Assembly: GCF_025449215.1 (NCBI RefSeq)
Contig: NZ_CP104900.1
Span: forward strand, 4,464,001-4,528,000
Length of the DNA stretch: 64,000 nucleotides
Direction of reading: 5' to 3'
Source of the DNA: Shewanella seohaensis
Lineage (GTDB): Bacteria > Pseudomonadota > Gammaproteobacteria > Enterobacterales > Shewanellaceae
Of the stretch, positions 1-64,000 are shown in pieces (within the stretch, counting starts at the first letter, position 1; every line of letters begins with the position of its first letter). The translations under genes were made by a program, and so were the position numbers. The notes under the pieces were generated by a model, which was not told the origin of the DNA, ran no database searches, and worked only from the letters and a program-made list of their open reading frames with translations.

Positions 1-312
1 AAGCGAAATAACACTGAACTAGGCAAGACAACTTAACTCAAAAGCCATATTGAATGTCAAACTGGTTATCATGGCGGCCATAGCAATAAAAGTGGCAGCA
101 CAAAACAACCAAGACGATGATTTTGCTCAAGGCATTCAATCGCTAAACAGGTTATCCTGCCCTATTGCCGCAAACCCTATAGGCAAGGGCAGAACAATAA
201 GACGCTACTCCGAGTAAGAAGCCGTTAATTTTATCATCTTTATCGCGTACCAAATTGTGCTATTCCAATCCCAGAACGGGGCGACAAAGACAATGCAAGA
301 AGAGAGATAGAC
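1..312. other. Upstream region of kdsD, no gene seen
   Basis: No convincing ORF lies here. There is an imperfect inverted segment near 165-195 (gccctattgcc against ggcaagggc). It could be a terminator remnant or part of the promoter region of a gene beyond the left edge. An AGAGAG-like ribosome binding site sits just before the kdsD ATG. Confidence 0.4.
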
Positions 313-1290
313 ATGGTAGACCAATCACAATTGCGCCAGTGGGGCTGTAAAGTCATCGATATTGAAAAATCGGCCCTCGATAATCTTTATCAATATGTCG
401 ATTCCGTTGAATTTGCCCAAGCCTGCGAGTTAATTCTCAACTGCACCGGCAAAGTGATAGTGATGGGGATGGGGAAATCAGGCCACATTGGCAATAAAAT
501 CTCGGCCACCCTCGCCAGCACAGGCACCCCAGCGTTTTTTGTCCATCCAGGCGAAGCCAGCCATGGTGACCTAGGCGTGCTCTCGGACAATGATGTGATT
601 CTTGCGATTTCAAACTCGGGCGAATCGAGCGAAATCCTCGCGCTGATGCCAGTTATCCAACGTAAAGCCATCCCTGTGATTGCCATGACAGGCAAGCCAG
701 AATCCACTATGGCGCGTCTATCTAAAATTCATTTATGTATTGAAGTACCAGAGGAAGCCTGCCCGCTTGGGCTTGCGCCAACCTCAAGCACCACTGCAAC
801 CTTAGTCATGGGCGATGCCATCGCCATCGCGCTGCTGCAAGCCAAAGGCTTTACCCGGGAAGATTTCGCCATGTCCCATCCGGGCGGCGCCTTAGGTCGT
901 AAGCTGCTGCTTAAAGTCAGCAACGTGATGCACAGCGGCGATGATTTACCACTGGTTAAACACGATATCTGCATCACCGATGCCCTGTATGAGATCTCCA
1001 AGAAAGGCCTTGGCATGACCGCGGTTATCGATGAGCAAAACAAACTCGTGGGTATCTTTACCGACGGCGACCTGCGCCGCGTTATCGATGCCCAAGTCAA
1101 CCTACGCACCACGCCGATTGCCGATGTGATGACGCGAAACTGTGTCACAATTACTGAAAACGTTTTAGCGGCGCAGGCGCTGCAAGTGATGGATTCCAAA
1201 AATATCAACGGTCTGATAGTGATAGATAAAGAACATCATCCTGTCGGAGCCCTCAATATGCTCGATATGGTTAAAGCGGGAGTGATTTAA
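313..1290 (+). CDS. kdsD: Arabinose-5-phosphate isomerase KdsD
   Basis: Interconverts D-ribulose 5-phosphate and D-arabinose 5-phosphate, the first step of Kdo synthesis for lipopolysaccharide, in the cytoplasm. The 325-residue protein has the family layout. An N-terminal SIS sugar-isomerase domain covers about residues 40-180, with GMGKSGHIGNK and the SNSGESSEI phosphosugar-binding loop. Two CBS domains (about 205-325) follow, including GIFTDGDLRR. An AGAGAG-type ribosome binding site precedes the ATG. The stop codon overlaps the start of kdsC, so the two Kdo genes are translationally coupled at the head of the lpt cluster. The order kdsD-kdsC-lptC-lptA-lptB-rpoN matches the E. coli yrb/lpt region. 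Identification is secure. Confidence 0.96.
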   Translation: MVDQSQLRQWGCKVIDIEKSALDNLYQYVDSVEFAQACELILNCTGKVIVMGMGKSGHIGNKISATLASTGTPAFFVHPGEASHGDLGVLSDNDVILAISNSGESSEILALMPVIQRKAIPVIAMTGKPESTMARLSKIHLCIEVPEEACPLGLAPTSSTTATLVMGDAIAIALLQAKGFTREDFAMSHPGGALGRKLLLKVSNVMHSGDDLPLVKHDICITDALYEISKKGLGMTAVIDEQNKLVGIFTDGDLRRVIDAQVNLRTTPIADVMTRNCVTITENVLAAQALQVMDSKNINGLIVIDKEHHPVGALNMLDMVKAGVI

Positions 1291-1841
1291 TGCCACAGCA
1301 AGGTTTTTATGGCCCCATCAGCGACGATGTTTGGCAAAGGGCGCAAAAAATTAAACTGCTGATCTGCGATGTGGACGGGGTGTTTTCCGACGGCCGCATT
1401 TATTTGAGCAACTCAGGGGAAGAACTCAAAGCCTTCCACACCCGTGATGGTTATGGCGTGCGCTCATTATTGACCAGTGGTTTTAATCTGGCCGTGATAA
1501 CAGGTCGCCAGTCTAAAATTGTCGAAAACCGCATGACGGCTCTGGGTGTGACGCATATTTATCAGGGCGTGGATAATAAATTCGTTCCCTATGAAGAGCT
1601 GCTGTCACTCTACAATGTCACCCCAGAAGAAGTCGCCTATATCGGTGATGATATTGTCGACTTGCCGGTGATGAATGTGGTCGGCTTGGCCGTCTGTGTT
1701 GCCGATGGTCATCCCTATGTCCGTCAACATGCCCATTTTGTGACTCACTTGAATGGTGGACATGGTGCACTCAGGGAACTCACGGATCTGCTCTTGCTGA
1801 GTCAAAACAAGTTCACTTCCGCCCATGGGATGAGCATATGA
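1290..1841 (+). CDS. kdsC: Kdo-8-phosphate phosphatase KdsC
   Basis: HAD-superfamily phosphatase that removes phosphate from 3-deoxy-D-manno-octulosonate 8-phosphate to give Kdo. The 183-residue protein shows HAD motif I as CDVDGVFSDG near residue 27, the nucleophile and acid/base aspartates. It has the motif II region VITGRQS near 70 and motif III/IV as YIGDDIVDLPVM near 115. Like other KdsC proteins it lacks a cap domain. It shares one base with kdsD and overlaps lptC by four bases (ATGA), which fits a single transcript for Kdo synthesis and LPS export. Confidence 0.96.
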   Translation: MPQQGFYGPISDDVWQRAQKIKLLICDVDGVFSDGRIYLSNSGEELKAFHTRDGYGVRSLLTSGFNLAVITGRQSKIVENRMTALGVTHIYQGVDNKFVPYEELLSLYNVTPEEVAYIGDDIVDLPVMNVVGLAVCVADGHPYVRQHAHFVTHLNGGHGALRELTDLLLLSQNKFTSAHGMSI

Positions 1842-2398
1842 GTCGTGTGACCCTCGCCATTATCGCCTTTTTTGGTACTGCGCTGGTGCTATATTGGCAA
1901 GTGCAGCAAAAACGCGGTGGCGATACGGATGACAGCTTGAACGTCAGTGACAGACCCGATTACATTATCGAAGATCTGCGCAGCATTGAGTTTAATGAGC
2001 AAGGGCAAGTTAACAGTCGCGTCACGGCAAAGCACATGGAACACTATGAGCTAAAAAACCAAACCGACTTTACTGAGCCCGTCTATCTTGTCTATCCCGA
2101 CCAAGGTAAAGCAAAATGGCAGATCCGAGCCGACCAAGGTCGACTCAACAAAGATACCGGCAAGGTTGTATTAGAAAATAATGTTATTATCGATGCCATC
2201 AGCCCTGGTGAACCCATACAGACATTGTCCACCAGTTTTTTAGAACTCGATCTCAACACTATGATAATGACCTCTGACCGCATCATTTACGTCACAGGGA
2301 AAGATTTTAATATTCAAGGGCAAGGCCTTTATGCCGACCTTAACGCGCAGGAAGTGCAATTGACCAGTCAGGTAGTAGGAACCTATGAAGCAAAATAA
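1838..2398 (+). CDS. lptC: LPS export protein LptC
   Basis: Inner-membrane bitopic component of the Lpt bridge that takes LPS from LptB2FG and passes it to LptA. The 186-residue product has one N-terminal membrane segment (about residues 4-20, LAIIAFFGTALVLYW). A periplasmic beta-jellyroll follows, containing the typical stretch around IEDLRSIEFNEQG. It starts inside the kdsC stop and overlaps lptA by 14 bases. Size, topology and position all match E. coli LptC (yrbK). Confidence 0.93.
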   Translation: MSRVTLAIIAFFGTALVLYWQVQQKRGGDTDDSLNVSDRPDYIIEDLRSIEFNEQGQVNSRVTAKHMEHYELKNQTDFTEPVYLVYPDQGKAKWQIRADQGRLNKDTGKVVLENNVIIDAISPGEPIQTLSTSFLELDLNTMIMTSDRIIYVTGKDFNIQGQGLYADLNAQEVQLTSQVVGTYEAK

Positions 2399-2936
2399 CA
2401 TATTACTTGCCGGCCTAATGCTAATCACCAGCATGAGCGCCTTCGCCAAGGTTGGTGACTTACAGCAAGAAGTGAAAATTAAAGCCGTTAGCCAAACTGC
2501 GGACATTAAAAACAACCAGATCATTTTCTTCGGTCCGGTTGAAGTCACCCAAGGCTCGATTAAAATCCATGCAGATCAACTACGTGCATTTTCTGCCGAA
2601 GGGGAAAACAGCAAGATTTTAGTGGCAACCGGTAATCCTGCGACTTATAGCCAGATCCTCGACGATGGACGCCCAGCTTCGGCGAGCGCGAAAGAAATTC
2701 GCTACGAAATGGCGACCCGCACCCTAACTTTGACGGGCTCAGCGAGCCTAGATCAAGCGGGTAGCCAAGTGACGGGTAACCTCATCCGTTACGATATTAT
2801 TCAGCAAAAATTGATCGCTGAGAGTACGGGTAGCGGTGATGATCGCGTGATTACCATTATTCAACCTGACAACTATCAGGAAGAGCTCAAGAACCAGCCC
2901 GCGGACAAACCTGTGAAAAAACAGGACTCTAAATGA
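2385..2936 (+). CDS. lptA: Periplasmic LPS-bridge protein LptA
   Basis: Periplasmic OstA-fold protein that polymerises between LptC and LptD to carry LPS across the periplasm. The 183 residues begin with a cleavable signal peptide ([18 protein letters not shown], predicted cut near residue 21). The OstA/LptA beta-jellyroll follows, with the conserved pattern IKADQLRAF-like '[15 protein letters not shown]' and '[19 protein letters not shown]'. The lysine-rich C-terminus is usual. The stop overlaps the lptB start by four bases. Confidence 0.94.
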
Positions 2937-3664
2937 CCCAAATCACCTTAAAAGCACAGAATCTCGCTAAGAGTTATAAGAGTCGTCAGGTTGTGAAAGA
3001 TGTCAGCCTGACGGTGAAAACGGGTCAAGTCGTCGGCCTACTCGGCCCAAACGGCGCGGGTAAAACCACCACCTTCTATATGGTCGTGGGCTTAGTCAAA
3101 AGCGATAAAGGCCATATCTTTATCGACGATGATGATTTAACCGCCGATCCCATGCACCTGCGCGCCCGCAAAGGTATTGGTTACCTGCCACAGGAAGCCA
3201 GTATCTTTCGCAAGCTGAGCGTGCACGACAATATCATGGCGGTACTGCAAACCCGTAAAGAGCTCAATCGCGATCAACGCGAAGAAGAGCTGGAACATCT
3301 GCTCGAAGAGTTCCATATCACCCATATTCGCGATAGCCAAGGCATGTCGTTATCGGGCGGTGAACGTCGCCGTGTCGAAATTGCCCGCGCTTTAGCGGCC
3401 AATCCTAAGTTTATTCTGCTCGATGAACCCTTCGCCGGTGTCGACCCGATTTCGGTTATCGATATCAAGAAAATCATCGAACAACTCAAGAGCCGAGGCC
3501 TTGGGGTACTGATCACAGACCACAATGTGCGCGAGACCTTAGACGTCTGTGAACATGCCTACATTGTTAGTCACGGAAACCTGATTGCCGAAGGAACTCC
3601 CGCAGAGATCTTAGACAATCAGCAAGTTAGGGCTGTGTACTTAGGTGAACAATTCAGGCTATAG
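2933..3664 (+). CDS. lptB: LPS export ABC ATPase LptB
   Basis: Cytoplasmic ATPase that powers LptFG-dependent extraction of LPS from the inner membrane. The 243 residues contain Walker [10 protein letters not shown] (about 38-46), the Q-loop region YLPQEASIF, the ABC signature LSGGERRR (about 139) and Walker [13 protein letters not shown], followed by the H-loop in TDHNVRET. The length equals that of typical LptB (about 241). It is the last gene of the ATGA-coupled set; about 105 bases separate it from rpoN. Confidence 0.96.
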
Positions 3665-3770
3665 TTACTTAAACAGAGCCAATTAGCCTTGGATTTTGGC
3701 TTAGTAAGCGCCATCAATATGATAACAAGCGGCCTAAATTCAAAATAATAACGTAGGGATCAGCGGTAAC

Positions 3771-5245
3771 ATGAAAGCGTCACTCCAGCTCAAACTGGGT
3801 CAACAGTTAACCATGACGCCACAACTTCAACAGGCCATTCGTCTGTTGCAATTGTCGTCATTGGAACTGCAGCAAGAGATCCAGCAAGCCTTAGACTCTA
3901 ATCCTCTTCTCGAGCTGGAAGAGGAGCAATTCGACGCGCCTACCGAACGTAAGCAAGATATCGCCGATACCGACTTTAGCGAAACGACGGCCCAACCACA
4001 GGAACAAGACAATTCCACCGTGGACATTGCCGAGTCGTTGACCAAAGAATCTCTGCCCGAAGAACTGCCCATGGACACCACTTGGGATGAAGTCTTTACC
4101 GCCTCGCCAAACTCAGGTTCTGGTGCCAGCCGTGAAGATGACATGCCCTTCCAAGGGGAAACCAGTGAAGGCCTGTACGAACATTTAGAATGGCAGAAAA
4201 ACCTCACGCCCTTCTCTGAAACCGACTTAGCCATCGCCACCGCGATTATTGATGCCATCGACGATCAAGGTTATCTCACTCAAAGTACTGAAGATATCCT
4301 CGAGGCCATGGGCAATCCAGAGATTGAACTGGATGAAGTCGAAGCCGTACTCAAGCGTATTCAACACTTCGATCCCGTTGGTGTCGCCGCAAGGGATTTA
4401 AGCGAATGTCTGCTTATCCAACTCTCCCATTTTTCGCCGGATACCCCACACCTCGAAAACGCCCGCATGTTGATCAAAGATCATTTAGATCTGATCGCTG
4501 CCCGCGACTTTAGGTTGTTGATGCGTAAGACCAAACTTAAAGAGGACGAGTTAAGGGACAGCATAGCGCTGATCCAAACCTTAAACCCTCGCCCCGGTTT
4601 GCTCATCACCCCTGTTGATGAAGAATATGTCATCCCCGATGTATCGGTGTCGAAGAAAAACGGTCGCTGGGTGGTCGAGTTAAATCCAGACTGCATGCCA
4701 AAAATCAATGTTAATCAGCAATATGCAGCCATGGCACGCAGCACCAAAAGCCAAGCCGATAGCCAATTTATCCGCGGGCATCTGCAAGAAGCCAAGTGGT
4801 TTATCAAAAGCCTTGAAAGCCGTAACGAAACACTGCTCAAAGTGGCAAACTGCATAGTGCAATATCAACAGGGCTTCTTCGAATACGGTGAAGAAGCCAT
4901 GAAACCTATGGTCCTGAACGATATCGCCGAGGCGGTAGAAATGCATGAGTCCACCATTTCACGGGTGACCACACAAAAATACATGCATACCCCAAAGGGA
5001 CTTTTTGAACTAAAATATTTCTTCTCAAGCCACGTCGGGACTGATGATGGCGGTGAGTGCTCATCCACGGCAATCAGAGCCTTCATTAAGAAGCTAGTTG
5101 CTGCGGAAAACCAGAAAAAGCCATTAAGCGACAGCAAGATGGCACAGCTTCTGGCAGAACAGGGAATTAACGTTGCGCGCAGAACCATTGCGAAGTACCG
5201 AGAAGCGATGCTTATTCCCCTTCCAATCAGCGTAAAAGTTTATAG
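3771..5245 (+). CDS. rpoN: RNA polymerase sigma-54 factor RpoN, frame broken near its 3' end
   Basis: Sigma-54, which directs RNA polymerase to -24/-12 promoters under enhancer-binding activators. The N-terminal glutamine-rich region I ([20 protein letters not shown]), the acidic region II, the core-binding and HTH regions, and the C-terminal RpoN box ([12 protein letters not shown]) are all present. As given, the frame runs past the normal end and joins the next gene, hpf, in a 596-codon ORF. Adding one C to the run at 5217-5220 restores the usual tail ([10 protein letters not shown] and a stop at 5243-5245), giving 491 residues, the normal size. The fusion is therefore most likely a one-base deletion or sequencing error rather than a real chimera. 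Confidence 0.93.
5217..5220 (+). other. Frameshift site in rpoN (C run short by one)
   Basis: The four-C run must be five C for rpoN to end with its conserved tail. Without it the frame reads through the spacer into hpf. Confidence 0.8.
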
Positions 5246-5273
5246 CCTAAAGTGGAAATCGGAGGACGTTTAT

Positions 5274-5561
5274 ATGCAAATAAACCTGAGTGGACACCAT
5301 ATCGAGATTACTGAATCGTTACGGGCTTATGTTGAGGAAAAGTTTTCAAAACTTGAACGTCATTTCGATCAGATCAATAATGTGCACGTTGTGCTCAATG
5401 TTGAGAAAATGCAACAAATTGCCGAAGCGAGAATCAACCTCACCGGTGGTGAAGTCTTCGCGACTTCAGAGCATGCAGATATGTATGCTGCCATAGACGT
5501 CCTGATTGACAAGCTCGATCGTCAGGTCATTAAACACAAAGAGAAGTTAACTAAACATTAA
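5274..5561 (+). CDS. hpf: Ribosome hibernation promoting factor HPF
   Basis: Small ribosome-associated factor of the HPF/RaiA (YhbH) family, which promotes 70S dimerisation in stationary phase. The start is set by a strong GGAGG at 5261-5265 before ATG 5274, giving 95 residues beginning [13 protein letters not shown]. The conserved '[19 protein letters not shown]' helix and the beta-strands typical of the family follow. In the raw frame it appears as the tail of rpoN because of the base missing at 5217-5220. The position between rpoN and ptsN is the standard one. Confidence 0.94.
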
Positions 5562-5563
5562 CG

Positions 5564-6007
5564 ATGGAACTTCGTACCATCCTGCGGCCGGAGTGCACAA
5601 CCTGCGCCACTCCGGGCAGTAAGAAAAAGGTACTGGAGCTTATCAGCGACTTAGCCGCTGTCCAGTACCCCACCCTCTCCTCTCAAGAGATTTTTGAAAG
5701 CCTAGTGGCTCGAGAAAAGATGGGCAGCACAGGTATAGGTAACGGCATCGCCATTCCACATGGTCGATTAACCGATATAACACAACCCATAGCCATATTG
5801 GTGAAATGTGAGGAGCCGATAGCCTTTGATGCTATCGATAAACAACCTGTCGACATTTTATTTGCGCTGCTGGTGCCTGCTGACCAATGTCAACAGCACT
5901 TAAGCACTTTGTCCTGCATGGCTGAAAAGCTCAGCGACAAACAAATATTGAAGCAATTGCGCAAGACGCATGATGAAACGGAACTCTATCAGGTAATCAC
6001 TGGATGA
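5564..6007 (+). CDS. ptsN: PTS IIA-Ntr regulatory protein PtsN
   Basis: Phosphoacceptor EIIA of the nitrogen-related phosphotransferase system (PtsP-NPr-PtsN). It regulates potassium transport and other processes rather than sugar import. The 147 residues form one PTS EIIA type-2 domain, with the phospho-accepting histidine in AIPHGR (about residue 66) and the family motif [13 protein letters not shown]. The N-terminus is cysteine-rich (CTTCATPG), which I have not seen as typical. It starts three bases after hpf and overlaps rapZ by four, with npr just beyond, so three Ntr-PTS-linked genes are together. Confidence 0.95.
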
Positions 6008-6857
6008 AACTGGTCATAGTGTCAGGGCGCTCAGGCTCAGGCAAATCGGTCGCACTAAGAGTGCTTGAAGATCTCGGCTACTATTGTGTCGATAATCTTC
6101 CGTTGCCGCTGATTGGCAGCTTACTCGAACAGCTCAAGGGCAGTAACGATCTCGTCGCCATCAGCGTCGACGTGCGTAACCTGCCGGAGCAAGACAAGGT
6201 ACTCGTCAAACAGCTCGCAAGCCTGCCAGAGGGCACTGAACTTACCAGCTTCTTCTTAAATTCCAGCGATAAAGTACTGTTAAAGCGCTACAGCGAGACT
6301 CGGCGCTTACATCCCTTATCTAAGAGCCGAGTATCACTGCAAGAAGCCATCAAACTTGAAGGAAAATTGCTCGAGCCCCTGTCACAGCAGATGGATCACT
6401 ACATAGATACCTCGAATCTGAATATCTATGAACTCAGCGACCAAGTGCGGCAAATCCTGCTTGGCAGTGTCGATAAGGAACTGGTGATCAACTTCGAGTC
6501 CTTCGGTTTTAAGCATGGTATGCCAACCGAAGCCGACTTTATGTTTGATGTGCGCTTTTTACCCAATCCCCATTGGGAACCCGAGCTGCGCCCCTAACCG
6601 GCTTAGATGAACCCGTTGCCGAGTTTTTAAATCGCCAGCCGCTGGTCAATAAGTTCATCTGGCAAATCGAGAATTTACTCGAGACTTGGTTACCTCACTT
6701 AGAGCGTAATAATCGCAGCTATCTGACCATCGCCATCGGCTGTACCGGCGGCCAACACAGATCGGTTTACGTGGCCGAACAGCTAGCTAAACGCTTTAGC
6801 AACGGCAAACACAAAGTGAATGCCCGCCACCGAGAGTTAAGCCATGCCAAAGCTTGA
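6004..6857 (+). CDS. rapZ: RNase adapter RapZ, interrupted by a single-base frameshift
   Basis: RNA-binding adapter that presents the sRNA GlmZ to RNase E and so controls glucosamine-6-phosphate synthase. The N-terminal half has Walker [14 protein letters not shown] and the family motif [10 protein letters not shown]. The C-terminal half has [19 protein letters not shown] and a basic tail ([10 protein letters not shown]). As given, the frame stops at 6595-6597 right after PHWEPELRP, and the rest continues in another frame. Adding one C to the run 6591-6594 gives exactly 284 residues, the E. coli length, reading [14 protein letters not shown] across the join. A -1 slip on the C run would give the same product. 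A sequencing error, a true mutation or slippage are all possible. Confidence 0.9.
6591..6594 (+). other. Frameshift site in rapZ (C run short by one)
   Basis: The in-frame codons CGC CCC TAA create a stop. One extra C, or a ribosomal -1 slip on the C run, reads through to LTGLDEP and the full C-terminal domain. Confidence 0.8.
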
Positions 6858-7119
6858 GCGCCAAATCACCATCTGCAATAAACTCGGTTTACATGCCCGC
6901 GCCGCGACAAAGCTCGTGGTGTTGGCCTCAGAGTTTGATGCCAGCATTACGCTGATCCAAGGTGAAAAACAGGCCTCTGCCGCCAGTGTTTTAGGACTAC
7001 TCATGCTGGAAACCGGTATGGGTAAAACCATTACCCTGATTGCCGAAGGCCCAGATGCGGAGCCCGCTCTCAATGCCATTTGCGCGCTTATCGACGCTAA
7101 GTTCGACGAAGCCTGCTAA
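6844..7119 (+). CDS. ptsO: Phosphocarrier protein NPr (PtsO)
   Basis: HPr-like phosphocarrier of the nitrogen PTS, passing phosphate from PtsP to PtsN. The 91 residues hold the HPr active site with phospho-histidine in [12 protein letters not shown] (His17). The regulatory serine region appears as [14 protein letters not shown], where the HPr-kinase serine context is altered as usual in NPr. It overlaps the 3' end of rapZ by 14 bases in another frame. It closes the rpoN-hpf-ptsN-rapZ-npr operon. Confidence 0.95.
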
Positions 7120-7329
7120 TTGCCTCGACATCTCATCTCTATGCCCCCTACAGCTATTCAGTACCCTGTTTGGTTTTGATTTCAGCACCTTATACCAGTA
7201 AAACACATTTGTGACTCGACGCCCTCCCGTGCGCTCAATTACAATATACTGCTGCGCTTTGGCTTAAGTCCTTTGGCTTAAGTCCTCAACAGCCAAACGC
7301 CCCATCCACGTCGCCACCTTGGAGGAAAC
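7120..7329. other. npr-mgtE intergenic with a 14-bp tandem duplication
   Basis: A spacer of 210 bases with no ORF of interest. About 7258-7285 holds two adjacent copies of tttggcttaagtcc. I do not see an M-box magnesium riboswitch here. A GGAGG ribosome binding site sits at about 7321 before mgtE. Confidence 0.5.
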
Positions 7330-8694
7330 ATGCCTGTAGAAGCCTCAGACAGTTTACAAGTCGAACAACGTCTCGACCAACTGAGCCATGCCCTCAATAG
7401 CGGTATGTTTGTGCATGTCAGGCAAATGCTGCAAAACATGGCGGCGTCGGATATCGCATTGATTCTAGAGTCCTCGCCCCCTAAAGCGCGGCAAGTGCTA
7501 TGGCAACTTATCGATCAAGATCAGCTCGGGGATATTCTCGATGAACTCAGTGAAGAGTTAAAAGACCCGCTGATCCGCGCCATGAGCCCTGAACGGGTCG
7601 CCAAGGCTACCGCCAGTATGGATACGGACGATCTCGCTTATATCCTGCGAAGCTTGCCGGATACCGTCTATAAGCAAGTATTGCAGTCTATGAGCCTGCA
7701 AAACCGCCAGCGGGTCGAGCAAGCGCTCTCCTACCCCGATGAAACCGCGGGCAGCCTAATGAACACAGATACTGTGACCTTAAGGCCCGATGTAAATATC
7801 GATGTGGTACTGCGTTATTTGCGCCAACGGGGCAACCTGCCCGACACCACTGACACCTTATACGTGGTGGATAAGCACGATCGCGTACTCGGCGGGGTCA
7901 AACTTGCGGATCTGCTCACCTGCGATCCCAATACTCATATCAGCAGCATTATCGATACTGATATTGAGAGCATTCCCGTGGGCATGTCCGACAGCGAAGT
8001 AGCACAGCTGTTCGAGCGCCATGACTGGGTATCTGCGCCAGTGGTCGACAGTGAGGGCAAATTACTCGGGCGTATCACCATCGATGACGTGGTGGATGTT
8101 ATCCGTGAAGACGCCGAGCACTCCATGATGGGGATGGCGGGGATGGACGATGATGAAGACACCTTCGCCCCTGTGGTAAAGAGTACTTTCCGCCGCTCAC
8201 TCTGGCTGACGATTAACCTGTTTGCCGCCCTGCTGGCGGCCTCTGTCAGCAATATGTTTGAAGGCACAATCGAACAATTCGCCACGATTGCGATTTTAAT
8301 GACGATTGTACCGAGCATGGGCGGGGTCGCGGGTAATCAAACCTTAGCCCTAGTGATCCGCGGGATTGCCTTAGGCCATATTGGCCAGAGCAATGCTCGC
8401 TGGCTGATTGGCAAAGAACTCGCCATTGGCTTTTTGAACGGCCTCATGTGGTCGATTTTGGTGTTTATCGCGGTATTAGTTTGGAAAGATGATATGGCGC
8501 TTGCCAGCCTGATTGGCGGCGCAATGCTCATCAATATGACAGTAGCAGGACTGGCTGGCGCCAGTATTCCGCTGATCTTAAAACGCTTGAAAGTGGATCC
8601 GGCGTTAGCGGGCGGTATGGTGCTCACCACTGTCACCGATGTCATTGGCCTGTTTGCCTTCTTAGGATTAGCGACCCTGTATTTAATGCACTAG
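7330..8694 (+). CDS. mgtE: Magnesium transporter MgtE
   Basis: Homodimeric Mg2+ channel of the inner membrane, gated by cytoplasmic Mg2+. The 454 residues have the family order. A superhelical N domain (about 20-130) has the SLPDTVYKQVLQSM repeats and YPDETAGSLMNTDTVTL. A pair of CBS domains (about 135-255) follows, and five transmembrane helices start near 285. The pore-lining segment VGGVAGNQTLALVIRG-like 'GGVAGNQTLALVIRGIALG' and the ion-site region VTDVIGLFAFLGLA are both present. A terminator follows at once, so it is probably a single-gene unit. Confidence 0.95.
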   Translation: MPVEASDSLQVEQRLDQLSHALNSGMFVHVRQMLQNMAASDIALILESSPPKARQVLWQLIDQDQLGDILDELSEELKDPLIRAMSPERVAKATASMDTDDLAYILRSLPDTVYKQVLQSMSLQNRQRVEQALSYPDETAGSLMNTDTVTLRPDVNIDVVLRYLRQRGNLPDTTDTLYVVDKHDRVLGGVKLADLLTCDPNTHISSIIDTDIESIPVGMSDSEVAQLFERHDWVSAPVVDSEGKLLGRITIDDVVDVIREDAEHSMMGMAGMDDDEDTFAPVVKSTFRRSLWLTINLFAALLAASVSNMFEGTIEQFATIAILMTIVPSMGGVAGNQTLALVIRGIALGHIGQSNARWLIGKELAIGFLNGLMWSILVFIAVLVWKDDMALASLIGGAMLINMTVAGLAGASIPLILKRLKVDPALAGGMVLTTVTDVIGLFAFLGLATLYLMH

Positions 8695-8719
8695 TACTAA
8701 ACCTGCTAAATCGAGCAAC

Positions 8720-8747
8720 AAAAATGGCGCCATAGGGCGCCATTTTT
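8720..8747. terminator. Bidirectional terminator between mgtE and the modA-like gene
   Basis: A near-perfect hairpin (aaaaatggcgcc / ggcgccattttt) with A and T tails on both sides, between convergent genes. Confidence 0.9.
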
Positions 8748-8764
8748 AATGAGTCCATTAGACA

Positions 8765-9592
8765 TTATTTTTTAGGCGGCTGAAAGCCATAGCCCGTTAA
8801 AATCGCCTGTCCCTCAGGGGATAAAATAAACTCGGCCAGAGGCGCGGCCGCACTATTGGCATCCTTCAACACCAATAGGCCATAGTCGGCGCCAACGGCT
8901 AACTCTGGCGGTAAATCGACAATCTTGAGGCTCGGCACTTCTTTTTGTGCCAGCACCGCATTGGTGCAATAGGTTAAGAACACATCCGCCTGCTTATTTT
9001 CCATCACCCAAGCATAGGGATTACGATCTTTGGGCGGTTTAGCACTCTCTGGCCCACCCGTTAGCTGCAATGCTTTGGTTTCTAATGTGGTTTTTGCATT
9101 GGCTTTTAAGGCCTCGGCTTTCGCAAATACAGCCCAAGCATAATCCCCCGCGGGATCCGCTTTTGGCGTTGACGTACCAAGCTTAATTTGCGGCGCGAGC
9201 AGGGTGTCTAATAAGTTCGCACTGGTGAGTGGTACATCCGCCTGGGCAATGGCACAGAGCTGGTTACGGGCAAACATTTGCACCTGTTGACCCGCTCCCG
9301 CATCGACTAAGGCCTGCGGATGTTTCATATTCGCCGAAGCGAAGATATCCACTCGCTCCCCCTCTTGGATCCGCTTGAGTAATAAGCCCGAAGGCGCATA
9401 TTGCGCCGCGACTTTAGCGTCGGATTTCGCTTGATAAGCGGCAATAATATCGTTCATCGCCGCCTTTAAACTGCCTGCGGCCCTGAGTTCAATAGGGGTT
9501 GTCGCCTCAGCGCTCATTGGCGCGCCTTGTACCATTCCCGCCATTAATGTCGACCCTAAACTGATTGCTAACACTAAACCCTGTTTTGCCAT
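8765..9592 (-). CDS. ModA-like periplasmic substrate-binding protein (orphan)
   Basis: A type-2 periplasmic binding protein of the molybdate-binding ModA family. An N-terminal signal peptide (GLVLAISLGSTLMAGMVQGA) is followed by the ModA-type opening 'LRAAGSLKAAMNDIIAAYQ', then APSGLLLKRIQEGERVDIFASAN and the C-terminal region SPEGQAILTGYGFQPP. No modB or modC lies beside it, so the permease partner and even the ligand are uncertain; molybdate, tungstate or another oxyanion are options. A GGAG ribosome binding site precedes the start. It is convergent with mgtE and downstream of the ompA-family gene but separated from it by a terminator. Confidence 0.8.
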   Translation of the reverse strand: MAKQGLVLAISLGSTLMAGMVQGAPMSAEATTPIELRAAGSLKAAMNDIIAAYQAKSDAKVAAQYAPSGLLLKRIQEGERVDIFASANMKHPQALVDAGAGQQVQMFARNQLCAIAQADVPLTSANLLDTLLAPQIKLGTSTPKADPAGDYAWAVFAKAEALKANAKTTLETKALQLTGGPESAKPPKDRNPYAWVMENKQADVFLTYCTNAVLAQKEVPSLKIVDLPPELAVGADYGLLVLKDANSAAAPLAEFILSPEGQAILTGYGFQPPKK

Positions 9593-9793
9593 GCTGTTAT
9601 CTCCGTTTGCACAGGAAAATGTCCTAGTGCATACAAGACGGCAAAACCTTTAGCGGATCAAGTATTACCGCTGCTGGATAAATTCAAATCGGGACGATTG
9701 TGGCCAAGATCACTTAAGTCGTTTAGATGAATGGACAAATTGTCCCCGAATACAAATTGTTGCCTAATGCAAAGAGTCAGCGAGTGCAGAGAG

Positions 9794-9822
9794 TAAAAAG
9801 TCGCCCGTAGGCGACTCTTATT
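9794..9822 (-). terminator. Terminator of the OmpA-family gene
   Basis: The hairpin agtcgcc / ggcgact is followed on the minus strand by a T run, just past the stop of the 9832-10524 gene. Confidence 0.75.
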
Positions 9823-9831
9823 TTATGGAAA

Positions 9832-10524
9832 TTATTGCCCCGTTGGGGTTAACACAATTTCCACCCGACGGTTTTGCGCGCGACCTGCGGCATTCGCATT
9901 CGATGCAATAGGACTCGCCTCGCCCATGCCCTTAGATTTAACACGAGCAGAAGCCACGCCTTTGCTCATCAGGTAGTTGCCCACTTCGCTAGCACGGACT
10001 TGTGATAAACGTAGGTTGTAAGAATCTGAGCCGCTGCTATCGGTGTAACCTAATACGTTCAGTTGAGTCTTGCTGTATTCCTTGGCCACCAGCGCCACTG
10101 AGTTAAGTACACGCTTTGCACCATCACTCAGCTCAGTTTGGTCGACACCAAAGGTCACTTCGTTTGGCATATTTAGAATAATATTGTCACCGTCGCGGGT
10201 CACACTCACGCCTGTCGAGGCCAGTTGTTGACGCAGTTTGGTTTCTTGCACATCCATGTAGTAACCAATCCCACCGCCGACGGCCGCGCCTGAGGCTGCA
10301 CCAATTAAGGCACCTTTACCACGGTCGCTCTTGCTAGAGGACGCAACCCCAACAGCCGCGCCGGCAACCGCACCAATTAAGGCGCCCGTAGTTGCTTTTG
10401 CCGTTTGTTGCTCATTGGTATAGGGATTGACTGTAGAACAGCCAGACGCAATCAAGGCGCCTGTCACCACAACAATCGCAAGCTTAGATGCTGGCAGTGA
10501 TTTGATCAGAGAAGGCTTCATCAT
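9832..10524 (-). CDS. OmpA-family lipoprotein with glycine-zipper (YiaD-like)
   Basis: Outer-membrane lipoprotein of 230 residues. It has a signal peptide with lipobox ASGC (cysteine about 29) and a glycine-zipper segment (about 45-90, repeated GALIGAVAGAAVGV and GALIGAASGAAVGGG). The OmpA/Pal peptidoglycan-binding domain (about 115-225) has GYTDSSGSDSYNLRLSQVRA and NRRVEIVL. The family anchors the outer membrane to peptidoglycan. It is monocistronic, with its own terminator and an AT-rich upstream region. The ATG ATG start pair makes the first codon uncertain by one residue. Confidence 0.88.
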   Translation of the reverse strand: MMKPSLIKSLPASKLAIVVVTGALIASGCSTVNPYTNEQQTAKATTGALIGAVAGAAVGVASSSKSDRGKGALIGAASGAAVGGGIGYYMDVQETKLRQQLASTGVSVTRDGDNIILNMPNEVTFGVDQTELSDGAKRVLNSVALVAKEYSKTQLNVLGYTDSSGSDSYNLRLSQVRASEVGNYLMSKGVASARVKSKGMGEASPIASNANAAGRAQNRRVEIVLTPTGQ

Positions 10525-11017
10525 TTATGACCTCATAACATGATTGATGATGGTATTTGCCCGCCAAAAGGCAAAGGGCGTGGCAAGTCGCCAAAGGACA
10601 CCATAAAAAATCGCAGTATATAAGCATTCTCTTTTGAGACAATCTTTAATCGCTTCTTTGCTCAGTTTATGACTGATTCAATCGAAAACAACACTAAATG
10701 AAAACATCTTAAGATCATCTGCACAACATTTAGAGTAAAAGCACTGAAATAGTGCAAGCTGCACCGTTTCAGACATGGCTTAAAAAAGTTACCGTTTGAA
10801 ACATTTTAATAAGTTTATGATTTTTAATAAAAATATAAATTTATAAATGTTGGCACGGATTTTACATACTAATAAATAGGTAGAAGAGCAGAGGCGCTCA
10901 AAGCCACTCACTCAACACCTTATGTAAGCTGTTTGACATCAATGGACGTTAATCTAAGTGCCCGTTGTGAGGCATGTAATCGAAGCACAATCCCTAAGTG
11001 GATTGAGGAGAATAGAG
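10525..11017. other. AT-rich intergenic upstream of the HTH/tandem-RNA locus
   Basis: The ~490 bases carry no coding signal. They contain an AT-rich block (about 10800-10850), the sigma54-like promoter listed separately, and an untranslated leader of about 140 bases ending in a strong ribosome binding site. Confidence 0.6.
10850..10866 (+). promoter_or_regulatory. Candidate sigma-54 promoter
   Basis: The stretch reads TTGGCACGGATTTTACA. The -24 element TTGGCACG is a perfect fit to the RpoN consensus. The -12 element is TTACA instead of TTGCA, so the GG-N10-GC rule is broken at one base. A start near 10877 would transcribe the short ORF, the HTH gene and the tandem RNAs. The call rests on sequence match only. 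Confidence 0.45.
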
Positions 11018-11116
11018 ATGAAACATCTGATGAAACTTATTAGTCATTGTCGCCACGAATGGTTGTCCCTGCGCCACCTAGGACATAGCCAGTGGGATAT
11101 AGAACAGCGTCATTAA
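11018..11116 (+). CDS. Small ORF, 32 residues, function unknown
   Basis: The ATG at 11018 follows an excellent ribosome binding site (gaggagaatagag). The ORF encodes a 32-residue peptide that starts MKHLMKLISHCRHEWLSLRH and is rich in histidine and basic residues, ending at TAA 11114-11116. No known family is recognised. It may be a translated leader or a small regulator. It lies 63 bases before the helix-turn-helix gene on the same strand and probably shares its transcript. Support comes only from the strong ribosome binding site and position. Confidence 0.5.
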   Translation: MKHLMKLISHCRHEWLSLRHLGHSQWDIEQRH

Positions 11117-11179
11117 TCACCAAGGGAAGCACCGAAAGAACCAGCAAGCAGACAGAACATAGAGTAAGAGGGATAACCC

Positions 11180-11413
11180 ATGGGAATCGCCAATCATAGT
11201 CTTAAACCTGACGTTATTTTTGAAGTGAAAGTCAAAGGCAGATTACTCTCTGATGTCGCACGACAGTACGGTATTTCGGCTAAAGCGGTTTACCAATGGG
11301 TAAGAGAAAGTGAGCAACAGCCGCAGCAAAGGGAGTGCGCTTTAATCTCTGAAATTGCGCAGTTGCAGAAACGTATTAAACAGCTAAACAGTGAATTACG
11401 CACTATAGGTTGA
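11180..11413 (+). CDS. Small HTH protein related to IS3-type OrfA
   Basis: A 77-residue protein with a transposase-OrfA/homeodomain-like helix-turn-helix (about residues 20-45, LSDVARQYGISAKAVYQWV). A short leucine-zipper-like helix follows (about 53-73, ISEIAQLQKRIKQLNSEL). This is the layout of IS3/IS911 OrfA DNA-binding subunits, but there is no OrfB transposase and no terminal inverted repeats nearby. It may therefore be a domesticated DNA- or RNA-binding protein. An AGAGGG ribosome binding site precedes ATG 11180. The tandem RNA array begins 25 bases after the stop, and a functional link is inferred from this arrangement alone. Confidence 0.75.
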   Translation: MGIANHSLKPDVIFEVKVKGRLLSDVARQYGISAKAVYQWVRESEQQPQQRECALISEIAQLQKRIKQLNSELRTIG

Positions 11414-11438
11414 GGTAACCTCGCCCAGTGCCCTTATC

Positions 11439-11540
11439 GACAAGGCCGGACCCCATTGCATATTGCCCTGTAGGTCTAACGCGGTATGAAAGTTGTGCTA
11501 AAAACAATAATAACAGCGCCCTTTTACGTCCGGCCTTGTC
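11439..11540 (+). ncRNA. Tandem structured RNA unit A (type 1)
   Basis: A ~102-base element closed by a perfect 12-bp stem: gacaaggccgga at 11439-11450 against tccggccttgtc at 11529-11540. The interior holds acaataataacagcg, which recurs in unit B. There is no ORF. The strand is inferred from the flanking gene order. Confidence 0.65.
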
Positions 11541-11576
11541 ATCCAATAAATAGAATGAGTGCTCAATAACAGTTTA

Positions 11577-11676
11577 GACAGGGTCGGATGGGTATCTATT
11601 ATCGCTCCCCAACGACCTAAGATATAAATCGTACAAATAACAATAATAACTGTGCAGTTTACTATCCGGCTCTGTC
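11577..11676 (+). ncRNA. Tandem structured RNA unit B (type 1)
   Basis: A ~100-base element closed by gacagggtcgga (11577-11588) and tccggctctgtc (11665-11676). Relative to unit A the stem changes keep pairing through G-U wobbles. The interior acaataataactgtg matches unit A. The pairing has been kept while the sequence diverged. Confidence 0.65.
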
Positions 11677-11722
11677 AACTTAATGCTTAAAGGGTATGCA
11701 ATAGCAAAAGAGGAAAGGTTTT

Positions 11723-11815
11723 GACAAGGCTTTAGAGGGAGCTATCTCCCCCAAAGATCAAATATGTGAATTGTGCTCCCCAAGTCACGAACATATTACC
11801 CTCTTGGGTCTTGTC
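11723..11815 (+). ncRNA. Tandem structured RNA unit C (type 2)
   Basis: The outer stem gacaag / cttgtc (11723-11728 with 11810-11815) is followed by gaggg / ccctc. An inner stem pairs aatatgt with acatatt. It contains ctcccccaaagat, shared exactly with unit D. The preceding aaaggttttgacaaggc resembles the lead-in of D. Confidence 0.62.
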
Positions 11816-11902
11816 CTTTTATTCACGGATCAAAGACGATCCAGCGCTAGACTAGGATAGCGCGCCATGGATGGCTGTGTTGCTTGCAACACCAAAGGTT
11901 TC

Positions 11903-11992
11903 GGCAAGGCTCGAGGGAGTTGTCTCCCCCAAAGATTAATATGTCGATAGGGCTCTGTGACCCATCAATATATTTCTCCCTTAGGTCTTGTC
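11903..11992 (+). ncRNA. Tandem structured RNA unit D (type 2)
   Basis: Outer stem ggcaag / cttgtc, then gagggag / ctccctt, and an inner stem gataggg / cccatc. The ctcccccaaagat block matches C. The stem is longer in D than in C, with paired changes on both sides. Confidence 0.62.
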
Positions 11993-12087
11993 CTTTTATT
12001 GAGTGGTTCAATGGAAAGGAAGGGGCTGAGTGCCCATGCCAAGGACGGCAATGCCACTGTTTTTATGACTGCATCGAAAGGATTTAT

Positions 12088-12124
12088 CCAATAAAAAGAC
12101 GCCTATCTGGCGTCTTTTTATTGG
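12088..12124. terminator. Strong bidirectional terminator after the RNA array
   Basis: A 16-bp perfect stem (ccaataaaaagacgcc / ggcgtctttttattgg) with T runs on both strands. It ends the 10.9-12.1 kb transcript and also the RIO-kinase gene from the other side. Confidence 0.93.
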
Positions 12125-12132
12125 GATGTCAG

Positions 12133-12990
12133 CTAATAGTTTTCGTTAGCCTCTTGTAGTCGCAGCTTACGCTCCTGCGCCTCATCATAGGCGGCTTGGA
12201 TCTCATCCAAGACAGAATTCACATCGGCATCGACTAATACTTCGGTAAATTTACCCGTGAGCGGCGTATCCGCTTTTAATTGTCCCGCTTCAAACAGTGC
12301 CCACATTTCTTTAGCATATTGGGTCTTAAGTAGCTCTGGGGCGTACTGACCATAATATTGCGTCATGTTATTAACATCACGCTCAAGCATCCATTTTGCA
12401 TGGTTGTTGGCCGCGGCATCGACAGCCTGAGGCAAATCGATGATCACAGGGCCATTGGCATCGACTAGGACGTTAAATTCGGATAAATCGCCGTGAACTA
12501 AACCAGCACAAAGCATACGTTTAACATAGGTCATCACCAAAGCGTGATCACGCATGGCCTGCTCGGCACTGAGGCTCACGTCATTAAGACGGGGCGCAAC
12601 ATGGCCTTCGCTGTCGGTCACTAATTCCATCAATAACACGCCATCGAAACAACCAAATGGCGTCGGTACTCTGACGCCCGCATGGGCTAAACGGAACAGC
12701 GCATCCACTTCTGAATTTTGCCAGGCTTCTTCCATTTGTTCGCGGCCAAATTTAGAGCCTTTTTCCATTGCCCGAGCACGGCGACTATTACGGACCTTAC
12801 GGCCCTCTTGGTAAACCACCGCCTGCTTAAAACTGCGTTTATCCGCCTCTTTATACACCTTGGCGCAGCGAATATCCTCACCACAGCGTACCACGTACAC
12901 TGTAGCCTCTTTACCGCTCATCAGTTGGCTAATGACTTCGTCAACCAGCCCTTCATCAACCAGAGGTTGGATTCGTTTAGGAGTTTTCAT
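12133..12990 (-). CDS. RIO-type serine protein kinase
   Basis: Atypical protein kinase of the RIO1-like bacterial family (PA4780 type), 285 residues. The ATP loop is at about 23-34 (LMSGKEATVYVV), with an invariant-lysine region CAKVYKEADKRSFK. The catalytic loop is GLVHGDLSEFN (about 163-173) and the metal-binding motif IIDLPQAV (about 183). The C-terminal ~70 residues are helical and charged. Bacterial members have been linked to ribosome or stress functions, but the substrate is unknown here. It is monocistronic and shares a terminator with the RNA array. Confidence 0.88.
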   Translation of the reverse strand: MKTPKRIQPLVDEGLVDEVISQLMSGKEATVYVVRCGEDIRCAKVYKEADKRSFKQAVVYQEGRKVRNSRRARAMEKGSKFGREQMEEAWQNSEVDALFRLAHAGVRVPTPFGCFDGVLLMELVTDSEGHVAPRLNDVSLSAEQAMRDHALVMTYVKRMLCAGLVHGDLSEFNVLVDANGPVIIDLPQAVDAAANNHAKWMLERDVNNMTQYYGQYAPELLKTQYAKEMWALFEAGQLKADTPLTGKFTEVLVDADVNSVLDEIQAAYDEAQERKLRLQEANENY

Positions 12991-13260
12991 ACCGACCTTA
13001 TACCTTACTTAGGCGTAAGATGGAATGTGCCGGGCAAATCTTCATATAAAAGCAGCCTTATAAAGAGGATAGATAAAAAGATTCAGTTAAAGATACCTGA
13101 CTTCAGTAAAAACTAAAGCACCTCGTGCAGGAACACAATAGCAAAACGCAGTGGATTTACCGTCAGTAAAGCTGCTGAAAATTAACCCTGATTGCCTGTA
13201 CCTTGGCTTAACGAGCGCATCGATTGACTCAAGCAACAAGGCTATGAAATCCATCGTGAT
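12991..13260. other. Intergenic, nothing recognised
   Basis: About 270 bases upstream of the RIO kinase. I see no ORF, RNA or repeat that I can support. Confidence 0.4.
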
Positions 13261-13608
13261 TTATACGAAGAGCGCAATCACACTGCCAACCGTTGCCGCA
13301 GCTTTGAGCAATTGTCCGGCTTTGTAATAGCCTTGAACATTCTCTTGGGACGATGCTTTCGGCTCATGGACTGATTCACGCTCCTGCGGCTCAACCAGAC
13401 CAAGCGCGCCATGGGCAAAGGATTGCAGAGCGCCGACCTCAGTCTGAGTCTTGTTATCGCTCGACTCTTGAGGTCCAGTGCCACTTTTAAGTTCCGACTT
13501 TAGCTCTTTGGCAGACGCAGAAATCGTCGCCGTGTGTGGCACAGACCGTTTTGTTCCCAATAGCGAGCTATCTGATGAAGGTGGCAAAACCTGCATAAGC
13601 ATATCCAA
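13261..13608 (-). CDS. Hypothetical protein with C-terminal hydrophobic segment
   Basis: The 115-residue ORF encodes a serine/glutamate-rich, low-complexity N-terminal and middle part (for example SGTGPQESSDNKTQTEVG). A short hydrophobic helix at the C-terminus (about 96-115, LLKAAATVGSVIALFV) could anchor it in a membrane. No family is recognised. No clear ribosome binding site precedes the start, so the call rests on ORF length and composition. It might be a tail-anchored protein. Confidence 0.45.
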   Translation of the reverse strand: MDMLMQVLPPSSDSSLLGTKRSVPHTATISASAKELKSELKSGTGPQESSDNKTQTEVGALQSFAHGALGLVEPQERESVHEPKASSQENVQGYYKAGQLLKAAATVGSVIALFV

Positions 13609-13803
13609 TACAATGGGTTAAAAATTAAAACTAACATTAACTCAATGCCTTAGCATTATTACATCGCGCGAGTTGTGACTCAGATAGGGAAAGCCAGCCA
13701 AAGCGCTGTGCCGGATAACCGTATTGCGGGCGCAATATTGCACTGGCTCTCCCCTTCCCTAAGCTTTATGCTGATGCCCTTTTGTGACTGATCTGATTTT
13801 CAA

Positions 13804-14352
13804 ATGCGCTATCTTAATCTTGCTTTGGCTCTTACCGCCCTCTCCCTCACCCAATGCACGAGTCTCTCACTCGAGGAATGCCGAGATAATGACTGGTACG
13901 CCACGGGCTTAGCCGATGGTAATCGAGGCGCCAACGCGAGTCTGCTCAATCAATATCAGCAGGATTGTCATGAGTTTAACCTCAAGGTGGATGCTGCCCA
14001 GTGGCAACAGGGGTATCAGCAGGGGCTTATCAGCTATTGTTTGCCCGAAAATGGCTACCGCGTAGGTTTAGCAGGAGAAAGTTACTACGGCGTGTGTAAC
14101 AACAATCAGTTTGTTGAGCGTTATAACCAAGGACACGAGCAATATTTGGTGAATAAACGTCTGGCTGAAATTGCCGACCGCCTAAATGCCATCGATATCG
14201 AAATCAGCAGCATCAACAACAAGCTGAACAATCTCACCGATAAAGCCGATCTGCTGCGACAGAAGAACATCCTATTGAACGAGAAAAACCATCTCCTCGA
14301 CGAAAGACTCAGATTGCGTCAAGGCGATATCCGCTTTGAGTTTCGCTTCTAA
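13804..14352 (+). CDS. DUF2799 lipoprotein
   Basis: A 182-residue predicted lipoprotein. The signal peptide has a lipobox LTQC (cysteine about 18), followed by the DUF2799 core with its GxxxG-like repeats WYATGLADGNRGA and WQQGYQQGL. Conserved cysteines are in YCLPENGYRVGLAG and GVCN. The last third (about 120-170) is a coiled coil (NKLNNLTDKADLLRQKNILL). The function of the family is unknown. It probably sits on the periplasmic face of a membrane. The ribosome binding site is weak. Confidence 0.8.
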   Translation: MRYLNLALALTALSLTQCTSLSLEECRDNDWYATGLADGNRGANASLLNQYQQDCHEFNLKVDAAQWQQGYQQGLISYCLPENGYRVGLAGESYYGVCNNNQFVERYNQGHEQYLVNKRLAEIADRLNAIDIEISSINNKLNNLTDKADLLRQKNILLNEKNHLLDERLRLRQGDIRFEFRF

Positions 14353-14404
14353 GCTTTCGCCTCAGACTAGTTTGAGGGATAACAATGGCTTGAGGGTTCA
14401 GCCA

Positions 14405-15187
14405 TCACTTAGAGATGGCTTCTTTGGTATTGATAATACTGATTTTGTTGGCGACTTTAATCTTTTTAACCTTAGGCACACGAAGGAAGAAGCCATAGTA
14501 GAGCAAGCTTGCGGATGTCCAAGCGATGGCCAAACTCCAGAGGTCGTGGCTCAAGAAGTGGGCACCACGCAGCTCCTGCGCAAAACCAAACACCGCGCCT
14601 AATACAATCCCAAAGATGAGTCCCGCTTTGGCATAAGCTGGGCGGTATTCCTTCAGCACATAATAGCTTGCGACCCAAGCAAAACCACCACTCGAATGTC
14701 CACCGGGAAAACACTGACCAAACTCGGCGCCCTCAGGTAGGCGAGCAAACAGGGATGAATGCATCATGCGACCGCCAAACTCGAGCACATCCCAAGGGCA
14801 AGTCATATGGGTAAGACTCTTACCAAGGCGCACTAAAACCACGCTGGCCAGCACACTGCAGAATAAATAGATAAAGCTTTTACGGTAAGGGCGCAGTTTG
14901 TCGATGCGAAAACTTAAACCAATGCAGCTAACCACGACGACGGCAAGCAGAATAACCAGGTTTCGCCCAGTGACATGCAGTAGATCTTCAGTCAACCAAT
15001 GGCCGCGCAGTGGCCAAGAATCGACACCACCCTGCCAGTGAAATAACATGCTGGCGAATCGCATATCGGCATGGGTCAGTTCGAGCCAAAAAATAATCAC
15101 CGCAAACACGAGCCAAGGTGCAAGCAAATGTCCCTTTGCGAAGCTGAAAAATGTCGTCCTAACATTGCTTTTGTTATTGTGATGCAC
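14405..15187 (-). CDS. PAP2-family membrane phosphatase
   Basis: An integral-membrane phosphatidic-acid-phosphatase-type enzyme of 260 residues. The three family motifs are present: the lysine motif region GKSLTHMTCPWD (about 128), FPGGHSSGGFAW (about 164) and QELRGAHFLSHDLWS (about 208) with the catalytic histidine. Five to six hydrophobic helices surround them. PAP2 enzymes act on lipid phosphates such as undecaprenyl or lipid A phosphates; this one could be LpxE/LpxT-like, but the substrate cannot be told from sequence. The start is a GTG with a poor ribosome binding site. Confidence 0.82.
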   Translation of the reverse strand: MHHNNKSNVRTTFFSFAKGHLLAPWLVFAVIIFWLELTHADMRFASMLFHWQGGVDSWPLRGHWLTEDLLHVTGRNLVILLAVVVVSCIGLSFRIDKLRPYRKSFIYLFCSVLASVVLVRLGKSLTHMTCPWDVLEFGGRMMHSSLFARLPEGAEFGQCFPGGHSSGGFAWVASYYVLKEYRPAYAKAGLIFGIVLGAVFGFAQELRGAHFLSHDLWSLAIAWTSASLLYYGFFLRVPKVKKIKVANKISIINTKEAISK

Positions 15188-15381
15188 TTAATTATCCACT
15201 CGCCAAAAATACCCAGCACCAGACTACGGTCGAATTCTTATCAAAAGCTTAAGAAACGCAAAACATGGGATTTAACATACTATCTACAAATTAAAGCAAA
15301 CTTAATTGTTTGGGTAAACTCGCGCTGAGAGAAAAAGACTATAGTTTATAAACAACAACCTGCTTTTCGGATGAGCCTCAA

Positions 15382-17320
15382 ATGCCCTACAAGTTTGCCC
15401 TCCAACAATCTCAAAAAGAGCGTATATTCGCCGACATGGCAATTGAGACAGGAAAAATTACCGTACCCCCGAGATGCTAGAGAATTGGCAACAAACCTTA
15501 GATCTGCTCTCCGAAATTGTGGATACACCTGCCGCGCTTATCATGCGTGTCCACCCCACTGAGATAGAGGTGTTTGCCTCGAGCCATAGTCAGGGAATCC
15601 CTACAAACCCCACGATAAAGAACATTTAGGGCATGGTCTCTATTGCGAGACAGTGATGAAAGAGTGCCAGTGAACTCCACATCCCCAATGCCTTAAAGGA
15701 TGCCAATTGGGATAAAAATCCCGATATAAAGCTAGGGATGATTGCCTACTGCGGCCTGCCATTACATTGGCCCGATAACAGCACCTTCGGCACCATTTGT
15801 ATGCTCGATAGCAAGGAGCGCAACTACAGTCAGCAATTTCGCAGTTTGTTAGCACGGTTTCAAAATGCCATCGAAACCAATCTAATCACTCTGTACCAAC
15901 AGGCTAAATTGCAGCTCCATAACCAACAACTCGAGCAAAAAGTTCAGCAACGCACCCACGAGTTGGCCGAGCTGAGTGCCAAACTAATCCGTGAAATCGA
16001 AACGCGCACCACCACCGAAAGCTCGCTTGAATACCATAAGAGTTACGATCCGCTGACAGGCCTCCCCAACCGGCTCAATCTGCTCAATACGTTGGCGAAA
16101 ATGCTGGAAGATATTAATCGTAAAGAAAAAATCTCAGTGTTTTACCTCGGGCTACGTAACTTTAAGTCCATAAATGACAGCTACGGTTATCTTATCGGCG
16201 ATAAGATACTCACCATCTTGAGCCAGCGGTTACAGCATTGCACAGACGGCCATACCTTTATTGCCCGCATCGCGGGGGCGGAGTTTGTGCTAGTGCAAGC
16301 CCATAAGCCCTCGCAGCGCGAGACCCACAAACTGCTGAATCAGATCATCAACTGCTGCAATTCTCCCTTTGGTATCGCTGACTTCGTGATCACTATTCCC
16401 TCGTCAATCGGCATAGCACAGGCGCCAAGCGACGGTATCGATGCCGCAACCCTGCTGCAAAAAGCCGGAGCCGCCATGACCATCAGCAAGGCCGAAGGCA
16501 TTCCCTATAGTTTTTTCAATCAAGACACTCAAATCGCACTGAGCCAGCGCTATCAACTCGAGTCGCACTTAGTCGATGCCATGAGAAATAATGAATTAAG
16601 TCTGCACTACCAACCCTTTATCGAACTCAAGACCCACAAAGTCATTGGCGCAGAAGCCTTATTGCGTTGGCACAATCCAGTGTTAGGACAGGTTTCACCC
16701 GACCGATTTATCGCCTTGGCCGAGCGCAATGGACAAATCATGGAGATAGGTAACTTCGTGCTCCACAGCGCCATTAAGCAAGCGGCCGACTGGTGCCAAA
16801 TGTTGCAACGGGACTTTAAAATCGCCATCAATATCTCCCCGTACAAATGCGTAATCCCCGCTTTGTCGAACATATTGCTGAGCTTTTAACCCTGTACCAA
16901 TTACCCGCCACGGCGCTGGAGCTGGAAATCACCGAGGGCATGTTGCTACAGGACGAACACTTGGCCCACAAGGCCATTATGCAATTGCAGGAACTGGGGA
17001 TCCGCATCTCACTCGATGACTTTGGCACTGGCTACTCTTCATTAAGCTATCTACAGAAATATTCCTTCGATACCCTAAAAATCGACCGCTGCTTTATCAG
17101 TAAACTCGAAAACAGCGAGCAGGATAGAGAGTTAACTAAAGCTATTATCGCCATAGGCAAAAAGCTCAAACTGAAGGTGATTGCCGAAGGCGTCGAAAAC
17201 CAAAATCAGGACAGTTTTATCCGCAATGAAGAATGCGATTTAGGACAGGGGTATCTCTATGGCAAACCCGTGACACCCGCGCAGTTTGAACGTGACTTTA
17301 TTCGCCCATCCAAGCGCTAA
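15382..17320 (+). pseudogene. GAF-GGDEF-EAL c-di-GMP protein, broken by about four frameshifts
   Basis: Joined across frames, the gene encodes about 646 residues. It has an N-terminal GAF domain (HGLYCETVMKE, then LHIPNALKDANWDKN and FGTICMLDSKERNYS), a coiled coil near 16000, a GGDEF domain and a full EAL domain. The GGDEF signature is degenerate (AGAEF), so cyclase activity is unlikely. EAL residues are intact (AEALLRW, LELEITEGML, DDFGTGYSSL, VIAEGVE), which fits a c-di-GMP phosphodiesterase. The frame breaks at 15466-15470 (C run), 15593-15595 (G run), about 15661-15671, and 16837-16840 (C run). Three are fixed by one added base, so sequencing error must be considered before calling it dead. 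Confidence 0.82.
16837..16840 (+). other. Frameshift site within the EAL domain (C run short by one)
   Basis: Adding one C changes the out-of-frame reading to NISPVQMRNPRFVEH, the conserved EAL text, and joins the two halves. Confidence 0.78.
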
Positions 17321-17444
17321 AAGCGTGATGTAGATAAAGTCCGCATAAACGCGGCAAGTTGTTTGCACCTAAAGCAAAAGAGTCAGAACTGACATGATAT
17401 TGGCCTCGCCCTTAAACAACAAGCTCGAAAGCCGCCAAAAATAA

Positions 17445-17476
17445 AGCCCCCGTAACCTAAGTTGCGGGGGCTTTTA
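17445..17476. terminator. Bidirectional terminator between the EAL gene and nrfA
   Basis: The hairpin aaagcccccg / cgggggctttt lies between convergent genes. Confidence 0.9.
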
Positions 17477-17506
17477 CATGAGGGGTTAGCTCATATTCAA
17501 CAGGAA

Positions 17507-18910
17507 TTACTTATAAGTTGCTTCGCGTTTTTTCGCTTCGGCATCCCACTTAGGTAAAGTGTCTTTCTTGAATGCTTCTTTCTCTGCATTCATCTTGTCC
17601 ATATCCATACCCAGTGCAGCTTGAGCTTTCGCTTTGGTAGAGATATCTGGGATAGCAACAGCGTCAGTCACGCCTTTCTTCGCCAGTAATTGGGCTAATT
17701 TCACACGGGCATCGGCCGCTTTATCAACCGCAGTACCTAGGATACGCAGTGCTTCTTCTGGAGCGTGAGCCGCTACACCGTGAGAAGCAATCGCGAAGTC
17801 CCAGCGCCATTGAGCATGACGGATATCAGTCAGGATTGGCTTCATTTCGGCTTCAGTTGCACCTACTTCCCACGCTTTAGCCGCTTCGAAGTGTGCTTTC
17901 ACTAATTGACCTTCGGCACGAGCTTTCAGCTCTTTCACTTTGGCATAACGTTCTTTAGTGATGCCTTCTAAGAACTCTTTGCTTTGGCTATGGCAAGTTG
18001 CACAGGTTTCATCGAAGCGATCGAATGGGTTACCCACTTTATGATCTGTGTACTTACGACCTTTGTCGTTAGTCACTTTAGGCATGTGACAGTCAACACA
18101 GCTCACATCGTTCTTACCATGTACGCCCAGTTTCCAAGTTTCATAACCTGGGTGTTGTGCTTTCAGCATTGGAGTCTTAGACAGTGAATGAGTCCAGTCA
18201 GAAAACTCGATTGCATCGTAGTAAGCTTCCATTTGTTCAACAGTGGTACCTGAATCCCAAGGGAATTTTACGAAACCTTTGCGGTCGTCTTTCTTCTCGA
18301 AATAGTATTCAACGTGACACTGACCGCAAACCATAGATTGCTTGTCTTTCTTCGAAGCTTTGTCGAATGGAGTGCCAATAGTTTCCATTGCGCGCTCAGC
18401 GAATGGACGTGAAATACGCAGTTTTGGGGTGCCTTTTTCGTGGCAGTCGCTACAACCGATAGTGTTAACGACTTCTGGGCCACCTTTAGCCCACTTGCCT
18501 TTGAAGTAACCGTCTTCGCCTTGTTCTTCGATCAGGCGAGGTACGTCAGGGCTCTTACAGCTCCAACATGCCATTGGCATTGGGCCGTCTTCAGCATTGG
18601 CTGGTGCGCCAGTACGTAGCGTGTTACGTACGTCAGTCACGGCATACATGTGGCCGCGAGGTGCGTTGTAGTCTTTTGCGAAACCATAACCGGCCCACAG
18701 AATCACTAAGCTAGGATCGCCCGCTAATGCGTCGGTGATCTCTTCGCTTTTCGCGGTGTCATGCCAGCTATTGTATTGATTAGCAAACTTATCTTTGTAT
18801 ACTTCGTTGCGTGGCTCGGTCTTATCGCTCGCCATCGCACCCGCCGCCATGAAGCTCGCGGCAACCAATGCACTCAGTGCAAAGGACTTACCTGTCATCT
18901 TCTTCATCAT
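17507..18910 (-). CDS. nrfA: Ammonia-forming cytochrome c nitrite reductase NrfA
   Basis: Periplasmic pentaheme enzyme reducing nitrite to ammonium with six electrons. I start at the ATG at 18910 ([15 protein letters not shown]), because GGAGATGAG lies just before it; an upstream in-frame ATG at 18928 would put that site inside the gene. A signal peptide ends at ALA-type AGAMAS. Heme motifs are CWSCK (the lysine-ligated catalytic heme), CSDCH, CGQCH, CVDCH and CATCH. Length is 467 residues, as in S. oneidensis NrfA. There are no nrfBCD genes beside it; in Shewanella electrons come from CymA. It is divergent from narQP, its likely regulators. Confidence 0.97.
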
Positions 18911-18990
18911 CTCATCTCCGTGTTGCATTATTTTAATAAATCACGACATCTCCAAAGCCAAAGTTAGTGGCTTAAACCCTCCAAAGACAT

Positions 18991-19006
18991 ACCTCTTAGG
19001 GGGTAT
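18991..19006. promoter_or_regulatory. NarP/NarL 7-2-7 binding site
   Basis: TACCTCTTAGGGGGTA matches the TACYYMT-N2-AKRRGTA inverted heptamer at 13 of 14 defined positions. It lies 81 bases upstream of the nrfA start and between nrfA and narQP. Confidence 0.7.
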
Positions 19007-19019
19007 CTAGTGCGAAGTT

Positions 19020-19033
19020 TGCGCTAGATCAAA
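19020..19033. promoter_or_regulatory. FNR/EtrA-like site in the nrfA-narQ region
   Basis: TTGCGCTAGATCAA matches TTGAT-N4-ATCAA at 8 of 10 positions. The identical 14 bases occur at 50350-50363 in front of the ttr genes. Confidence 0.55.
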
Positions 19034-19151
19034 ATGTAATAGTGTTGTTGTTCACACTTTTATGTTTTCGTTAATGTAGTACATTATTTTCTAATGTAAA
19101 ACACGACTAAAGTGCCATTAAATCAACGGCCATATATTAGGTAATGGACAT

Positions 19152-20945
19152 ATGAAACGAGGCAGCCTTACCTCAAAAATTTTAGGTTTAATGTTAGTAC
19201 TGATTTTACTTTCTAGCAGCCTAGCCATCTTCGCAATCATCAATTTGTCTTACAGTTTAGGCGATGCAAAGGCCATCAACGCCTCAGGTTCACTGCGGAT
19301 GCAAAGTTACCGGCTGATGTTTTATGCCAATTCCGGCAGTGACGCCGCCCAAGAGAAAATTACCGAGTTTGAAAACACCTTGCATTCCGAGGCATTGCAG
19401 CCCTCCACGGGTTGGCTTAGCCCGAAAAAGATCGCCGAACAGTATCAACTCGTTATCGATAAATGGCTGGTGATGAAGTACTACATTGAGCAGGAAAACT
19501 CCCGCGATTACGCCGCCTCGCTCAAGGACTTTGTCGATACCATTGATTTATTGGTGTTAGAAATGGAGCACCATGCCGCTTTTAAGCTGCGCCTGCTTGC
19601 CGCGAGTCAGATTTTTGGACTCGGGCTGATGCTCGCCATCGCCTTTTTAGCGGTGCGTTTTACCAAGCGAAAAGTCGTGGTGCCCTTGCAGCAGTTAATG
19701 GAATCGGCCAACACCATTTCAAAGGGTAACTTCGAGATAGAAATGCCCGAAACCGAATATATTGAACTCACAGCCCTAACCCATGCGCTACAAAAAACCG
19801 CCCGCGAGCTCGCAACCCTCTATGGCAACCTAGAATCCCAAGTCACCGAAAAGACTCTTGCGCTCACCAGAGCAAACAATGAACTCGCTTTTTTATACGA
19901 TAACCTTTTGACTCTTAATGCGAAAAAACTGGACTACAAGGCGCTCAAGGCCGCGTTGAATCAGTTAAAGGATTATGAGTCTATCGACTATTTAAGGCTG
20001 ATTATTCAGTACCCAGAGCAGGAACTCGAAGTCGTCGAAGCCGATGGTGGCTGGCCGGAAGATGCCCAGCACAGCACCCGTTTCCCACTGCAATTTGAAC
20101 AGGCCGACTTAGGTTACTTAGAACTGATTTCGGCGCAGGATACCAATACGCCGCTATTTAAAAACTTCGCCATCATGCTCACTCGCTCTATCGTTATCCA
20201 TAACGCCACCGAGCAGCGACAACAACTGGCCTTGATGGAGGAGCGCGGCGTGATTGCCAGGGAATTACACGACTCCCTCGGCCAAGTACTGTCATTCCTC
20301 AAAATCCAAATTAGTTTGCTACGCAAAAACTTAGACCATAGTTGCCGCAGCCCCGCGGTAGAGAGTCAACTGACGGAAATCAATGAAGGTGTCAGTACAG
20401 CCTATGTACAGCTCAGGGAGTTATTATCCACTTTCAGATTAACCATTAAGGAACCGAATCTGAAAAACGCGATGGAAGCCATGCTCGAGCAGCTCAGGGC
20501 CAATACCGATATCAAGATCCATCTCGATTACAAACTCGCGCCCCAATGGCTCGAGGCAAAGCAGCATATTCACATTCTACAGATCACCCGTGAGGCCACA
20601 CTCAACGCCATCAAGCATGCCAATGCCAGCCTGATCAATATTCGCTGTTATAAAGATGACAATGGCATGGTCAATATCAGTGTGAGCGATAACGGCATAG
20701 GAATTGGTTATCTTAAGGAGCGAGATCAACACTTTGGCATAGGGATCATGCACGAGCGCGCCAGTAAATTAGCGGGCACTGTTGTATTTAGCAGTAATGA
20801 TACGCACACTAATAGCAAGGGAATTGCAGAACAAGATCAACAAATCCCAGGCACTCCCTCAGAGTCCAATAACGCATCACATTTGTCACAGGGAACCAAA
20901 GTTACTTTAGTTTTCCCTTCCCAACAGGAGCCTACACATGGGTAA
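19152..20945 (+). CDS. narQ: Nitrate/nitrite sensor histidine kinase NarQ
   Basis: Membrane sensor of nitrate and nitrite, 597 residues. It has transmembrane helix 1 (about 8-30), a periplasmic sensor whose P-box INASGSLRMQSYRL (about 42-55) binds the ligand, transmembrane helix 2 (about 150-170), a HAMP domain, and a central GAF-like module. The HisKA_3 dimerisation region with phospho-histidine is in IARELHDSLGQ, and the HATPase has NAIKHANA and VSDNGIGIG. A nonconserved insertion near 540-575 precedes the last strand. It overlaps narP by eight bases. In Shewanella NarQP replaces NarXL and controls nrfA and nap. Confidence 0.94.
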   Translation: MKRGSLTSKILGLMLVLILLSSSLAIFAIINLSYSLGDAKAINASGSLRMQSYRLMFYANSGSDAAQEKITEFENTLHSEALQPSTGWLSPKKIAEQYQLVIDKWLVMKYYIEQENSRDYAASLKDFVDTIDLLVLEMEHHAAFKLRLLAASQIFGLGLMLAIAFLAVRFTKRKVVVPLQQLMESANTISKGNFEIEMPETEYIELTALTHALQKTARELATLYGNLESQVTEKTLALTRANNELAFLYDNLLTLNAKKLDYKALKAALNQLKDYESIDYLRLIIQYPEQELEVVEADGGWPEDAQHSTRFPLQFEQADLGYLELISAQDTNTPLFKNFAIMLTRSIVIHNATEQRQQLALMEERGVIARELHDSLGQVLSFLKIQISLLRKNLDHSCRSPAVESQLTEINEGVSTAYVQLRELLSTFRLTIKEPNLKNAMEAMLEQLRANTDIKIHLDYKLAPQWLEAKQHIHILQITREATLNAIKHANASLINIRCYKDDNGMVNISVSDNGIGIGYLKERDQHFGIGIMHERASKLAGTVVFSSNDTHTNSKGIAEQDQQIPGTPSESNNASHLSQGTKVTLVFPSQQEPTHG

Positions 20946-21567
20946 GCCTTATTCTGTCCTAGTGGTCGATGACCATCCTCTCCTTCGCAAAGGGATCTGC
21001 CAACTGATCGCCTCCGATCCGGATTTTAGTCTCTTCGGTGAAGTCGGCGGAGGCTTGGATGCCTTAAGCGCCGTCGCCACCGATGAGCCCGATATTGTAT
21101 TGCTCGATCTGAATATGAAGGGAATGACAGGACTCGATACCCTCAACGCGATGCGACAAGAAGGCGTTACCTCACGGATAGTGATCCTCACCGTGTCGGA
21201 TGCCAAACAAGATGTCATCCGACTACTGCGCGCAGGCGCCGACGGTTACTTGCTGAAAGATACCGAGCCGGATCTACTGCTCGATAAGCTCAAAAATGCC
21301 ATGTTGGGCCACAGAGTGATCAGCGATGAGGTCGAAGAATATCTGTACGAACTTAAAAATGCCGCCGATGAGCAGGAATGGATTTCAAGCCTCACGCCAA
21401 GGGAGCTACAGATCCTGCAACAGCTGGCAGAAGGCTTAAGCAACCGAATGATTTCAGAGCACTTACATATCAGTGAAGGCACGGTAAAAGTACACGTGAA
21501 AAACCTGCTGCGTAAGGCCAATGCCAAGTCGAGAACCGAAATGGCAGTCAGGTATTTGAACAACTAA
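20938..21567 (+). CDS. narP: Nitrate/nitrite response regulator NarP
   Basis: Two-component response regulator of 209 residues. The receiver domain has the acidic pair DD near 11-12, phospho-Asp57 in IVLLDLNMKG, and the lysine in YLLKDTEPDLL. The C-terminal LuxR-type HTH is LTPRELQILQQLAEGLSNRMIS with GTVKVHVKNLLRKANAKSR. NarP-type regulators bind 7-2-7 heptamer repeats, and such a site is seen at 18991-19006. It is co-transcribed with narQ and ends at a terminator shared with yacL. Confidence 0.94.
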   Translation: MGKPYSVLVVDDHPLLRKGICQLIASDPDFSLFGEVGGGLDALSAVATDEPDIVLLDLNMKGMTGLDTLNAMRQEGVTSRIVILTVSDAKQDVIRLLRAGADGYLLKDTEPDLLLDKLKNAMLGHRVISDEVEEYLYELKNAADEQEWISSLTPRELQILQQLAEGLSNRMISEHLHISEGTVKVHVKNLLRKANAKSRTEMAVRYLNN

Positions 21568-21601
21568 TACTTCAAACCTAATGATTTAGCACTAAGCTAA
21601 A

Positions 21602-21636
21602 AAAATAAAGGCAATCAATCGATTGCCTTTATTTTA
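21602..21636. terminator. Bidirectional terminator between narP and yacL
   Basis: Hairpin aaataaaggcaatc / gattgcctttattt between convergent genes. Confidence 0.9.
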
Positions 21637-21655
21637 TGTTTTGATTAAATCGGTA

Positions 21656-22030
21656 TTATCGCCCTTTTTGCACAAACTCATACCAACTTAGCAGGGCTTC
21701 CTCTAAGTCTTCTAAACCGCAATAGGCTTCCGATTCCGCATCGTAGAGGGACATTGCCTCTTCGAGTTCATATTCCTGCTCAAACCCTAAGGCATTGGCA
21801 TAAATGCGTGCCTGCTCTTCATCCAGATCTAGGGTGAGATCGCCACCAATCAGACGCCAAGAATCACGCTTACCCGCTTGAATATCTTTGATAATATCGA
21901 GCACTTGTTGAATTTTGGCTAACTCTGGCCCCAACTCTTCCGAAAACCATTGGCCCAGCACTTCATGGTCCATACTAAAGCTGGCTAAATAAGTGCCCGT
22001 CAAACTGTTACGCCGAAATTCATATTCCAT
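21656..22030 (-). CDS. yacL: YacL-family (UPF0231) protein
   Basis: A small acidic cytoplasmic protein of 124 residues. It matches the YacL/UPF0231 family from its opening MEYEFRRNSLTGTYLASFSM through WRLIGGDLTLDLDEEQ and the acidic tail SLYDAESEAYCGLEDLEE. The function of the family is not established. It is monocistronic, convergent with narP. Confidence 0.9.
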   Translation of the reverse strand: MEYEFRRNSLTGTYLASFSMDHEVLGQWFSEELGPELAKIQQVLDIIKDIQAGKRDSWRLIGGDLTLDLDEEQARIYANALGFEQEYELEEAMSLYDAESEAYCGLEDLEEALLSWYEFVQKGR

Positions 22031-22198
22031 TTTATCTTCTCAATGCATTACAACTAAGGCTAATTTTAATCTATTTCATCGTAAGTTGCTTGGCCAGCAA
22101 TTTAGCCCCGCTAACCGTCGCTATTGTCAGCACAAACGTCGCCTAGACTTCATTTTCACAACGAAATCAGTTAGCTTGAGTCCATGATTTAGCAAGAG

Positions 22199-23176
22199 AT
22201 GGAATGCGATATGCACGATGGATTTATCTACAGTTTAGTGCTTAGCGGCGCGAAGGCGGGTTCAAGCTTAAGCCCAGAAGAGCTTGAAAACTGGGATCCC
22301 AATGATGGGCTGATCTGGATACACCTACGTTATCGCCACAAAAAAGCCCGTCACTGGGTGTTAAATAGCGGCCTGAATAAAGTTGAAAGCGACGCCCTGC
22401 TCGCTCAGGATACTCGCCCGCGGGCCGTACTGGCTGGCGAAGGCGTCTTGCTAGCCCTGCGCGGAGTAAACTTAAATCCTAATTCGGCCCCAGAAGACAT
22501 GGTCGCGGTACGTATTTATGCCGATAAACAGCGGATTATCTCTACCTGCGATCGCGAGCTGCTCTCAGTCAAAGATGTCGCCGAACTCATCATGGAAGGC
22601 GCAGGTCCCACCACCACAGGGGACTTTATCGTCGCCGTTTGTGAAAGACTCACTACCCGTAAAGTGGATTTTATCGACACACTCGAAGAGCAACTGTCGG
22701 AGTTAGAAGAACAAGTTGTCTCTGGCAATGTGAAAGATTTACGCACTGATATCGCCGAGCTACGTAGGCAAACTGTGGCGCTGCGCCGCTACTTAGGCCC
22801 GCAGAAAGAAGCCTATACCAAGATGCTCGCAGAACAATTTGTGCTGTTTAACGAGCCCGAAAGACTCAAGATGCGTGAAACCACGGATAAGCTGATCCGC
22901 ACCATTGAAGACTTAGACGCCCTGCGTGACCGAGCCAATGTGACCCAGGAAGAGTTACTCAGCCAGCAATCGGAGCAGCTAAACAAGCGCTTGTATTTCT
23001 TATCCTTAGTCTCGGCAATCTTTTTACCGCTAGGCTTTTTAACCGGATTGCTAGGGGTGAATATTGGTGGCATTCCCGGTGCGGATAACACTTGGGCCTT
23101 TGCGACCTTCTGCGGCATTCTTATCTCTCTGGTCGCCCTGCAAATGGCACTCTTCTATCGCTTTAAGTGGTTGTAG
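22199..23176 (+). CDS. zntB: ZntB-like CorA-family metal transporter
   Basis: A CorA-superfamily inner-membrane transporter of 325 residues, closest in layout to zinc transporter ZntB. It has a long cytoplasmic domain (about 1-260) with DLRTDIAELRRQTVALRRYL and the long pore helix, and two C-terminal transmembrane helices. The loop between them is GLLGVNIGGIPG, with GVN in place of the CorA GMN signature, as seen in ZntB. The start may be ATG 22199 or ATG 22211 (MHDGFIYSL); neither has a strong ribosome binding site at ideal spacing. It is monocistronic. Confidence 0.85.
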   Translation: MECDMHDGFIYSLVLSGAKAGSSLSPEELENWDPNDGLIWIHLRYRHKKARHWVLNSGLNKVESDALLAQDTRPRAVLAGEGVLLALRGVNLNPNSAPEDMVAVRIYADKQRIISTCDRELLSVKDVAELIMEGAGPTTTGDFIVAVCERLTTRKVDFIDTLEEQLSELEEQVVSGNVKDLRTDIAELRRQTVALRRYLGPQKEAYTKMLAEQFVLFNEPERLKMRETTDKLIRTIEDLDALRDRANVTQEELLSQQSEQLNKRLYFLSLVSAIFLPLGFLTGLLGVNIGGIPGADNTWAFATFCGILISLVALQMALFYRFKWL

Positions 23177-23184
23177 ACTGCAAT

Positions 23185-23216
23185 AAAAAACGCCAATCTT
23201 ATGATTGGCGTTTTGT
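23185..23216. terminator. Bidirectional terminator after zntB
   Basis: Hairpin aaaaaacgccaatc / gattggcgtttt between convergent genes. Confidence 0.9.
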
Positions 23217-23230
23217 TTTACCCATTGCCA

Positions 23231-24346
23231 TTACTGCGGCAACTCAAACAGATTTGTCATGACTTTATAAAGCTCAGTGCCTTGATGCACTGACGCCGAG
23301 GCAAAATGGAGTATGGGCACACAATCCTGCTGCAAGCTTAGCGCCGTCAGCTCCTGCTCACTACCATATAAGTCGAGCCGCAGCAGATTGACTAAGGTCT
23401 CACCCGCCGCCAGCGGCTCTCCCACGGGCGCCACATATTCCACCAATCCTGCCATGGGCGCATGGTACTTTTTGTAATCCTTAAGATAACAGCCAAAACG
23501 TGGCATCTTTGCGGGTGCGACTCGCTCGGCGATCACCCCACGATGACTCAAGTAGGCCAAAATCCCCTGAGCATCGACTAAAGCATCCTCAAGGCAAATG
23601 CGTTCTTGGCTCGCAAGTTCCAAGGTAAAGGCCGAAACGGCAATCTTAAGTTCTCGCCCCTGTGCTTTGGCGACTTCACTCAATTGCCACCAAGGGCAAA
23701 ATGCCGCTTCATCCATAGCCCCGCCAAAACTATTGGGGATCACTAAGGTGTAAGGAATCGAGAAAAACTGCGCCGCCGCAATATCATATTCTGGGCAATA
23801 CAAGTGTTTACAGGATTTAGGCCCAGTATGCAGATCGAGTACTATATCCGCCTCGTGGGCCATGGCCTGCAGGTTAACCGCTAATCTGTGGCCCGTGGTC
23901 ACGCCCCACTCGTTGCGCAAACGCTGCTGACACGCTTCGACTAAGGTACTGCGATAAGCTTGGATAAGCGCACTGTCACTAAGCTCGGCATGTTCACGGT
24001 ACCAAGCGGGTAAATCAATCGAGTGATTTAAGTATTCGCGGTTCCAGTTTGCCCCTGTAATAGGGTCAAAACGCCCCAGCGTAAACTCACCACTCTTTTG
24101 ATTTATCCCCAGCGGATTTGCCAAGGGCACTAAGGTAATTTCCCCTAAGATGTCACAGCGCTCAAGCTGCTTCATCAATTGGAAAATCACCGCATTCCCC
24201 TGTACCTCGGCGCCGTGGACATTGGCCTGAATATACACTTTAGGGCCAGAAACATGACCACTTGGCTTGAAGTGGTAAATCGGCAGAGTGAGTGCTTGCC
24301 CTGCGGCAAGCTCCCCAATGGTTAAAGACGACGCAGTCGGTTGCAT
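23231..24346 (-). CDS. Succinylglutamate desuccinylase/aspartoacylase-family protein
   Basis: A zinc-dependent deacylase or carboxypeptidase-like enzyme of the M14/AstE-ASPA family, 371 residues. The zinc site is NVHGAEVQGN (about 43-52, HxxE) plus the downstream histidine in VLDLHTGPKSC (about 171). The fold continues to a C-terminal beta domain (DYKKYHAPMAGLVEYVAPVGEPL), as in the AstE-like family. Its start lies one base after the lysC stop, so the two are probably one transcript behind the lysine riboswitch. That suggests a role in lysine or aspartate-family metabolism, or in removing an N-acyl group, but the substrate is not known. Confidence 0.8.
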   Translation of the reverse strand: MQPTASSLTIGELAAGQALTLPIYHFKPSGHVSGPKVYIQANVHGAEVQGNAVIFQLMKQLERCDILGEITLVPLANPLGINQKSGEFTLGRFDPITGANWNREYLNHSIDLPAWYREHAELSDSALIQAYRSTLVEACQQRLRNEWGVTTGHRLAVNLQAMAHEADIVLDLHTGPKSCKHLYCPEYDIAAAQFFSIPYTLVIPNSFGGAMDEAAFCPWWQLSEVAKAQGRELKIAVSAFTLELASQERICLEDALVDAQGILAYLSHRGVIAERVAPAKMPRFGCYLKDYKKYHAPMAGLVEYVAPVGEPLAAGETLVNLLRLDLYGSEQELTALSLQQDCVPILHFASASVHQGTELYKVMTNLFELPQ

Positions 24347-24347
24347 A

Positions 24348-25703
24348 TTACGCGCCTTCGAACAGGTTTTCGTGCAGTGCTTTAACCACTTGCGCCGCTT
24401 CTGATTCGGCTACCAATACGCACAAGTTATGCGGACTGGCGCCTTGGCAGATCATGCGCACATTGTGGGGTTCAAGTACTTCAAACACCCGGCGGCAGAT
24501 ACCGGCTGTGGTGGCAATGCGATTACCGATAATCGCCACCAGTGCCAAACCATCTTCAACACGTACACGGCAATGCTGTGATAATTCCTGCAGCAACGCC
24601 TCGCTCAACAGCCCTTGGCCGCTTGAATCAGAGCCGGTTTTATCTAGGGTCAGAGAGACGTTAACTTCTGAAGTGGTGATCAAGTCCACACTTATCTTAT
24701 GTCTTGCCAATGTGGCAAAGGTTTCAGCTAAGAAGCCCTGTGCATGCAACATTTGCAAGCTGTGTAAATTGAGTAGCGTTTGGTCGCGGCGCAGCGCAAC
24801 CGCGCGAAACACGGGCGCATCTTCAACCTGATGACGGATCCAAGTGCCGCCCTTTTCAGGCTCCTTACTCGAGCCGACAAACACTTGAATTTGTTGGCGC
24901 ACCGCAGGCAGGATCGTCGCAGGGTGCAGCACTTTAGCACCAAAAGTCGCCATTTCGGCGGCTTCGTTAAAACTGATTTCGGCAATAGGATGGGCGTTTG
25001 GCGCAAGGCGCGGATCGGTCGTGTAAATCCCGGCCACATCGGTCCAAATCTCAACCGCAGAGGCTTTTAAGGCTTCGGCTAACAATGCCGCAGAATAGTC
25101 GCTACCGCCACGGCCAAGCGTGGTGGTTTGTCCGGCCTCATCTGAACCAATAAAGCCTTGAGTCACAATCACTTGCTCAGATAACAACGGCAGTAAATGC
25201 TCAGACGAAAGAAGCGCAATTTGCTCAACCTGTGGCTCAGCACGGCCAAAATGACTGTCGGTGCGCAGCACTCGGCGCACATCGAAGGCACTCGAGTTGG
25301 CGCCTTTTTCGCGCAATACCGCCGCAAATAATGCCGACGAACACTGCTCTCCAAGGGACAATAACTCATCCATGGTGGCCTTGCTGCGTTGGGATGCTAG
25401 CGCTTCGCTCAATACCGCCATACGACTTAACAGTTTATCCAATGCCGCAGCTACATCGTTGGGGCGACCCAGTTTATCTAAGATAGCGTATTGAATTTGC
25501 GCGATTTGCTTTAAGCGCTGTAAACGACCATCGTCGTTCATCGACTCTTGGGTAAGTTCAACCAAGAGGTTAGTCACGCCACTGGAGGCGCTAACCACCA
25601 CTAAACGGCAATCGGGATTGCCCAGTACGATATCGGCGCAGCGATTCATTGCACCGTAATCGGCGACTGAGGTACCACCAAATTTTGCGACAACAAGAGA
25701 CAT
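24348..25703 (-). CDS. lysC: Lysine-sensitive aspartokinase LysC
   Basis: Phosphorylates aspartate to start synthesis of lysine and the other aspartate-family amino acids. I start at ATG 25703 (MSLVVAKFGGTSVADY), where GGAGG lies just upstream; a longer in-frame ORF from 25739 lacks such a site. The 451 residues carry the kinase domain (VAKFGGTSV; TLGRGGSDYSAALLAEAL; EIWTDVAGIYTTDPR). Two C-terminal ACT domains (about 305-450) are monofunctional and AKIII-like. Control by the lysine riboswitch in the 5' leader fits a lysine-feedback enzyme. Confidence 0.94.
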   Translation of the reverse strand: MSLVVAKFGGTSVADYGAMNRCADIVLGNPDCRLVVVSASSGVTNLLVELTQESMNDDGRLQRLKQIAQIQYAILDKLGRPNDVAAALDKLLSRMAVLSEALASQRSKATMDELLSLGEQCSSALFAAVLREKGANSSAFDVRRVLRTDSHFGRAEPQVEQIALLSSEHLLPLLSEQVIVTQGFIGSDEAGQTTTLGRGGSDYSAALLAEALKASAVEIWTDVAGIYTTDPRLAPNAHPIAEISFNEAAEMATFGAKVLHPATILPAVRQQIQVFVGSSKEPEKGGTWIRHQVEDAPVFRAVALRRDQTLLNLHSLQMLHAQGFLAETFATLARHKISVDLITTSEVNVSLTLDKTGSDSSGQGLLSEALLQELSQHCRVRVEDGLALVAIIGNRIATTAGICRRVFEVLEPHNVRMICQGASPHNLCVLVAESEAAQVVKALHENLFEGA

Positions 25704-25814
25704 TATCGTACCTCCGCAGAAGCAGAAGACACGGCACAAACTAGGATAAGATCTTGATTAACTAACATGATTACGCTCCGAACCAACTTCGTTCGAAGAG
25801 CCTGGTGCTCAATG

Positions 25815-26045
25815 ATACGCACCCCAATAGAAGGGAAACAGCAATCGTCACCAGAAGCTCTCCACCAATTACAGGTGACAATCGTTAGGATTCAGCCTAA
25901 GCGACCGACATAAACATGCAGCAACCACATCTATGCCTCGGCGTTAATCTCCCTCATCAATCATCGCTGGAGTTTGTGCTCCTCTGACTGACTACCTAGT
26001 TAACGCTCCTCTTCTGTTCCTTTCCGCCGGAAAGGGACGAAAAAA
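25815..26045 (-). ncRNA. Lysine riboswitch (L box) upstream of lysC
   Basis: Read on the minus strand, the leader contains the L-box landmarks in order: agaggagcg with agtcagtcag, gatgaggga, aacgccgagg, tcggtcgcttaggctgaa, then a tgtaattggtggagagcttctggtgac-like stretch (each read across the family consensus). An expression platform with an alternative hairpin (about 25760-25840, ggtgcg...gcacc) precedes the lysC ribosome binding site. This places lysC and the downstream hydrolase under lysine control. Confidence 0.88.
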
Positions 26046-26262
26046 GTAGCAATAAACCCCTAATGAAGTCAATGCTAATTTCACATCGCATAAACAAATT
26101 CAATAAACGCTTTTAAAAACAATGAGCAATTTAGCGGTAAAGCCAAAGCAAAAATGGCGGCGAGGTATCATGCAGGCATTAACAGGATTAAAAAATAACT
26201 GACCTAGCCTTGCCCTTTACAGGCAAAGCCGGATAAGAAAAATAGTAATAAACTCGCGCGGC
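26046..26262. other. Intergenic upstream of the lysC riboswitch
   Basis: About 200 bases that should hold the lysC promoter on the minus strand. The hairpin tttccgccggaaa near 26020-26035 and the following T run (minus strand) are part of the leader. No gene is seen. Confidence 0.4.
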
Positions 26263-26697
26263 TTAGGTCGCTAGATCCGGCAGTTCGTAAACCAAACGCA
26301 CGTGATCATTAAACAGGCCTAAACACACTTCATCATGCCCGGTGATGGTGCAAGGCACTAAACTCACCTCGCCCTTTTCCACCATGTAGATGGCATATTG
26401 ATTAAACTTTTTCCCCAACTGCAGCGCCATGCTTCTGTCGACAAACACCGCCCAGCTCTTTTCCATATGGGATAAATCTGGCGATGCGCCCACCATTGCA
26501 CGATAGGGGCTGCCGATTAATTCAATATCACGGAGAAGTTGGCGGTCGAGTAAACGGTTTTGGCTGGGACTGAGGAGGGTTGAAGCGGGATTATGGGCGG
26601 TAATTACAGCAAAGGAAAAATCACAGGATAATGCTTGAGTAAGCAAAAACAACGGCTTCTGGTAATGCTGCCACAAATCTTGAGTCATGTTGTCCAT
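26263..26697 (-). CDS. DUF3293 protein
   Basis: A cytoplasmic protein of 144 residues with the DUF3293 pattern: FAVITAHNPAS (about 29-39), NRLLDRQLLRDIE, a central GASPDLSHMEKSWAVF, then ALQLGKKFNQYAIYMVEKGEVSLV. The function is unknown. A good CRP-type site lies at 26762-26777, 65-80 bases upstream of the start, so catabolite control is possible. Confidence 0.8.
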   Translation of the reverse strand: MDNMTQDLWQHYQKPLFLLTQALSCDFSFAVITAHNPASTLLSPSQNRLLDRQLLRDIELIGSPYRAMVGASPDLSHMEKSWAVFVDRSMALQLGKKFNQYAIYMVEKGEVSLVPCTITGHDEVCLGLFNDHVRLVYELPDLAT

Positions 26698-27284
26698 TGG
26701 TAGTCTAGTCGAAAAATGAACCCGAGTTAGTGTAGCAGAGCGCCTCCAAAATCCAAAGAGGCGTGAACTAGGTCACAAGAATTAAAAATACATTAGTTAT
26801 ACTAATCAATGACTAAAGTAAATATCATGGTAAATCAGGGCCTCATCCAGAAATTTGTTAACATTTCATTTGTTAACAAATGCCTAAAACGAGTACAATG
26901 ACGCCATTGGCTAGCTGAGCAGATAACATTAAGTTTGCTTAATCTTGACAAGGGTTTGTTAGATTCCTCTGTGAAATCACCCAAGGCTAGCCAGACATCT
27001 TTTAAAATGTGTTCTACATTTGAGTTATCATTTAAACATTTTAAAAAAAAACAATAGTTAAGGAACTATTTATAACTATTGCTTATCGAAGTTGATACTG
27101 GTTACGTTTTATCGTATTACACTTTAAACGTGCACTTTATATACATCCTGATGTGTCGCCGTAAAGATCTTTCCTTTGAAGCACAGAGCAGTTAGAGGAA
27201 GTATCAACATTTTATGAATATAAGGATCCGATGTAAGCGGTCCTTATGGTTAGAATAAAATTGGTTAAAATTTAGGTAATTAAT
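26698..27284. other. Long arcA upstream region
   Basis: This stretch of 587 bases has no ORF. It contains the CRP-like site (26762-26777), two GTTAAC repeats (26857-26862, 26872-26877), inverted arms ggctagc (about 26909-26915 and 26985-26991), the hairpin caatagtt / aactattg (about 27051-27084), and aaggatccg / cggtcctta (27220-27248) just before arcA. A long structured leader or a small RNA is possible but not shown. Confidence 0.5.
26762..26777. promoter_or_regulatory. CRP-like binding site
   Basis: CGTGAACTAGGTCACA matches TGTGA-N6-TCACA at 9 of 10 positions. It lies upstream of the DUF3293 gene and about 510 bases before arcA. Confidence 0.55.
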
Positions 27285-28001
27285 ATGCAAAACCCGCACA
27301 TTCTGATCGTTGAAGATGAAGCCGTTACCCGGAACACGCTAAGAAGTATTTTCGAGGCTGAAGGATATGTGGTAACTGAAGCCAATGATGGCGCAGAGAT
27401 GCATAAAGCCATGCAGGAAAACAAGATCAACCTTGTCGTGATGGATATCAACCTTCCAGGTAAGAATGGTCTGTTGTTGGCACGTGAATTACGTGAAATC
27501 AATAACATCGGTCTAATCTTCCTGACCGGTCGTGACAACGAAGTCGACAAAATCCTTGGACTTGAAATTGGCGCGGACGATTATATTACCAAGCCGTTCA
27601 ACCCACGTGAATTGACGATTCGTGCTCGCAACCTTCTGACTCGTGTGAATAGCGCTGGTAACGAAGTCGAAGAAAAGAGCTCTGTCGAATACTACCGTTT
27701 TAACGGTTGGAGCCTAGAGATCAACAGCCGTTCACTGGTAAGCCCACAGGGTGAGTCATACAAGCTGCCGCGTAGTGAATTCCGCGCCATGCTGCACTTC
27801 GTTGAGAACCCAGGTAAGATCCTAACCCGTGCTGACCTGCTGATGAAGATGACTGGCCGTGAGTTAAAGCCACACGACCGTACTGTCGATGTGACTATCC
27901 GTCGTATCCGTAAGCACTTCGAAAGCTTGCCAGATACGCCAGAGATCATCGCTACCATCCACGGTGAAGGCTATCGTTTCTGCGGTAACTTAGAAGACTA
28001 A
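27285..28001 (+). CDS. arcA: Aerobic respiration response regulator ArcA
   Basis: OmpR-family response regulator that reshapes respiratory and central metabolism by redox state, 238 residues. The receiver domain has the acidic pair ED near 10-11, phospho-Asp54 in [10 protein letters not shown], and K104-region DYITKPFNP. The C-terminal winged helix has [17 protein letters not shown] and [12 protein letters not shown]. In Shewanella the cognate sensor ArcS and HptA are encoded elsewhere; none is beside it. A long leader precedes it and a perfect terminator follows. Confidence 0.96.
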
Positions 28002-28024
28002 TCTTCTCAGTCCGTTTGAATAAT

Positions 28025-28056
28025 AAAAAACCAGATCCTCGGATCTGGTTTTTTTA
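28025..28056 (+). terminator. arcA terminator
   Basis: Hairpin aaaaaaccagatcc / ggatctggttttttt directly after arcA. Confidence 0.92.
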
Positions 28057-28264
28057 TCTCTGCAATATGGCAAATCCTCTGCCCCGCTTTATCACCCGCC
28101 AAACTTGAATCGCTAAACTTGAATCGCCAAGCTGAAATAGCCATCGCAAACCTTAAGCGCATCGATTGGATATCGAGCACTTACTCACGACCAAGTGCGA
28201 TCCACAGCCTTAACTCAGGTGCTTGCTAAGGTGGTAGCTAAGGTATTAGCCAAATACCGAGTGT
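28057..28264. other. Spacer with a three-copy 14-bp tandem repeat
   Basis: Positions 28097-28136 hold cgccaaacttgaat, cgctaaacttgaat and cgccaagctgaa, three imperfect copies in a row. Further on, gctaaggt motifs recur near 28226-28250. No gene is seen. Confidence 0.6.
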
Positions 28265-28296
28265 AAAAAAAGAGTGAGGTGTTAGCCTCACTCTTG
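28265..28296 (-). terminator. Terminator of the S9 peptidase gene
   Basis: On the minus strand, agagtgaggc / cctcactct is followed by a T run. Confidence 0.8.
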
Positions 28297-28337
28297 GATA
28301 ACGGCAATCGCTTGCTTAAACAGCGCCCTGCTGTGGG

Positions 28338-30629
28338 TTATTTTCCGCTTTTAAGCTGTCTATCGAGGAAATCCGCCAGCGAGCGATATAAGTGATTACG
28401 CACCTTCTCGCCGCGCATCGAGTGCTTAGAGCCGGGGTAATCTATCATCTGGAACAGCTTGCCCTCGTCCTGCAACGCCTTATAGACGCGGGTGCTGTTT
28501 TCAAACAACACATTATCATCGGCCATGCCGTGATACATGAGTAGCCCTGACTGATAGTTTTTCACATAGGGGAACACGCTACTAGCTTCGTAACCTTGTT
28601 CATTATTCGCGGGATGGGCGAGATAACGCTCGGTGTAGTGAGTGTCGTACAAACGCCAATCGGTGACGGGCGCGCCCGAGATGGCAGCCTTGAAGTAATC
28701 AGGGGCCTTAAACAGGCTCATCAAGGCCATATAACCGCCGTAGCTGTGACCATAAATCGCCACATTATTGCTATCGACAAAGGGCAAGCTGCGCAGATAA
28801 TCGACGCCAACCTTTTGGTCGTTCACTTCCGCCTCGCCCAAGTGACGGTAAATTACCTGTTCGAACTGAGTGCCTCTGTGGGCACTGCCACGGTTATCCA
28901 GTTGAAATACCACATAACCTTGCTGCACTAAGTATTGGGTAAAGTAATCCTGCTCACTCCAACTATTGGTCACCAATTGCGCATGTGGGCCGCCATAAAC
29001 GCGCACGACTACGGGGTACTTTTTGTTCGCATCGAAGGGCACAGGTTTAAAGAGACGCGTTTGTAAGACTTGTCCATCTTCCGCCTTAAGCTCTTTAAAC
29101 TCAGGCAGTTGCCACAGGCCAGCATAGTCATACAAAGGATGACCTGCTTTGACTTGGTTCTGCTCGACCCACGCCAGATGTTGGCCCTTATCGCCGTGCA
29201 AACTGATCTGTGGCGGCTGAGATAAGCTATTGAAATAATCCAAATACACGCTTTGACTATCGGCAAATACCGGATTATGCATCCCCGCCTCGCTGCTCAC
29301 GCGCTCAACCTTGCCACCCGCTAACGGCACACGGTAGAGGTGTTTTTCGATAGGGGTATCTTTGCGGCCGGTGAAATACACCCAGCCTGCGGTTTCATCG
29401 ATATATTCCAGCTCATCGACTGCCCAATTGCCCTTGGTCAGTTGCGTCTTCAGCTTACCTTTTAGGTCAAACAAATAGAGATGATTAAAGCCGTCACGCT
29501 CCGAGGCCCAGATAAACGCCGATTGCTGCTTTAAGAAGTGCAGGTCATTGTTTAGATTCACCCAAGCATCGCTGCGCTCTTTGACTAAGGTTTTCGGCTT
29601 GGTCAGCGCATCGAGCGCCACCATTTGCAGGTCTAATTTTTGTTGATCGCGGCTCTGCCATTGAAAGGATAAATGCTTGCTATCCGGCAACCAATCGACG
29701 CGAGGCAGGTAAATATCCTTATTTTTATCATCGCTTAAGGTGACCCAATTGATGGCTTTATTATTAAGGGTCACAACACCCAGTTGGATCTCGACATTGT
29801 TTTTACCCGCAGCAGGGTAACGCTGCTCGGTAAGCTTAATGCCATCGGCGTAGATTTCATTGCGGGTGACTAACTCAACACCAGACTCATCAATACGGGT
29901 AAAGGCGATGGCCGACTCATCGGGCGCCCACCAGTAACCCGTCATGCGATCCATTTCTTCCTGGGCGACAAATTCCGCCATGGCATTTTTAATCGCGCCG
30001 CCACCGTCTGTGGTCATGGCCTCAAGCTTTTTAGTCGCTAAATTGAGCACATACAGATTTTGGTCCCGCACGAAGGACACAAAATTGCCCTTGGGCGATA
30101 GGCGCGCATCGGTGGCAAAGCCCTCGCCTATCGGCAGTTGGCTGACGCTGTTATCCGCTAAGGAGAAGTAATACAGATTCCCCGAAGCAGGGATCAACAG
30201 CGCCTTGCTATCGTCCGCCCAGAAATATTCCATAATGCCTTCGCCATAAATACGTTGGCGCTCACGGCGGGCCTTTTCTTCATCGGATAACTCATTGCTC
30301 GCCAGCTTATCGGCGTTTAGCAACAGGCTAGATTCGCCCGTCTTCACATCCATCTGCCAGAGATCGTAAAAGTTTTGGTTGTCTTTACGTCCCGCAAGAT
30401 AGGTCACTCTTTGACCATCTGGGGATAACTTTAATCCACGGGGACTCGTGCCCGCCAAGGCAGGCGAAGCATTCATGCGCTCGATAGTCAGCGGCGTTGT
30501 GCCGCCTTCAAGCGCATAGGCGGGGGTCAATATCGCGCTAGAAACCATGGCCAGTTGACTCGCTATCAGTAGGGATGAGGCGCCCAATGTCACCGAGCGC
30601 AGGGAAGAAGCTAACCCATTTTTAGTCAT
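28338..30629 (-). CDS. Dipeptidyl-peptidase IV-type serine peptidase (S9B)
   Basis: A secreted or periplasmic prolyl oligopeptidase-family enzyme removing dipeptides after proline. ATG 30629 (MTKNGLASSLRSVTLG) is chosen because AAGGA lies just before it; an in-frame ATG at 30671 has no such site. The 763 residues comprise a signal peptide (about 1-40), an N-terminal beta-propeller of DPPIV type (about 60-480) with the EEMDRMTGYWWAPDE glutamate motif that binds the substrate N-terminus, and a C-terminal hydrolase. The nucleophile is in GHSYGGYMAL, the acid in MADDNVLF and the histidine in GSKHSMRG. Confidence 0.92.
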   Translation of the reverse strand: MTKNGLASSLRSVTLGASSLLIASQLAMVSSAILTPAYALEGGTTPLTIERMNASPALAGTSPRGLKLSPDGQRVTYLAGRKDNQNFYDLWQMDVKTGESSLLLNADKLASNELSDEEKARRERQRIYGEGIMEYFWADDSKALLIPASGNLYYFSLADNSVSQLPIGEGFATDARLSPKGNFVSFVRDQNLYVLNLATKKLEAMTTDGGGAIKNAMAEFVAQEEMDRMTGYWWAPDESAIAFTRIDESGVELVTRNEIYADGIKLTEQRYPAAGKNNVEIQLGVVTLNNKAINWVTLSDDKNKDIYLPRVDWLPDSKHLSFQWQSRDQQKLDLQMVALDALTKPKTLVKERSDAWVNLNNDLHFLKQQSAFIWASERDGFNHLYLFDLKGKLKTQLTKGNWAVDELEYIDETAGWVYFTGRKDTPIEKHLYRVPLAGGKVERVSSEAGMHNPVFADSQSVYLDYFNSLSQPPQISLHGDKGQHLAWVEQNQVKAGHPLYDYAGLWQLPEFKELKAEDGQVLQTRLFKPVPFDANKKYPVVVRVYGGPHAQLVTNSWSEQDYFTQYLVQQGYVVFQLDNRGSAHRGTQFEQVIYRHLGEAEVNDQKVGVDYLRSLPFVDSNNVAIYGHSYGGYMALMSLFKAPDYFKAAISGAPVTDWRLYDTHYTERYLAHPANNEQGYEASSVFPYVKNYQSGLLMYHGMADDNVLFENSTRVYKALQDEGKLFQMIDYPGSKHSMRGEKVRNHLYRSLADFLDRQLKSGK

Positions 30630-30925
30630 TATTATTCCTTGGAAGCATACTCGCCTTAAGGTGGCGATCAAAAACTGCCGTCATTGTGCCAAGGCAAAGC
30701 CTAAATAAAAAGCGCAGGCAATATACAGATACAAATTAGCTGGCGAACTCCTGCGGTTAGCGCAATTTTCAAGATAACCCACTCAGTCTGACACAAAGGG
30801 ATAACCCTCTTGGCTTAAATTGATTAAAACCCACAGCAACATCGCTGAAATTGTCGACTAACTGAGTTATTATTCGCGGCAAATAATGAAATTGACCTCA
30901 ATGTTGAACCCCTAAAGGACCTAAC
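30630..30925. other. Divergent promoter region, S9 peptidase and fbp
   Basis: About 296 bases between divergent starts. It has no ORF or recognisable operator. Confidence 0.4.
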
Positions 30926-31918
30926 ATGCAGACTCTTGCCCAGCACTTAACCTCAAAGGCAGTGAACGAATCCCTCTCGCAACTGATTTTGACCTTAGCC
31001 GACACCTCCAAAGCCATCAGCCATGCCGTGCGCCACGGTGCCTTAGCTGGCGTGTTAGGCGCGACCGAACAGGAAAACGTGCAAGGTGAAACCCAGAAAA
31101 AACTGGATATCATCACCAACGATATGCTCAAAGATGCATTAAAAGCCGACGGCACAGTGCGCGGCTTAGCCTCTGAGGAAGAAGATCATGTGGTTGAAGT
31201 CAGCGCCAATGGTCAATATCTGGTGTGTTTCGACCCTTTAGATGGTTCATCAAATATCGATATCAACTCGCTAGTCGGCACGATTTTCTCTGTTTTACCA
31301 GCACCACAGGGTGAGTTAACCGAGGCGAGCTTCCTACAATCTGGCCGCAATCAGTTAGCCGCAGGTTATGTGCTCTACGGTCCATCAACCATGCTCGCGC
31401 TCACCACAGGCCAAGGCGTGCAACTCTTTACCCTGCACCCAGAAACCAACGAATTTTTACTGACCAACGCGGCCATGAGCATCAGCCCTGACACCCAAGA
31501 ATTCGCCATTAACATGTCGAACCAACGTTTTTGGGAAGCGCCAATGCAGACCTATATCGCCGATTTACTGCTAGGCAAAATTGGCCCGCGCGAAAAATCC
31601 TTCAACATGCGCTGGATTGCTGCCATGGTCGGTGACGTGCACCGCGTACTTTCTCGCGGCGGTATTTTTACTTACCCAACCGACAATAAAGATCCGAAAA
31701 AGCCATACAAGCTGCGTTTAATGTACGAAGCCAACCCAATGGCCTTGTTAGTAGAGCAAGCTGGCGGTAAAGCCTCTACTGGTTATGAAACCATTTTGGA
31801 TATTCAACCAACCCAAATTCACCAACGCGTTGCAGTTATCCTAGGTAGCGCCAATGAAGTGGACGCTTGCCTAAGCTACCATGGTATCGATTACAGCGAA
31901 GAACCAACGCTGGACTAA
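30926..31918 (+). CDS. fbp: Class I fructose-1,6-bisphosphatase Fbp
   Basis: Gluconeogenic enzyme hydrolysing fructose 1,6-bisphosphate to fructose 6-phosphate. The 330 residues show the metal and active-site motifs: [10 protein letters not shown] (about 84) and the signature [13 protein letters not shown] (about 101). The substrate-binding lysine/tyrosine region [29 protein letters not shown] has the phosphate-contacting residues, here split across positions 241-270. It is monocistronic with its own terminator. For Shewanella, growing on lactate and other C3 substrates, this is a core enzyme. Confidence 0.96.
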
Positions 31919-31947
31919 GCCGAATCGCTTAAGCTTTGATTTTTATG

Positions 31948-31982
31948 ATAAAAGCCACTGACCACAGTGGCTTTTTTATTGT
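31948..31982 (+). terminator. fbp terminator
   Basis: Hairpin aaaagccactg / cagtggctttttt followed by T-rich sequence. Confidence 0.9.
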
Positions 31983-32004
31983 TGCGGAATGCGACATTCG
32001 CTTT

Positions 32005-32070
32005 TTAAATGCGGCCTTACGGCCGAGAAAGTTTAACGTCGTGGGGCTTCACCCTCAATCAATCGTGATG
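32005..32070. repeat. Partial copy of the island-flanking repeat
   Basis: It begins tgcggccttacggccgag and has a related cgtcgtggggcttcaccc hairpin. It resembles the head of the 32125 repeat but lacks the rest. Confidence 0.55.
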
Positions 32071-32124
32071 ATTTGTTTGGTGTCACGCTAACAAAGTTAT
32101 CGCTGTGAATCACGATTAGTAATT

Positions 32125-32430
32125 GCGGCCTAACGGCCGAGGTGAATCAAAGTCGTGGGTCTTCAACCCACACCCGACCAAAAGGGGAAAAACGCCTGTT
32201 CCCCTTTTGGAAATCCCCGGCGTCCCTAGCGAAGTTACATGTATTAGAGACTAGCCTTGGTCTTATGGATAAATTGCTATCGCTTCCGATGGTACATCCT
32301 GTACCCCGAAAGCTAGCCGGTCATCCCTGACCGGACTCACGCAATTTATTCCAACGCCCCGCGGCAACTTCGCAGGGGAAGGTGAACTTCTGTAACTTCT
32401 GTGTTGGCTGTAAATCCCCAAAGAGTTGCA
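32125..32430 (+). repeat. Modular repeat, left flank of the defence island
   Basis: The ~300-base element starts gcggcctaacggccgaggt, then aaagtcgtgggtcttcaacc and ccacacccgaccaa. A variable hairpin (aaaaggggaaaaacgcc / ttcccctttt) and ccctagcgaagttacatg come next. After a variable centre come gcaacttcgcaggggaaggt, gaacttctgt and gtgttggctg. The same modules occur in reverse orientation at 37428-37661 with different variable parts. There is no transposase. It could be a non-autonomous mobile or REP-like unit. Confidence 0.72.
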
Positions 32431-32545
32431 CTTTCCTATCTTTGACCAACGTTAACGTTTAGCGATTTTTGTCTTTATCTTTCAATGGCACAGTGGGTAT
32501 TATGAAACCGATTATTATCAAGTTATGAATGGACGCTGTTGATAA

Positions 32546-33535
32546 ATGATTCTGAAAACTAAAACACTGCAAAATACCCAAACACCACAAACGATTGCGG
32601 GTCAAAAACAAGAACAGGACGTTGCCTTCTATCTGCGCCGCGCTTTCAAAGATCATCCAGAAGTACTCGTTATCAATGATTTTCGATTCACCTTTAACGG
32701 CGAAACAGCTCAAATTGATCACTTAATTATTTATCCCTACGGCTTTGTTTTAATTGAGTCTAAAAGCATAAAAGGTCATGTAGATGTAAACCAACATGGC
32801 GAATGGACACGCAGTCACGGCAATAACTGGTTTGGTATGCCATCACCTATCAAACAGGTTGAACTACAACAATCACTGCTTAAAGAGATGCTGAAGCAGC
32901 ATAGAAGTGAAATTCTCGGTAAGTTACTCGGGATAAGACAGCAAGGCTTTGGTATGCGGTGTTGGGATCATTTATGTGCGGTCTCAAGCGATGCGGTCAT
33001 CAACAGAGAAACTATGCCTGCGGCAGTTTCAGAGCAGTTAGTTAAGACAGAGTTTTTAGTCGAGAAGCTTGAAAAGATTATGAATCTTAAAAGCAAATTC
33101 TTCCGAATTATTAATGTGAGTGATCCCCGCCCAGACTTTAATCAAGAAGAGCTGAATTCAATCGCTAAGTTCTTAATCGATCGCCACCTAGACCAATCTC
33201 AAGCTGCGAGTGAAATAACGCCCGTACATACACCACAAATCAAAGAACCTGTAGCCTCCTTTGCCGTTAACAAAGTGGCAGAAGTAAAAAACCAACCAAT
33301 ATCGCAACCTACAACAAACAGCATGCTTCGCTGTAAACATTGCGGAGAATCAACAAACTACACCCCGATGTACGGTAAGTTTGGTTACTACATAAAATGC
33401 AATCAATGCACTAAAAACACGCCAATGAAACAAGCATGCCCACAGTGCCAAAGCAAAAATATCAAAATACAAAAACGCAACCAGAGCTATACCCTCACCT
33501 GCCAAGATTGCAGTCATAGCTCACAGGTAATTTAA
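32546..33535 (+). CDS. NERD-domain nuclease-like protein with zinc ribbons
   Basis: A 329-residue protein with an N-terminal NERD (nuclease-related) domain (about 15-125). Catalytic-type residues are in NGETAQIDHLIIYPYG and FVLIESKSIKG, the D-(E)xK core of the restriction-like fold. After a linker (about 205-255), the C-terminus has two zinc-ribbon-like units with CKHCG / CNQC and CPQC / CQDC. NERD proteins are frequent in defence islands, and this one sits beside a GAPS6-like pair inside flanking repeats. Its role in defence is inferred from that position. Lower GC than the core genes hints at transfer. Confidence 0.85.
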   Translation: MILKTKTLQNTQTPQTIAGQKQEQDVAFYLRRAFKDHPEVLVINDFRFTFNGETAQIDHLIIYPYGFVLIESKSIKGHVDVNQHGEWTRSHGNNWFGMPSPIKQVELQQSLLKEMLKQHRSEILGKLLGIRQQGFGMRCWDHLCAVSSDAVINRETMPAAVSEQLVKTEFLVEKLEKIMNLKSKFFRIINVSDPRPDFNQEELNSIAKFLIDRHLDQSQAASEITPVHTPQIKEPVASFAVNKVAEVKNQPISQPTTNSMLRCKHCGESTNYTPMYGKFGYYIKCNQCTKNTPMKQACPQCQSKNIKIQKRNQSYTLTCQDCSHSSQVI

Positions 33536-33734
33536 AGCTTGGAAAAAATTGGTTCTAAGTTACAGCTTCAAATAAAGGCTAAGTACATGAGAAATAAAAT
33601 AAACAGAGATTCGGGTCGATCCCATTTTTCCATCGGAAAAATGAGAAACCTAACTAAACGGTTAAAGCTAGCTTGTTTAGATGTAACAAAGCTATAAATC
33701 GCCCTTTCAAAGAGCTTAAATCAAGAGGAACTCA
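33536..33734. other. Spacer between the NERD gene and gapS6a
   Basis: About 200 AT-rich bases with a hairpin cccatttttccatcggaaaaat near 33622-33645, possibly a terminator without a T run. The gapS6a promoter and an AAGAGGAAC ribosome binding site are at the right end. Confidence 0.45.
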
Positions 33735-34093
33735 ATGGAATACCTAACCGCAGCAATACTTTCAGGCCTCATCTACGATGGGGTTAAAAATGGAGCAACC
33801 ATAGGTTATGAGCTGCTAAAGTCTAAGCTTCAAGGTTGGATTGTTGACGAAAAGCAAATAAACAGGATTGTGGAACAACTTAAAGAAGCCGGTGTTAATG
33901 AAGATTTAGCACCTCATTCTATGGAGAGGAAAATCAGTGAACATCAGCCACTAACTGATTTGTTGAAAAAATACCAAGCTGCGTTAACAGCCCTCATATT
34001 AGTCAAATTTCAAGAGTTGGGCACAACATTAACGCCAATGATAATGCTCAAATTCATGTAGGTAATATAGTAGTAAATAAAGGAAATGAGTAA
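33735..34093 (+). CDS. gapS6a: GapS6a-like antiphage protein, frame broken near its 3' end
   Basis: A small protein opening MEYLTAAILSGLIYDGVKNG, which I recognise as the GapS6a family of the two-gene GAPS6 antiphage system. As given, the frame departs near 33980 into a nonsense tail. Adding one base there gives 119 residues ending HNINANDNAQIHVGNIVVNK, and that tail resembles the opening of the next protein (GIGHNIIAGDNSGITIGDII). The shared glycine/asparagine-rich motif suggests that both proteins pair or bind the same partner. It starts after a good ribosome binding site (AAGAGGAAC). Family assignment is from memory of the sequence pattern, not from a search. Confidence 0.65.
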
Positions 34094-34098
34094 GAATT

Positions 34099-37000
34099 AT
34101 GACCAACAGTTCAATCACACAAGGTACTGGTATTGGACACAATATTATCGCTGGTGATAACTCAGGTATAACTATTGGGGATATTATTATAACCAGTCTC
34201 TCTTCCAGTGATTTGGTTATCTATGCAAAGCAATTCCTTCATGCCATAACCCATAGAGATTGGAAAACAGCAAATACGTATTTGACAAGCCTTAACTCCG
34301 TGGGTTCCATTGATGCTGAATGCAAAAATTTACTTGAGATACTTCAGTATAAGTTAAGTACCGCGCAAGGAAAAGATGCCAACATCAAAAAAGAAATTGT
34401 TATTGAATTACTACGTAGCCCTAGGTCAAATTCTATAATAAAGGATATTGTAGAATCGATTTATATTCACTACTTATCACTTTCATCAAATAGTGATGCT
34501 AGAAGTAGATATTATAATTCCCAATACAAAGGCAGCTTTACAACAGAAGTTTTCTACGAAAAAATCGCTAACAAAGAAGAGCTAGCTCAATTTCCATCTC
34601 AGAGCATATCAGAATTATTCGAGCATGAATTATGCTCACTAGTTAGGTGTGCAATAAGACATGAAGACTTCCAACTTGCCATTAACCTATCAAAAGAGTT
34701 AATAAATAGATACCCAAACAGTAACAGTAAAATTCTTTTATCTCTTTCCAACGCCTACGAAATCCATAAGTTAGTCAATGGTAATCACTTCTGGCTAATC
34801 AATAGTAAATTAATGAAAGAACTAGAAGAGCAAATTATAAAAACTTTAGAGTTAGTAAAAGGTTATGATGATTTCCGCGTAGTGCATATAGCAGCTATTT
34901 TGCTAGCTTCAACACAGTTTCAGGCCTCTGAATTAATAGATTTTTGCTCAAAAAACATCGAAGAAGCTAAAAATATAATTCCAAACATATCCAGCATACT
35001 ATCAAGTAGCGCTAAATATAAAAACAGCTCAATATCTCCTAGTTTCTTACTTAAGCAAGAAGACTTGAAGATAACCGAGGAGGATTTCTCCCAGATTTCT
35101 TATGCCTTGGAAAAAGGGAATGTCACCAATCGCGAGATACAGCGATGGTTAGATAATGGGGAGATGTAAGAGTATCTGATGAGAAAATAAGAAAATTTAT
35201 TCAGATATCTCTCCATGCCATTACCTGTGATCATGAAAATACACCACAAAAAATAGCATTATCGGAAAAAGTTGAGCATTTCTTAGAAAAAAATTATGAA
35301 AGTTTAATTAGCTTTAATGTGTTAGCAATACACCAGTTATGTCAAAATTTGAGTAGAGCTGGACTTCCCCTTTTTGCCGTTAAACTGATAGAACCTTTAT
35401 TACCTACATCCCCTTGGGCCTCTCCTATATTAGATGTATATGCAGAAGCATTACTGGATTCGGACCAGCTTGTAAAATTAGATGACCTGTTAGAAAAAAT
35501 GGAAGGTGTCGGAGAAAGCTACAGATTCATGGCAATCAAGATTGAAAGAGCCATATCATCTGAAAACTTTCAAAAAGCAATTCAACTAACAGAAAATGCT
35601 TTAAATAAATATCCAAATTCATGCTACTACTGGAGAGTTCTACTGCAATCTTTGCATTTAGCAAAGACTTCATCAGAAGAATTAGCGTTTACTATATCAA
35701 AAATACCTAAAAGTATTATTGAAAAATACAGTTATGAAGGCTTTATACTTCTTAATTTAATGGCAAAAACTGACTTACCTTTAGCTGAATCTGTCATATT
35801 AGAGTGGTTTATTGACGATCCTGTTGGAATGGCTATCAACGTTACCAACCTTCACTTTAATAATATATACCTCAGTGAATACCCTGTTGATATTAAGTAT
35901 CCTTCCGAACGATGTTCCAATGCCATTGTATATCGCTCCGGTAATCGTACGTATACAAAACTATTAGTTGATAGTGGTGAACATAGTGAATATCTATTGG
36001 GCACTGATACTCTTTTGGGTAAGAGTCTCAAGGATGCTCATGTAGGTGATAAAATTGAAGTAGGATTGGCGACCTATCAAGTAATTGAGAGACTGCCACC
36101 TATCGTGGGCGCTTTTCGGATATCGATTAATATCCGTAACGACACAAATCCTGGCTCTGATTGTTTCTACCAACTTTGGTTTGAAGAGGGAAATGTTGAA
36201 GATCTTTTAAACCAAATAGGCGCCATATCTCAAAAAAAACAAATTATTGATGCCGAAATTAATGGGAAGACTATCCCCCTCCTAATGCGATTACACCAAA
36301 CTCACCAAAACGATTTAATTCGAGGCTCGTTTCTTTATCTTTTTGATAAAAAAGCAATTCAACTTTAAATTTATATTCTGATGGCGAAATCATCAAAGAG
36401 TCAGTTGTCCTTGATGTACTTTCTCTAACTTATTTATCTCTCACAGGTTTTTGCCATGGCCTCATTCGTACAGGAATCAAACTTTATATCACTAGAGAGA
36501 CAAAGGAAATTGTTTCTGATTGGATAGAACATACTGGTCGTGCCGATTATTTATCCATTTCTAAATTTGAGCAAGGCTTCCTAAAAACAACAGCTGATGA
36601 TATTGCTAGAGATGCTTCTTTTAACAATCTGCAATTGTTGTATGGTATGTGCGAGTTAATATCATCTAAAAGTATCGATATGCCGGAGATAATAACTAAG
36701 GTGAAAGATATTCTCGATATATCTCACTACAGTTCTCTCAAGGCATCAATGTCTCACTCTATACCTTTCCTTTGTTTAGATTCAATTTTTTGCTCTTTTT
36801 ATCGACAGTTTGATATACCACTAGCTAACGTAAGCCAGTTCATGAACGACGCCAGTATAGCGACAAAGACAACTGAAAGTCGACATGCTGAATGTCATGT
36901 TCAATATGGTTTGACTGTCCCAATAATGCACAGAGATGTAGTTGAACTATGTAGCCAGAAAGAAAAAGGCCAATACCTTGCAGCCAAAATACTTAAAATG

Positions 37001-37387
37001 TATCCGAATAACTACCCATCTACAGATATAGCACTGCAAGTTTTAACGGAGTGTTGTTTGAAATCAATGTGCTCAGCATATATTGAACTCAAAGCTCAGC
37101 GAAGCTTCTTCGAATGGAGATATACCGAACATGTTGTGTATGCTTGCTGCGAGTCTTCAATGCTCTGTCTCGAAGGCGATACCTGCGAACAAAGTCTGTC
37201 TAGATTAATATATGAAATTTTCAAAGCATTAGGTTCGCTTGATGATATTGCAAACTTTGCTCTCATCCTATTTCGTCAATTTGTTCAAGGTCACTTTCTA
37301 GATTCATGCCAAATAGATATTGAGTTAAGAAAATTATTTGCTATTGAAGGCTTAAATAATATGAATCTAAATGGCTATGCAGAGTGA
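34099..37387 (+). CDS. gapS6b: GapS6b-like TPR and PIN-type protein, interrupted by two frameshifts
   Basis: Joined across frames this is one gene of about 1,096 residues rather than three fragments. Adding a G to the run 35158-35161 links the first part to VSDEKIRKFIQISLHAITC. Adding an A to the run 36348-36353 links the second part to NSTLNLYSDGEIIKES. The N-terminus (IGHNIIAGDNSGITIGDIII) echoes gapS6a. Residues from about 50 to 700 are helical, TPR-like repeats. The C-terminal third has a PIN-like look (VVLDVLSLTYLSLTGF ... YITRETKEIV ... PFLCLDSIFCSFYRQFDIP). This fits GAPS6b, described as a TPR protein with a PIN ribonuclease. Catalytic residues are not proven. Confidence 0.65.
35158..35161 (+). 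other. Frameshift site 1 in gapS6b (G run short by one)
   Basis: One extra G turns the stop after WLDNGEM into WLDNGGDVRVSDEK and opens the next 1.2 kb. Confidence 0.75.
36348..36353 (+). other. Frameshift site 2 in gapS6b (A run short by one)
   Basis: One extra A turns the stop after DKKAIQL into DKKSNSTLNLYSDG and opens the frame to 37387. Confidence 0.72.
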
Positions 37388-37427
37388 TAGTACACTTTGA
37401 ATACCAGATTAGTTCAGAAAGATGAGG

Positions 37428-37661
37428 CAGGCACAACTCTTTTAGGATTAGCAGCCAACACTGGGACCACAGAAGTTCACCTTCCCCTGCGAAGTTGCTG
37501 AAGGGCGTTAGCGATTTTTGAATAAGCACGAAGCCACTAACCAATGCATGTAACTTCGCTAGGGGCGGCAAGGGAGATCCAAGAGGGAATTGCTGTTGAT
37601 CCTCTTGGTCGGGTGTGGGTTGAAGACCCACGACTTTGACTTACCTCGGCCGTAAGGCCGC
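37428..37661 (-). repeat. Modular repeat, right flank of the defence island
   Basis: Reverse-strand copy of the 32125 element. It has the same end modules (gcggccttacggccgaggt, aaagtcgtgggtcttcaacc, ccctagcgaagttacatg, gcaacttcgcaggggaaggt) but a different hairpin sequence (caagagg / ccctcttgg) and a shorter centre. It makes an inverted pair around the NERD and gapS6 genes. Confidence 0.72.
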
Positions 37662-37854
37662 ATTAGATAACCATTAAATTGATTCACTAAACCGCAAATC
37701 TAGTGTTGATCAGAACATATCAGCCTATACAGGCTAACCTGCATATACCTCACGCCTTTGCGATTGGCCGATAGCGCGGCGTTAACCCAGTATGTTATTG
37801 TTTTGGCTTCATAGATTCGATTATTAAGCTTTAACCACTAAGGATTTGCTCCAT
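37662..37854. other. Intergenic before yqhA
   Basis: About 190 bases. Nothing is recognised except an AAGGA ribosome binding site in front of yqhA. Confidence 0.4.
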
Positions 37855-38343
37855 ATGGAAAAAATATTTGAAAGGCTAATGTACGCATCACGCTGGATTA
37901 TGGCGCCCATCTACTTGGGACTGAGTCTAGTGTTGTTGGGTTTAGGCATTAAATTCTTCCAAGAGATCTTCCATATTCTGCCGATTATTTTTGAGATGAC
38001 CGAAGTGGATCTGGTGCTGGTCACCCTGTCCTTAATTGATATCACCCTAGTGGGCGGTCTGATTGTGATGGTGATGTTTTCTGGCTACGAGAATTTTGTC
38101 TCGCAGCTGGATGTCGGCGAAGACAGTGAGAAGCTCAGCTGGTTGGGTAAATTAGATTCGGGCTCACTAAAAAACAAAGTGGCCGCCTCCATTGTGGCGA
38201 TTTCGTCAATTCACCTACTGAAAATCTTTATGGATGTGAAGAATATCGATAACGACAAAATCATGTGGTACTTGCTTATCCATATCACCTTCGTGGTGTC
38301 GGCATTTGCCATGGGTTACTTGGATAAGATGACTCGTAAATAA
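37855..38343 (+). CDS. yqhA: YqhA / UPF0114 inner-membrane protein
   Basis: A membrane protein of 162 residues with four hydrophobic helices (about 10-30, 50-70, 105-120, 135-155). The family signatures are [35 protein letters not shown] and [29 protein letters not shown] use ATG 37855 because AAGGA lies 10 bases before it; a TTG three codons upstream is less likely. The function is unknown. Confidence 0.9.
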
Positions 38344-38445
38344 ACGGCGACATCGCCCCGTAAGCGGCATTGCTGTTTGAGAGTGAGTGCTATGCATCAC
38401 GAAACCAGCCATTGCCAAACAATGCCGAGTGCCAAAGATTAAAAC

Positions 38446-38473
38446 AAGCCACTGATAATAGTGGCTTTTTTAT
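38446..38473 (+). terminator. Terminator downstream of yqhA
   Basis: Hairpin aagccact / agtggctttttt with a T run. Confidence 0.85.
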
Positions 38474-38750
38474 TTTATGAACAAAAAATGTGCCTCGCAC
38501 TTTGGTATTAATTTAGTCGGCATTGCATAAGTGCATGTTTGAATTGAAATTATTGCTTGAGATAATAGCCCGAGTTTCAACCTAAACGGCGTTTGATACC
38601 AAAGGCTAACCTTTTGAATCAAATTCAAGACCAATTAACCCAAAAGGGTTATTAAAATGCGTCAAGATTCTTTATAATCGCCAACATTTTGACAATGTAG
38701 CAACACAAATCATCACCTGTATTCGTCCGCACAATTAACAAGGTAGTAAA
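38474..38750. other. Intergenic before the secreted protein gene
   Basis: About 280 bases with no ORF. An AAGG ribosome binding site precedes the GTG at 38751. Confidence 0.4.
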
Positions 38751-39221
38751 GTGAAAACACAGTTACTGGCCCTCATGCTCGTCAGTCATTTAGGCTACGC
38801 ATATGCCAAGGAAGATTTAGCCACAAGCTTAGACACCGCAGAACCCGTCCCTAAAAGCCATAGCATCGACTTTATTGATAAAGGCCTCAAGCTGAGCTTG
38901 AGCTGCTCCGTTGGCGAAACCCAACCCATTTTAAACGTCACTATGGGTGAATCCTTTGCATTTGGTAGCGATCCGAGCGTGCTAATTATTCGCAGCGACA
39001 AGCAGCACAGTGTGAAATTCCGCGGCACCGCGACCTTGATGAACTTTACCAGTTTGCCAAAGGCCGATGACGATCTGTGGCAGGCATTAGCTCAGTTGCA
39101 AACTCAAGAGCTAAGCCTTGAGGCTGTTTCGTTTCGCTCAAGCAAATACACTAGCTCAACCTTAGTGGCCGTGGGATTTAGTGAAGCGGTCAGCCAACTA
39201 AAACAGAAGTGCAGCCAGTAA
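38751..39221 (+). CDS. Secreted hypothetical protein
   Basis: A 156-residue predicted periplasmic protein. It has an N-terminal signal peptide (TQLLALMLVSHLGYAYA, cut near 19), then a soluble domain of mainly beta character with two cysteines (about 52 and 154) that could form a disulphide. I recognise no family. It starts at GTG 38751 with an AAGGT-type ribosome binding site and is followed by a perfect terminator, so it is a stand-alone gene. Confidence 0.7.
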   Translation: MKTQLLALMLVSHLGYAYAKEDLATSLDTAEPVPKSHSIDFIDKGLKLSLSCSVGETQPILNVTMGESFAFGSDPSVLIIRSDKQHSVKFRGTATLMNFTSLPKADDDLWQALAQLQTQELSLEAVSFRSSKYTSSTLVAVGFSEAVSQLKQKCSQ

Positions 39222-39242
39222 GGGCATGTCTCGTCCTGATAC

Positions 39243-39273
39243 AAAAAAGCCACTGTAATCAGTGGCTTTTTTA
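39243..39273. terminator. Bidirectional terminator before the symporter gene
   Basis: Hairpin aaaaaagccactg / cagtggctttttt between convergent genes. Confidence 0.92.
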
Positions 39274-39283
39274 GTTGTGCGAT

Positions 39284-40534
39284 TTAAGACTCGCTATCGA
39301 CCAGCTCGACTTGATGAGCCTTTTCGGTTTGGTCGACGATGGTCAACACCGCCGTATCCCCCACCACGTTGCAGGAGGTCAGCACCATGTCGATGATGCG
39401 ATCCAGCGCGGCCACAATCGCAAAGGCTTCAATCGGCAAGCCCATTTGATGGATTAATACCCCAATCATCACCATGCCGCCACCGGGCACACCACCCGCG
39501 CCAACGGATAACAGGAAGATACTAAACAGCAGCGATGGCAATTGCTCGCTGGTGATTGGCATGCCGAAGGCATTGGCGACAAAGAAGATCGCAATCGTGA
39601 TATAAATCGCCACGCCGCCCATATTCATGGTCGCCCCAAGCGGCACACCAAAACCTGCCACGGCGCGGTTAACCCCAAGCTTTTCCGTTAGGGTGCGCAT
39701 AGTCACAGGAATCGTGGCATTAGAGCTGGCAGTAGACAGGGAAAACAGCACTTGCTCTTGGGTTTTCTCGCGAAAGCTCTTGGCCGAAATCGGTGTGAAG
39801 AATCCCACCGCCAGCGGATAGACCACAAAAATCCACAGTAATAACAGCGCCAGAATGATCACGACATATTCGAGCACGCTCATAAATACTGCCGCATCTA
39901 AGGTGGCGCCTAACTTAAACATCAGCGCAAACACGCCATAAGGTGCAAGGCTCATCACCACAGAAATCAGTTTCATCATGATTTTATTGGCGGTTTGAAA
40001 ACCTTGTACCGCGCCAGCCACATGCTCGCCGAGGGATTTAATCACCCCGCCCAGCATCAGTGCCATAAAGATCACTTGCAGCATATTGCCCGACATAAAA
40101 GCCGCCACCGGGTTGCGCGGCACTATATCAATCAGCAGCGCCATTAAGCTGGGAAGTTCGGTCGCGGTAATCGCCACACCATCGGTACTGCTCATATCGA
40201 CGCCTTTACCAGGGTCGAGCAATAGCACCACTAACAGGGCGGTTGAGATAGCGACCACGGTATTAACGATGTAAAAGCCGAAGGTTTTGCCGCCAAGGCG
40301 GCCAAAGCTTTTTAAGTCCTGCAGCTCACACACGCCGCAAACGATACTGACAAACACCAGAGGCACGACCAACATCATGATCATATTGACGAACATAGTG
40401 CCGACGCCGCCAGCCAGTTCGACTAAATTGCCAGAAAAGAAGCCAATATCGTTTAGAAAATATTGCACTAAGGTGCCGAGAATAAGTCCCGCAAACAGAC
40501 CGATAAAGATCCGCGTCGAAAGTGATTTAATCAT
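39284..40534 (-). CDS. Dicarboxylate/amino acid:cation symporter (DAACS family)
   Basis: An inner-membrane symporter of 416 residues related to GltP/DctA/SstT. It has eight transmembrane segments and two re-entrant hairpins. HP1 has the serine-rich motif STASSNATIPVT (about 265). TM7 has NMGGVAIY in place of the NMDGT of glutamate transporters. HP2 has VGAGGVPGGG. TM8 has DRIIDMVLTSCNVVGD, the substrate-binding aspartate/asparagine motif. The NMGG variant suggests a substrate or coupling ion different from classic glutamate carriers. It is monocistronic. Confidence 0.88.
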   Translation of the reverse strand: MIKSLSTRIFIGLFAGLILGTLVQYFLNDIGFFSGNLVELAGGVGTMFVNMIMMLVVPLVFVSIVCGVCELQDLKSFGRLGGKTFGFYIVNTVVAISTALLVVLLLDPGKGVDMSSTDGVAITATELPSLMALLIDIVPRNPVAAFMSGNMLQVIFMALMLGGVIKSLGEHVAGAVQGFQTANKIMMKLISVVMSLAPYGVFALMFKLGATLDAAVFMSVLEYVVIILALLLLWIFVVYPLAVGFFTPISAKSFREKTQEQVLFSLSTASSNATIPVTMRTLTEKLGVNRAVAGFGVPLGATMNMGGVAIYITIAIFFVANAFGMPITSEQLPSLLFSIFLLSVGAGGVPGGGMVMIGVLIHQMGLPIEAFAIVAALDRIIDMVLTSCNVVGDTAVLTIVDQTEKAHQVELVDSES

Positions 40535-40924
40535 GCTTATGGTTTCCCCAAATAGCTCATCTTTTATTATTCATCTTCCTTGATGAGCAAAATCGCCATT
40601 CCCTTTTCGGTTCAGGCGGGGATAGTGAAACATGCTGACAGTAAATTCAATGAATAAATTTACTTATTTCATTTTCAATTAAGCCAAACTCATCACAAAA
40701 ATTTTGTATTTATATGATTTTTATTAAAAATAAAATTATCGATTAATAATTGCGCTATTAAGATGCAAGTTGAAAAATCAAAATTTAAACAGTATTTAAA
40801 CCAAATAAACACAATTAATCGATTCAGCTTGAATAATGCTAGATTTAAAAACCAAATAAACAATTTAATCAGAATTAAAATCTACATATTACGGTGTTAA
40901 TAGAGAGATCGTGAAGAGTAACGA
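40535..40924. other. AT-rich intergenic between symporter and SMC operon
   Basis: About 390 bases that contain the symporter promoter region (minus strand) and the tail of the SMC operon. Long A/T tracts near 40660-40880; no ORF, terminator hairpin or RNA that I can support. Confidence 0.45.
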
Positions 40925-41797
40925 CTAACAATATGCCAGTAGCACTAGCTCAAGCCGATGCGCCAGCAGGTGCTGCTGTTTAATGCTAATGCGTTGCTGA
41001 ATTAACCAAAGGCTTAATTGCTGCCAATTTTTTAAGTCGGCTGACAGTAAGTATTTAGCCTGAGGCGCTTGCTTGGCAAAGTCATCAGCGGAATTAATCT
41101 GTGGGATAGCGAGTAACTCGCTAGGTGCAAAAAGCGCTAACTGGGGCACGATACAATGGGTCATGCCCGTTAAGGTATGGGCAATTTGCAGCCCTGCGGG
41201 GTCGAGATCGGTAAAGGCAATGATCGGCATTTTACCCGCCATCGCCTGTAAAAACTGTCGCACACCAATGGGTGAATGGTGGCCGCTACCACGGTAAATC
41301 ACCATAACGCGGCTAAGTTCGGCGGGTAAGCGCGCTTGGGTGATGGCATCGAATATATCTAGGTTTTCAACCACTAAGATGGCGTTAACATTAAGCTCAT
41401 GGCAAAGCTGCTGCGCTTCATCTAAGGGAGTGCGTAACGCAGAACGCGCAGACATCCCCATGGGAGGGGATTCAAAACCGAGATACTTCAACAAAACATA
41501 CTCGGCTTCTGGGCGGATACTCGCCAGCTTTTCATTCTGGCTTTGAGCGGACATGGCGATACGGTCTAGATTAAAGTCCAGCGCCTGTAAATCGACGCCC
41601 TCTTTTGCCAATACACCTTGGCGCAGCAACTCAAAATCTCGCGGCACAAAACACAAATATTTTTCCGCACCATCCAGCTCGCCCACTTCTAACTCGCGGT
41701 AAATCGTTCGCCAATTCGGGCTGAGTTTTACCCTTGGAGAGCGATTAAGATAAACGCCCTCCAAGAGTTGCAACTGCTGTTTACCTAGGCGAGCCAT
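40925..41797 (-). CDS. Wadjet D-like (JetD/MksG-type) Toprim nuclease subunit
   Basis: A 290-residue protein. Its second half has a Toprim-like fold: a glutamate strand ILVVENLDIFDA (about 138), VIYRGSGHHSPIG, and the DxD motif IIAFTDLDPAGLQIA (about 193). This is the arrangement of the topoisomerase VI A-like nuclease JetD, which cleaves circular DNA in Wadjet. The N-terminal half is helical. It overlaps the upstream gene by 13 bases and is the last of the four-gene operon. Assignment rests on the Toprim motifs and the operon, not on close similarity to type I JetD. Confidence 0.78.
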   Translation of the reverse strand: MARLGKQQLQLLEGVYLNRSPRVKLSPNWRTIYRELEVGELDGAEKYLCFVPRDFELLRQGVLAKEGVDLQALDFNLDRIAMSAQSQNEKLASIRPEAEYVLLKYLGFESPPMGMSARSALRTPLDEAQQLCHELNVNAILVVENLDIFDAITQARLPAELSRVMVIYRGSGHHSPIGVRQFLQAMAGKMPIIAFTDLDPAGLQIAHTLTGMTHCIVPQLALFAPSELLAIPQINSADDFAKQAPQAKYLLSADLKNWQQLSLWLIQQRISIKQQHLLAHRLELVLLAYC

Positions 41798-43005
41798 AAT
41801 TCCACATCGCGGATAATAAAGTTACCGCTGTAGATCGGATGGGGTTCGCCTAAGGGCTCTAACTCGAAATAGGCCTTATGCTCATCGGGTAAGCCTTCGT
41901 AGCCGCCAATCACTTGATAAATCCAGCTTTCGGCATCCCATGGCAGGGCTTTTTCAGCTAAGTAATCGAGCGCCGACTGACGTAAGCCCGACTCAATCAC
42001 GTCGACAAAGTAAGTGTCGACCGCTTGCTTGAGTGGATTATCAGGAATATCAAAGTCTTCATTCTGCGTCAGCGGCACGGCCACATCCTGCTCGCGTACA
42101 GTCTCGACTATGCCCTGGCGGCTAATTGCCTTGATATGGGCGACAATGTTCATCAGCTCAAACTCTTGGCTGGCGTTATGCACATCCACAGACGCTGGGG
42201 CCAATAACACTTCGGCGCGATTGAAAAGGCTTGGGATTTCCTTATGAGACACATGGTCCGCAGGGCGATAATCCGGATGCAAATCGGTGTACAGTAACCA
42301 GCCCTTAAGCAAGCGAGTACGGCCGCGAATTTGCCTAAAGCGGCCGAGAAGTTCCAGCAACCTGCCCTGCACCACACTGAGTTCCTGGGCGCAGTCGCTC
42401 ATGGTTTCCTGCAAAGTCGTCACCAGCAGCTTACGCAGCTCACGGATATCACCGGCGATTTCACCTAATTCGCTAAACTGGAACATCTCCAAGCCATTGA
42501 GCAATTCAGATACTTGGCTTTGAGCGAGTTCGTTTTCACGGATCTTAGCGTTAATGGTACCGACATAACCGAACTCGTTGTTGATGCGTCCCCACAACAC
42601 GCGGATGGAGTAACGTAAACTGTCGGCAAAGCTATACACATGCTCACTTAAATCAGACAGATACGCCTCGGCGGCGCTGTAATCTGAGCTGTGGCGCGCT
42701 TCTTTATAATGGTCGGCCAAGGTCTTAATGGTGGCGAGCGCTGAGCCGACGTTGGAGTCGATTTGGCGATTGCGTTCATCACTTAGGCCCTCTTCGAGCA
42801 AGGCACGCACCGAGCGTTTAAGGCGCAGCTCTTGGTCTGGCTCTGGGCGCCATAAAATCCCTGCCTGCTTGAGTTTTTCAACTACGGCGGGGTCATGGCT
42901 CTCTTCCTTGAGCGAGCCTGCCAGATAGGCGTCCATAATAATGTCTGCATGGCGACCTAACTGCTTGAGTAGCTTAACCCCAGCCTGATGTAAGTTACTA
43001 CTCAT
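41785..43005 (-). CDS. Wadjet A-like kleisin/MksF-type subunit
   Basis: A 406-residue protein, mainly helical, with an N-terminal winged-helix-like part and a central coiled coil (about 75-235). The C-terminal beta-rich part includes GNFIIRDVELWLA. I do not recognise a named domain. In this operon the position and size match the kleisin-like JetA/MksF that bridges the SMC dimer. A strong AAGGAGG ribosome binding site precedes ATG 43005. Known Wadjet operons run A-B-C-D, so the reversed position here is notable. Confidence 0.65.
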   Translation of the reverse strand: MSSNLHQAGVKLLKQLGRHADIIMDAYLAGSLKEESHDPAVVEKLKQAGILWRPEPDQELRLKRSVRALLEEGLSDERNRQIDSNVGSALATIKTLADHYKEARHSSDYSAAEAYLSDLSEHVYSFADSLRYSIRVLWGRINNEFGYVGTINAKIRENELAQSQVSELLNGLEMFQFSELGEIAGDIRELRKLLVTTLQETMSDCAQELSVVQGRLLELLGRFRQIRGRTRLLKGWLLYTDLHPDYRPADHVSHKEIPSLFNRAEVLLAPASVDVHNASQEFELMNIVAHIKAISRQGIVETVREQDVAVPLTQNEDFDIPDNPLKQAVDTYFVDVIESGLRQSALDYLAEKALPWDAESWIYQVIGGYEGLPDEHKAYFELEPLGEPHPIYSGNFIIRDVELWLA

Positions 43006-43047
43006 CGCGGCCTCCTTGGTTGAAGCTGTGCGTTATCGTCCAAGGCA

Positions 43048-43713
43048 TCATAGTAAATCCCGCTGCGTCGCCGTTTCCGCCTGCGCTTCAAGGCTGAGGC
43101 CTTCGGTCTCGTCGATAAAGCGGATCACTTCGTACAGGTAATCCAACTTGCCAGTGGCGATATAAATTTGTTTTTCCACGTTAGGGCGCACCAGATAACC
43201 AAGCTCCACTAAGCGCTTGAACACTAACTTAATTTGCGCATCGCTATTGGTACTGGTTGAGCCAAATAAACGGTATTGACTGAGTTTGGCCAACTGCTCA
43301 CGAAACGCGGGCGTATCTTCAATTCGGCTTTGCAACTCGGTTAAACGTACTGGCGCGCCTTCGCTTAAGGGGGCATCTTGGCCGCTGGCTTCCTGCACTA
43401 ATACCAGCCACTCCACCATAGGGATAAGTGCCTGACAAATATCCTTAAACTGCGATGAAATCACCTTGCGTTCGCTTTCGCCTAACTGCAAATAACCGCA
43501 GAAAAACACATCTCCCTCGGCGGCCGAAGCCACTGTGCGATTGATTTGATTCAGATAAGCCTCGACCCGCTCGCGGGTGCTGTTATTTTTCAATGCGCGC
43601 CAGCCATCTTCATTGGTGGTACGGCAAATAAACTCACCTTTTAGCAAGAGTTCGATAATGGCGCCCGTACCGACTAATACGGTTTGGTTTGACTCATTCA
43701 TGGCAGCACTCAT
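43048..43713 (-). CDS. Wadjet B-like (MksE-type) winged-helix subunit
   Basis: A 221-residue protein with several short helices and a winged-helix-like C-terminal half (AQIKLVFKRLVELGYLVRP near 160-178). That is the pattern of MksE/JetB (KITE-type) condensin accessory subunits. Its ATG overlaps the stop of the SMC gene by one base (TAATG), so translation is coupled. The role, dimerising and binding the kleisin-like partner, is inferred from family and operon position. Confidence 0.68.
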   Translation of the reverse strand: MSAAMNESNQTVLVGTGAIIELLLKGEFICRTTNEDGWRALKNNSTRERVEAYLNQINRTVASAAEGDVFFCGYLQLGESERKVISSQFKDICQALIPMVEWLVLVQEASGQDAPLSEGAPVRLTELQSRIEDTPAFREQLAKLSQYRLFGSTSTNSDAQIKLVFKRLVELGYLVRPNVEKQIYIATGKLDYLYEVIRFIDETEGLSLEAQAETATQRDLL

Positions 43714-46700
43714 TAGATGGCCTCCTTGCTCAGGCGTTTACTCAACATATCGGCAATCGGATTGGCTTTGGGCTTCACCACCTGCAACTTCTTAGTTTGT
43801 TTATTAATAATGTAACGGTGCTCGAACAGGTTCAGCACTTCTGACTCAGGGTTCGGGAAGGCGCCTAACACGCTGATATTGTTGTTACCACAGGCATCGA
43901 AGATCTTCTTCACGTTGGTGTGGTGCAGTGTGCCCAGCTCGTCGATCGGCCAGTGAATGGTCACATCGGCGCGGCCACGTAACAAGCGCGTAAAGGCCAG
44001 CAGGAACTTACACAGGATCAGATAAGCCATACCATGGCTCGAGGATTCGTTAAGCTGACGGTCGGTGCGGATCACCAGATCGCTGTTGCCCTCTTTCAGG
44101 CGCAGCTCGATTTCCAGCAACTTAGCAATGCCGCCGGTTAAGGCCGCGCGGCCAATAATGTCTAAGGCGCGGCGCATGCTGTTGGTGTATTCCTCATCGG
44201 GCAGACCATTAAAGCCGTCGGCTTTCCAATTTTTGAAGGCTTTAACGAACTGTTCAAGCTCAGGCCAAAACTCTAATTCGCTGATCTTAGAGCGAATACG
44301 TACCGCAGACTCGGATACGCCATCGAGGAATAACTCCTCGCCCACTTCGCGGGTAATGCGCGCACTCTGGGAGGCGATGCGACGGTCGATATCGGCAAGT
44401 ACATCGTAGAAGGCGGTTAAGTCGACCCCGAAGATCCGCCCCTGTTCGCGCAGCGCCATAATCGATTGCGGCACAATCACATTGAGTAACTGTTCAAGCT
44501 GTGGCACTAGCTTGCGGTAATCCAGCAGGCGTATACCTTTGTCATTGATAAAGCTCGATTCTTCGCGAGCGCGCTCCCAAGTCTCGGCTAAACCTGAGCC
44601 TGACTTGCTGGCAATTACAGAGTCAAAATGCTCCACATATTGCTTAACCGAGCCCATCAAATAATCGCGTTTTAGCAATAAATCTTCGCCCTGACGCAAA
44701 CGCTCACCAAGGCTGCCCTGAGCTTCTTCATTGTTGGCGGGCAGTTTCAGCTCGGCCAACTTACGCATCACGGCGCGCAGTTTAGTTAAGTTTTCAGAGG
44801 CTTCAATTTGCGCCGCATCCGAGGCCTTACGCTCGGTCTCGAGTTGTTGGCGGCGAGTCTTCACTTCTTGAGTCTTGGCTTTAAGCTGCTGATCGATTTC
44901 CGAGGCGGCACGTTTTACGTCGCTCAATTGGGTCTGCAACTTAGGTTTACGCAGCAACCAAGTGTGTTGATACCAATCATCGAAGCGCAATACTTCGCTG
45001 CGGCGCTGCTCGGCGCGGCTGATTTTGGTTTCAAGCTCACGGATTTGTTGCTTGAGTTTAAGGATATTGTCCTCATCCACACCGCGGGACTTAAGCTCGT
45101 TTTTGTACCAGGTTTCGCAGGCTTTCTGCTCGGCCTTAGCGCTTTCGCGGCGAGCGTCGATAGTGGCCTTGATTTGCCCGAGTTGATTGTCGAGCGCGCC
45201 AATGACTTCCTGCCAGTAGGCTTGTTTTTCCATCCGCGCTTCGAGCGCCTGCTCTTTTTGCTCTTCGAGCCAGAGCTGATGTTGATGCTTAAGCTGCTTT
45301 AGCTCGCCATCGAGTTGAGTTAAGCGCTGCTGGGCAAAGGCTTTACGCTCGGCCAGCGCCTTGTTGATCTTGTCCTGCTCACTGCGTTTTTCATCGAACA
45401 GACGACGTAAATCATCGCGGCTATTCTTGTAAGCCGTGCGGGCGAAGGTGAGTTCACGGCTGAGTTTATCCAGCTCACCGTTAATCGCCACCAGCTGTGA
45501 TTCGGCCTCGGCCTGTAATTCCTGCGCGCTTTGCAGGGCCTCTTCTGCCTTGCTTAAACGAATACGCAGCTCCTGCTCGGAGGCGGCATATTCAGGCACA
45601 TCAATGGCTTTAAGATCCAAATGCACCCCAAACAGGGTGTCGCTCGTCCCTGTCACGCTCGGATGTAAATCGGTGCGGTGCAGTAACTCGGGGGCAATGA
45701 CTTTACCCAGACTCTGCTCCCAACCTTGGGCTTCCTTACGCAGAAACTCGAGCAAGGTATGGGACTGCGGGAACAGCATATGATGCAGTTCATCGAGCGC
45801 GGTTTGGCGCTCGTTAACCCGCAGGCTGGCGATACGCAGGGCTTCGTTGGCTTGGTCGCGTTTGGCGCGCAGCTTACGCTCATCGCTACTTAAACGCTCC
45901 ACCTTAGCGTTGCAGCTTTCTTGCTCTTCGTCGGCGCGGTGAATCCGCTCGTCGAAAATCGCGAGGCTTAACTTTTCTTCCTCGGTGTAGGTCACGCCAT
46001 CGACACGTAATTTAAGCTCGGCGGCATTGAGTTTGAATTGATATTCCTGCTCGCTAAAGCTTGCCTTGCCTGCATCCATTTGGCTGCGCCATTGGGCTTC
46101 GAGGGCATCGAGATCGGCTCTTGCCACTTCACGCTGTTTGTCGCGCGCTTCGCGTTGCTTGTCTTGATCCGCGTGTAAGCCTTCCAGTTCGCGGTTTAAC
46201 TGCTCGCCAATTTTACTGCGGCGAGCATTGTAAGCCGCTTCAATATCTTGGTGTTTTTCGGTTTGTAATTTATGGCGCTCGCTTAAGTTTTCCATGTCCG
46301 CGCGCCAGTTTGGCAGCATGTCCAAGTCCGCCTTGGCTTGCTCGATATTGGCATCTAAAAAGGCGCCGTGCTGATCTTCAATCGCATCGAGTTCGTACTC
46401 GCACTTGGCCACGTCGCCCTTGGCGGCGGATAGGTCAAGGTTTAGCTCGTCACGCACTTCTTTCCATTCGTCGTCCAACATCCGAAGCTTTAAATTCAGC
46501 TCCTTAGACAGGGTTTGTTGGATCTCTAAACGATCGGCCTCTAGGCTTTCGTCGTTGCGATAACCACGGGACAGACTCGAGAGGCGCATCTCGGCGCTGA
46601 GCAATTGGTTAAATTCCTGCTCGAGTTTTTCAAACTCGGGGCGGATCACTTCAAAGCCTTGGATTAATTGACTCTCGCGGATCCACGCCTCAACGCGTTG

Positions 46701-47384
46701 TGGATTGAGGCGTGAGCTAGGTGGATTCACCCCGTCTTCTTCCAAAATGGCGGCGATCATGGATTTGACCGTTTCCATTTTGCCTTCTTTGGAGTGCACC
46801 GCCTTGGCGAGTTTCTCGATGTGGCGCAGTGAATGCTCACCTTCACACAGGGCGAATTGGTGCGCATAGGCTCGCAGCTCGCTGCGGTTGCTGCCTGTGC
46901 TTAACAGGGTGCGATCGTTTTGAATAATCGCGCGGTATTCGCGGGTATTCAGCAAGTTAGTGGTAGCTACGCCTTGACGTTTTAATTCGCGGCCGAGTTC
47001 TGCCATGGTGTGGCATAAAATGGTGTCACCATTTTGGTTTTTAATGTAATCGCTTAACTCGAAACCTTTGCCGATAAAGCGGTAGTTCACCCCTTTACCA
47101 TCGCCCGCCGACGCCAGCACGGCTTGATAGAGCAAGCCATCGGCCTTTTGATATTCGTAAATGATGTAGCTTGAATCGTGTGGCAAGTACCAACGCTCGA
47201 AACTATCACGGGTTGAAGGCACAACGCGGCTAGGATATTCGCCATAAAATACAGGCACTAAACGTTGCAGAGTGGTTTTACCCGAGGCGTTAGTACCACA
47301 AATATTGGTATGGCCATTGAGGGCGAGTTCCACAACGCCCGGAAGGTGCGTATCAATCAGCACAATACGAATCAAGCTTGGCAT
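43713..47384 (-). CDS. Wadjet C-like (JetC/MksB-type) SMC ATPase
   Basis: An SMC/SbcC-like ATPase of 1,223 residues. The N-terminal head has Walker A GTNASGKTTLQ (about 30-40), an unusual ASG in place of NGSG. Two long coiled-coil arms follow (about 240-480 and 580-900), rich in E, Q, K and R, with a hinge-like region between. The C-terminal head shows SSHGMAYLILCKFLLAF (ABC-signature position) and ADVTIHWPIDELGTLH (Walker B position). ATG 47384 is chosen over an in-frame ATG at 47420 because AAGGAATGAA lies just before it. It leads a four-gene operon (C-B-A-D), inferred to defend against plasmids. Confidence 0.82.
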   Translation of the reverse strand: MPSLIRIVLIDTHLPGVVELALNGHTNICGTNASGKTTLQRLVPVFYGEYPSRVVPSTRDSFERWYLPHDSSYIIYEYQKADGLLYQAVLASAGDGKGVNYRFIGKGFELSDYIKNQNGDTILCHTMAELGRELKRQGVATTNLLNTREYRAIIQNDRTLLSTGSNRSELRAYAHQFALCEGEHSLRHIEKLAKAVHSKEGKMETVKSMIAAILEEDGVNPPSSRLNPQRVEAWIRESQLIQGFEVIRPEFEKLEQEFNQLLSAEMRLSSLSRGYRNDESLEADRLEIQQTLSKELNLKLRMLDDEWKEVRDELNLDLSAAKGDVAKCEYELDAIEDQHGAFLDANIEQAKADLDMLPNWRADMENLSERHKLQTEKHQDIEAAYNARRSKIGEQLNRELEGLHADQDKQREARDKQREVARADLDALEAQWRSQMDAGKASFSEQEYQFKLNAAELKLRVDGVTYTEEEKLSLAIFDERIHRADEEQESCNAKVERLSSDERKLRAKRDQANEALRIASLRVNERQTALDELHHMLFPQSHTLLEFLRKEAQGWEQSLGKVIAPELLHRTDLHPSVTGTSDTLFGVHLDLKAIDVPEYAASEQELRIRLSKAEEALQSAQELQAEAESQLVAINGELDKLSRELTFARTAYKNSRDDLRRLFDEKRSEQDKINKALAERKAFAQQRLTQLDGELKQLKHQHQLWLEEQKEQALEARMEKQAYWQEVIGALDNQLGQIKATIDARRESAKAEQKACETWYKNELKSRGVDEDNILKLKQQIRELETKISRAEQRRSEVLRFDDWYQHTWLLRKPKLQTQLSDVKRAASEIDQQLKAKTQEVKTRRQQLETERKASDAAQIEASENLTKLRAVMRKLAELKLPANNEEAQGSLGERLRQGEDLLLKRDYLMGSVKQYVEHFDSVIASKSGSGLAETWERAREESSFINDKGIRLLDYRKLVPQLEQLLNVIVPQSIMALREQGRIFGVDLTAFYDVLADIDRRIASQSARITREVGEELFLDGVSESAVRIRSKISELEFWPELEQFVKAFKNWKADGFNGLPDEEYTNSMRRALDIIGRAALTGGIAKLLEIELRLKEGNSDLVIRTDRQLNESSSHGMAYLILCKFLLAFTRLLRGRADVTIHWPIDELGTLHHTNVKKIFDACGNNNISVLGAFPNPESEVLNLFEHRYIINKQTKKLQVVKPKANPIADMLSKRLSKEAI

Positions 47385-47555
47385 TTCATTCCTTATCCAA
47401 ACGGGAGACCTTATGCACAAAGCGAACGATAAGGTTGTCCAAAAGCGGCATTAGACTTCAAAAATCGGGATGTTAAAAGTCTTGGCCTTAAAAGTTAGCC
47501 CCTAAAATAAGGCAATCATCGAGCCTTGGCAATTCAGCACCTAGGGCTGAATGCG

Positions 47556-48221
47556 TTAGCTCACATCAAACGGCCAAGGATACGCCAATTCGCCCCAAGA
47601 AAGGTGAGTTTTATGCGGGGGAAGGCGATCGGCGATACGACTATAGATTAAGATCATCTCGGCGAGCGAGCCAACCTGCATGCCCCGCATAAGATTAGAA
47701 CGGTGAATCTCGACCGTGCGCATAGCGATGCACAACGTATCGGCAATCTCCTGATTTTTATAGCCTTTAGCGATAAGAGAGAGGATTTCCCGCTCACGCG
47801 GCGTAAGCGCCAAATAGGTGTTTACATATTGATTATCTTGATAATGCGCCTTGGCATGCTCTAGCGCTTTGACTACCGCATCGGCCAACTTGGCGCCATC
47901 GGCGGGCTTTTGGAAAAAATCCACCGCCCCGAGTTTTAACGCCTCCACCGCCATGGGCACATCGCCGTGGCCGGTAAGATAAATCACCGCCAGCGGACTA
48001 TTATGCTGCACTAATTGCGCATGTAACTGTGGCCCGCTAAGGCCCGGCATACGCACATCGACTAAGGCGCAGCCCGGCTCACTCAAATCGATGGCGGCAA
48101 AAAATGCCTCGGCGCTATCAAAATCGTGGATAGTCAGGCCATAGCTTTCGAGCATAAACCGCAGCGAGCGGCGCACCGACTCATCGTCATCGATTAAATA
48201 CACGGGCAATTCGTGGCTCAT
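47556..48221 (-). CDS. ttrR: Tetrathionate response regulator TtrR
   Basis: A FixJ/LuxR-type response regulator of 221 residues. The receiver domain has DDD near 11-13, phospho-Asp55 in CALVDVRMPG, and the lysine in VDFFQKPADG. The C-terminal HTH is LTPREREILSLIAKGYKNQEIA with RTVEIHRSNLMRGM. It overlaps ttrS by four bases. Position and domain make-up match the TtrR that activates ttrBCA in Salmonella, encoded here on the opposite strand to ttrBCA. Confidence 0.88.
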   Translation of the reverse strand: MSHELPVYLIDDDESVRRSLRFMLESYGLTIHDFDSAEAFFAAIDLSEPGCALVDVRMPGLSGPQLHAQLVQHNSPLAVIYLTGHGDVPMAVEALKLGAVDFFQKPADGAKLADAVVKALEHAKAHYQDNQYVNTYLALTPREREILSLIAKGYKNQEIADTLCIAMRTVEIHRSNLMRGMQVGSLAEMILIYSRIADRLPPHKTHLSWGELAYPWPFDVS

Positions 48222-50257
48222 GCTGGTGCTCCATCTAGCTTACGGGGTAAGGAAACCTGTGCTTGGCAGCCGCCACCGAGGGCGGTTTCTAGGCTAAAAC
48301 GGCCACCATGACTCTCGGCAATATCACGGCAGATCACCAGCCCCAGCCCTAAGCCCTCGGACTTAGTCGAATAAAAGGCCTGCATCAGCAGATTGGCATC
48401 CTCGGTCAGCCCAGTGCCATTGTCTGTCACAGTGAGCAGTATCTTGCGCTCAAGATACCTAAGATCGATATCGATTGTGGGCAGATAGGGTTTTGCAAGG
48501 TCAAGCTCAGCCTGCTGACGCTGCACACAGGCATCGGCGGCATTCTTCAATAGGTTGAGCAATAGCTGCTGCATGCCGACTTCATCTAAGGGCAATTGAT
48601 AGGCTTCACCACTGATATTGGTGGAAAGCTGGATCTGATGCTGCTCCAGCTCATAGGCGAGTAGCGGCGCAGTGTCGTTCACAAGTTGGTGCAAATATAA
48701 AGGTTGTTTGGAGACTGGCCGCTTTTTCAATAAGTTACGCAAACGGCTGATAATACTGTCGGCGCGGCTGACCTCTTGCTGAATTAAGTTCAGCACAGCT
48801 TGTAATTCTTCAGGACGGGTTCCACGCTGCAAACGCACCTCGGCGCCATGGCAATAATGGCCAATCGCCGCCAGCGGTTGATTGAGTTCATGGGATAGGC
48901 TCGCCCCTAACTCCCCCGCAATCGCGATGCGCTGGGCATGTTCCAACAGGGCGCGGTTTTCATTGAGTTGCCTCTGAGTATTGATCAACTCACGGCCACG
49001 GCGGCTAAAGCGATATTCGAGCCAGAAATGGTACACGTTGAGCAGCACTAAAATCGCCAACGCTAGCCAAGCCCAATGCTGATGCAGCTTCACCCATTGC
49101 CACGCTCGCTGCCACCACGGAGTTTGCAGGGGATGCATATCGAGATCTTTAAGCAGTTGATCAATCGCCAGTTGACTCACGGCCGTAGTCCAACCCGCGG
49201 ATTCGGCGGCTCTCGCGGCGGGACTGTCTTCGGGTAAGGCTAGCAGGGCTTGAGTCACCTGCTTAGCTAAGGTTTGTGTCGCACGATTGGTCTTAGCCAT
49301 CGACCAGTTGGGATAGAGCCGACTCGACACTTGGCAATGAAACCCAACGGGCGCCTGATTATCGAGCACCCGATAATCCTTTATGTTGATCAAGCCTTCG
49401 GCCTGCATTTGCTCAAGTTGGCAGACGGGCACAATCGCCGCATCTAAGCCTAGAGCTTTAACGCTGGGAGCTTTACCGCTTGATGTTTTAACGCTTGGTT
49501 CATCTGTAGCACTAAGCTCACTTGTCCCACCCTGCTGACCTGTACCGCCAAGCTGATACACTAGGTTATCGAGCGGAAATCCTAAGGGAATGATATCCCC
49601 CACTAAATGGATTAAATCTATGCCCTTTAGCTGCGCCTCGTAGACCATAGTGAGATAACCACCGAAGGCATTTTTGGAGACTATGCCAAGGCGCTTGCCT
49701 TTGAGATCCTTTAAGGTCTGATAGGGGGAATCGGCCCTGACCACCAGCGCCGACCCCACCTGCATGGCCGCACCATTATTGATAGGGCTTCGTAGGGTAG
49801 CGAGCCAAGACAGGGAATACTGCCGCGCCAACATCACCGACTGACCAGGGTTAGTGATAACAAAATCGAGACCCTCGGTTTCGACCCCTCTGGCTAACTC
49901 TTCAAGGCTTAATGGATGTAACCTAAAGTAACTATTGGGAATTTGTGACTCAAGCCACCCCATCAGCGGTTGCCAACGATTGATGGTGCCCTTGTAGCCT
50001 CGAATGGCCAATACACCCACATCAACCACTTGATAGTTCGCGGCGTCATCCATCTGTTGCGCGGCAGGCGCTAAGCTTAAAACACCAGTCTGCGCCATTT
50101 GAGCGGCCGATTCCTCGGCCACCACACTCAAACTCAACAAACCAGCGAAGGCAATGATGAGTCTCACTCCCGATAGCCTGCCCCAGCTCCAGCCATTGCC
50201 ATTGTTTGATACGGATACGACGCTTGATACGACAGTTGATACGACAACACTCAACAC
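48218..50257 (-). CDS. ttrS: Tetrathionate sensor histidine kinase TtrS
   Basis: A membrane sensor kinase of 679 residues with a PhnD-like periplasmic binding domain (about 70-370), as in TtrS. The signal/anchor is near 30-48 (GVRLIIAFAGLLSLSVVA) and a transmembrane helix near 395-415. The HisKA region has phospho-His in LGASLSHELNQPLAAIGHY. The HATPase has LLNLLKNAADAC, VTDNGTGL and GLGLGLVICRDIAESHGG. The GTG start at 50257 follows AAGGAG. The first codons come from repeated GTATC units (50205-50250), giving a valine/serine-rich extension before the signal that may not be functional. Confidence 0.9.
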   Translation of the reverse strand: MLSVVVSTVVSSVVSVSNNGNGWSWGRLSGVRLIIAFAGLLSLSVVAEESAAQMAQTGVLSLAPAAQQMDDAANYQVVDVGVLAIRGYKGTINRWQPLMGWLESQIPNSYFRLHPLSLEELARGVETEGLDFVITNPGQSVMLARQYSLSWLATLRSPINNGAAMQVGSALVVRADSPYQTLKDLKGKRLGIVSKNAFGGYLTMVYEAQLKGIDLIHLVGDIIPLGFPLDNLVYQLGGTGQQGGTSELSATDEPSVKTSSGKAPSVKALGLDAAIVPVCQLEQMQAEGLINIKDYRVLDNQAPVGFHCQVSSRLYPNWSMAKTNRATQTLAKQVTQALLALPEDSPAARAAESAGWTTAVSQLAIDQLLKDLDMHPLQTPWWQRAWQWVKLHQHWAWLALAILVLLNVYHFWLEYRFSRRGRELINTQRQLNENRALLEHAQRIAIAGELGASLSHELNQPLAAIGHYCHGAEVRLQRGTRPEELQAVLNLIQQEVSRADSIISRLRNLLKKRPVSKQPLYLHQLVNDTAPLLAYELEQHQIQLSTNISGEAYQLPLDEVGMQQLLLNLLKNAADACVQRQQAELDLAKPYLPTIDIDLRYLERKILLTVTDNGTGLTEDANLLMQAFYSTKSEGLGLGLVICRDIAESHGGRFSLETALGGGCQAQVSLPRKLDGAPA

Positions 50258-50484
50258 TGTGCCATACTCCTTAGCCCTAGGATTACATCCATTTTGTTTT
50301 GCTAAATCATAACCCCTATTTTTTGAGAGGTCATTCTAACTGATATTTGTTGCGCTAGATCAAGTCCCTATCCGATATGTGGAAAACCACTATAGAGATG
50401 CCACCCCGCCTTTTACAGAATGCCTCAAACGCTAAACCCTAAGTCTTTCGACCCGTTTTATCTGTAAGAGTGAAGGAAATTCCT
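50258..50484. promoter_or_regulatory. ttrS-ttrB divergent promoter region
   Basis: About 227 bases between the sensor gene and the reductase operon. It includes the FNR-like site at 50350-50363. TtrR sites are not recognised. Confidence 0.55.
50350..50363. promoter_or_regulatory. FNR/EtrA-like site upstream of ttrB
   Basis: TTGCGCTAGATCAA, identical over 14 bases to 19020-19033 in the nrfA-narQ region, and 8/10 to TTGAT-N4-ATCAA. It fits anaerobic control of ttrBCA. Confidence 0.6.
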
Positions 50485-51243
50485 ATGGACAAGAGTAAAC
50501 GTCAGTTTCTCGGAAAAATGGCCAGTGTGAGTGTCGGCGCCGCGCTCATTCCCGTCGTGCAAGTGCAAGCCCAACCGACGGCTCAAACTGCAGCTACGGG
50601 CAAACGCTACGGCATGGTGATTGACCTGCGTCGCTGTGTCGGCTGTCAGGCCTGTACCGTGGCGTGCACCTTCGAAAACCTGCCGCCCTTGGGGCAATTT
50701 CGTACCACAGTGCAGCAATACGAAGTGTCGCAACAGGATGCTGTTACGCCGCCCGCATTTTTGATGTTACCAAGACTGTGTAATCACTGTGAAAACCCGC
50801 CTTGCATCCCGATTTGCCCCACGGGTGCCACCTTCCAACGCCCTGATGGCATAGTGGTCGTCAACAACGAATGGTGCGTCGGCTGTGGATACTGTGTGCA
50901 GGCTTGCCCCTACGATGCCCGCTTTATCAACCATGAGACCAACACCGCCGATAAATGCACCTTCTGCGCCCACAGGCTCGAAGCAGGACTCTTACCCGCC
51001 TGTGTCGAAACCTGCGTCGGCGAAGCGAGGGTGATTGGCGATCTGAACGATCCTCACAGCCACATCAGCCAGCTACTCAAAGCGAATCAAGCGGATATCA
51101 AGGTGCTCAAGCCCGATGCCAACACGGCACCTAGAGTGTTTTACATCGGCATGAACAGCGCCTTCGAACACAGGATCAGCGGCCAAGCCCCCGTTCGCAC
51201 CCTACTGACAGACACTGGCGAGGAGATCCACCATGGTCATTAA
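50485..51243 (+). CDS. ttrB: Tetrathionate reductase iron-sulfur subunit TtrB
   Basis: Electron-transfer subunit with four [4Fe-4S] clusters, 252 residues. Cysteine groups are CVGCQACTVAC, CNHCENPPCIPICP, CVGCGYCVQACPYDARF and CTFC with CVETC. The N-terminal Tat-like signal is SKRQFLGKMASVSVGAALIP; it has lysine-arginine rather than twin arginine, a natural variant reported for Salmonella TtrB. I start at ATG 50485, after AAGGAA; an upstream in-frame GTG at 50470 is less likely. The end overlaps ttrC by 11 bases. Confidence 0.92.
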   Translation: MDKSKRQFLGKMASVSVGAALIPVVQVQAQPTAQTAATGKRYGMVIDLRRCVGCQACTVACTFENLPPLGQFRTTVQQYEVSQQDAVTPPAFLMLPRLCNHCENPPCIPICPTGATFQRPDGIVVVNNEWCVGCGYCVQACPYDARFINHETNTADKCTFCAHRLEAGLLPACVETCVGEARVIGDLNDPHSHISQLLKANQADIKVLKPDANTAPRVFYIGMNSAFEHRISGQAPVRTLLTDTGEEIHHGH

Positions 51244-52327
51244 AGAAATCTTTACCCCAGATATCGCCATCACTTGGCTGCCCTGGGCGGTGCAATACTT
51301 CTTTTTGATGGGTTTGGCCTACGCCAGTGTGTGGGTGGCGACCATACATTTATTTAGCGCGAAACAAACCGATGCCAGACTGCTCAAGCTCTGCGCCTGT
51401 TTGATGCTCACCTCTGGCATAGTCGCGCCGATTGCGCTGCTTGCTGACCTGCACCAACCGCTGCGGGCATGGCATTTCTATGCCCAAATCAGGCCGCATT
51501 CGTGGATGTGGTACGGCGCTTTTTTACTGCCGGTATTTTCCGGTGCGAGTGCCCTTTTTGCTTGGCTGTTACTGCGCCAATACTTGCCAACTAAAGCCTC
51601 GACACCAGGGGAATCGTCCCAAGATTGGATGAGGCGTATTGCCCAACTTATCCGCCTAGGAGACTGGGATAGTGATAAATGGATCAAGCCAATCGCACTG
51701 ATTGCTAGCCTAAGCGCCTGCAGTATTGCGCTTTATACCGGAATGGAAACCATGGCGATCAAAGCACGGCCACTCTGGCATACCTATTGGTTACCGCCAT
51801 TGATGGCGACCAGTGCCCTACTCGCCGCCTGCGGTACTCTCGCCCTGCTCAATCGTGTTTTGCACGGTTATCAAACCAGCACCCAAGACAGATTACTGCA
51901 ATGGGTCAGGGCAAGCTTTGGTCTCTTCGCCCTGTGTCTTATCGGCTGGGCCTTATTCGATAAAGGCTCGGCGCACGAAGCGGCGCAGTTATTAGACACC
52001 AGCCCAAGCTGGCAACTCGCCGCGATCTGGGTATTGGTTACCCTAGCCCTGCTGGCATTGGCATTAGCAGTGCGCCGCCTCCCCTCGGTATTGATGTTAG
52101 TCGTCAGTTTAACGGCGGTGCATCTGGCATGGGGATTTCGCTGGATTGTACTTATCCAAGCGCAAACTGACCCTAAATACGGCGCGGGCACTTATTTCTA
52201 TCAATTGCCATGGGGGCCAGAGGGCCTATTAGGTATCGCTGGCACCTTCGGCCTCTGGCTCGCGCTGATGGTATTAGTGTCTGAATTTATTCGCCATCAA
52301 CCACGCTCAACTCAGTTGGCCTCTTGA
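51233..52327 (+). CDS. ttrC: Tetrathionate reductase membrane anchor TtrC (NrfD-like)
   Basis: An integral membrane quinol-oxidising subunit of 364 residues. About nine to ten hydrophobic helices form an NrfD/PsrC-like anchor, with HSWMWYGAFLLPVFSGAS and HQPLRAWHFYAQIRP in the early helices. It passes electrons from menaquinol to TtrB. It overlaps ttrB by 11 bases; its stop lies 50 bases before the ttrA start. Confidence 0.88.
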   Translation: MVIKEIFTPDIAITWLPWAVQYFFLMGLAYASVWVATIHLFSAKQTDARLLKLCACLMLTSGIVAPIALLADLHQPLRAWHFYAQIRPHSWMWYGAFLLPVFSGASALFAWLLLRQYLPTKASTPGESSQDWMRRIAQLIRLGDWDSDKWIKPIALIASLSACSIALYTGMETMAIKARPLWHTYWLPPLMATSALLAACGTLALLNRVLHGYQTSTQDRLLQWVRASFGLFALCLIGWALFDKGSAHEAAQLLDTSPSWQLAAIWVLVTLALLALALAVRRLPSVLMLVVSLTAVHLAWGFRWIVLIQAQTDPKYGAGTYFYQLPWGPEGLLGIAGTFGLWLALMVLVSEFIRHQPRSTQLAS

Positions 52328-52377
52328 GCCACAGCACCGTCCATATTAAGAAAAGTTACCGCATTAAGGAGTCCGTG

Positions 52378-55300
52378 ATGGATAAGAGTAAACGTCGTTT
52401 TATCAAAGGCGCAGCAGTGACGGGTGGCGTGGGATTATTTGCCGCAGGTTACAGCCATACCTTAGCGCAAATGGGCAAAGGCGTGGTGAATGGCAGTTCG
52501 GGGAAAACCACCCAAGACCCCATCCATGGCAATTCGCTAGCCCCTGAATATAAAGTGGATTTAACCTCAGGCCAGCTGATTGGCAACGATGAACAACGCA
52601 TCGCCAATACCATGTGTCTCGGCTGCTGGACCAAGTGTGGTGTGCGTGCCCGTATCGACAATAAGACAGATAAGATCCTCCGCATCAGCGGTAATCCCTA
52701 TCATCCACTCTCGGCGCGGGAACATATTGACTTCGATACGCCGATCAAAACCGCCTTTGTGGGCTTGAGTGCTTATCAAGAGCAAGGCTTACAGGGGCGC
52801 TCTACTGCCTGCGCCCGTGGCAATGCCATGTTAGAACAACTAGATAGCCCGTATCGCGTCACCCAATGCCTTAAACGGGTCGGGCCGCGCGGCAGTGGTC
52901 AATGGCAAAGCATCAGTTTCGAGCAGCTGCTGACCGAGGTCGTCGATGGCGGTGACTTATTTGGCGAAGGCCAAGTCGAAGGCTTAAGAGCCATCCGCGA
53001 TATCAGTACGCCACTCGATGCCAATAATCCTGAATATGGCCCCAAGGCCAACCAATTATTGGTGTCGAACGCTTCGGATGAGGGCCGAGATGTCATCATT
53101 AAACGCTTTACCTTCAATAGTTTCGGTACACGAAATTTTGCCAACCACGGCGCCTATTGCGGCTTTACCTATCGCGCAGGTGCGGGTGCCCTGCTCGACG
53201 ATTTAAAAAAGTACGCTCATCTTAAGCCCGATTGGGACAATAGCGAGTTTCTGCTGTTTATCGGCACCTCGCCGCAGCAGTCCGGCAATCCTTTTAAACG
53301 CCAAGCACGGCAGTTAGCCAACGCTCGGGTCGATGGGCGAGAATTCAGTTATGTGGTGGTGTCGCCCATGCTGCCCAACACCTCGAACCAGCCCTGCGCG
53401 GGTAACAATACTTGGCTGCCCATTCGCCCCGCAACCGACTCCGCCCTCGCCATGGGCATGCTGCGCTGGATTATCGATAACCAACGCTACGCCAGTGCAT
53501 TTTTAACCGCGCCCAATGCCGAGGCGGCGAAAGCTGCGGGTTATCGCGGCTTTAGTAATGCCAGCTTCTTAATCATCAGCACGCCAAATCACCCCAGATA
53601 CGGCCAATATTTGTATGCCAGTGATCTCGGCTTGCCCTTCGAAGGTAAAGCCTACGGCGAGCAGGATTCACCACTGGTTGTCGATGCCGCTACTGGGCAG
53701 CTCCTACCCGCCGGACAATGCGCCAAAGCGCAACTTGAGGTTGAGCAAATCGTGAATACGCCAAAGGGCGAGCTGAGGGTGAAATCGAGTTTTCAGCAGC
53801 TCAGTGAAGCCGCGCGCAGCGTCGAGATGGCGGACTACGCCAAGGAGTGCGATATCAGCGAGGCGCAAATTGCCGCCCTCGCCCACAAATTCACAGATCA
53901 CGGCACTAAGGCGGCGGTGATTTCCCACGGCGGTACCATGAGTGCTAACGGTTTTTACAGTGCATGGGCGATCATGATGCTTAACGCCATGATTGGTAAC
54001 CTAAATCTTAAGGGCGGCGCTATGGCTAAGGGCGGCACCTTCCCCGCCTTTGGAGCTGGCCCAAGGTACAATTTGCAGGAGTTTGACGGCAGAGTCGAAC
54101 CTAAGGGCGTATTCCTTTCCCGCTCTAAGTTCCCCTACGAGAAAACCTCTGAATACCGCCGTAAAGTCGATGCGGGTGAGTCGCCCTATCCGTCGAAGGA
54201 GCCTTGGTTCCCTATCTCATCGCCCCTGCTCGGTGAGCATTTAACTGCGGCGGTGCATGGTTATCCCTATCGACTCAAGGCGTGGATCAACCATATGGGT
54301 AATCCGATTTATGGTCAGGCGGGACTCGGCGAAGCCATTGGTGCACAATTAAAAGATCCTAAAGTATTACCGCTATTTATCAGCATCGACAGCTTTATCA
54401 ATGAGACTTCGGCGCTGTCGGACTACATAGTGCCCGACACTTTAACCTATGAATCTTGGGGCTGGAGCGCCGCGTGGCACGGCACGCTCACCAAAGAAGC
54501 CTCCGGACGCTGGCCGATTGTCGAGCCGAGGGTCGCCAAAACTGCCGACGGCGATGTGATTTGTATGGAATCCTTCCTGAGCCAAGTGGCGATAAAACTT
54601 AATCTTCCCGGCTTTGGCGCCAATGCGGTCAAGGCCGCCGATGGCAGTTTGCATCCCCTGAGCCGCGCGGCCGACTTCTCGCTCTACGGCGCGGCAAACG
54701 TGGCTTACCTTGGTAAACCCGTTGCCGATATCAATGCCGAAGATATGTACTTCAGTGGTGTTGGGCGCATTCAAGCGGAACTCAATGCCAGACTCAAACC
54801 CGAAGAGGTCAAAAAAGTCAGTTACTTATTTGCCCGTGGCGGCCGCTTTGAGAATATCAGCGCTGGTCGCGACGAGGCGGGCAACCCCAGCAAAGTTTGG
54901 CCAAAACCCTTAATGCTGTGGAACCCTGAGGTCGGCAGTCGGCGCAATAGCTTGAGCGGCGAATATATGAGCGGCTGTCCACGGCGTTATCACCCTGCGC
55001 TCGCCAACGGCACGCCCTTGGAGCAAGCGTTCGATAAGTCACAGTGGCCGCTGCTGATCAGCAGTTATAAGTCGCATACCATGAGTTCGATGAGCATAGG
55101 TTCGGATCGTTTACGCCAAGTGCACCCCAATAATCCGGTGCGCATCAATGAGCAAACTGCCGCACGTTTTGGCATCAAGACCGGAGATACGGTCAAGATC
55201 AGTACGCCAAATGGCAGTGTGGTGGCCTTGGTGGAATGTGTGGCGGGCGTGCATCCCGACTGCATTGCCATCGAGCACGGATATGGTCATAAGGAGTTAG

Positions 55301-55485
55301 GCGCGCGGGATATAGTCATCGATGATAAAAAGATTGCCGCCAATCCGCTGATCCGCGTCGGGGTCAATATGAACGACTTGAATCTGTTCGACCCAAGCCG
55401 CCATGGGCGCTATCCACTGGTGGACTGGGCCAGTGGCGCATCGGCGCGGCAAGGACTGCCCGCCAAGATAGAAAAAATCGCTTAA
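52378..55485 (+). CDS. ttrA: Tetrathionate reductase catalytic subunit TtrA
   Basis: A molybdopterin (Mo-bisMGD) enzyme reducing tetrathionate to thiosulfate in the periplasm, 1,035 residues. The Tat-type signal is SKRRFIKGAAVTGGVGLFAA, here with KR at the twin-arginine position. An N-terminal [4Fe-4S] motif lies around CLGCWTKCGVRARID with a further cysteine in CARGNAM. The MGD-binding regions lie between about 190 and 800, and a C-terminal domain is near 900-1030 (TVKISTPNGSV). I start at ATG 52378 after AAGGAGTCC; an upstream in-frame start at 52324 lies inside ttrC. It is the last gene of ttrBCA. Confidence 0.92.
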   Translation: MDKSKRRFIKGAAVTGGVGLFAAGYSHTLAQMGKGVVNGSSGKTTQDPIHGNSLAPEYKVDLTSGQLIGNDEQRIANTMCLGCWTKCGVRARIDNKTDKILRISGNPYHPLSAREHIDFDTPIKTAFVGLSAYQEQGLQGRSTACARGNAMLEQLDSPYRVTQCLKRVGPRGSGQWQSISFEQLLTEVVDGGDLFGEGQVEGLRAIRDISTPLDANNPEYGPKANQLLVSNASDEGRDVIIKRFTFNSFGTRNFANHGAYCGFTYRAGAGALLDDLKKYAHLKPDWDNSEFLLFIGTSPQQSGNPFKRQARQLANARVDGREFSYVVVSPMLPNTSNQPCAGNNTWLPIRPATDSALAMGMLRWIIDNQRYASAFLTAPNAEAAKAAGYRGFSNASFLIISTPNHPRYGQYLYASDLGLPFEGKAYGEQDSPLVVDAATGQLLPAGQCAKAQLEVEQIVNTPKGELRVKSSFQQLSEAARSVEMADYAKECDISEAQIAALAHKFTDHGTKAAVISHGGTMSANGFYSAWAIMMLNAMIGNLNLKGGAMAKGGTFPAFGAGPRYNLQEFDGRVEPKGVFLSRSKFPYEKTSEYRRKVDAGESPYPSKEPWFPISSPLLGEHLTAAVHGYPYRLKAWINHMGNPIYGQAGLGEAIGAQLKDPKVLPLFISIDSFINETSALSDYIVPDTLTYESWGWSAAWHGTLTKEASGRWPIVEPRVAKTADGDVICMESFLSQVAIKLNLPGFGANAVKAADGSLHPLSRAADFSLYGAANVAYLGKPVADINAEDMYFSGVGRIQAELNARLKPEEVKKVSYLFARGGRFENISAGRDEAGNPSKVWPKPLMLWNPEVGSRRNSLSGEYMSGCPRRYHPALANGTPLEQAFDKSQWPLLISSYKSHTMSSMSIGSDRLRQVHPNNPVRINEQTAARFGIKTGDTVKISTPNGSVVALVECVAGVHPDCIAIEHGYGHKELGARDIVIDDKKIAANPLIRVGVNMNDLNLFDPSRHGRYPLVDWASGASARQGLPAKIEKIA

Positions 55486-55497
55486 CCTAGGCTCACC

Positions 55498-55527
55498 ATC
55501 CAAGGCGCTTGCAGCGGCGCCTTGGAT
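55498..55527 (+). terminator. Hairpin after ttrA
   Basis: Stem atccaaggcgc / gcgccttggat with no strong T run, directly after the operon. Confidence 0.65.
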
Positions 55528-55776
55528 AAATAACCCGCCTTTGAAGCACGACACATGCCGCTCTTTTTTATCCTCAGTGTGATCTTATTTTGACGATAAT
55601 TGGTATCTATCTCACAGCATTAAGTTTCGTTGAAATACCTCTTACGAGTAAAATCATGGCTATAGTTACACAATATTGCACTATGCCGAACGCTAAGAGC
55701 CTAATGCTCTGTGCCTAATGCTCAGCTTAGGCTCTCAACGCCGTCTTTGAGTTAACCCACTCATCAGGAGTATTCA
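55528..55776. other. Intergenic before the chemoreceptor gene
   Basis: About 250 bases. It holds tatctatctcaca, a CRP half-site-like element near 55602-55616, and a short repeated gcctaatgctctg / gcctaatgctcag stretch (55699-55725). No gene is seen. Confidence 0.4.
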
Positions 55777-57075
55777 GTGTTTAATTCTTCACTACGTAAA
55801 GACCTCGCAGAAAGCGAAACCAAACGCAGGGAAGCCGAGGCCGTTGTCGATTCAATCAAGGCGAGTATCGCGACGATTGAGTTTACCCCAGATGGCATCA
55901 TCCTCGATGCCAATCCCCTGTTTTTGAAGGCCGTAGGCTACTCACTGGATGAGATTGTCGGTAAACACCACAAATTATTTTGCGCCGCAGACTATGTAAA
56001 TACCTCTGAGTATCAACAGTTTTGGCGCGAATTAAAGCAAGGACAGGCGAAGGAAGGCAAATTCCCCCGCGTACACAAGAATGGTCAAGAGATCTGGCTC
56101 AGGGCGACCTATTTCCCCATCAAGCTGGATGGCAAAATCACTAAAATCATGAAAACTGCGGCGGTGATCACCGAGGATAAATACCAGCTAGATGCTCAGG
56201 CGGCGTTGTTTGCCGCCCTGCAAAAATCTCAGGCGATTATCGAGTTCAGCCCCGAGGGTAATATCCTCAATGCCAATGCTAACTTCCTCAGAACCATGGG
56301 GTATAGCAAGGAGCAACTCCAAGGCAAGCATCACCGCCTATTCTGCTTCGATAACTTCTATCAGGATAATCCCCATTTTTGGGATGACCTGCGACGCGGG
56401 CAATACAAGAAAGGCCTATTCCAACGTAAAAATGCCTACGGGGATTCGATTTGGCTTGAGGCCGTTTACAACCCTGTGATGGATGATCACGGCAAAGTGG
56501 TAAAGGTAATCAAGTTTGCCAGTGACATTACCCAGAGGATTATCAAGAGCCATGCGATTCGGGATGCGGCCAATATCGCCCATGCCACCTCGCAGAGCAC
56601 GGTGGAACAGGCTAACCGCGGCGTGCAATTGCTCGACGCGACGGTAAACACCTCAAACGCAATTGCGGCGCAGACCCATAAGACCACAGAGTCTATGTTG
56701 AAACTCAACGAGCAATCCCAAAGTATTCAAGCAATTGTGGCAACAATCAGTGCGATTGCCGATCAAACCAATCTACTGGCCCTCAACGCCGCCATTGAAG
56801 CTGCCCGCGCGGGCGAGCAAGGCCGAGGCTTTGCCGTGGTGGCCGATGAGGTGCGCCAATTAGCGGCAAGAACCAGTAAATCGACTGGCGAAATCGCCGC
56901 TGTGGTCGATAAGAACAGCCAACTGACGGCCAGTGCCACCAGCATGATGAATGAGGTTGAGCGCATCGCCGAGGAAGGCAAACAGCAATTAGCAGAAGTC
57001 ACCGCCGTGATGGGCGATATTCGCACTGGCGCGGAGAATGTCGCCGAGACAGTCTCGCAACTTTCTATTGATTAA
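55777..57075 (+). CDS. Soluble PAS-PAS chemoreceptor (BdlA-like)
   Basis: A cytoplasmic methyl-accepting protein of 432 residues. Two near-identical PAS domains (about 25-140 and 145-265) show [21 protein letters not shown] and [21 protein letters not shown], each followed by an aromatic-rich GKHHKLFC / GKHHRLFC core. A short MCP signalling tip follows, with the hairpin [20 protein letters not shown] and [14 protein letters not shown]. There is no transmembrane segment. This is the layout of Pseudomonas BdlA, linked to biofilm dispersal and energy taxis. The start is GTG 55777 after CAGGAG. The ligand is unknown. Confidence 0.86.
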
Positions 57076-57443
57076 CCCATTTTGGCCAAGCGTTAAGGGA
57101 TAAACGTGATGCTTAACCTAAAGGCTAAATTGCATGGCTCAGCTAATTAAGTGAAGTGGGAAAACGGCTGGAAAGCGAGGTTAGCAGGCTTCAGCGGCAA
57201 GAATGAGCAAGCTTAAGCGATTAGAAAGTTAAGTTAGCAAGCTTCAGTGGTTAGACAGTTAAGTTGTAGAGCCAGCTAAACCCTTGGGATAACAGGCCTT
57301 AAAGCAGTTGTTAATCAAAGTGGTTTGAATGGAGTCTTAGCCGTTATCGGCGCCTTGGTTTTCCCTCGGCGCCACACTGACCAAATCACTCAGGTTTTAC
57401 TCGAAATAGTTCTGACTCGAAACATGTCGACTCAAAATACCGC
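57076..57443. other. Spacer with degenerate direct repeats
   Basis: About 370 bases with no ORF. Imperfect direct repeats occur at 57180-57260: gttagcaggcttcagcgg with gttagcaagcttcagtgg, and attagaaagttaagtt with gttagacagttaagtt. Confidence 0.5.
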
Positions 57444-58145
57444 TTAAAAATCGGTTTTGCGCCCTTCATAGGCGGCGCACATTTGTTGCATTTGCGCCTC
57501 TTCGTAGGGGCGCAGGCCACTCATGACTAAGGTTTTAATCCCTGTGCCAACGAGGGTATCGCCGCTATGCAGCTCAAAGTGCAGCGTCACATCGCCACGC
57601 TTACCATCAATTTTAAGCTCTTGTTGTACAAGCGATAACTTCACTTCCACAAAGTCGAGGCTGGTTAAGTCGAATGACATGCTCTCGTAGATCACTAAGG
57701 GACGCTCGGGGTTAATCATCACTTGATGCTGTGTCATCAAAGGCACCAATATATCGATAAAATTGTGTCCCGAAAACGCCACATAGTTGCGAATAAAGGA
57801 TTCGGTTTGCGCGTCGCAGCGACTCACCTCGCCCTGACGACTCACCTGCAAATAGGTTTTCTCGCGGTTATCGCAGATTGCAAAACTGTCGCTCACCTGC
57901 TCGGGAAATTGCAGCTCGACGCCATCACCGACCATGCCAGCAAAGGTAAACTTCATGTTCTGGCTTAAACCGTACTGGGTTAAGACGAGGGCAAACAGCA
58001 AGTCGCCGGGCACACAAAAGCGCTTAGCACCCACATCGTGGATAGGGTTAAAGTCTTGGGCGATTTTCTTGGCGAAGTCACTGGCTTGTTGTGCAGAAAC
58101 AGAAATTGATTGATTTTGCTTAGAAAAATACGGCGATAGGAACAT
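57444..58145 (-). CDS. DUF3581 protein
   Basis: A 233-residue protein with the DUF3581 opening (YFSKQNQSISVSAQQASDFA) and a hotdog-type start 'KKIAQDFNPIHDVGAKRFCVPGDLLFALVL', here quoted in parts: IAQDFNPIHD and GDLLFALVL. The pattern resembles MaoC/hotdog enzymes of acyl metabolism, but no catalytic activity is known for the family. No neighbour explains it. Confidence 0.8.
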   Translation of the reverse strand: MFLSPYFSKQNQSISVSAQQASDFAKKIAQDFNPIHDVGAKRFCVPGDLLFALVLTQYGLSQNMKFTFAGMVGDGVELQFPEQVSDSFAICDNREKTYLQVSRQGEVSRCDAQTESFIRNYVAFSGHNFIDILVPLMTQHQVMINPERPLVIYESMSFDLTSLDFVEVKLSLVQQELKIDGKRGDVTLHFELHSGDTLVGTGIKTLVMSGLRPYEEAQMQQMCAAYEGRKTDF

Positions 58146-58383
58146 ATAAACTCGATCTTAACTGGCTCAATATTGGGCGAATAACAAAGGTGCAACGAGT
58201 CTACCTCAGTTTCGGCATTTCACTCACCCGATGACTTATCCTCTTAGGGTAACGAACAAAGTAACATTTGACTTACATTTGTAAAGATAAAGAATTTTAA
58301 GTTGGTTTTAAGTTAATAAAACTAAGCTCCGCGGCCGCAAACGAGAACAATTCCTGTTTGCAAAAAAAATAAAGACAAGCACC
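58146..58383. promoter_or_regulatory. Region upstream of the TonB-dependent receptor
   Basis: About 240 AT-rich bases between divergent genes. I looked for a Fur box and found none that fits well. Confidence 0.35.
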
Positions 58384-60588
58384 ATGTCCGATTCGGAGAG
58401 CCCAATGACCCAACTTAGCCCAATGCGCCTTAGCCTATTAGCCTGCGCATTAACTACCGCCTTCAATGCCCAAGCCAATTCGCCCAGCCAAGCCCCCGCA
58501 AAAATAGAACAGATCAGTATTTTCGGTAGTAAAAATCCCCTCGATACCACCCCAGGTAGCGCCCATCAAATTACCGAAGCCGAATTAGAAACCTTTAAAT
58601 ATTCCGATATTATGCGCACCTTGGCTTCTGTGCCCGGCGTTTATATTCAAGAAGAAGATGGTTATGGCCTGCGCCCGAACATTGGTATGCGTGGCACGGG
58701 GCAAAATCGTTCTGAAAAGATTACCGTGATGGAAGATGGTGTTCTCGCCGCTCCCGCCCCCTATGCCTCCCCAGCGGCTTACTACTTCCCCACCTCAGGC
58801 AGAATGCAATCGGTTGAAATCCTTAAGGGAAGCTCAACGGTAAAATATGGCCCCCGCACCACAGGTGGGGTGATTAACATGCTGTCTCGGCAAATTCCTC
58901 AAGAGGCATTAGCCGGCAAAATTGATCTTGCCTTAGGCCAAGATGGCTTCGGTAAATTACACACCTATGCAGGTGGACAAGGCGAACGCATTGGCGCTGT
59001 GGCCGAGATTTATCGCTATCAAGCCGACGGATTTAGGGAGATAAACACGGTCGGCGGCGACACTGGCTTTACTAAAAATGATGCCTTAGCCAAGGTTAGA
59101 GTGAACACCGACAGCACGGCCGCATATCAGCAATCCCTTGAACTCAAATTGAAATTTGCCGATGAGACCTCTAACGAAACCTATATGGGTCTAACCGATG
59201 CGGATTATCAGGCCTCGCCCTATAGTCGCTATTCAGCCTCGCAAAAAGATCAGATGACCACAGAGCATAAGCAAGTGCAGCTCAACCATATAATCGATTT
59301 CAGCGACACACTAAGCCTTAGCAGCATTGGCTATTACAATGATTTTCATCGAAATTGGTATAAGGCCGACAAGGTTGGTGGCGAGTCATTAAGTGGCACA
59401 GGGATCCAAAATGCTGCCGACTTTGATGCGGGTCTGCTCTCTGAGCTTGAGGTCAATGTCAAAGCCAATAATCGCAGTTACCTCGCCCAAGGGATACAAA
59501 CGGAACTCAATTGGTTACTCGGGGATCACGACCTCGCCTTTGGTCTTCGCTACCATGAAGATGAAATGGACAGATACCAATGGGCCGACAGTTATGCAAT
59601 GGACGCCAACAGTGTCATGTTACGCACTAAGAGTGGTGTCCCGGGCACCGACTCTAACCGTGTCGATAGCGCCACGGCATTTGCGGCCTATGTGCAGGAT
59701 AAAATCAGCCTAGACGCGCTCACCATTACCGCTGGCCTGCGCTGGGAAGATGTCGAAACCCAACGCCGCGATTGGGGTAAGAAGAATCCGGGTCGCGAGG
59801 GGAATCCCGATAAACAGGTTGAAAGCCAGTTCAATGCACTGCTGCCTTCGTTATCAGCAACTTACCAGATTAATGAGCAAGTATTACTTCTGGCTGGGGT
59901 ACAAAAAGGCTTCTCGCCCGCCGCACCCGGCAATGCTAAAGGGCAAGAAGAACAAAGCTGGAACTATGAGGCTGGCGTTCGCTACCATCAAGATGCATTT
60001 AATGCAGAGTTAATCGGTTTCTATAGCGATTACAGTAACATGCACGGCAACTGCACGGCGGCGCAGGGTTGTGATGACACTAAACTCGACAATCAGTACA
60101 ACGCAGGCGAAGTAGAAGTCAAAGGCCTCGAACTCAGCCTCGCCCACGAGTTTAATCGAGCCGGGGCGATGAGTTTTCCAGTCAAACTCGCTTACACCTA
60201 CACGGATGCCGAGTTTGGCAATAGTTTCGAATCTGAGTTTGAAACTTGGGATAAGGTTGAAGCGGGTTACAAATTAACCTATCTACCTGAAAACCAATTG
60301 TATATTTCAGCAGGTGTGCAATCGCAACACTGGCAAATCACAGTGGCGGCACGTTATACCGATGAGATGCGAACAAAAGCAGGTGCAGGCCCCATTCCCG
60401 CAGATGAAGTGATTGAGGCCAAAACCTTAGTGGACTTGTCGGCGCGTTACTTTGTCACCCACAGTCAGGAAGTGTACTTAACCGTAGACAACCTCTTAGA
60501 TGAAACCTATATGACGACGCGAGTACACGGCTCTATTTTTGCCGGAAAACCTCAAACGGTCACACTCGGTTACAGCTATAAATTTTAA
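58384..60588 (+). CDS. TonB-dependent outer-membrane receptor (FecA-like)
   Basis: An outer-membrane active-transport receptor of 734 residues. The signal peptide ends near AFNAQA (about 32). A TonB-box-like KIEQISIFG is followed by the plug (about 50-165) with EEDGYGLRPNIGMRGTG, EDGVLAAPAPYASPAAYYF and GSSTVKYGPRTTGGVINM. The 22-strand barrel runs to a terminal aromatic (GYSYKF). The plug motifs are those of FecA-type iron(III) dicitrate or siderophore receptors. There is no N-terminal signalling domain and no fecIR nearby. The first methionine could be at 58384 or 58408 (MTQLSPMRLSLLA). Confidence 0.88.
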   Translation: MSDSESPMTQLSPMRLSLLACALTTAFNAQANSPSQAPAKIEQISIFGSKNPLDTTPGSAHQITEAELETFKYSDIMRTLASVPGVYIQEEDGYGLRPNIGMRGTGQNRSEKITVMEDGVLAAPAPYASPAAYYFPTSGRMQSVEILKGSSTVKYGPRTTGGVINMLSRQIPQEALAGKIDLALGQDGFGKLHTYAGGQGERIGAVAEIYRYQADGFREINTVGGDTGFTKNDALAKVRVNTDSTAAYQQSLELKLKFADETSNETYMGLTDADYQASPYSRYSASQKDQMTTEHKQVQLNHIIDFSDTLSLSSIGYYNDFHRNWYKADKVGGESLSGTGIQNAADFDAGLLSELEVNVKANNRSYLAQGIQTELNWLLGDHDLAFGLRYHEDEMDRYQWADSYAMDANSVMLRTKSGVPGTDSNRVDSATAFAAYVQDKISLDALTITAGLRWEDVETQRRDWGKKNPGREGNPDKQVESQFNALLPSLSATYQINEQVLLLAGVQKGFSPAAPGNAKGQEEQSWNYEAGVRYHQDAFNAELIGFYSDYSNMHGNCTAAQGCDDTKLDNQYNAGEVEVKGLELSLAHEFNRAGAMSFPVKLAYTYTDAEFGNSFESEFETWDKVEAGYKLTYLPENQLYISAGVQSQHWQITVAARYTDEMRTKAGAGPIPADEVIEAKTLVDLSARYFVTHSQEVYLTVDNLLDETYMTTRVHGSIFAGKPQTVTLGYSYKF

Positions 60589-60601
60589 TCCCTCGTAAAA
60601 C

Positions 60602-60630
60602 GAACAAGGGCAAACCCAGTTTGCCCTTGT
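60602..60630. terminator. Terminator after the receptor gene
   Basis: Hairpin acaagggcaaa / tttgcccttgt, between convergent genes. Confidence 0.85.
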
Positions 60631-60656
60631 AAATCATCGGTCTGCAATCACTGCGA

Positions 60657-60887
60657 CTAAACTCGCTTAAATTCGCGCTTTAACTGAAAACTCTCGTCGG
60701 TCACCAGCTGTTCTAACACCTCTACCCGCTCGCGCAGTTTATCAAGCTCAATGCGTAACAGTTGGTTTTCGGCCTGAAGCTTAGTACTGACCGAATTGCC
60801 GCGCTCGCGGATCTTCATAATCGCGACTGTATATCCGCCGACAATGGCAAAAATAGGGATAAGTAATGCAAGCGTTGCTGCGTTCAT
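60657..60887 (-). CDS. PspB-like small membrane protein
   Basis: A 76-residue protein with one N-terminal membrane helix (about 4-25, TLALLIPIFAIVGGYTVAI). A charged coiled coil (about 38-66, LQAENQLLRIELDKLRERVEVLEQL) follows. The layout is that of phage-shock protein B, but no pspA or pspC lies nearby. It could take part in envelope stress sensing; that is inference. It is a stand-alone gene. Confidence 0.7.
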   Translation of the reverse strand: MNAATLALLIPIFAIVGGYTVAIMKIRERGNSVSTKLQAENQLLRIELDKLRERVEVLEQLVTDESFQLKREFKRV

Positions 60888-61005
60888 AACGGGTCCTTTT
60901 CGAATTTATCTCTTAATCCAGTATGTGCAACATAACCTAAATGCACCAGTGACAAAAGTCATCAGTTGTCACCAAGCAGTTGAGCGGCTCTTTATCAAGT
61001 CCACG

Positions 61006-61416
61006 CTATTCCTTATCGAAACTATCAACCACAATCGCCCCCATAGAAGCGGGCATAGTAATCACGATAATCCGCTTAATGGAGGTCAGAGGATCATCAA
61101 TAAAGGGCAGCTTATCGAGGCAAAGGAGCACCAAACTCACCACACAGGCGCTAATCAGATAGGCCATAACAATCCGAAAAATAAATACCGGTAGGCGGTG
61201 ACGAATGTTTTGTTGGAACACACTCTGGTAAGTAAATACCCCAAGGAACAGCAGTGACAGACTCAATAACATCAGCAGATTCAGTAGCGGCAAGGTCTCC
61301 CCGAGTTGCCATGCCTCCTCCGAAAAACCAATAGGCACGGCGAGCGCAAAGGCGCCGACGCAGACTTGAATCGCATCTTCGGTATTAAAACGGTAGGTAT
61401 CAAAGTTAAAGCTCAT
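61006..61416 (-). CDS. DUF2391 integral membrane protein
   Basis: A 136-residue membrane protein with four hydrophobic helices. The start at ATG 61416 (MSFNFDTYRFNTEDAIQ) is set by GGGAGG just upstream; an in-frame ATG at 61437 lies before that site. The pattern GAFALAVPIGFSEEAWQLG and RHRLPVFIFRIVMAYLI fits the DUF2391 (TIGR02587-like) membrane family, whose function is unknown. Confidence 0.75.
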   Translation of the reverse strand: MSFNFDTYRFNTEDAIQVCVGAFALAVPIGFSEEAWQLGETLPLLNLLMLLSLSLLFLGVFTYQSVFQQNIRHRLPVFIFRIVMAYLISACVVSLVLLCLDKLPFIDDPLTSIKRIIVITMPASMGAIVVDSFDKE

Positions 61417-61437
61417 CTCGCCTCCCTGTGATTTCAC

Positions 61438-61974
61438 GGCACATCATCGCCGCACATCGAATAAGCAAATCATAACCCGTAAAATATCACCCATTGTTGC
61501 TACTTTGGCTGCGTTTTTAATGCGTCGGATAGTATCTTAAAGGCTACGATAGCATGGCTGCCAGAAGCAGCCTTGAGGTGGACTGTCGTCTCGCTAATCA
61601 CCATGGTTCTCCTGTTTAGCATCGATGTCGCCTGTTTGTTTTGAAGGAAGATGAGTAACTTGTTTGGGGACAAAAGCGATTAATCTATTTATCTATTTAT
61701 CTATTTATGGAGTTTATTGCCATTGTTTCCCCAGTGACTCGCCGTGAATATATCCCTATAGGCTCGACGGCGACATCCATGTCGCCAACGGTCACTGGTG
61801 CCCCAATGCCAATTTTTACTACCCATTTTCGATACGTACGTAAAAAGAAAAGGGACAAAAGCGTGTTAGATCCCCAACTCTAATTTTTGAGTTTCGGATT
61901 AAAAATTCTATGGGTTTAACGACAAAATCAGCGGCGCGGCATTTTGCGTCCGCTGTATTTTTTTATTAGGCATT
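61438..61974. other. Junction region between core and foreign DNA
   Basis: About 540 bases with no ORF. Contents: three 8-bp tctattta repeats (61684-61707), an inverted repeat ccagtgac / gtcactgg (61731-61797) enclosing ggcgacatccatgtcgcc (61769-61786), and a 12-bp direct repeat gggacaaaagcg (61667-61678 and 61852-61863). An attC-like or terminator hairpin lies at the right end. GC falls sharply after about 61.95 kb. Confidence 0.6.
61912..61970 (-). other. attC-like element or terminator at the end of hsdS
   Basis: On the minus strand, gcctaat starts two bases after the hsdS stop. The arms cagcgg / ccgctg then pair, and gttaaac closes the element. gttaaac fits the attC core GTTRRRY and gcctaat is one base off RYYYAAC. 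A rho-independent terminator is an equal possibility, since T runs flank the stem. Confidence 0.35.
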
Positions 61975-63477
61975 TTATTTAAAACCGATATAAACTTCTC
62001 TGTCGTTTGCTATGTCGTCAATCGCTTTGTTTAGTATTTCTTTTAATTGTTTGGCTGTCTTGTCCAACTCATAAATTCCTGCCGTTTCATTGAAAGCATT
62101 GTCTTGCTCTAAAAAGTTGTCCAATGTGAATGTTTCTGCTTGGTAATTGCTGTTTGGGTTGTGATAAAGCAATGAAATCTCGTCTTGTTTCTTTTTGTCA
62201 AATTTTGGGAATGGAATTAAGTCCCAATACTTTTGAGCCAAACTCCCGCCATTTCCGCCAACCGCATAAAGGTCAATTAGCCCTTTACTTCTAAAATAAT
62301 CTAAGCAACACTTTGCAAAGATTGCTTTATTCACGTTGTGTTCTTCTTGTTGAATTGTTATACCGTGAATATTTGTAATTACTCTGTCTTGTTCTTCAAT
62401 AATTACGATTGACCTACCTTTTTCAAAACCTTCTGCACCAAAAATTAAATCTCCTTTTTTCAGTGTCTTTAATGAATTAGGGTTTCCTAAATATTCTATT
62501 TTGTCAACAGTTCCATATTTTGAAAGAAACTTTGGTAACATCAAAGTGTAGAATCTGTTGTATTTCTTTTTACTGTAAACACTGTCACCAATATTTGACA
62601 CTTGTAAGTTTTGTCCACGTGAAAGCGAAAAACCTAATTCCTGTATGGTCTGAAATCCGTTTGTGTAGTTCTCTATTTGAAAAACAATTTTCTTGAAATG
62701 TTCACGATAGAGGTTTGTATCTAATCTCCCAATATTTTCAATTTCATTTATATTAGGCAATTCAAACTTAAACTTGTTTGACTTTTGATTAGATAAAAGT
62801 TCTTGTTCTATGAGATTTAAAATGTTCTCGAACCTATTCTTGATAAGTTGTTCTTTGTTGATTATAGCTTGTGTTAGCATCTCAACAAATTTGATTGTGT
62901 TATCTGAATTGTGATTTGGCATTGGAATTTTACAATCCAAGAACAATGTTTTTGCGTGTCTAATTGTCGCCCCTTTGGGAACCATAAAGTCTAACTGCTC
63001 CCGAAAAACATTGTGTTTGATAAAAGCCAACAAATAGTATTTCTTTTCTGAAACTGGCAATTTGTATAAAGCACCTGAAAGCATATAGTTTGGATAATCT
63101 TTATCCAAAATCACGATTTCTCCAATATTGCTGTCTTTGGAAATAATCAAATCGCCTTTTTTCAAATTCATTTTCACAAAGCAATTTGGCATTATTGGTA
63201 ATGCTGTTTCGCTTGCTATTTCTGGTGAAAATGTATGCTGCTTAAGTGCTTTTGTCCTTAAAAAATAATGAGTTGATTTTCCTATATAATTCAATGAGCC
63301 TACTTCTACGCCTAAATCTTTACGTTGTAAAGGCCTGACAAGAAAATCCCTTACATAAAGGAAGTTTTGGTTTGGCATTACCAAATCCATATACTGCGAA
63401 GAAGAAAGCGTAAAGTCTTTCTCTACAATATGAGAAAACGAAATTGCGGTTGGTGTTCTAACGTAACTATTGCTCAT
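61975..63477 (-). CDS. hsdS: Type I restriction-modification specificity subunit HsdS
   Basis: A DNA-recognition subunit of 500 residues. Two target-recognition domains occupy about 15-180 and 245-420, each followed by a helical conserved region (NKEQLIKNRFENILNLIEQELL near 210-231). Near the C-terminus, AVGGNGGSLAQKYWDLIPFPKF is a typical TRD end. The gene is strongly AT-rich and uses codons unlike the neighbours. Its phrasing resembles HsdS from Bacteroidetes, which is an impression only. The start lies two bases after the hsdM stop, so they form one operon. Confidence 0.85.
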   Translation of the reverse strand: MSNSYVRTPTAISFSHIVEKDFTLSSSQYMDLVMPNQNFLYVRDFLVRPLQRKDLGVEVGSLNYIGKSTHYFLRTKALKQHTFSPEIASETALPIMPNCFVKMNLKKGDLIISKDSNIGEIVILDKDYPNYMLSGALYKLPVSEKKYYLLAFIKHNVFREQLDFMVPKGATIRHAKTLFLDCKIPMPNHNSDNTIKFVEMLTQAIINKEQLIKNRFENILNLIEQELLSNQKSNKFKFELPNINEIENIGRLDTNLYREHFKKIVFQIENYTNGFQTIQELGFSLSRGQNLQVSNIGDSVYSKKKYNRFYTLMLPKFLSKYGTVDKIEYLGNPNSLKTLKKGDLIFGAEGFEKGRSIVIIEEQDRVITNIHGITIQQEEHNVNKAIFAKCCLDYFRSKGLIDLYAVGGNGGSLAQKYWDLIPFPKFDKKKQDEISLLYHNPNSNYQAETFTLDNFLEQDNAFNETAGIYELDKTAKQLKEILNKAIDDIANDREVYIGFK

Positions 63478-63479
63478 AC

Positions 63480-64000
63480 TTACTTCGCCTTAATAAAAAT
63501 ATCCTGTAATTGTTTTTCTTGGCTTAAACACCATTTTTTAAAGTCTGCAACGGTTTCTGTAAATTCCTCATCAAGTAAAGCTCGTCCGTCTTTGTCAATC
63601 TCAATTTCAAAGTTCTCGTAATTGATTTTATAGTTTGGTGAGAAGAATTTTACTCGTTTGCTGGTCTTTACTTCATATCCAACTTTTTCAATGCCTTTGA
63701 AAAATACTTGATAATTCTGCTCTTTCAGTTTTGCTAATTCTTTTTCATTTGGCTTATAGGCAACAATGATTGAAGTGTTTACACCTGTCTCTGCAAATAC
63801 ATTAGCTGGCAAGTCAAAAATGGCAACAATTCGCATTTTGTCCATTAACCATTTACGGGCAATTTTATGAGTGTCAATACTGGCAATTGAGTTGGATAAA
63901 ACAATTCCCATCCTTCCGTTTTCTTTCAAAATACGGTAAGCATTTTCAAGGAATACTACACCTAAATCTATTTTGCTCGCTTGCTTTTCGGCTTTCTTCT
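63480..64000 (-). CDS. hsdM: Type I DNA methylase HsdM, C-terminal part (runs off the window)
   Basis: The 3' part of an N6-adenine DNA methyltransferase subunit. The frame continues to the right edge (KKAEKQASKIDLGVVFLENA before the internal TTG), so the start is outside the window. The visible text NGRMGIVLSNSIASID and IVAIFDLPANVFAETGVNTS is the conserved C-terminal part of the HsdM/N6_Mtase domain. The NPPF motif is not in the window. It is AT-rich like hsdS. An hsdR gene would be expected further right if the system is complete. Confidence 0.85.
   Translation of the reverse strand, partial: KKAEKQASKIDLGVVFLENAYRILKENGRMGIVLSNSIASIDTHKIARKWLMDKMRIVAIFDLPANVFAETGVNTSIIVAYKPNEKELAKLKEQNYQVFFKGIEKVGYEVKTSKRVKFFSPNYKINYENFEIEIDKDGRALLDEEFTETVADFKKWCLSQEKQLQDIFIKAK

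Follow-up and report, generated by a model that had tools for sequence, protein, structure and literature searches.

A candidate family of tandem structured RNAs encoded beside a peptide gene and an orphan HTH gene in Shewanella

In a stretch of 64,000 nucleotides from Shewanella seohaensis (contig NZ_CP104900.1, positions 4,464,001 to 4,528,000; here called the window), we found a locus which looks like one member of an undescribed family of regulatory RNAs present in many Shewanella species. By our estimate, it is nearly certain that the operon and the RNA family are real. An initial annotation, made from the letters of the window, had proposed an RNA-centered system under structural selection; such a system is found beside an HTH gene in many species of the genus, and it has no Rfam match. 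The four stem-closed units of that annotation lie at 11439-11540, 11577-11676, 11723-11815, and 11903-11992, exactly as it had placed them, and they do form two pairs, with CAATAATAAC common to A and B and CTCCCCCAAAGAT common to C and D. To these we add a conserved coding peptide, a sigma-54-like element, a C-rich loop in unit B, and conserved flanks.

Layout of the locus

The features of the locus, in window positions, are the following:

10850-10868, plus strand: promoter-like element TTGGCACG-N4-TTACATA, resembling a sigma-54 -24/-12 promoter
10867-10883, no strand: imperfect inverted repeat directly after the promoter-like element, candidate HTH operator
11018-11116, plus strand: 32-codon peptide gene with coding conservation and the conserved ending GxSQWD-[VIL]-E
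11180-11413, plus strand: gene of an orphan HTH_Tnp_1 (IS3 OrfA-type) protein of 77 amino acids (PF01527, E = 3.3e-8)
11439-11540, plus strand: RNA unit A, with closing helix P1, P2, and P3 with an A-rich loop; its P2 loop is not C-rich; 13 orthologues
11503-11514, plus strand: AACAAUAAUAAC in the P3 loop of A, (AAN)4, a candidate tract which we take to be Hfq distal-face-like
11577-11676, plus strand: RNA unit B, nearest of the four to the family consensus
11605-11612, plus strand: C-rich P2 loop of B (CUCCCCAA)
11639-11650, plus strand: AACAAUAAUAAC of unit B, in the A-rich loop of the third hairpin
11723-11815, plus strand: RNA unit C, with two C-rich segments (11748-11754 and 11776-11783); orthologues found
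11816-11823, plus strand: CUUUUAUU, 3' flank of unit C, putative processing signal
11897-11902, plus strand: GGUUUC, 5' flank of unit D, putative processing signal
11903-11992, plus strand: RNA unit D, with one C-rich loop (11926-11932)
12088-12124, no strand: perfect 16-bp inverted repeat, terminator-like, between the RNAs and a convergent RIO1-domain gene

The 1,275-base stretch is single-copy in its own 4.75-Mb genome, an apparent second match being an inverted repeat aligned with its own reverse strand. The initial annotation had ended the array with a very strong terminator; the perfect repeat at 12088-12124 is there, but it is absent from the list of our terminator scan. It had also noted the lack of a transposase, and there is indeed no orfB among the open reading frames listed around the HTH gene. 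No known Rfam family fits the units: against 4,227 families they fell below the gathering threshold, and at a loose threshold they came nowhere near any family's cutoff. The only match of the window in that search was a lysine riboswitch elsewhere (25847-26021, minus strand, 92.9 bits); a cytochrome c552 gene lies at 17507-18928 (minus strand, PF02335, E = 1.7e-188). Our literature searches returned no paper on the locus, although an entry in the Shewanella papers PMC5471319 and PMC2659441 may have escaped them.

Distribution in the genus

Our survey covered 97 Shewanella genomes, an even sample of a larger group. At the DNA level the locus has a match in 27 of them, and the HTH protein has one in 72 at an E value of ≤1e-3, the weak matches including ordinary IS3 genes. 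The best HTH locus of 67 of the 72 genomes (E up to 1.8e-6) was studied, and five weaker ones were left aside, one of which (G041) proved to hold the system. At least one locus among the 67 (L107) has no promoter-like element, peptide, or RNA and is probably unrelated. By strict stem and flank criteria, 50 of the 67 loci have RNA units: one unit in 29 loci, two in 8, three in 8, four in 4, and five in 1. The 17 loci with no strict unit comprise four which show one by eye or by model (L065, L073, L087, and L093), five which carry a different RNA (L100, L102, and L109 to L111), and eight in which none was seen. Those five and L246 have the promoter-like element, the peptide, and the HTH gene, and in this clade the downstream RNA has a C-rich hairpin, e.g., GCGCUCCCCCAAAGGCGC, with a terminator-like stem behind it. 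In three further loci (L112, L114, and L115), where the HTH homologues are distant (31 to 35%), the peptide ends in SQWEL and an element resembling TTGACAY-N5-TTGCATAC is present; we recognized no clear RNA unit there.

Unit number can be high. Positions 4185 to 5128 of L068 hold a near-identical array of a 245-bp unit (RNA plus spacer) in 3.9 copies with 95% matches, evidently a recent amplification, and the covariance model R1 (see below) gave eight matches at an E value of ≤1 in L077.

The remaining 25 of the 97 genomes, those with no match to the window HTH protein, were searched with the promoter pattern, which matched in four. G073 is a true locus with a divergent HTH gene and three RNA units, and the matches in G084 and G093 are due to chance. 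G006 lacks the HTH gene (no match) and retains the promoter-like element, a peptide ending in GLSQWDVE, and A- and C-type units. The promoter-pattern search gave no sign of the locus in the other 21.

Outside the genus, the system was not seen. A second model, R2, which also misses true loci within the genus (e.g., G073 with its three units), matched only Shewanella (16 of the 58 genomes searched from the family and 10 of the 295 from the order), and all 38 named HTH loci are from Shewanella. At an E value of ≤1e-13, the HTH protein matched outside the genus in one of the 295 order genomes, an ordinary IS3 element; at ≤1e-8, two of 23 family genomes from other genera matched (9.1e-12 and 5.8e-10).

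Anatomy of the RNA units

The units share one plan, in which helix P1 closes the unit and hairpin P2 carries a CCCCA loop, e.g., CGCCCCCAACG, GUCCCCCAGC, and CUCCCCCAAAG; A and B of the window's clade have a third hairpin with the A-rich loop AACAAUAAUAAC. The P1 stem varies by clade (GACAAGG, GCAGAGG, GACAGGAGCG, GGCAAGGGTGTT, GGCAAGAAAAGTGGCT, and others). Among 98 stem-closed candidates, in whose selection the interior played no part, 70 display CCCCA in an apical loop of the minimum free energy fold (3.1 ± 1.5 when interiors are shuffled), 75 contain it anywhere inside (12.9 ± 3.1 shuffled), and 32 have (ARN)4 (5.8 ± 2.2 in shuffles). TGGGG, the reverse complement of the loop, is found in none of the 81 units having a flank signal. 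Unit A, whose CCCCA sits beside P1 outside any loop, and eight of the listed GCAGAGGC-type units have no C-rich loop.

The flanks are conserved as well. In 94 units preselected by CCCC or AATAA in the interior, a choice which leaves the flanks untouched, GTT[TCA] precedes the unit by at most 7 nt in 79 (background, 6%), and TTTAT or TTTTA follows within 9 nt in 56 (background, 3%). Compared with dinucleotide shuffles, A, B, C, and D fold on the plus strand with z-scores of -4.3, -5.5, -3.8, and -3.3, and on the reverse strand with -3.3, -2.0, -2.4, and -3.6, so that D is no better on the plus strand.

Structural conservation

A motif-free scan downstream of the HTH gene found 103 strong stem-closed units in 52 of the 67 loci, compared with 26 units in 22 loci upstream and 27 units in 22 loci far downstream (94 to 101 kb each). 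Evidence for selection on structure comes from P2, which was no criterion in choosing units. In a MAFFT alignment (A2) of 17 units from distant species, its seven pairs are 76.5% paired, compared with 27 to 49% for slid partners, and all seven have changed on both sides. None of 500 shuffles reached the paired percentage or the covariation score; these shuffles keep no relatedness, and the result is thus strong but not a probability. A scan for P2 hairpins with five perfect pairs gave 57 downstream against 18 upstream and 14 far downstream, with 10 on the reverse strand; this criterion was dropped as too strict, clear units with a mismatch being missed.

P1 is 91.1% paired with 11 of 14 pairs changed on both sides (94.7% paired in another alignment), but these figures, and the constancy of P1 pairs 3 and 4, are inflated because the scan behind alignments A1, A2, and A4 demanded at least seven P1 pairs and a start of G-N-C-A-R-R or GCAGAGG. 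P1 covariation was therefore set aside as the main proof and replaced by the P2 test and by stretches chosen by flanks. When 85 stretches were chosen by flanks and CCCCA alone, with the nearest flank on each side, 26 close by at least seven pairs, compared with 13.6 ± 2.6 (highest, 21) in 200 rounds in which the 3' sides were dealt anew.

For the hold-out model R1 we used 17 units from distant species (HTH proteins 36 to 55% identical), none of them belonging to the window's clade. Run on the whole window, both strands, with filters off, it placed B first (38.6 bits, E = 7.5e-7), A second (28.5 bits, E = 2e-4), and the reverse strand of A third (E = 0.047), all E values being rough. D scored 9.6 bits (E = 6.9) and C was absent from the matches; since R1 fails to recognize them, we place C and D in the family by their position, flanks, P1 ends, and C-rich loop.

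The initial annotation had read selection on RNA structure from stem changes among the four units of the window. This conclusion holds through the units of distant species, but the window's own clade shows almost no double-sided changes: none of 25 pairs in 21 aligned C and D units and 3 of 29 pairs in 13 A units. With so little change within the clade, the four units by themselves would not suffice, and the covariation argument rests on the distant species.

The peptide and HTH genes

The ending GxSQWD-[VIL]-E was found in 52 of the 67 loci, 47 by regular expression and 5 by eye. Among 12 clade members anchored on the motif, the peptide has a pN/pS of 0.32 and differences by codon position of 331/249/719; judged by this pattern, the 32-codon frame is a conserved coding peptide. 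A Pfam search placed it in no family. Its ending had led us to suspect kinship with DUF1127, which profile searches and hhalign ruled out: none of 25 peptides matches DUF1127 at an E value of ≤10 (HMMER filters drop most weak matches), and hhalign gave a probability of 0.2% against two DUF1127 proteins of G138. A search of 12 Shewanella genomes likewise gave no DUF1127 match. In 15 of the 67 loci the peptide is absent or was not recognized, and 11 of these 15 still carry an RNA unit.

The HTH gene has a pN/pS of 0.11 (14 clade members), and the tail of its protein has weak matches to coiled coils. The protein shares the HTH_Tnp_1 domain with OrfA of the IS3 family, and it matches the NCBIfam IS3 model at an E value of 7.7e-7, far under the model's cutoff. 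Unlike an IS3 insertion sequence, the window has no OrfB integrase frame beside OrfA, and the stretch is present once rather than in several copies. The window HTH protein scored 118.6 bits, compared with 53.8 for an ordinary IS3 orfA-orfB in G283.

Promoter-like element and chromosomal neighborhood

With a scoring matrix drawn from the same 67 loci, the promoter-like element scores at least 15 of 18.7 in 62 of them and in 2 of 63 control stretches, four loci having no control stretch. Its genus-wide form is TTGGCACR-N4-TTNCATA-like, and in its own genome the pattern has one exact match, the locus itself, and nine more at one mismatch. Classical sigma-54 promoters have a G before the conserved C. 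The 62 loci have A in 27, G in 16, C in 11, and T in 8 at this base, and because it is mostly not G, sigma-54 dependence of the putative promoter is only a guess. In the inverted repeat behind the element, arms of at least 5 bp occur in 20 of 62 loci, compared with about 5% of random stretches; the repeat is weak in the window itself.

The locus lies about 2 to 5 kb from a gene cluster (window 3771-8694, domains from profile matches) which we take to be rpoN-hpf-ptsN-rapZ-ptsO-mgtE. This proximity to the genes for sigma-54 and the small-RNA adaptor RapZ, together with the sigma-54-like element, may be more than chance. RpoN and HPF domains are found in one frame with no stop between (within 3771-5561), and rapZ is split over two frames (6004-6597 and 6573-6857); these may be natural changes or sequencing indels.

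Proposed mechanism and alternatives

From this anatomy, its conservation, and the selection seen on the hairpin, the loop, the flanks, and both reading frames, we infer a scheme for how the locus is transcribed and processed, how it involves Hfq, what it targets, and what the two proteins do. The locus would be an operon passed on by vertical inheritance and serving mainly to make tandem small RNAs. Transcription from the sigma-54-like promoter would yield a single RNA spanning the gene of the GxSQWDVE peptide, the HTH gene, and the units. It would be cut in the U-rich flanks (GUU[UCA] before, UUUAU after) by an endonuclease, probably RNase E, to release units of about 75 to 120 nt, a step which we consider likely. 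The C-rich loop would then pair with G-rich ribosome-binding sites in target mRNAs; such antisense action is plausible, and we are evenly divided on it. The A-rich segment and the U-rich tail would hold Hfq, a dependence which is plausible but which we hold with slightly less confidence. The number of units would set the dose, the HTH protein would repress its own operon, and the peptide may assist maturation. The operon's own ribosome-binding sites show no conserved TGGGG by eye. We regard this explanation as a whole, a Shewanella operon of tandem small RNAs cut from a precursor and aimed by their C-rich loops at ribosome-binding sites, as somewhat likelier true than false.

The RNAs look like the core of the system. 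Because the HTH gene was lost in G006 (one case) and the peptide in 11 loci with the RNAs kept, the data suggest that the RNAs work without either protein.

The units might instead be sponges for another RNA-binding protein, RapZ or a different one, rather than antisense RNAs. Tandem repetition and a constant loop would fit this, and the window locus is about 4 kb from rapZ; moreover, 12 Shewanella genomes contained no GlmZ above the Rfam cutoff, with one sub-threshold match (25.2 bits) in G006. Proximity to rapZ is weak evidence, though, and we know of no protein that reads CCCCA loops, so we consider a sponge unlikely.

Still less probable is that the units serve as decoys or partners of the HTH protein, in which a domesticated OrfA would bind both its operator and the RNA helices, the array titrating it. 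The strict units adjoin the HTH gene in the 50 loci that have them, and to this extent the HTH-RNA link of the initial annotation, drawn from position, extends to many species. The mechanistic pairing is weakened by G006, where RNAs, peptide, and promoter-like element persist with no HTH gene, so that the HTH homologue does not always co-occur with the units, as that annotation had asked. A decoy would also leave the C-rich loop and the flanks unexplained, and the constancy of P1 pairs 3 and 4 does not speak for it, C and A having been required at these pairs by the scan. We are just as doubtful of a regulatory ribonucleoprotein module made of a domesticated transposase HTH, a micropeptide, and the RNA array, in which a protein of the locus would read the RNA units, C-rich loops would address G-rich targets, and copy number, through tandem amplification, would tune the dose. 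If true, an insertion-sequence gene would have given rise to an RNA-array regulator peculiar to the genus.

The initial annotation had also considered derivation from a mobile element. The locus could be a cassette that moves or amplifies, with inverted repeats working at the level of DNA and an RNA of no function; the OrfA-type protein and the near-identical L068 array would agree with this. However, at least one of mgtE, ModA, and an OmpA-like gene is kept upstream in 52 of the 67 loci, and the chromosomal site therefore looks old and fixed. The locus had no match in plasmids (megablast) or phages (tblastn) and none was confirmed in viral contigs; the window has no orfB, and the stretch is single-copy in its own genome. 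P2 covaries with G-U pairs and the loop is strand specific, which also speaks against repeats acting as DNA, and we think such a cassette very improbable. A type I toxin-antitoxin-like unit, with a toxic peptide restrained by the RNAs, would account for a peptide of about 29 to 50 amino acids next to small RNAs, but it is hardly credible given the RNA unit in 11 of 15 loci with no recognized peptide and peptides which, by eye, are unlike membrane-spanning toxins.

Comparison with known systems

Shewanella is a model for metal respiration, and our literature searches found few small-RNA studies of the genus. A covarying RNA family which sits at one site in many species, is amplified in some, and is tied to a peptide predicts a testable posttranscriptional circuit, and three known systems bear on the proposed operon of tandem small RNAs.

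ChiX and MgrR are class II Hfq-dependent small RNAs, with an ARN-type A-rich segment and a U-rich 3' end. The Shewanella units have an ARN tract and a U-rich tail as well, a likeness in sequence features only; unlike ChiX and MgrR, the unit has several helices and is apparently released from a polycistronic precursor.

The Brt RNAs of Bartonella are 194 to 203 nt long, with one upstream of each HTH (Trp) gene (PMC5387305). In both systems, structured RNAs specific to a genus stand in tandem with DNA-binding HTH proteins, whereas Shewanella has short RNAs downstream of a single OrfA-type HTH gene.

The closest analogue, which on paper works alike, is CcaF1-CcsR1-4 (the CIN1 locus, cuckoo RNAs) of Rhodobacter and other Alphaproteobacteria. 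The CcsR RNAs have C-rich loops with a CCUCCUCCC-type motif; the Shewanella loops are also C-rich but read CCCCA. PMC10253847 describes a small RNA-binding DUF1127 protein cotranscribed with four small RNAs, RNase E processing, and an RpoHI/RpoHII promoter. In both systems a small protein gene is followed by tandem homologous RNAs, those of Shewanella known from sequence alone; downstream of the peptide gene, at least two strict units are present in 21 of the 67 loci and one in 29. The Shewanella locus differs in the HTH gene between the peptide gene and the RNAs, in the long P1 helix closing the units, in a promoter-like element which is sigma-54-like rather than of the RpoHI/RpoHII type, and in having been found so far only in Shewanella. 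Because the peptide gives no DUF1127 signal, we do not count the locus as a member of CcaF1-CcsR. This parallel between systems with no detected homology suggests that the combination of a small protein with an array of C-rich RNAs arose repeatedly.
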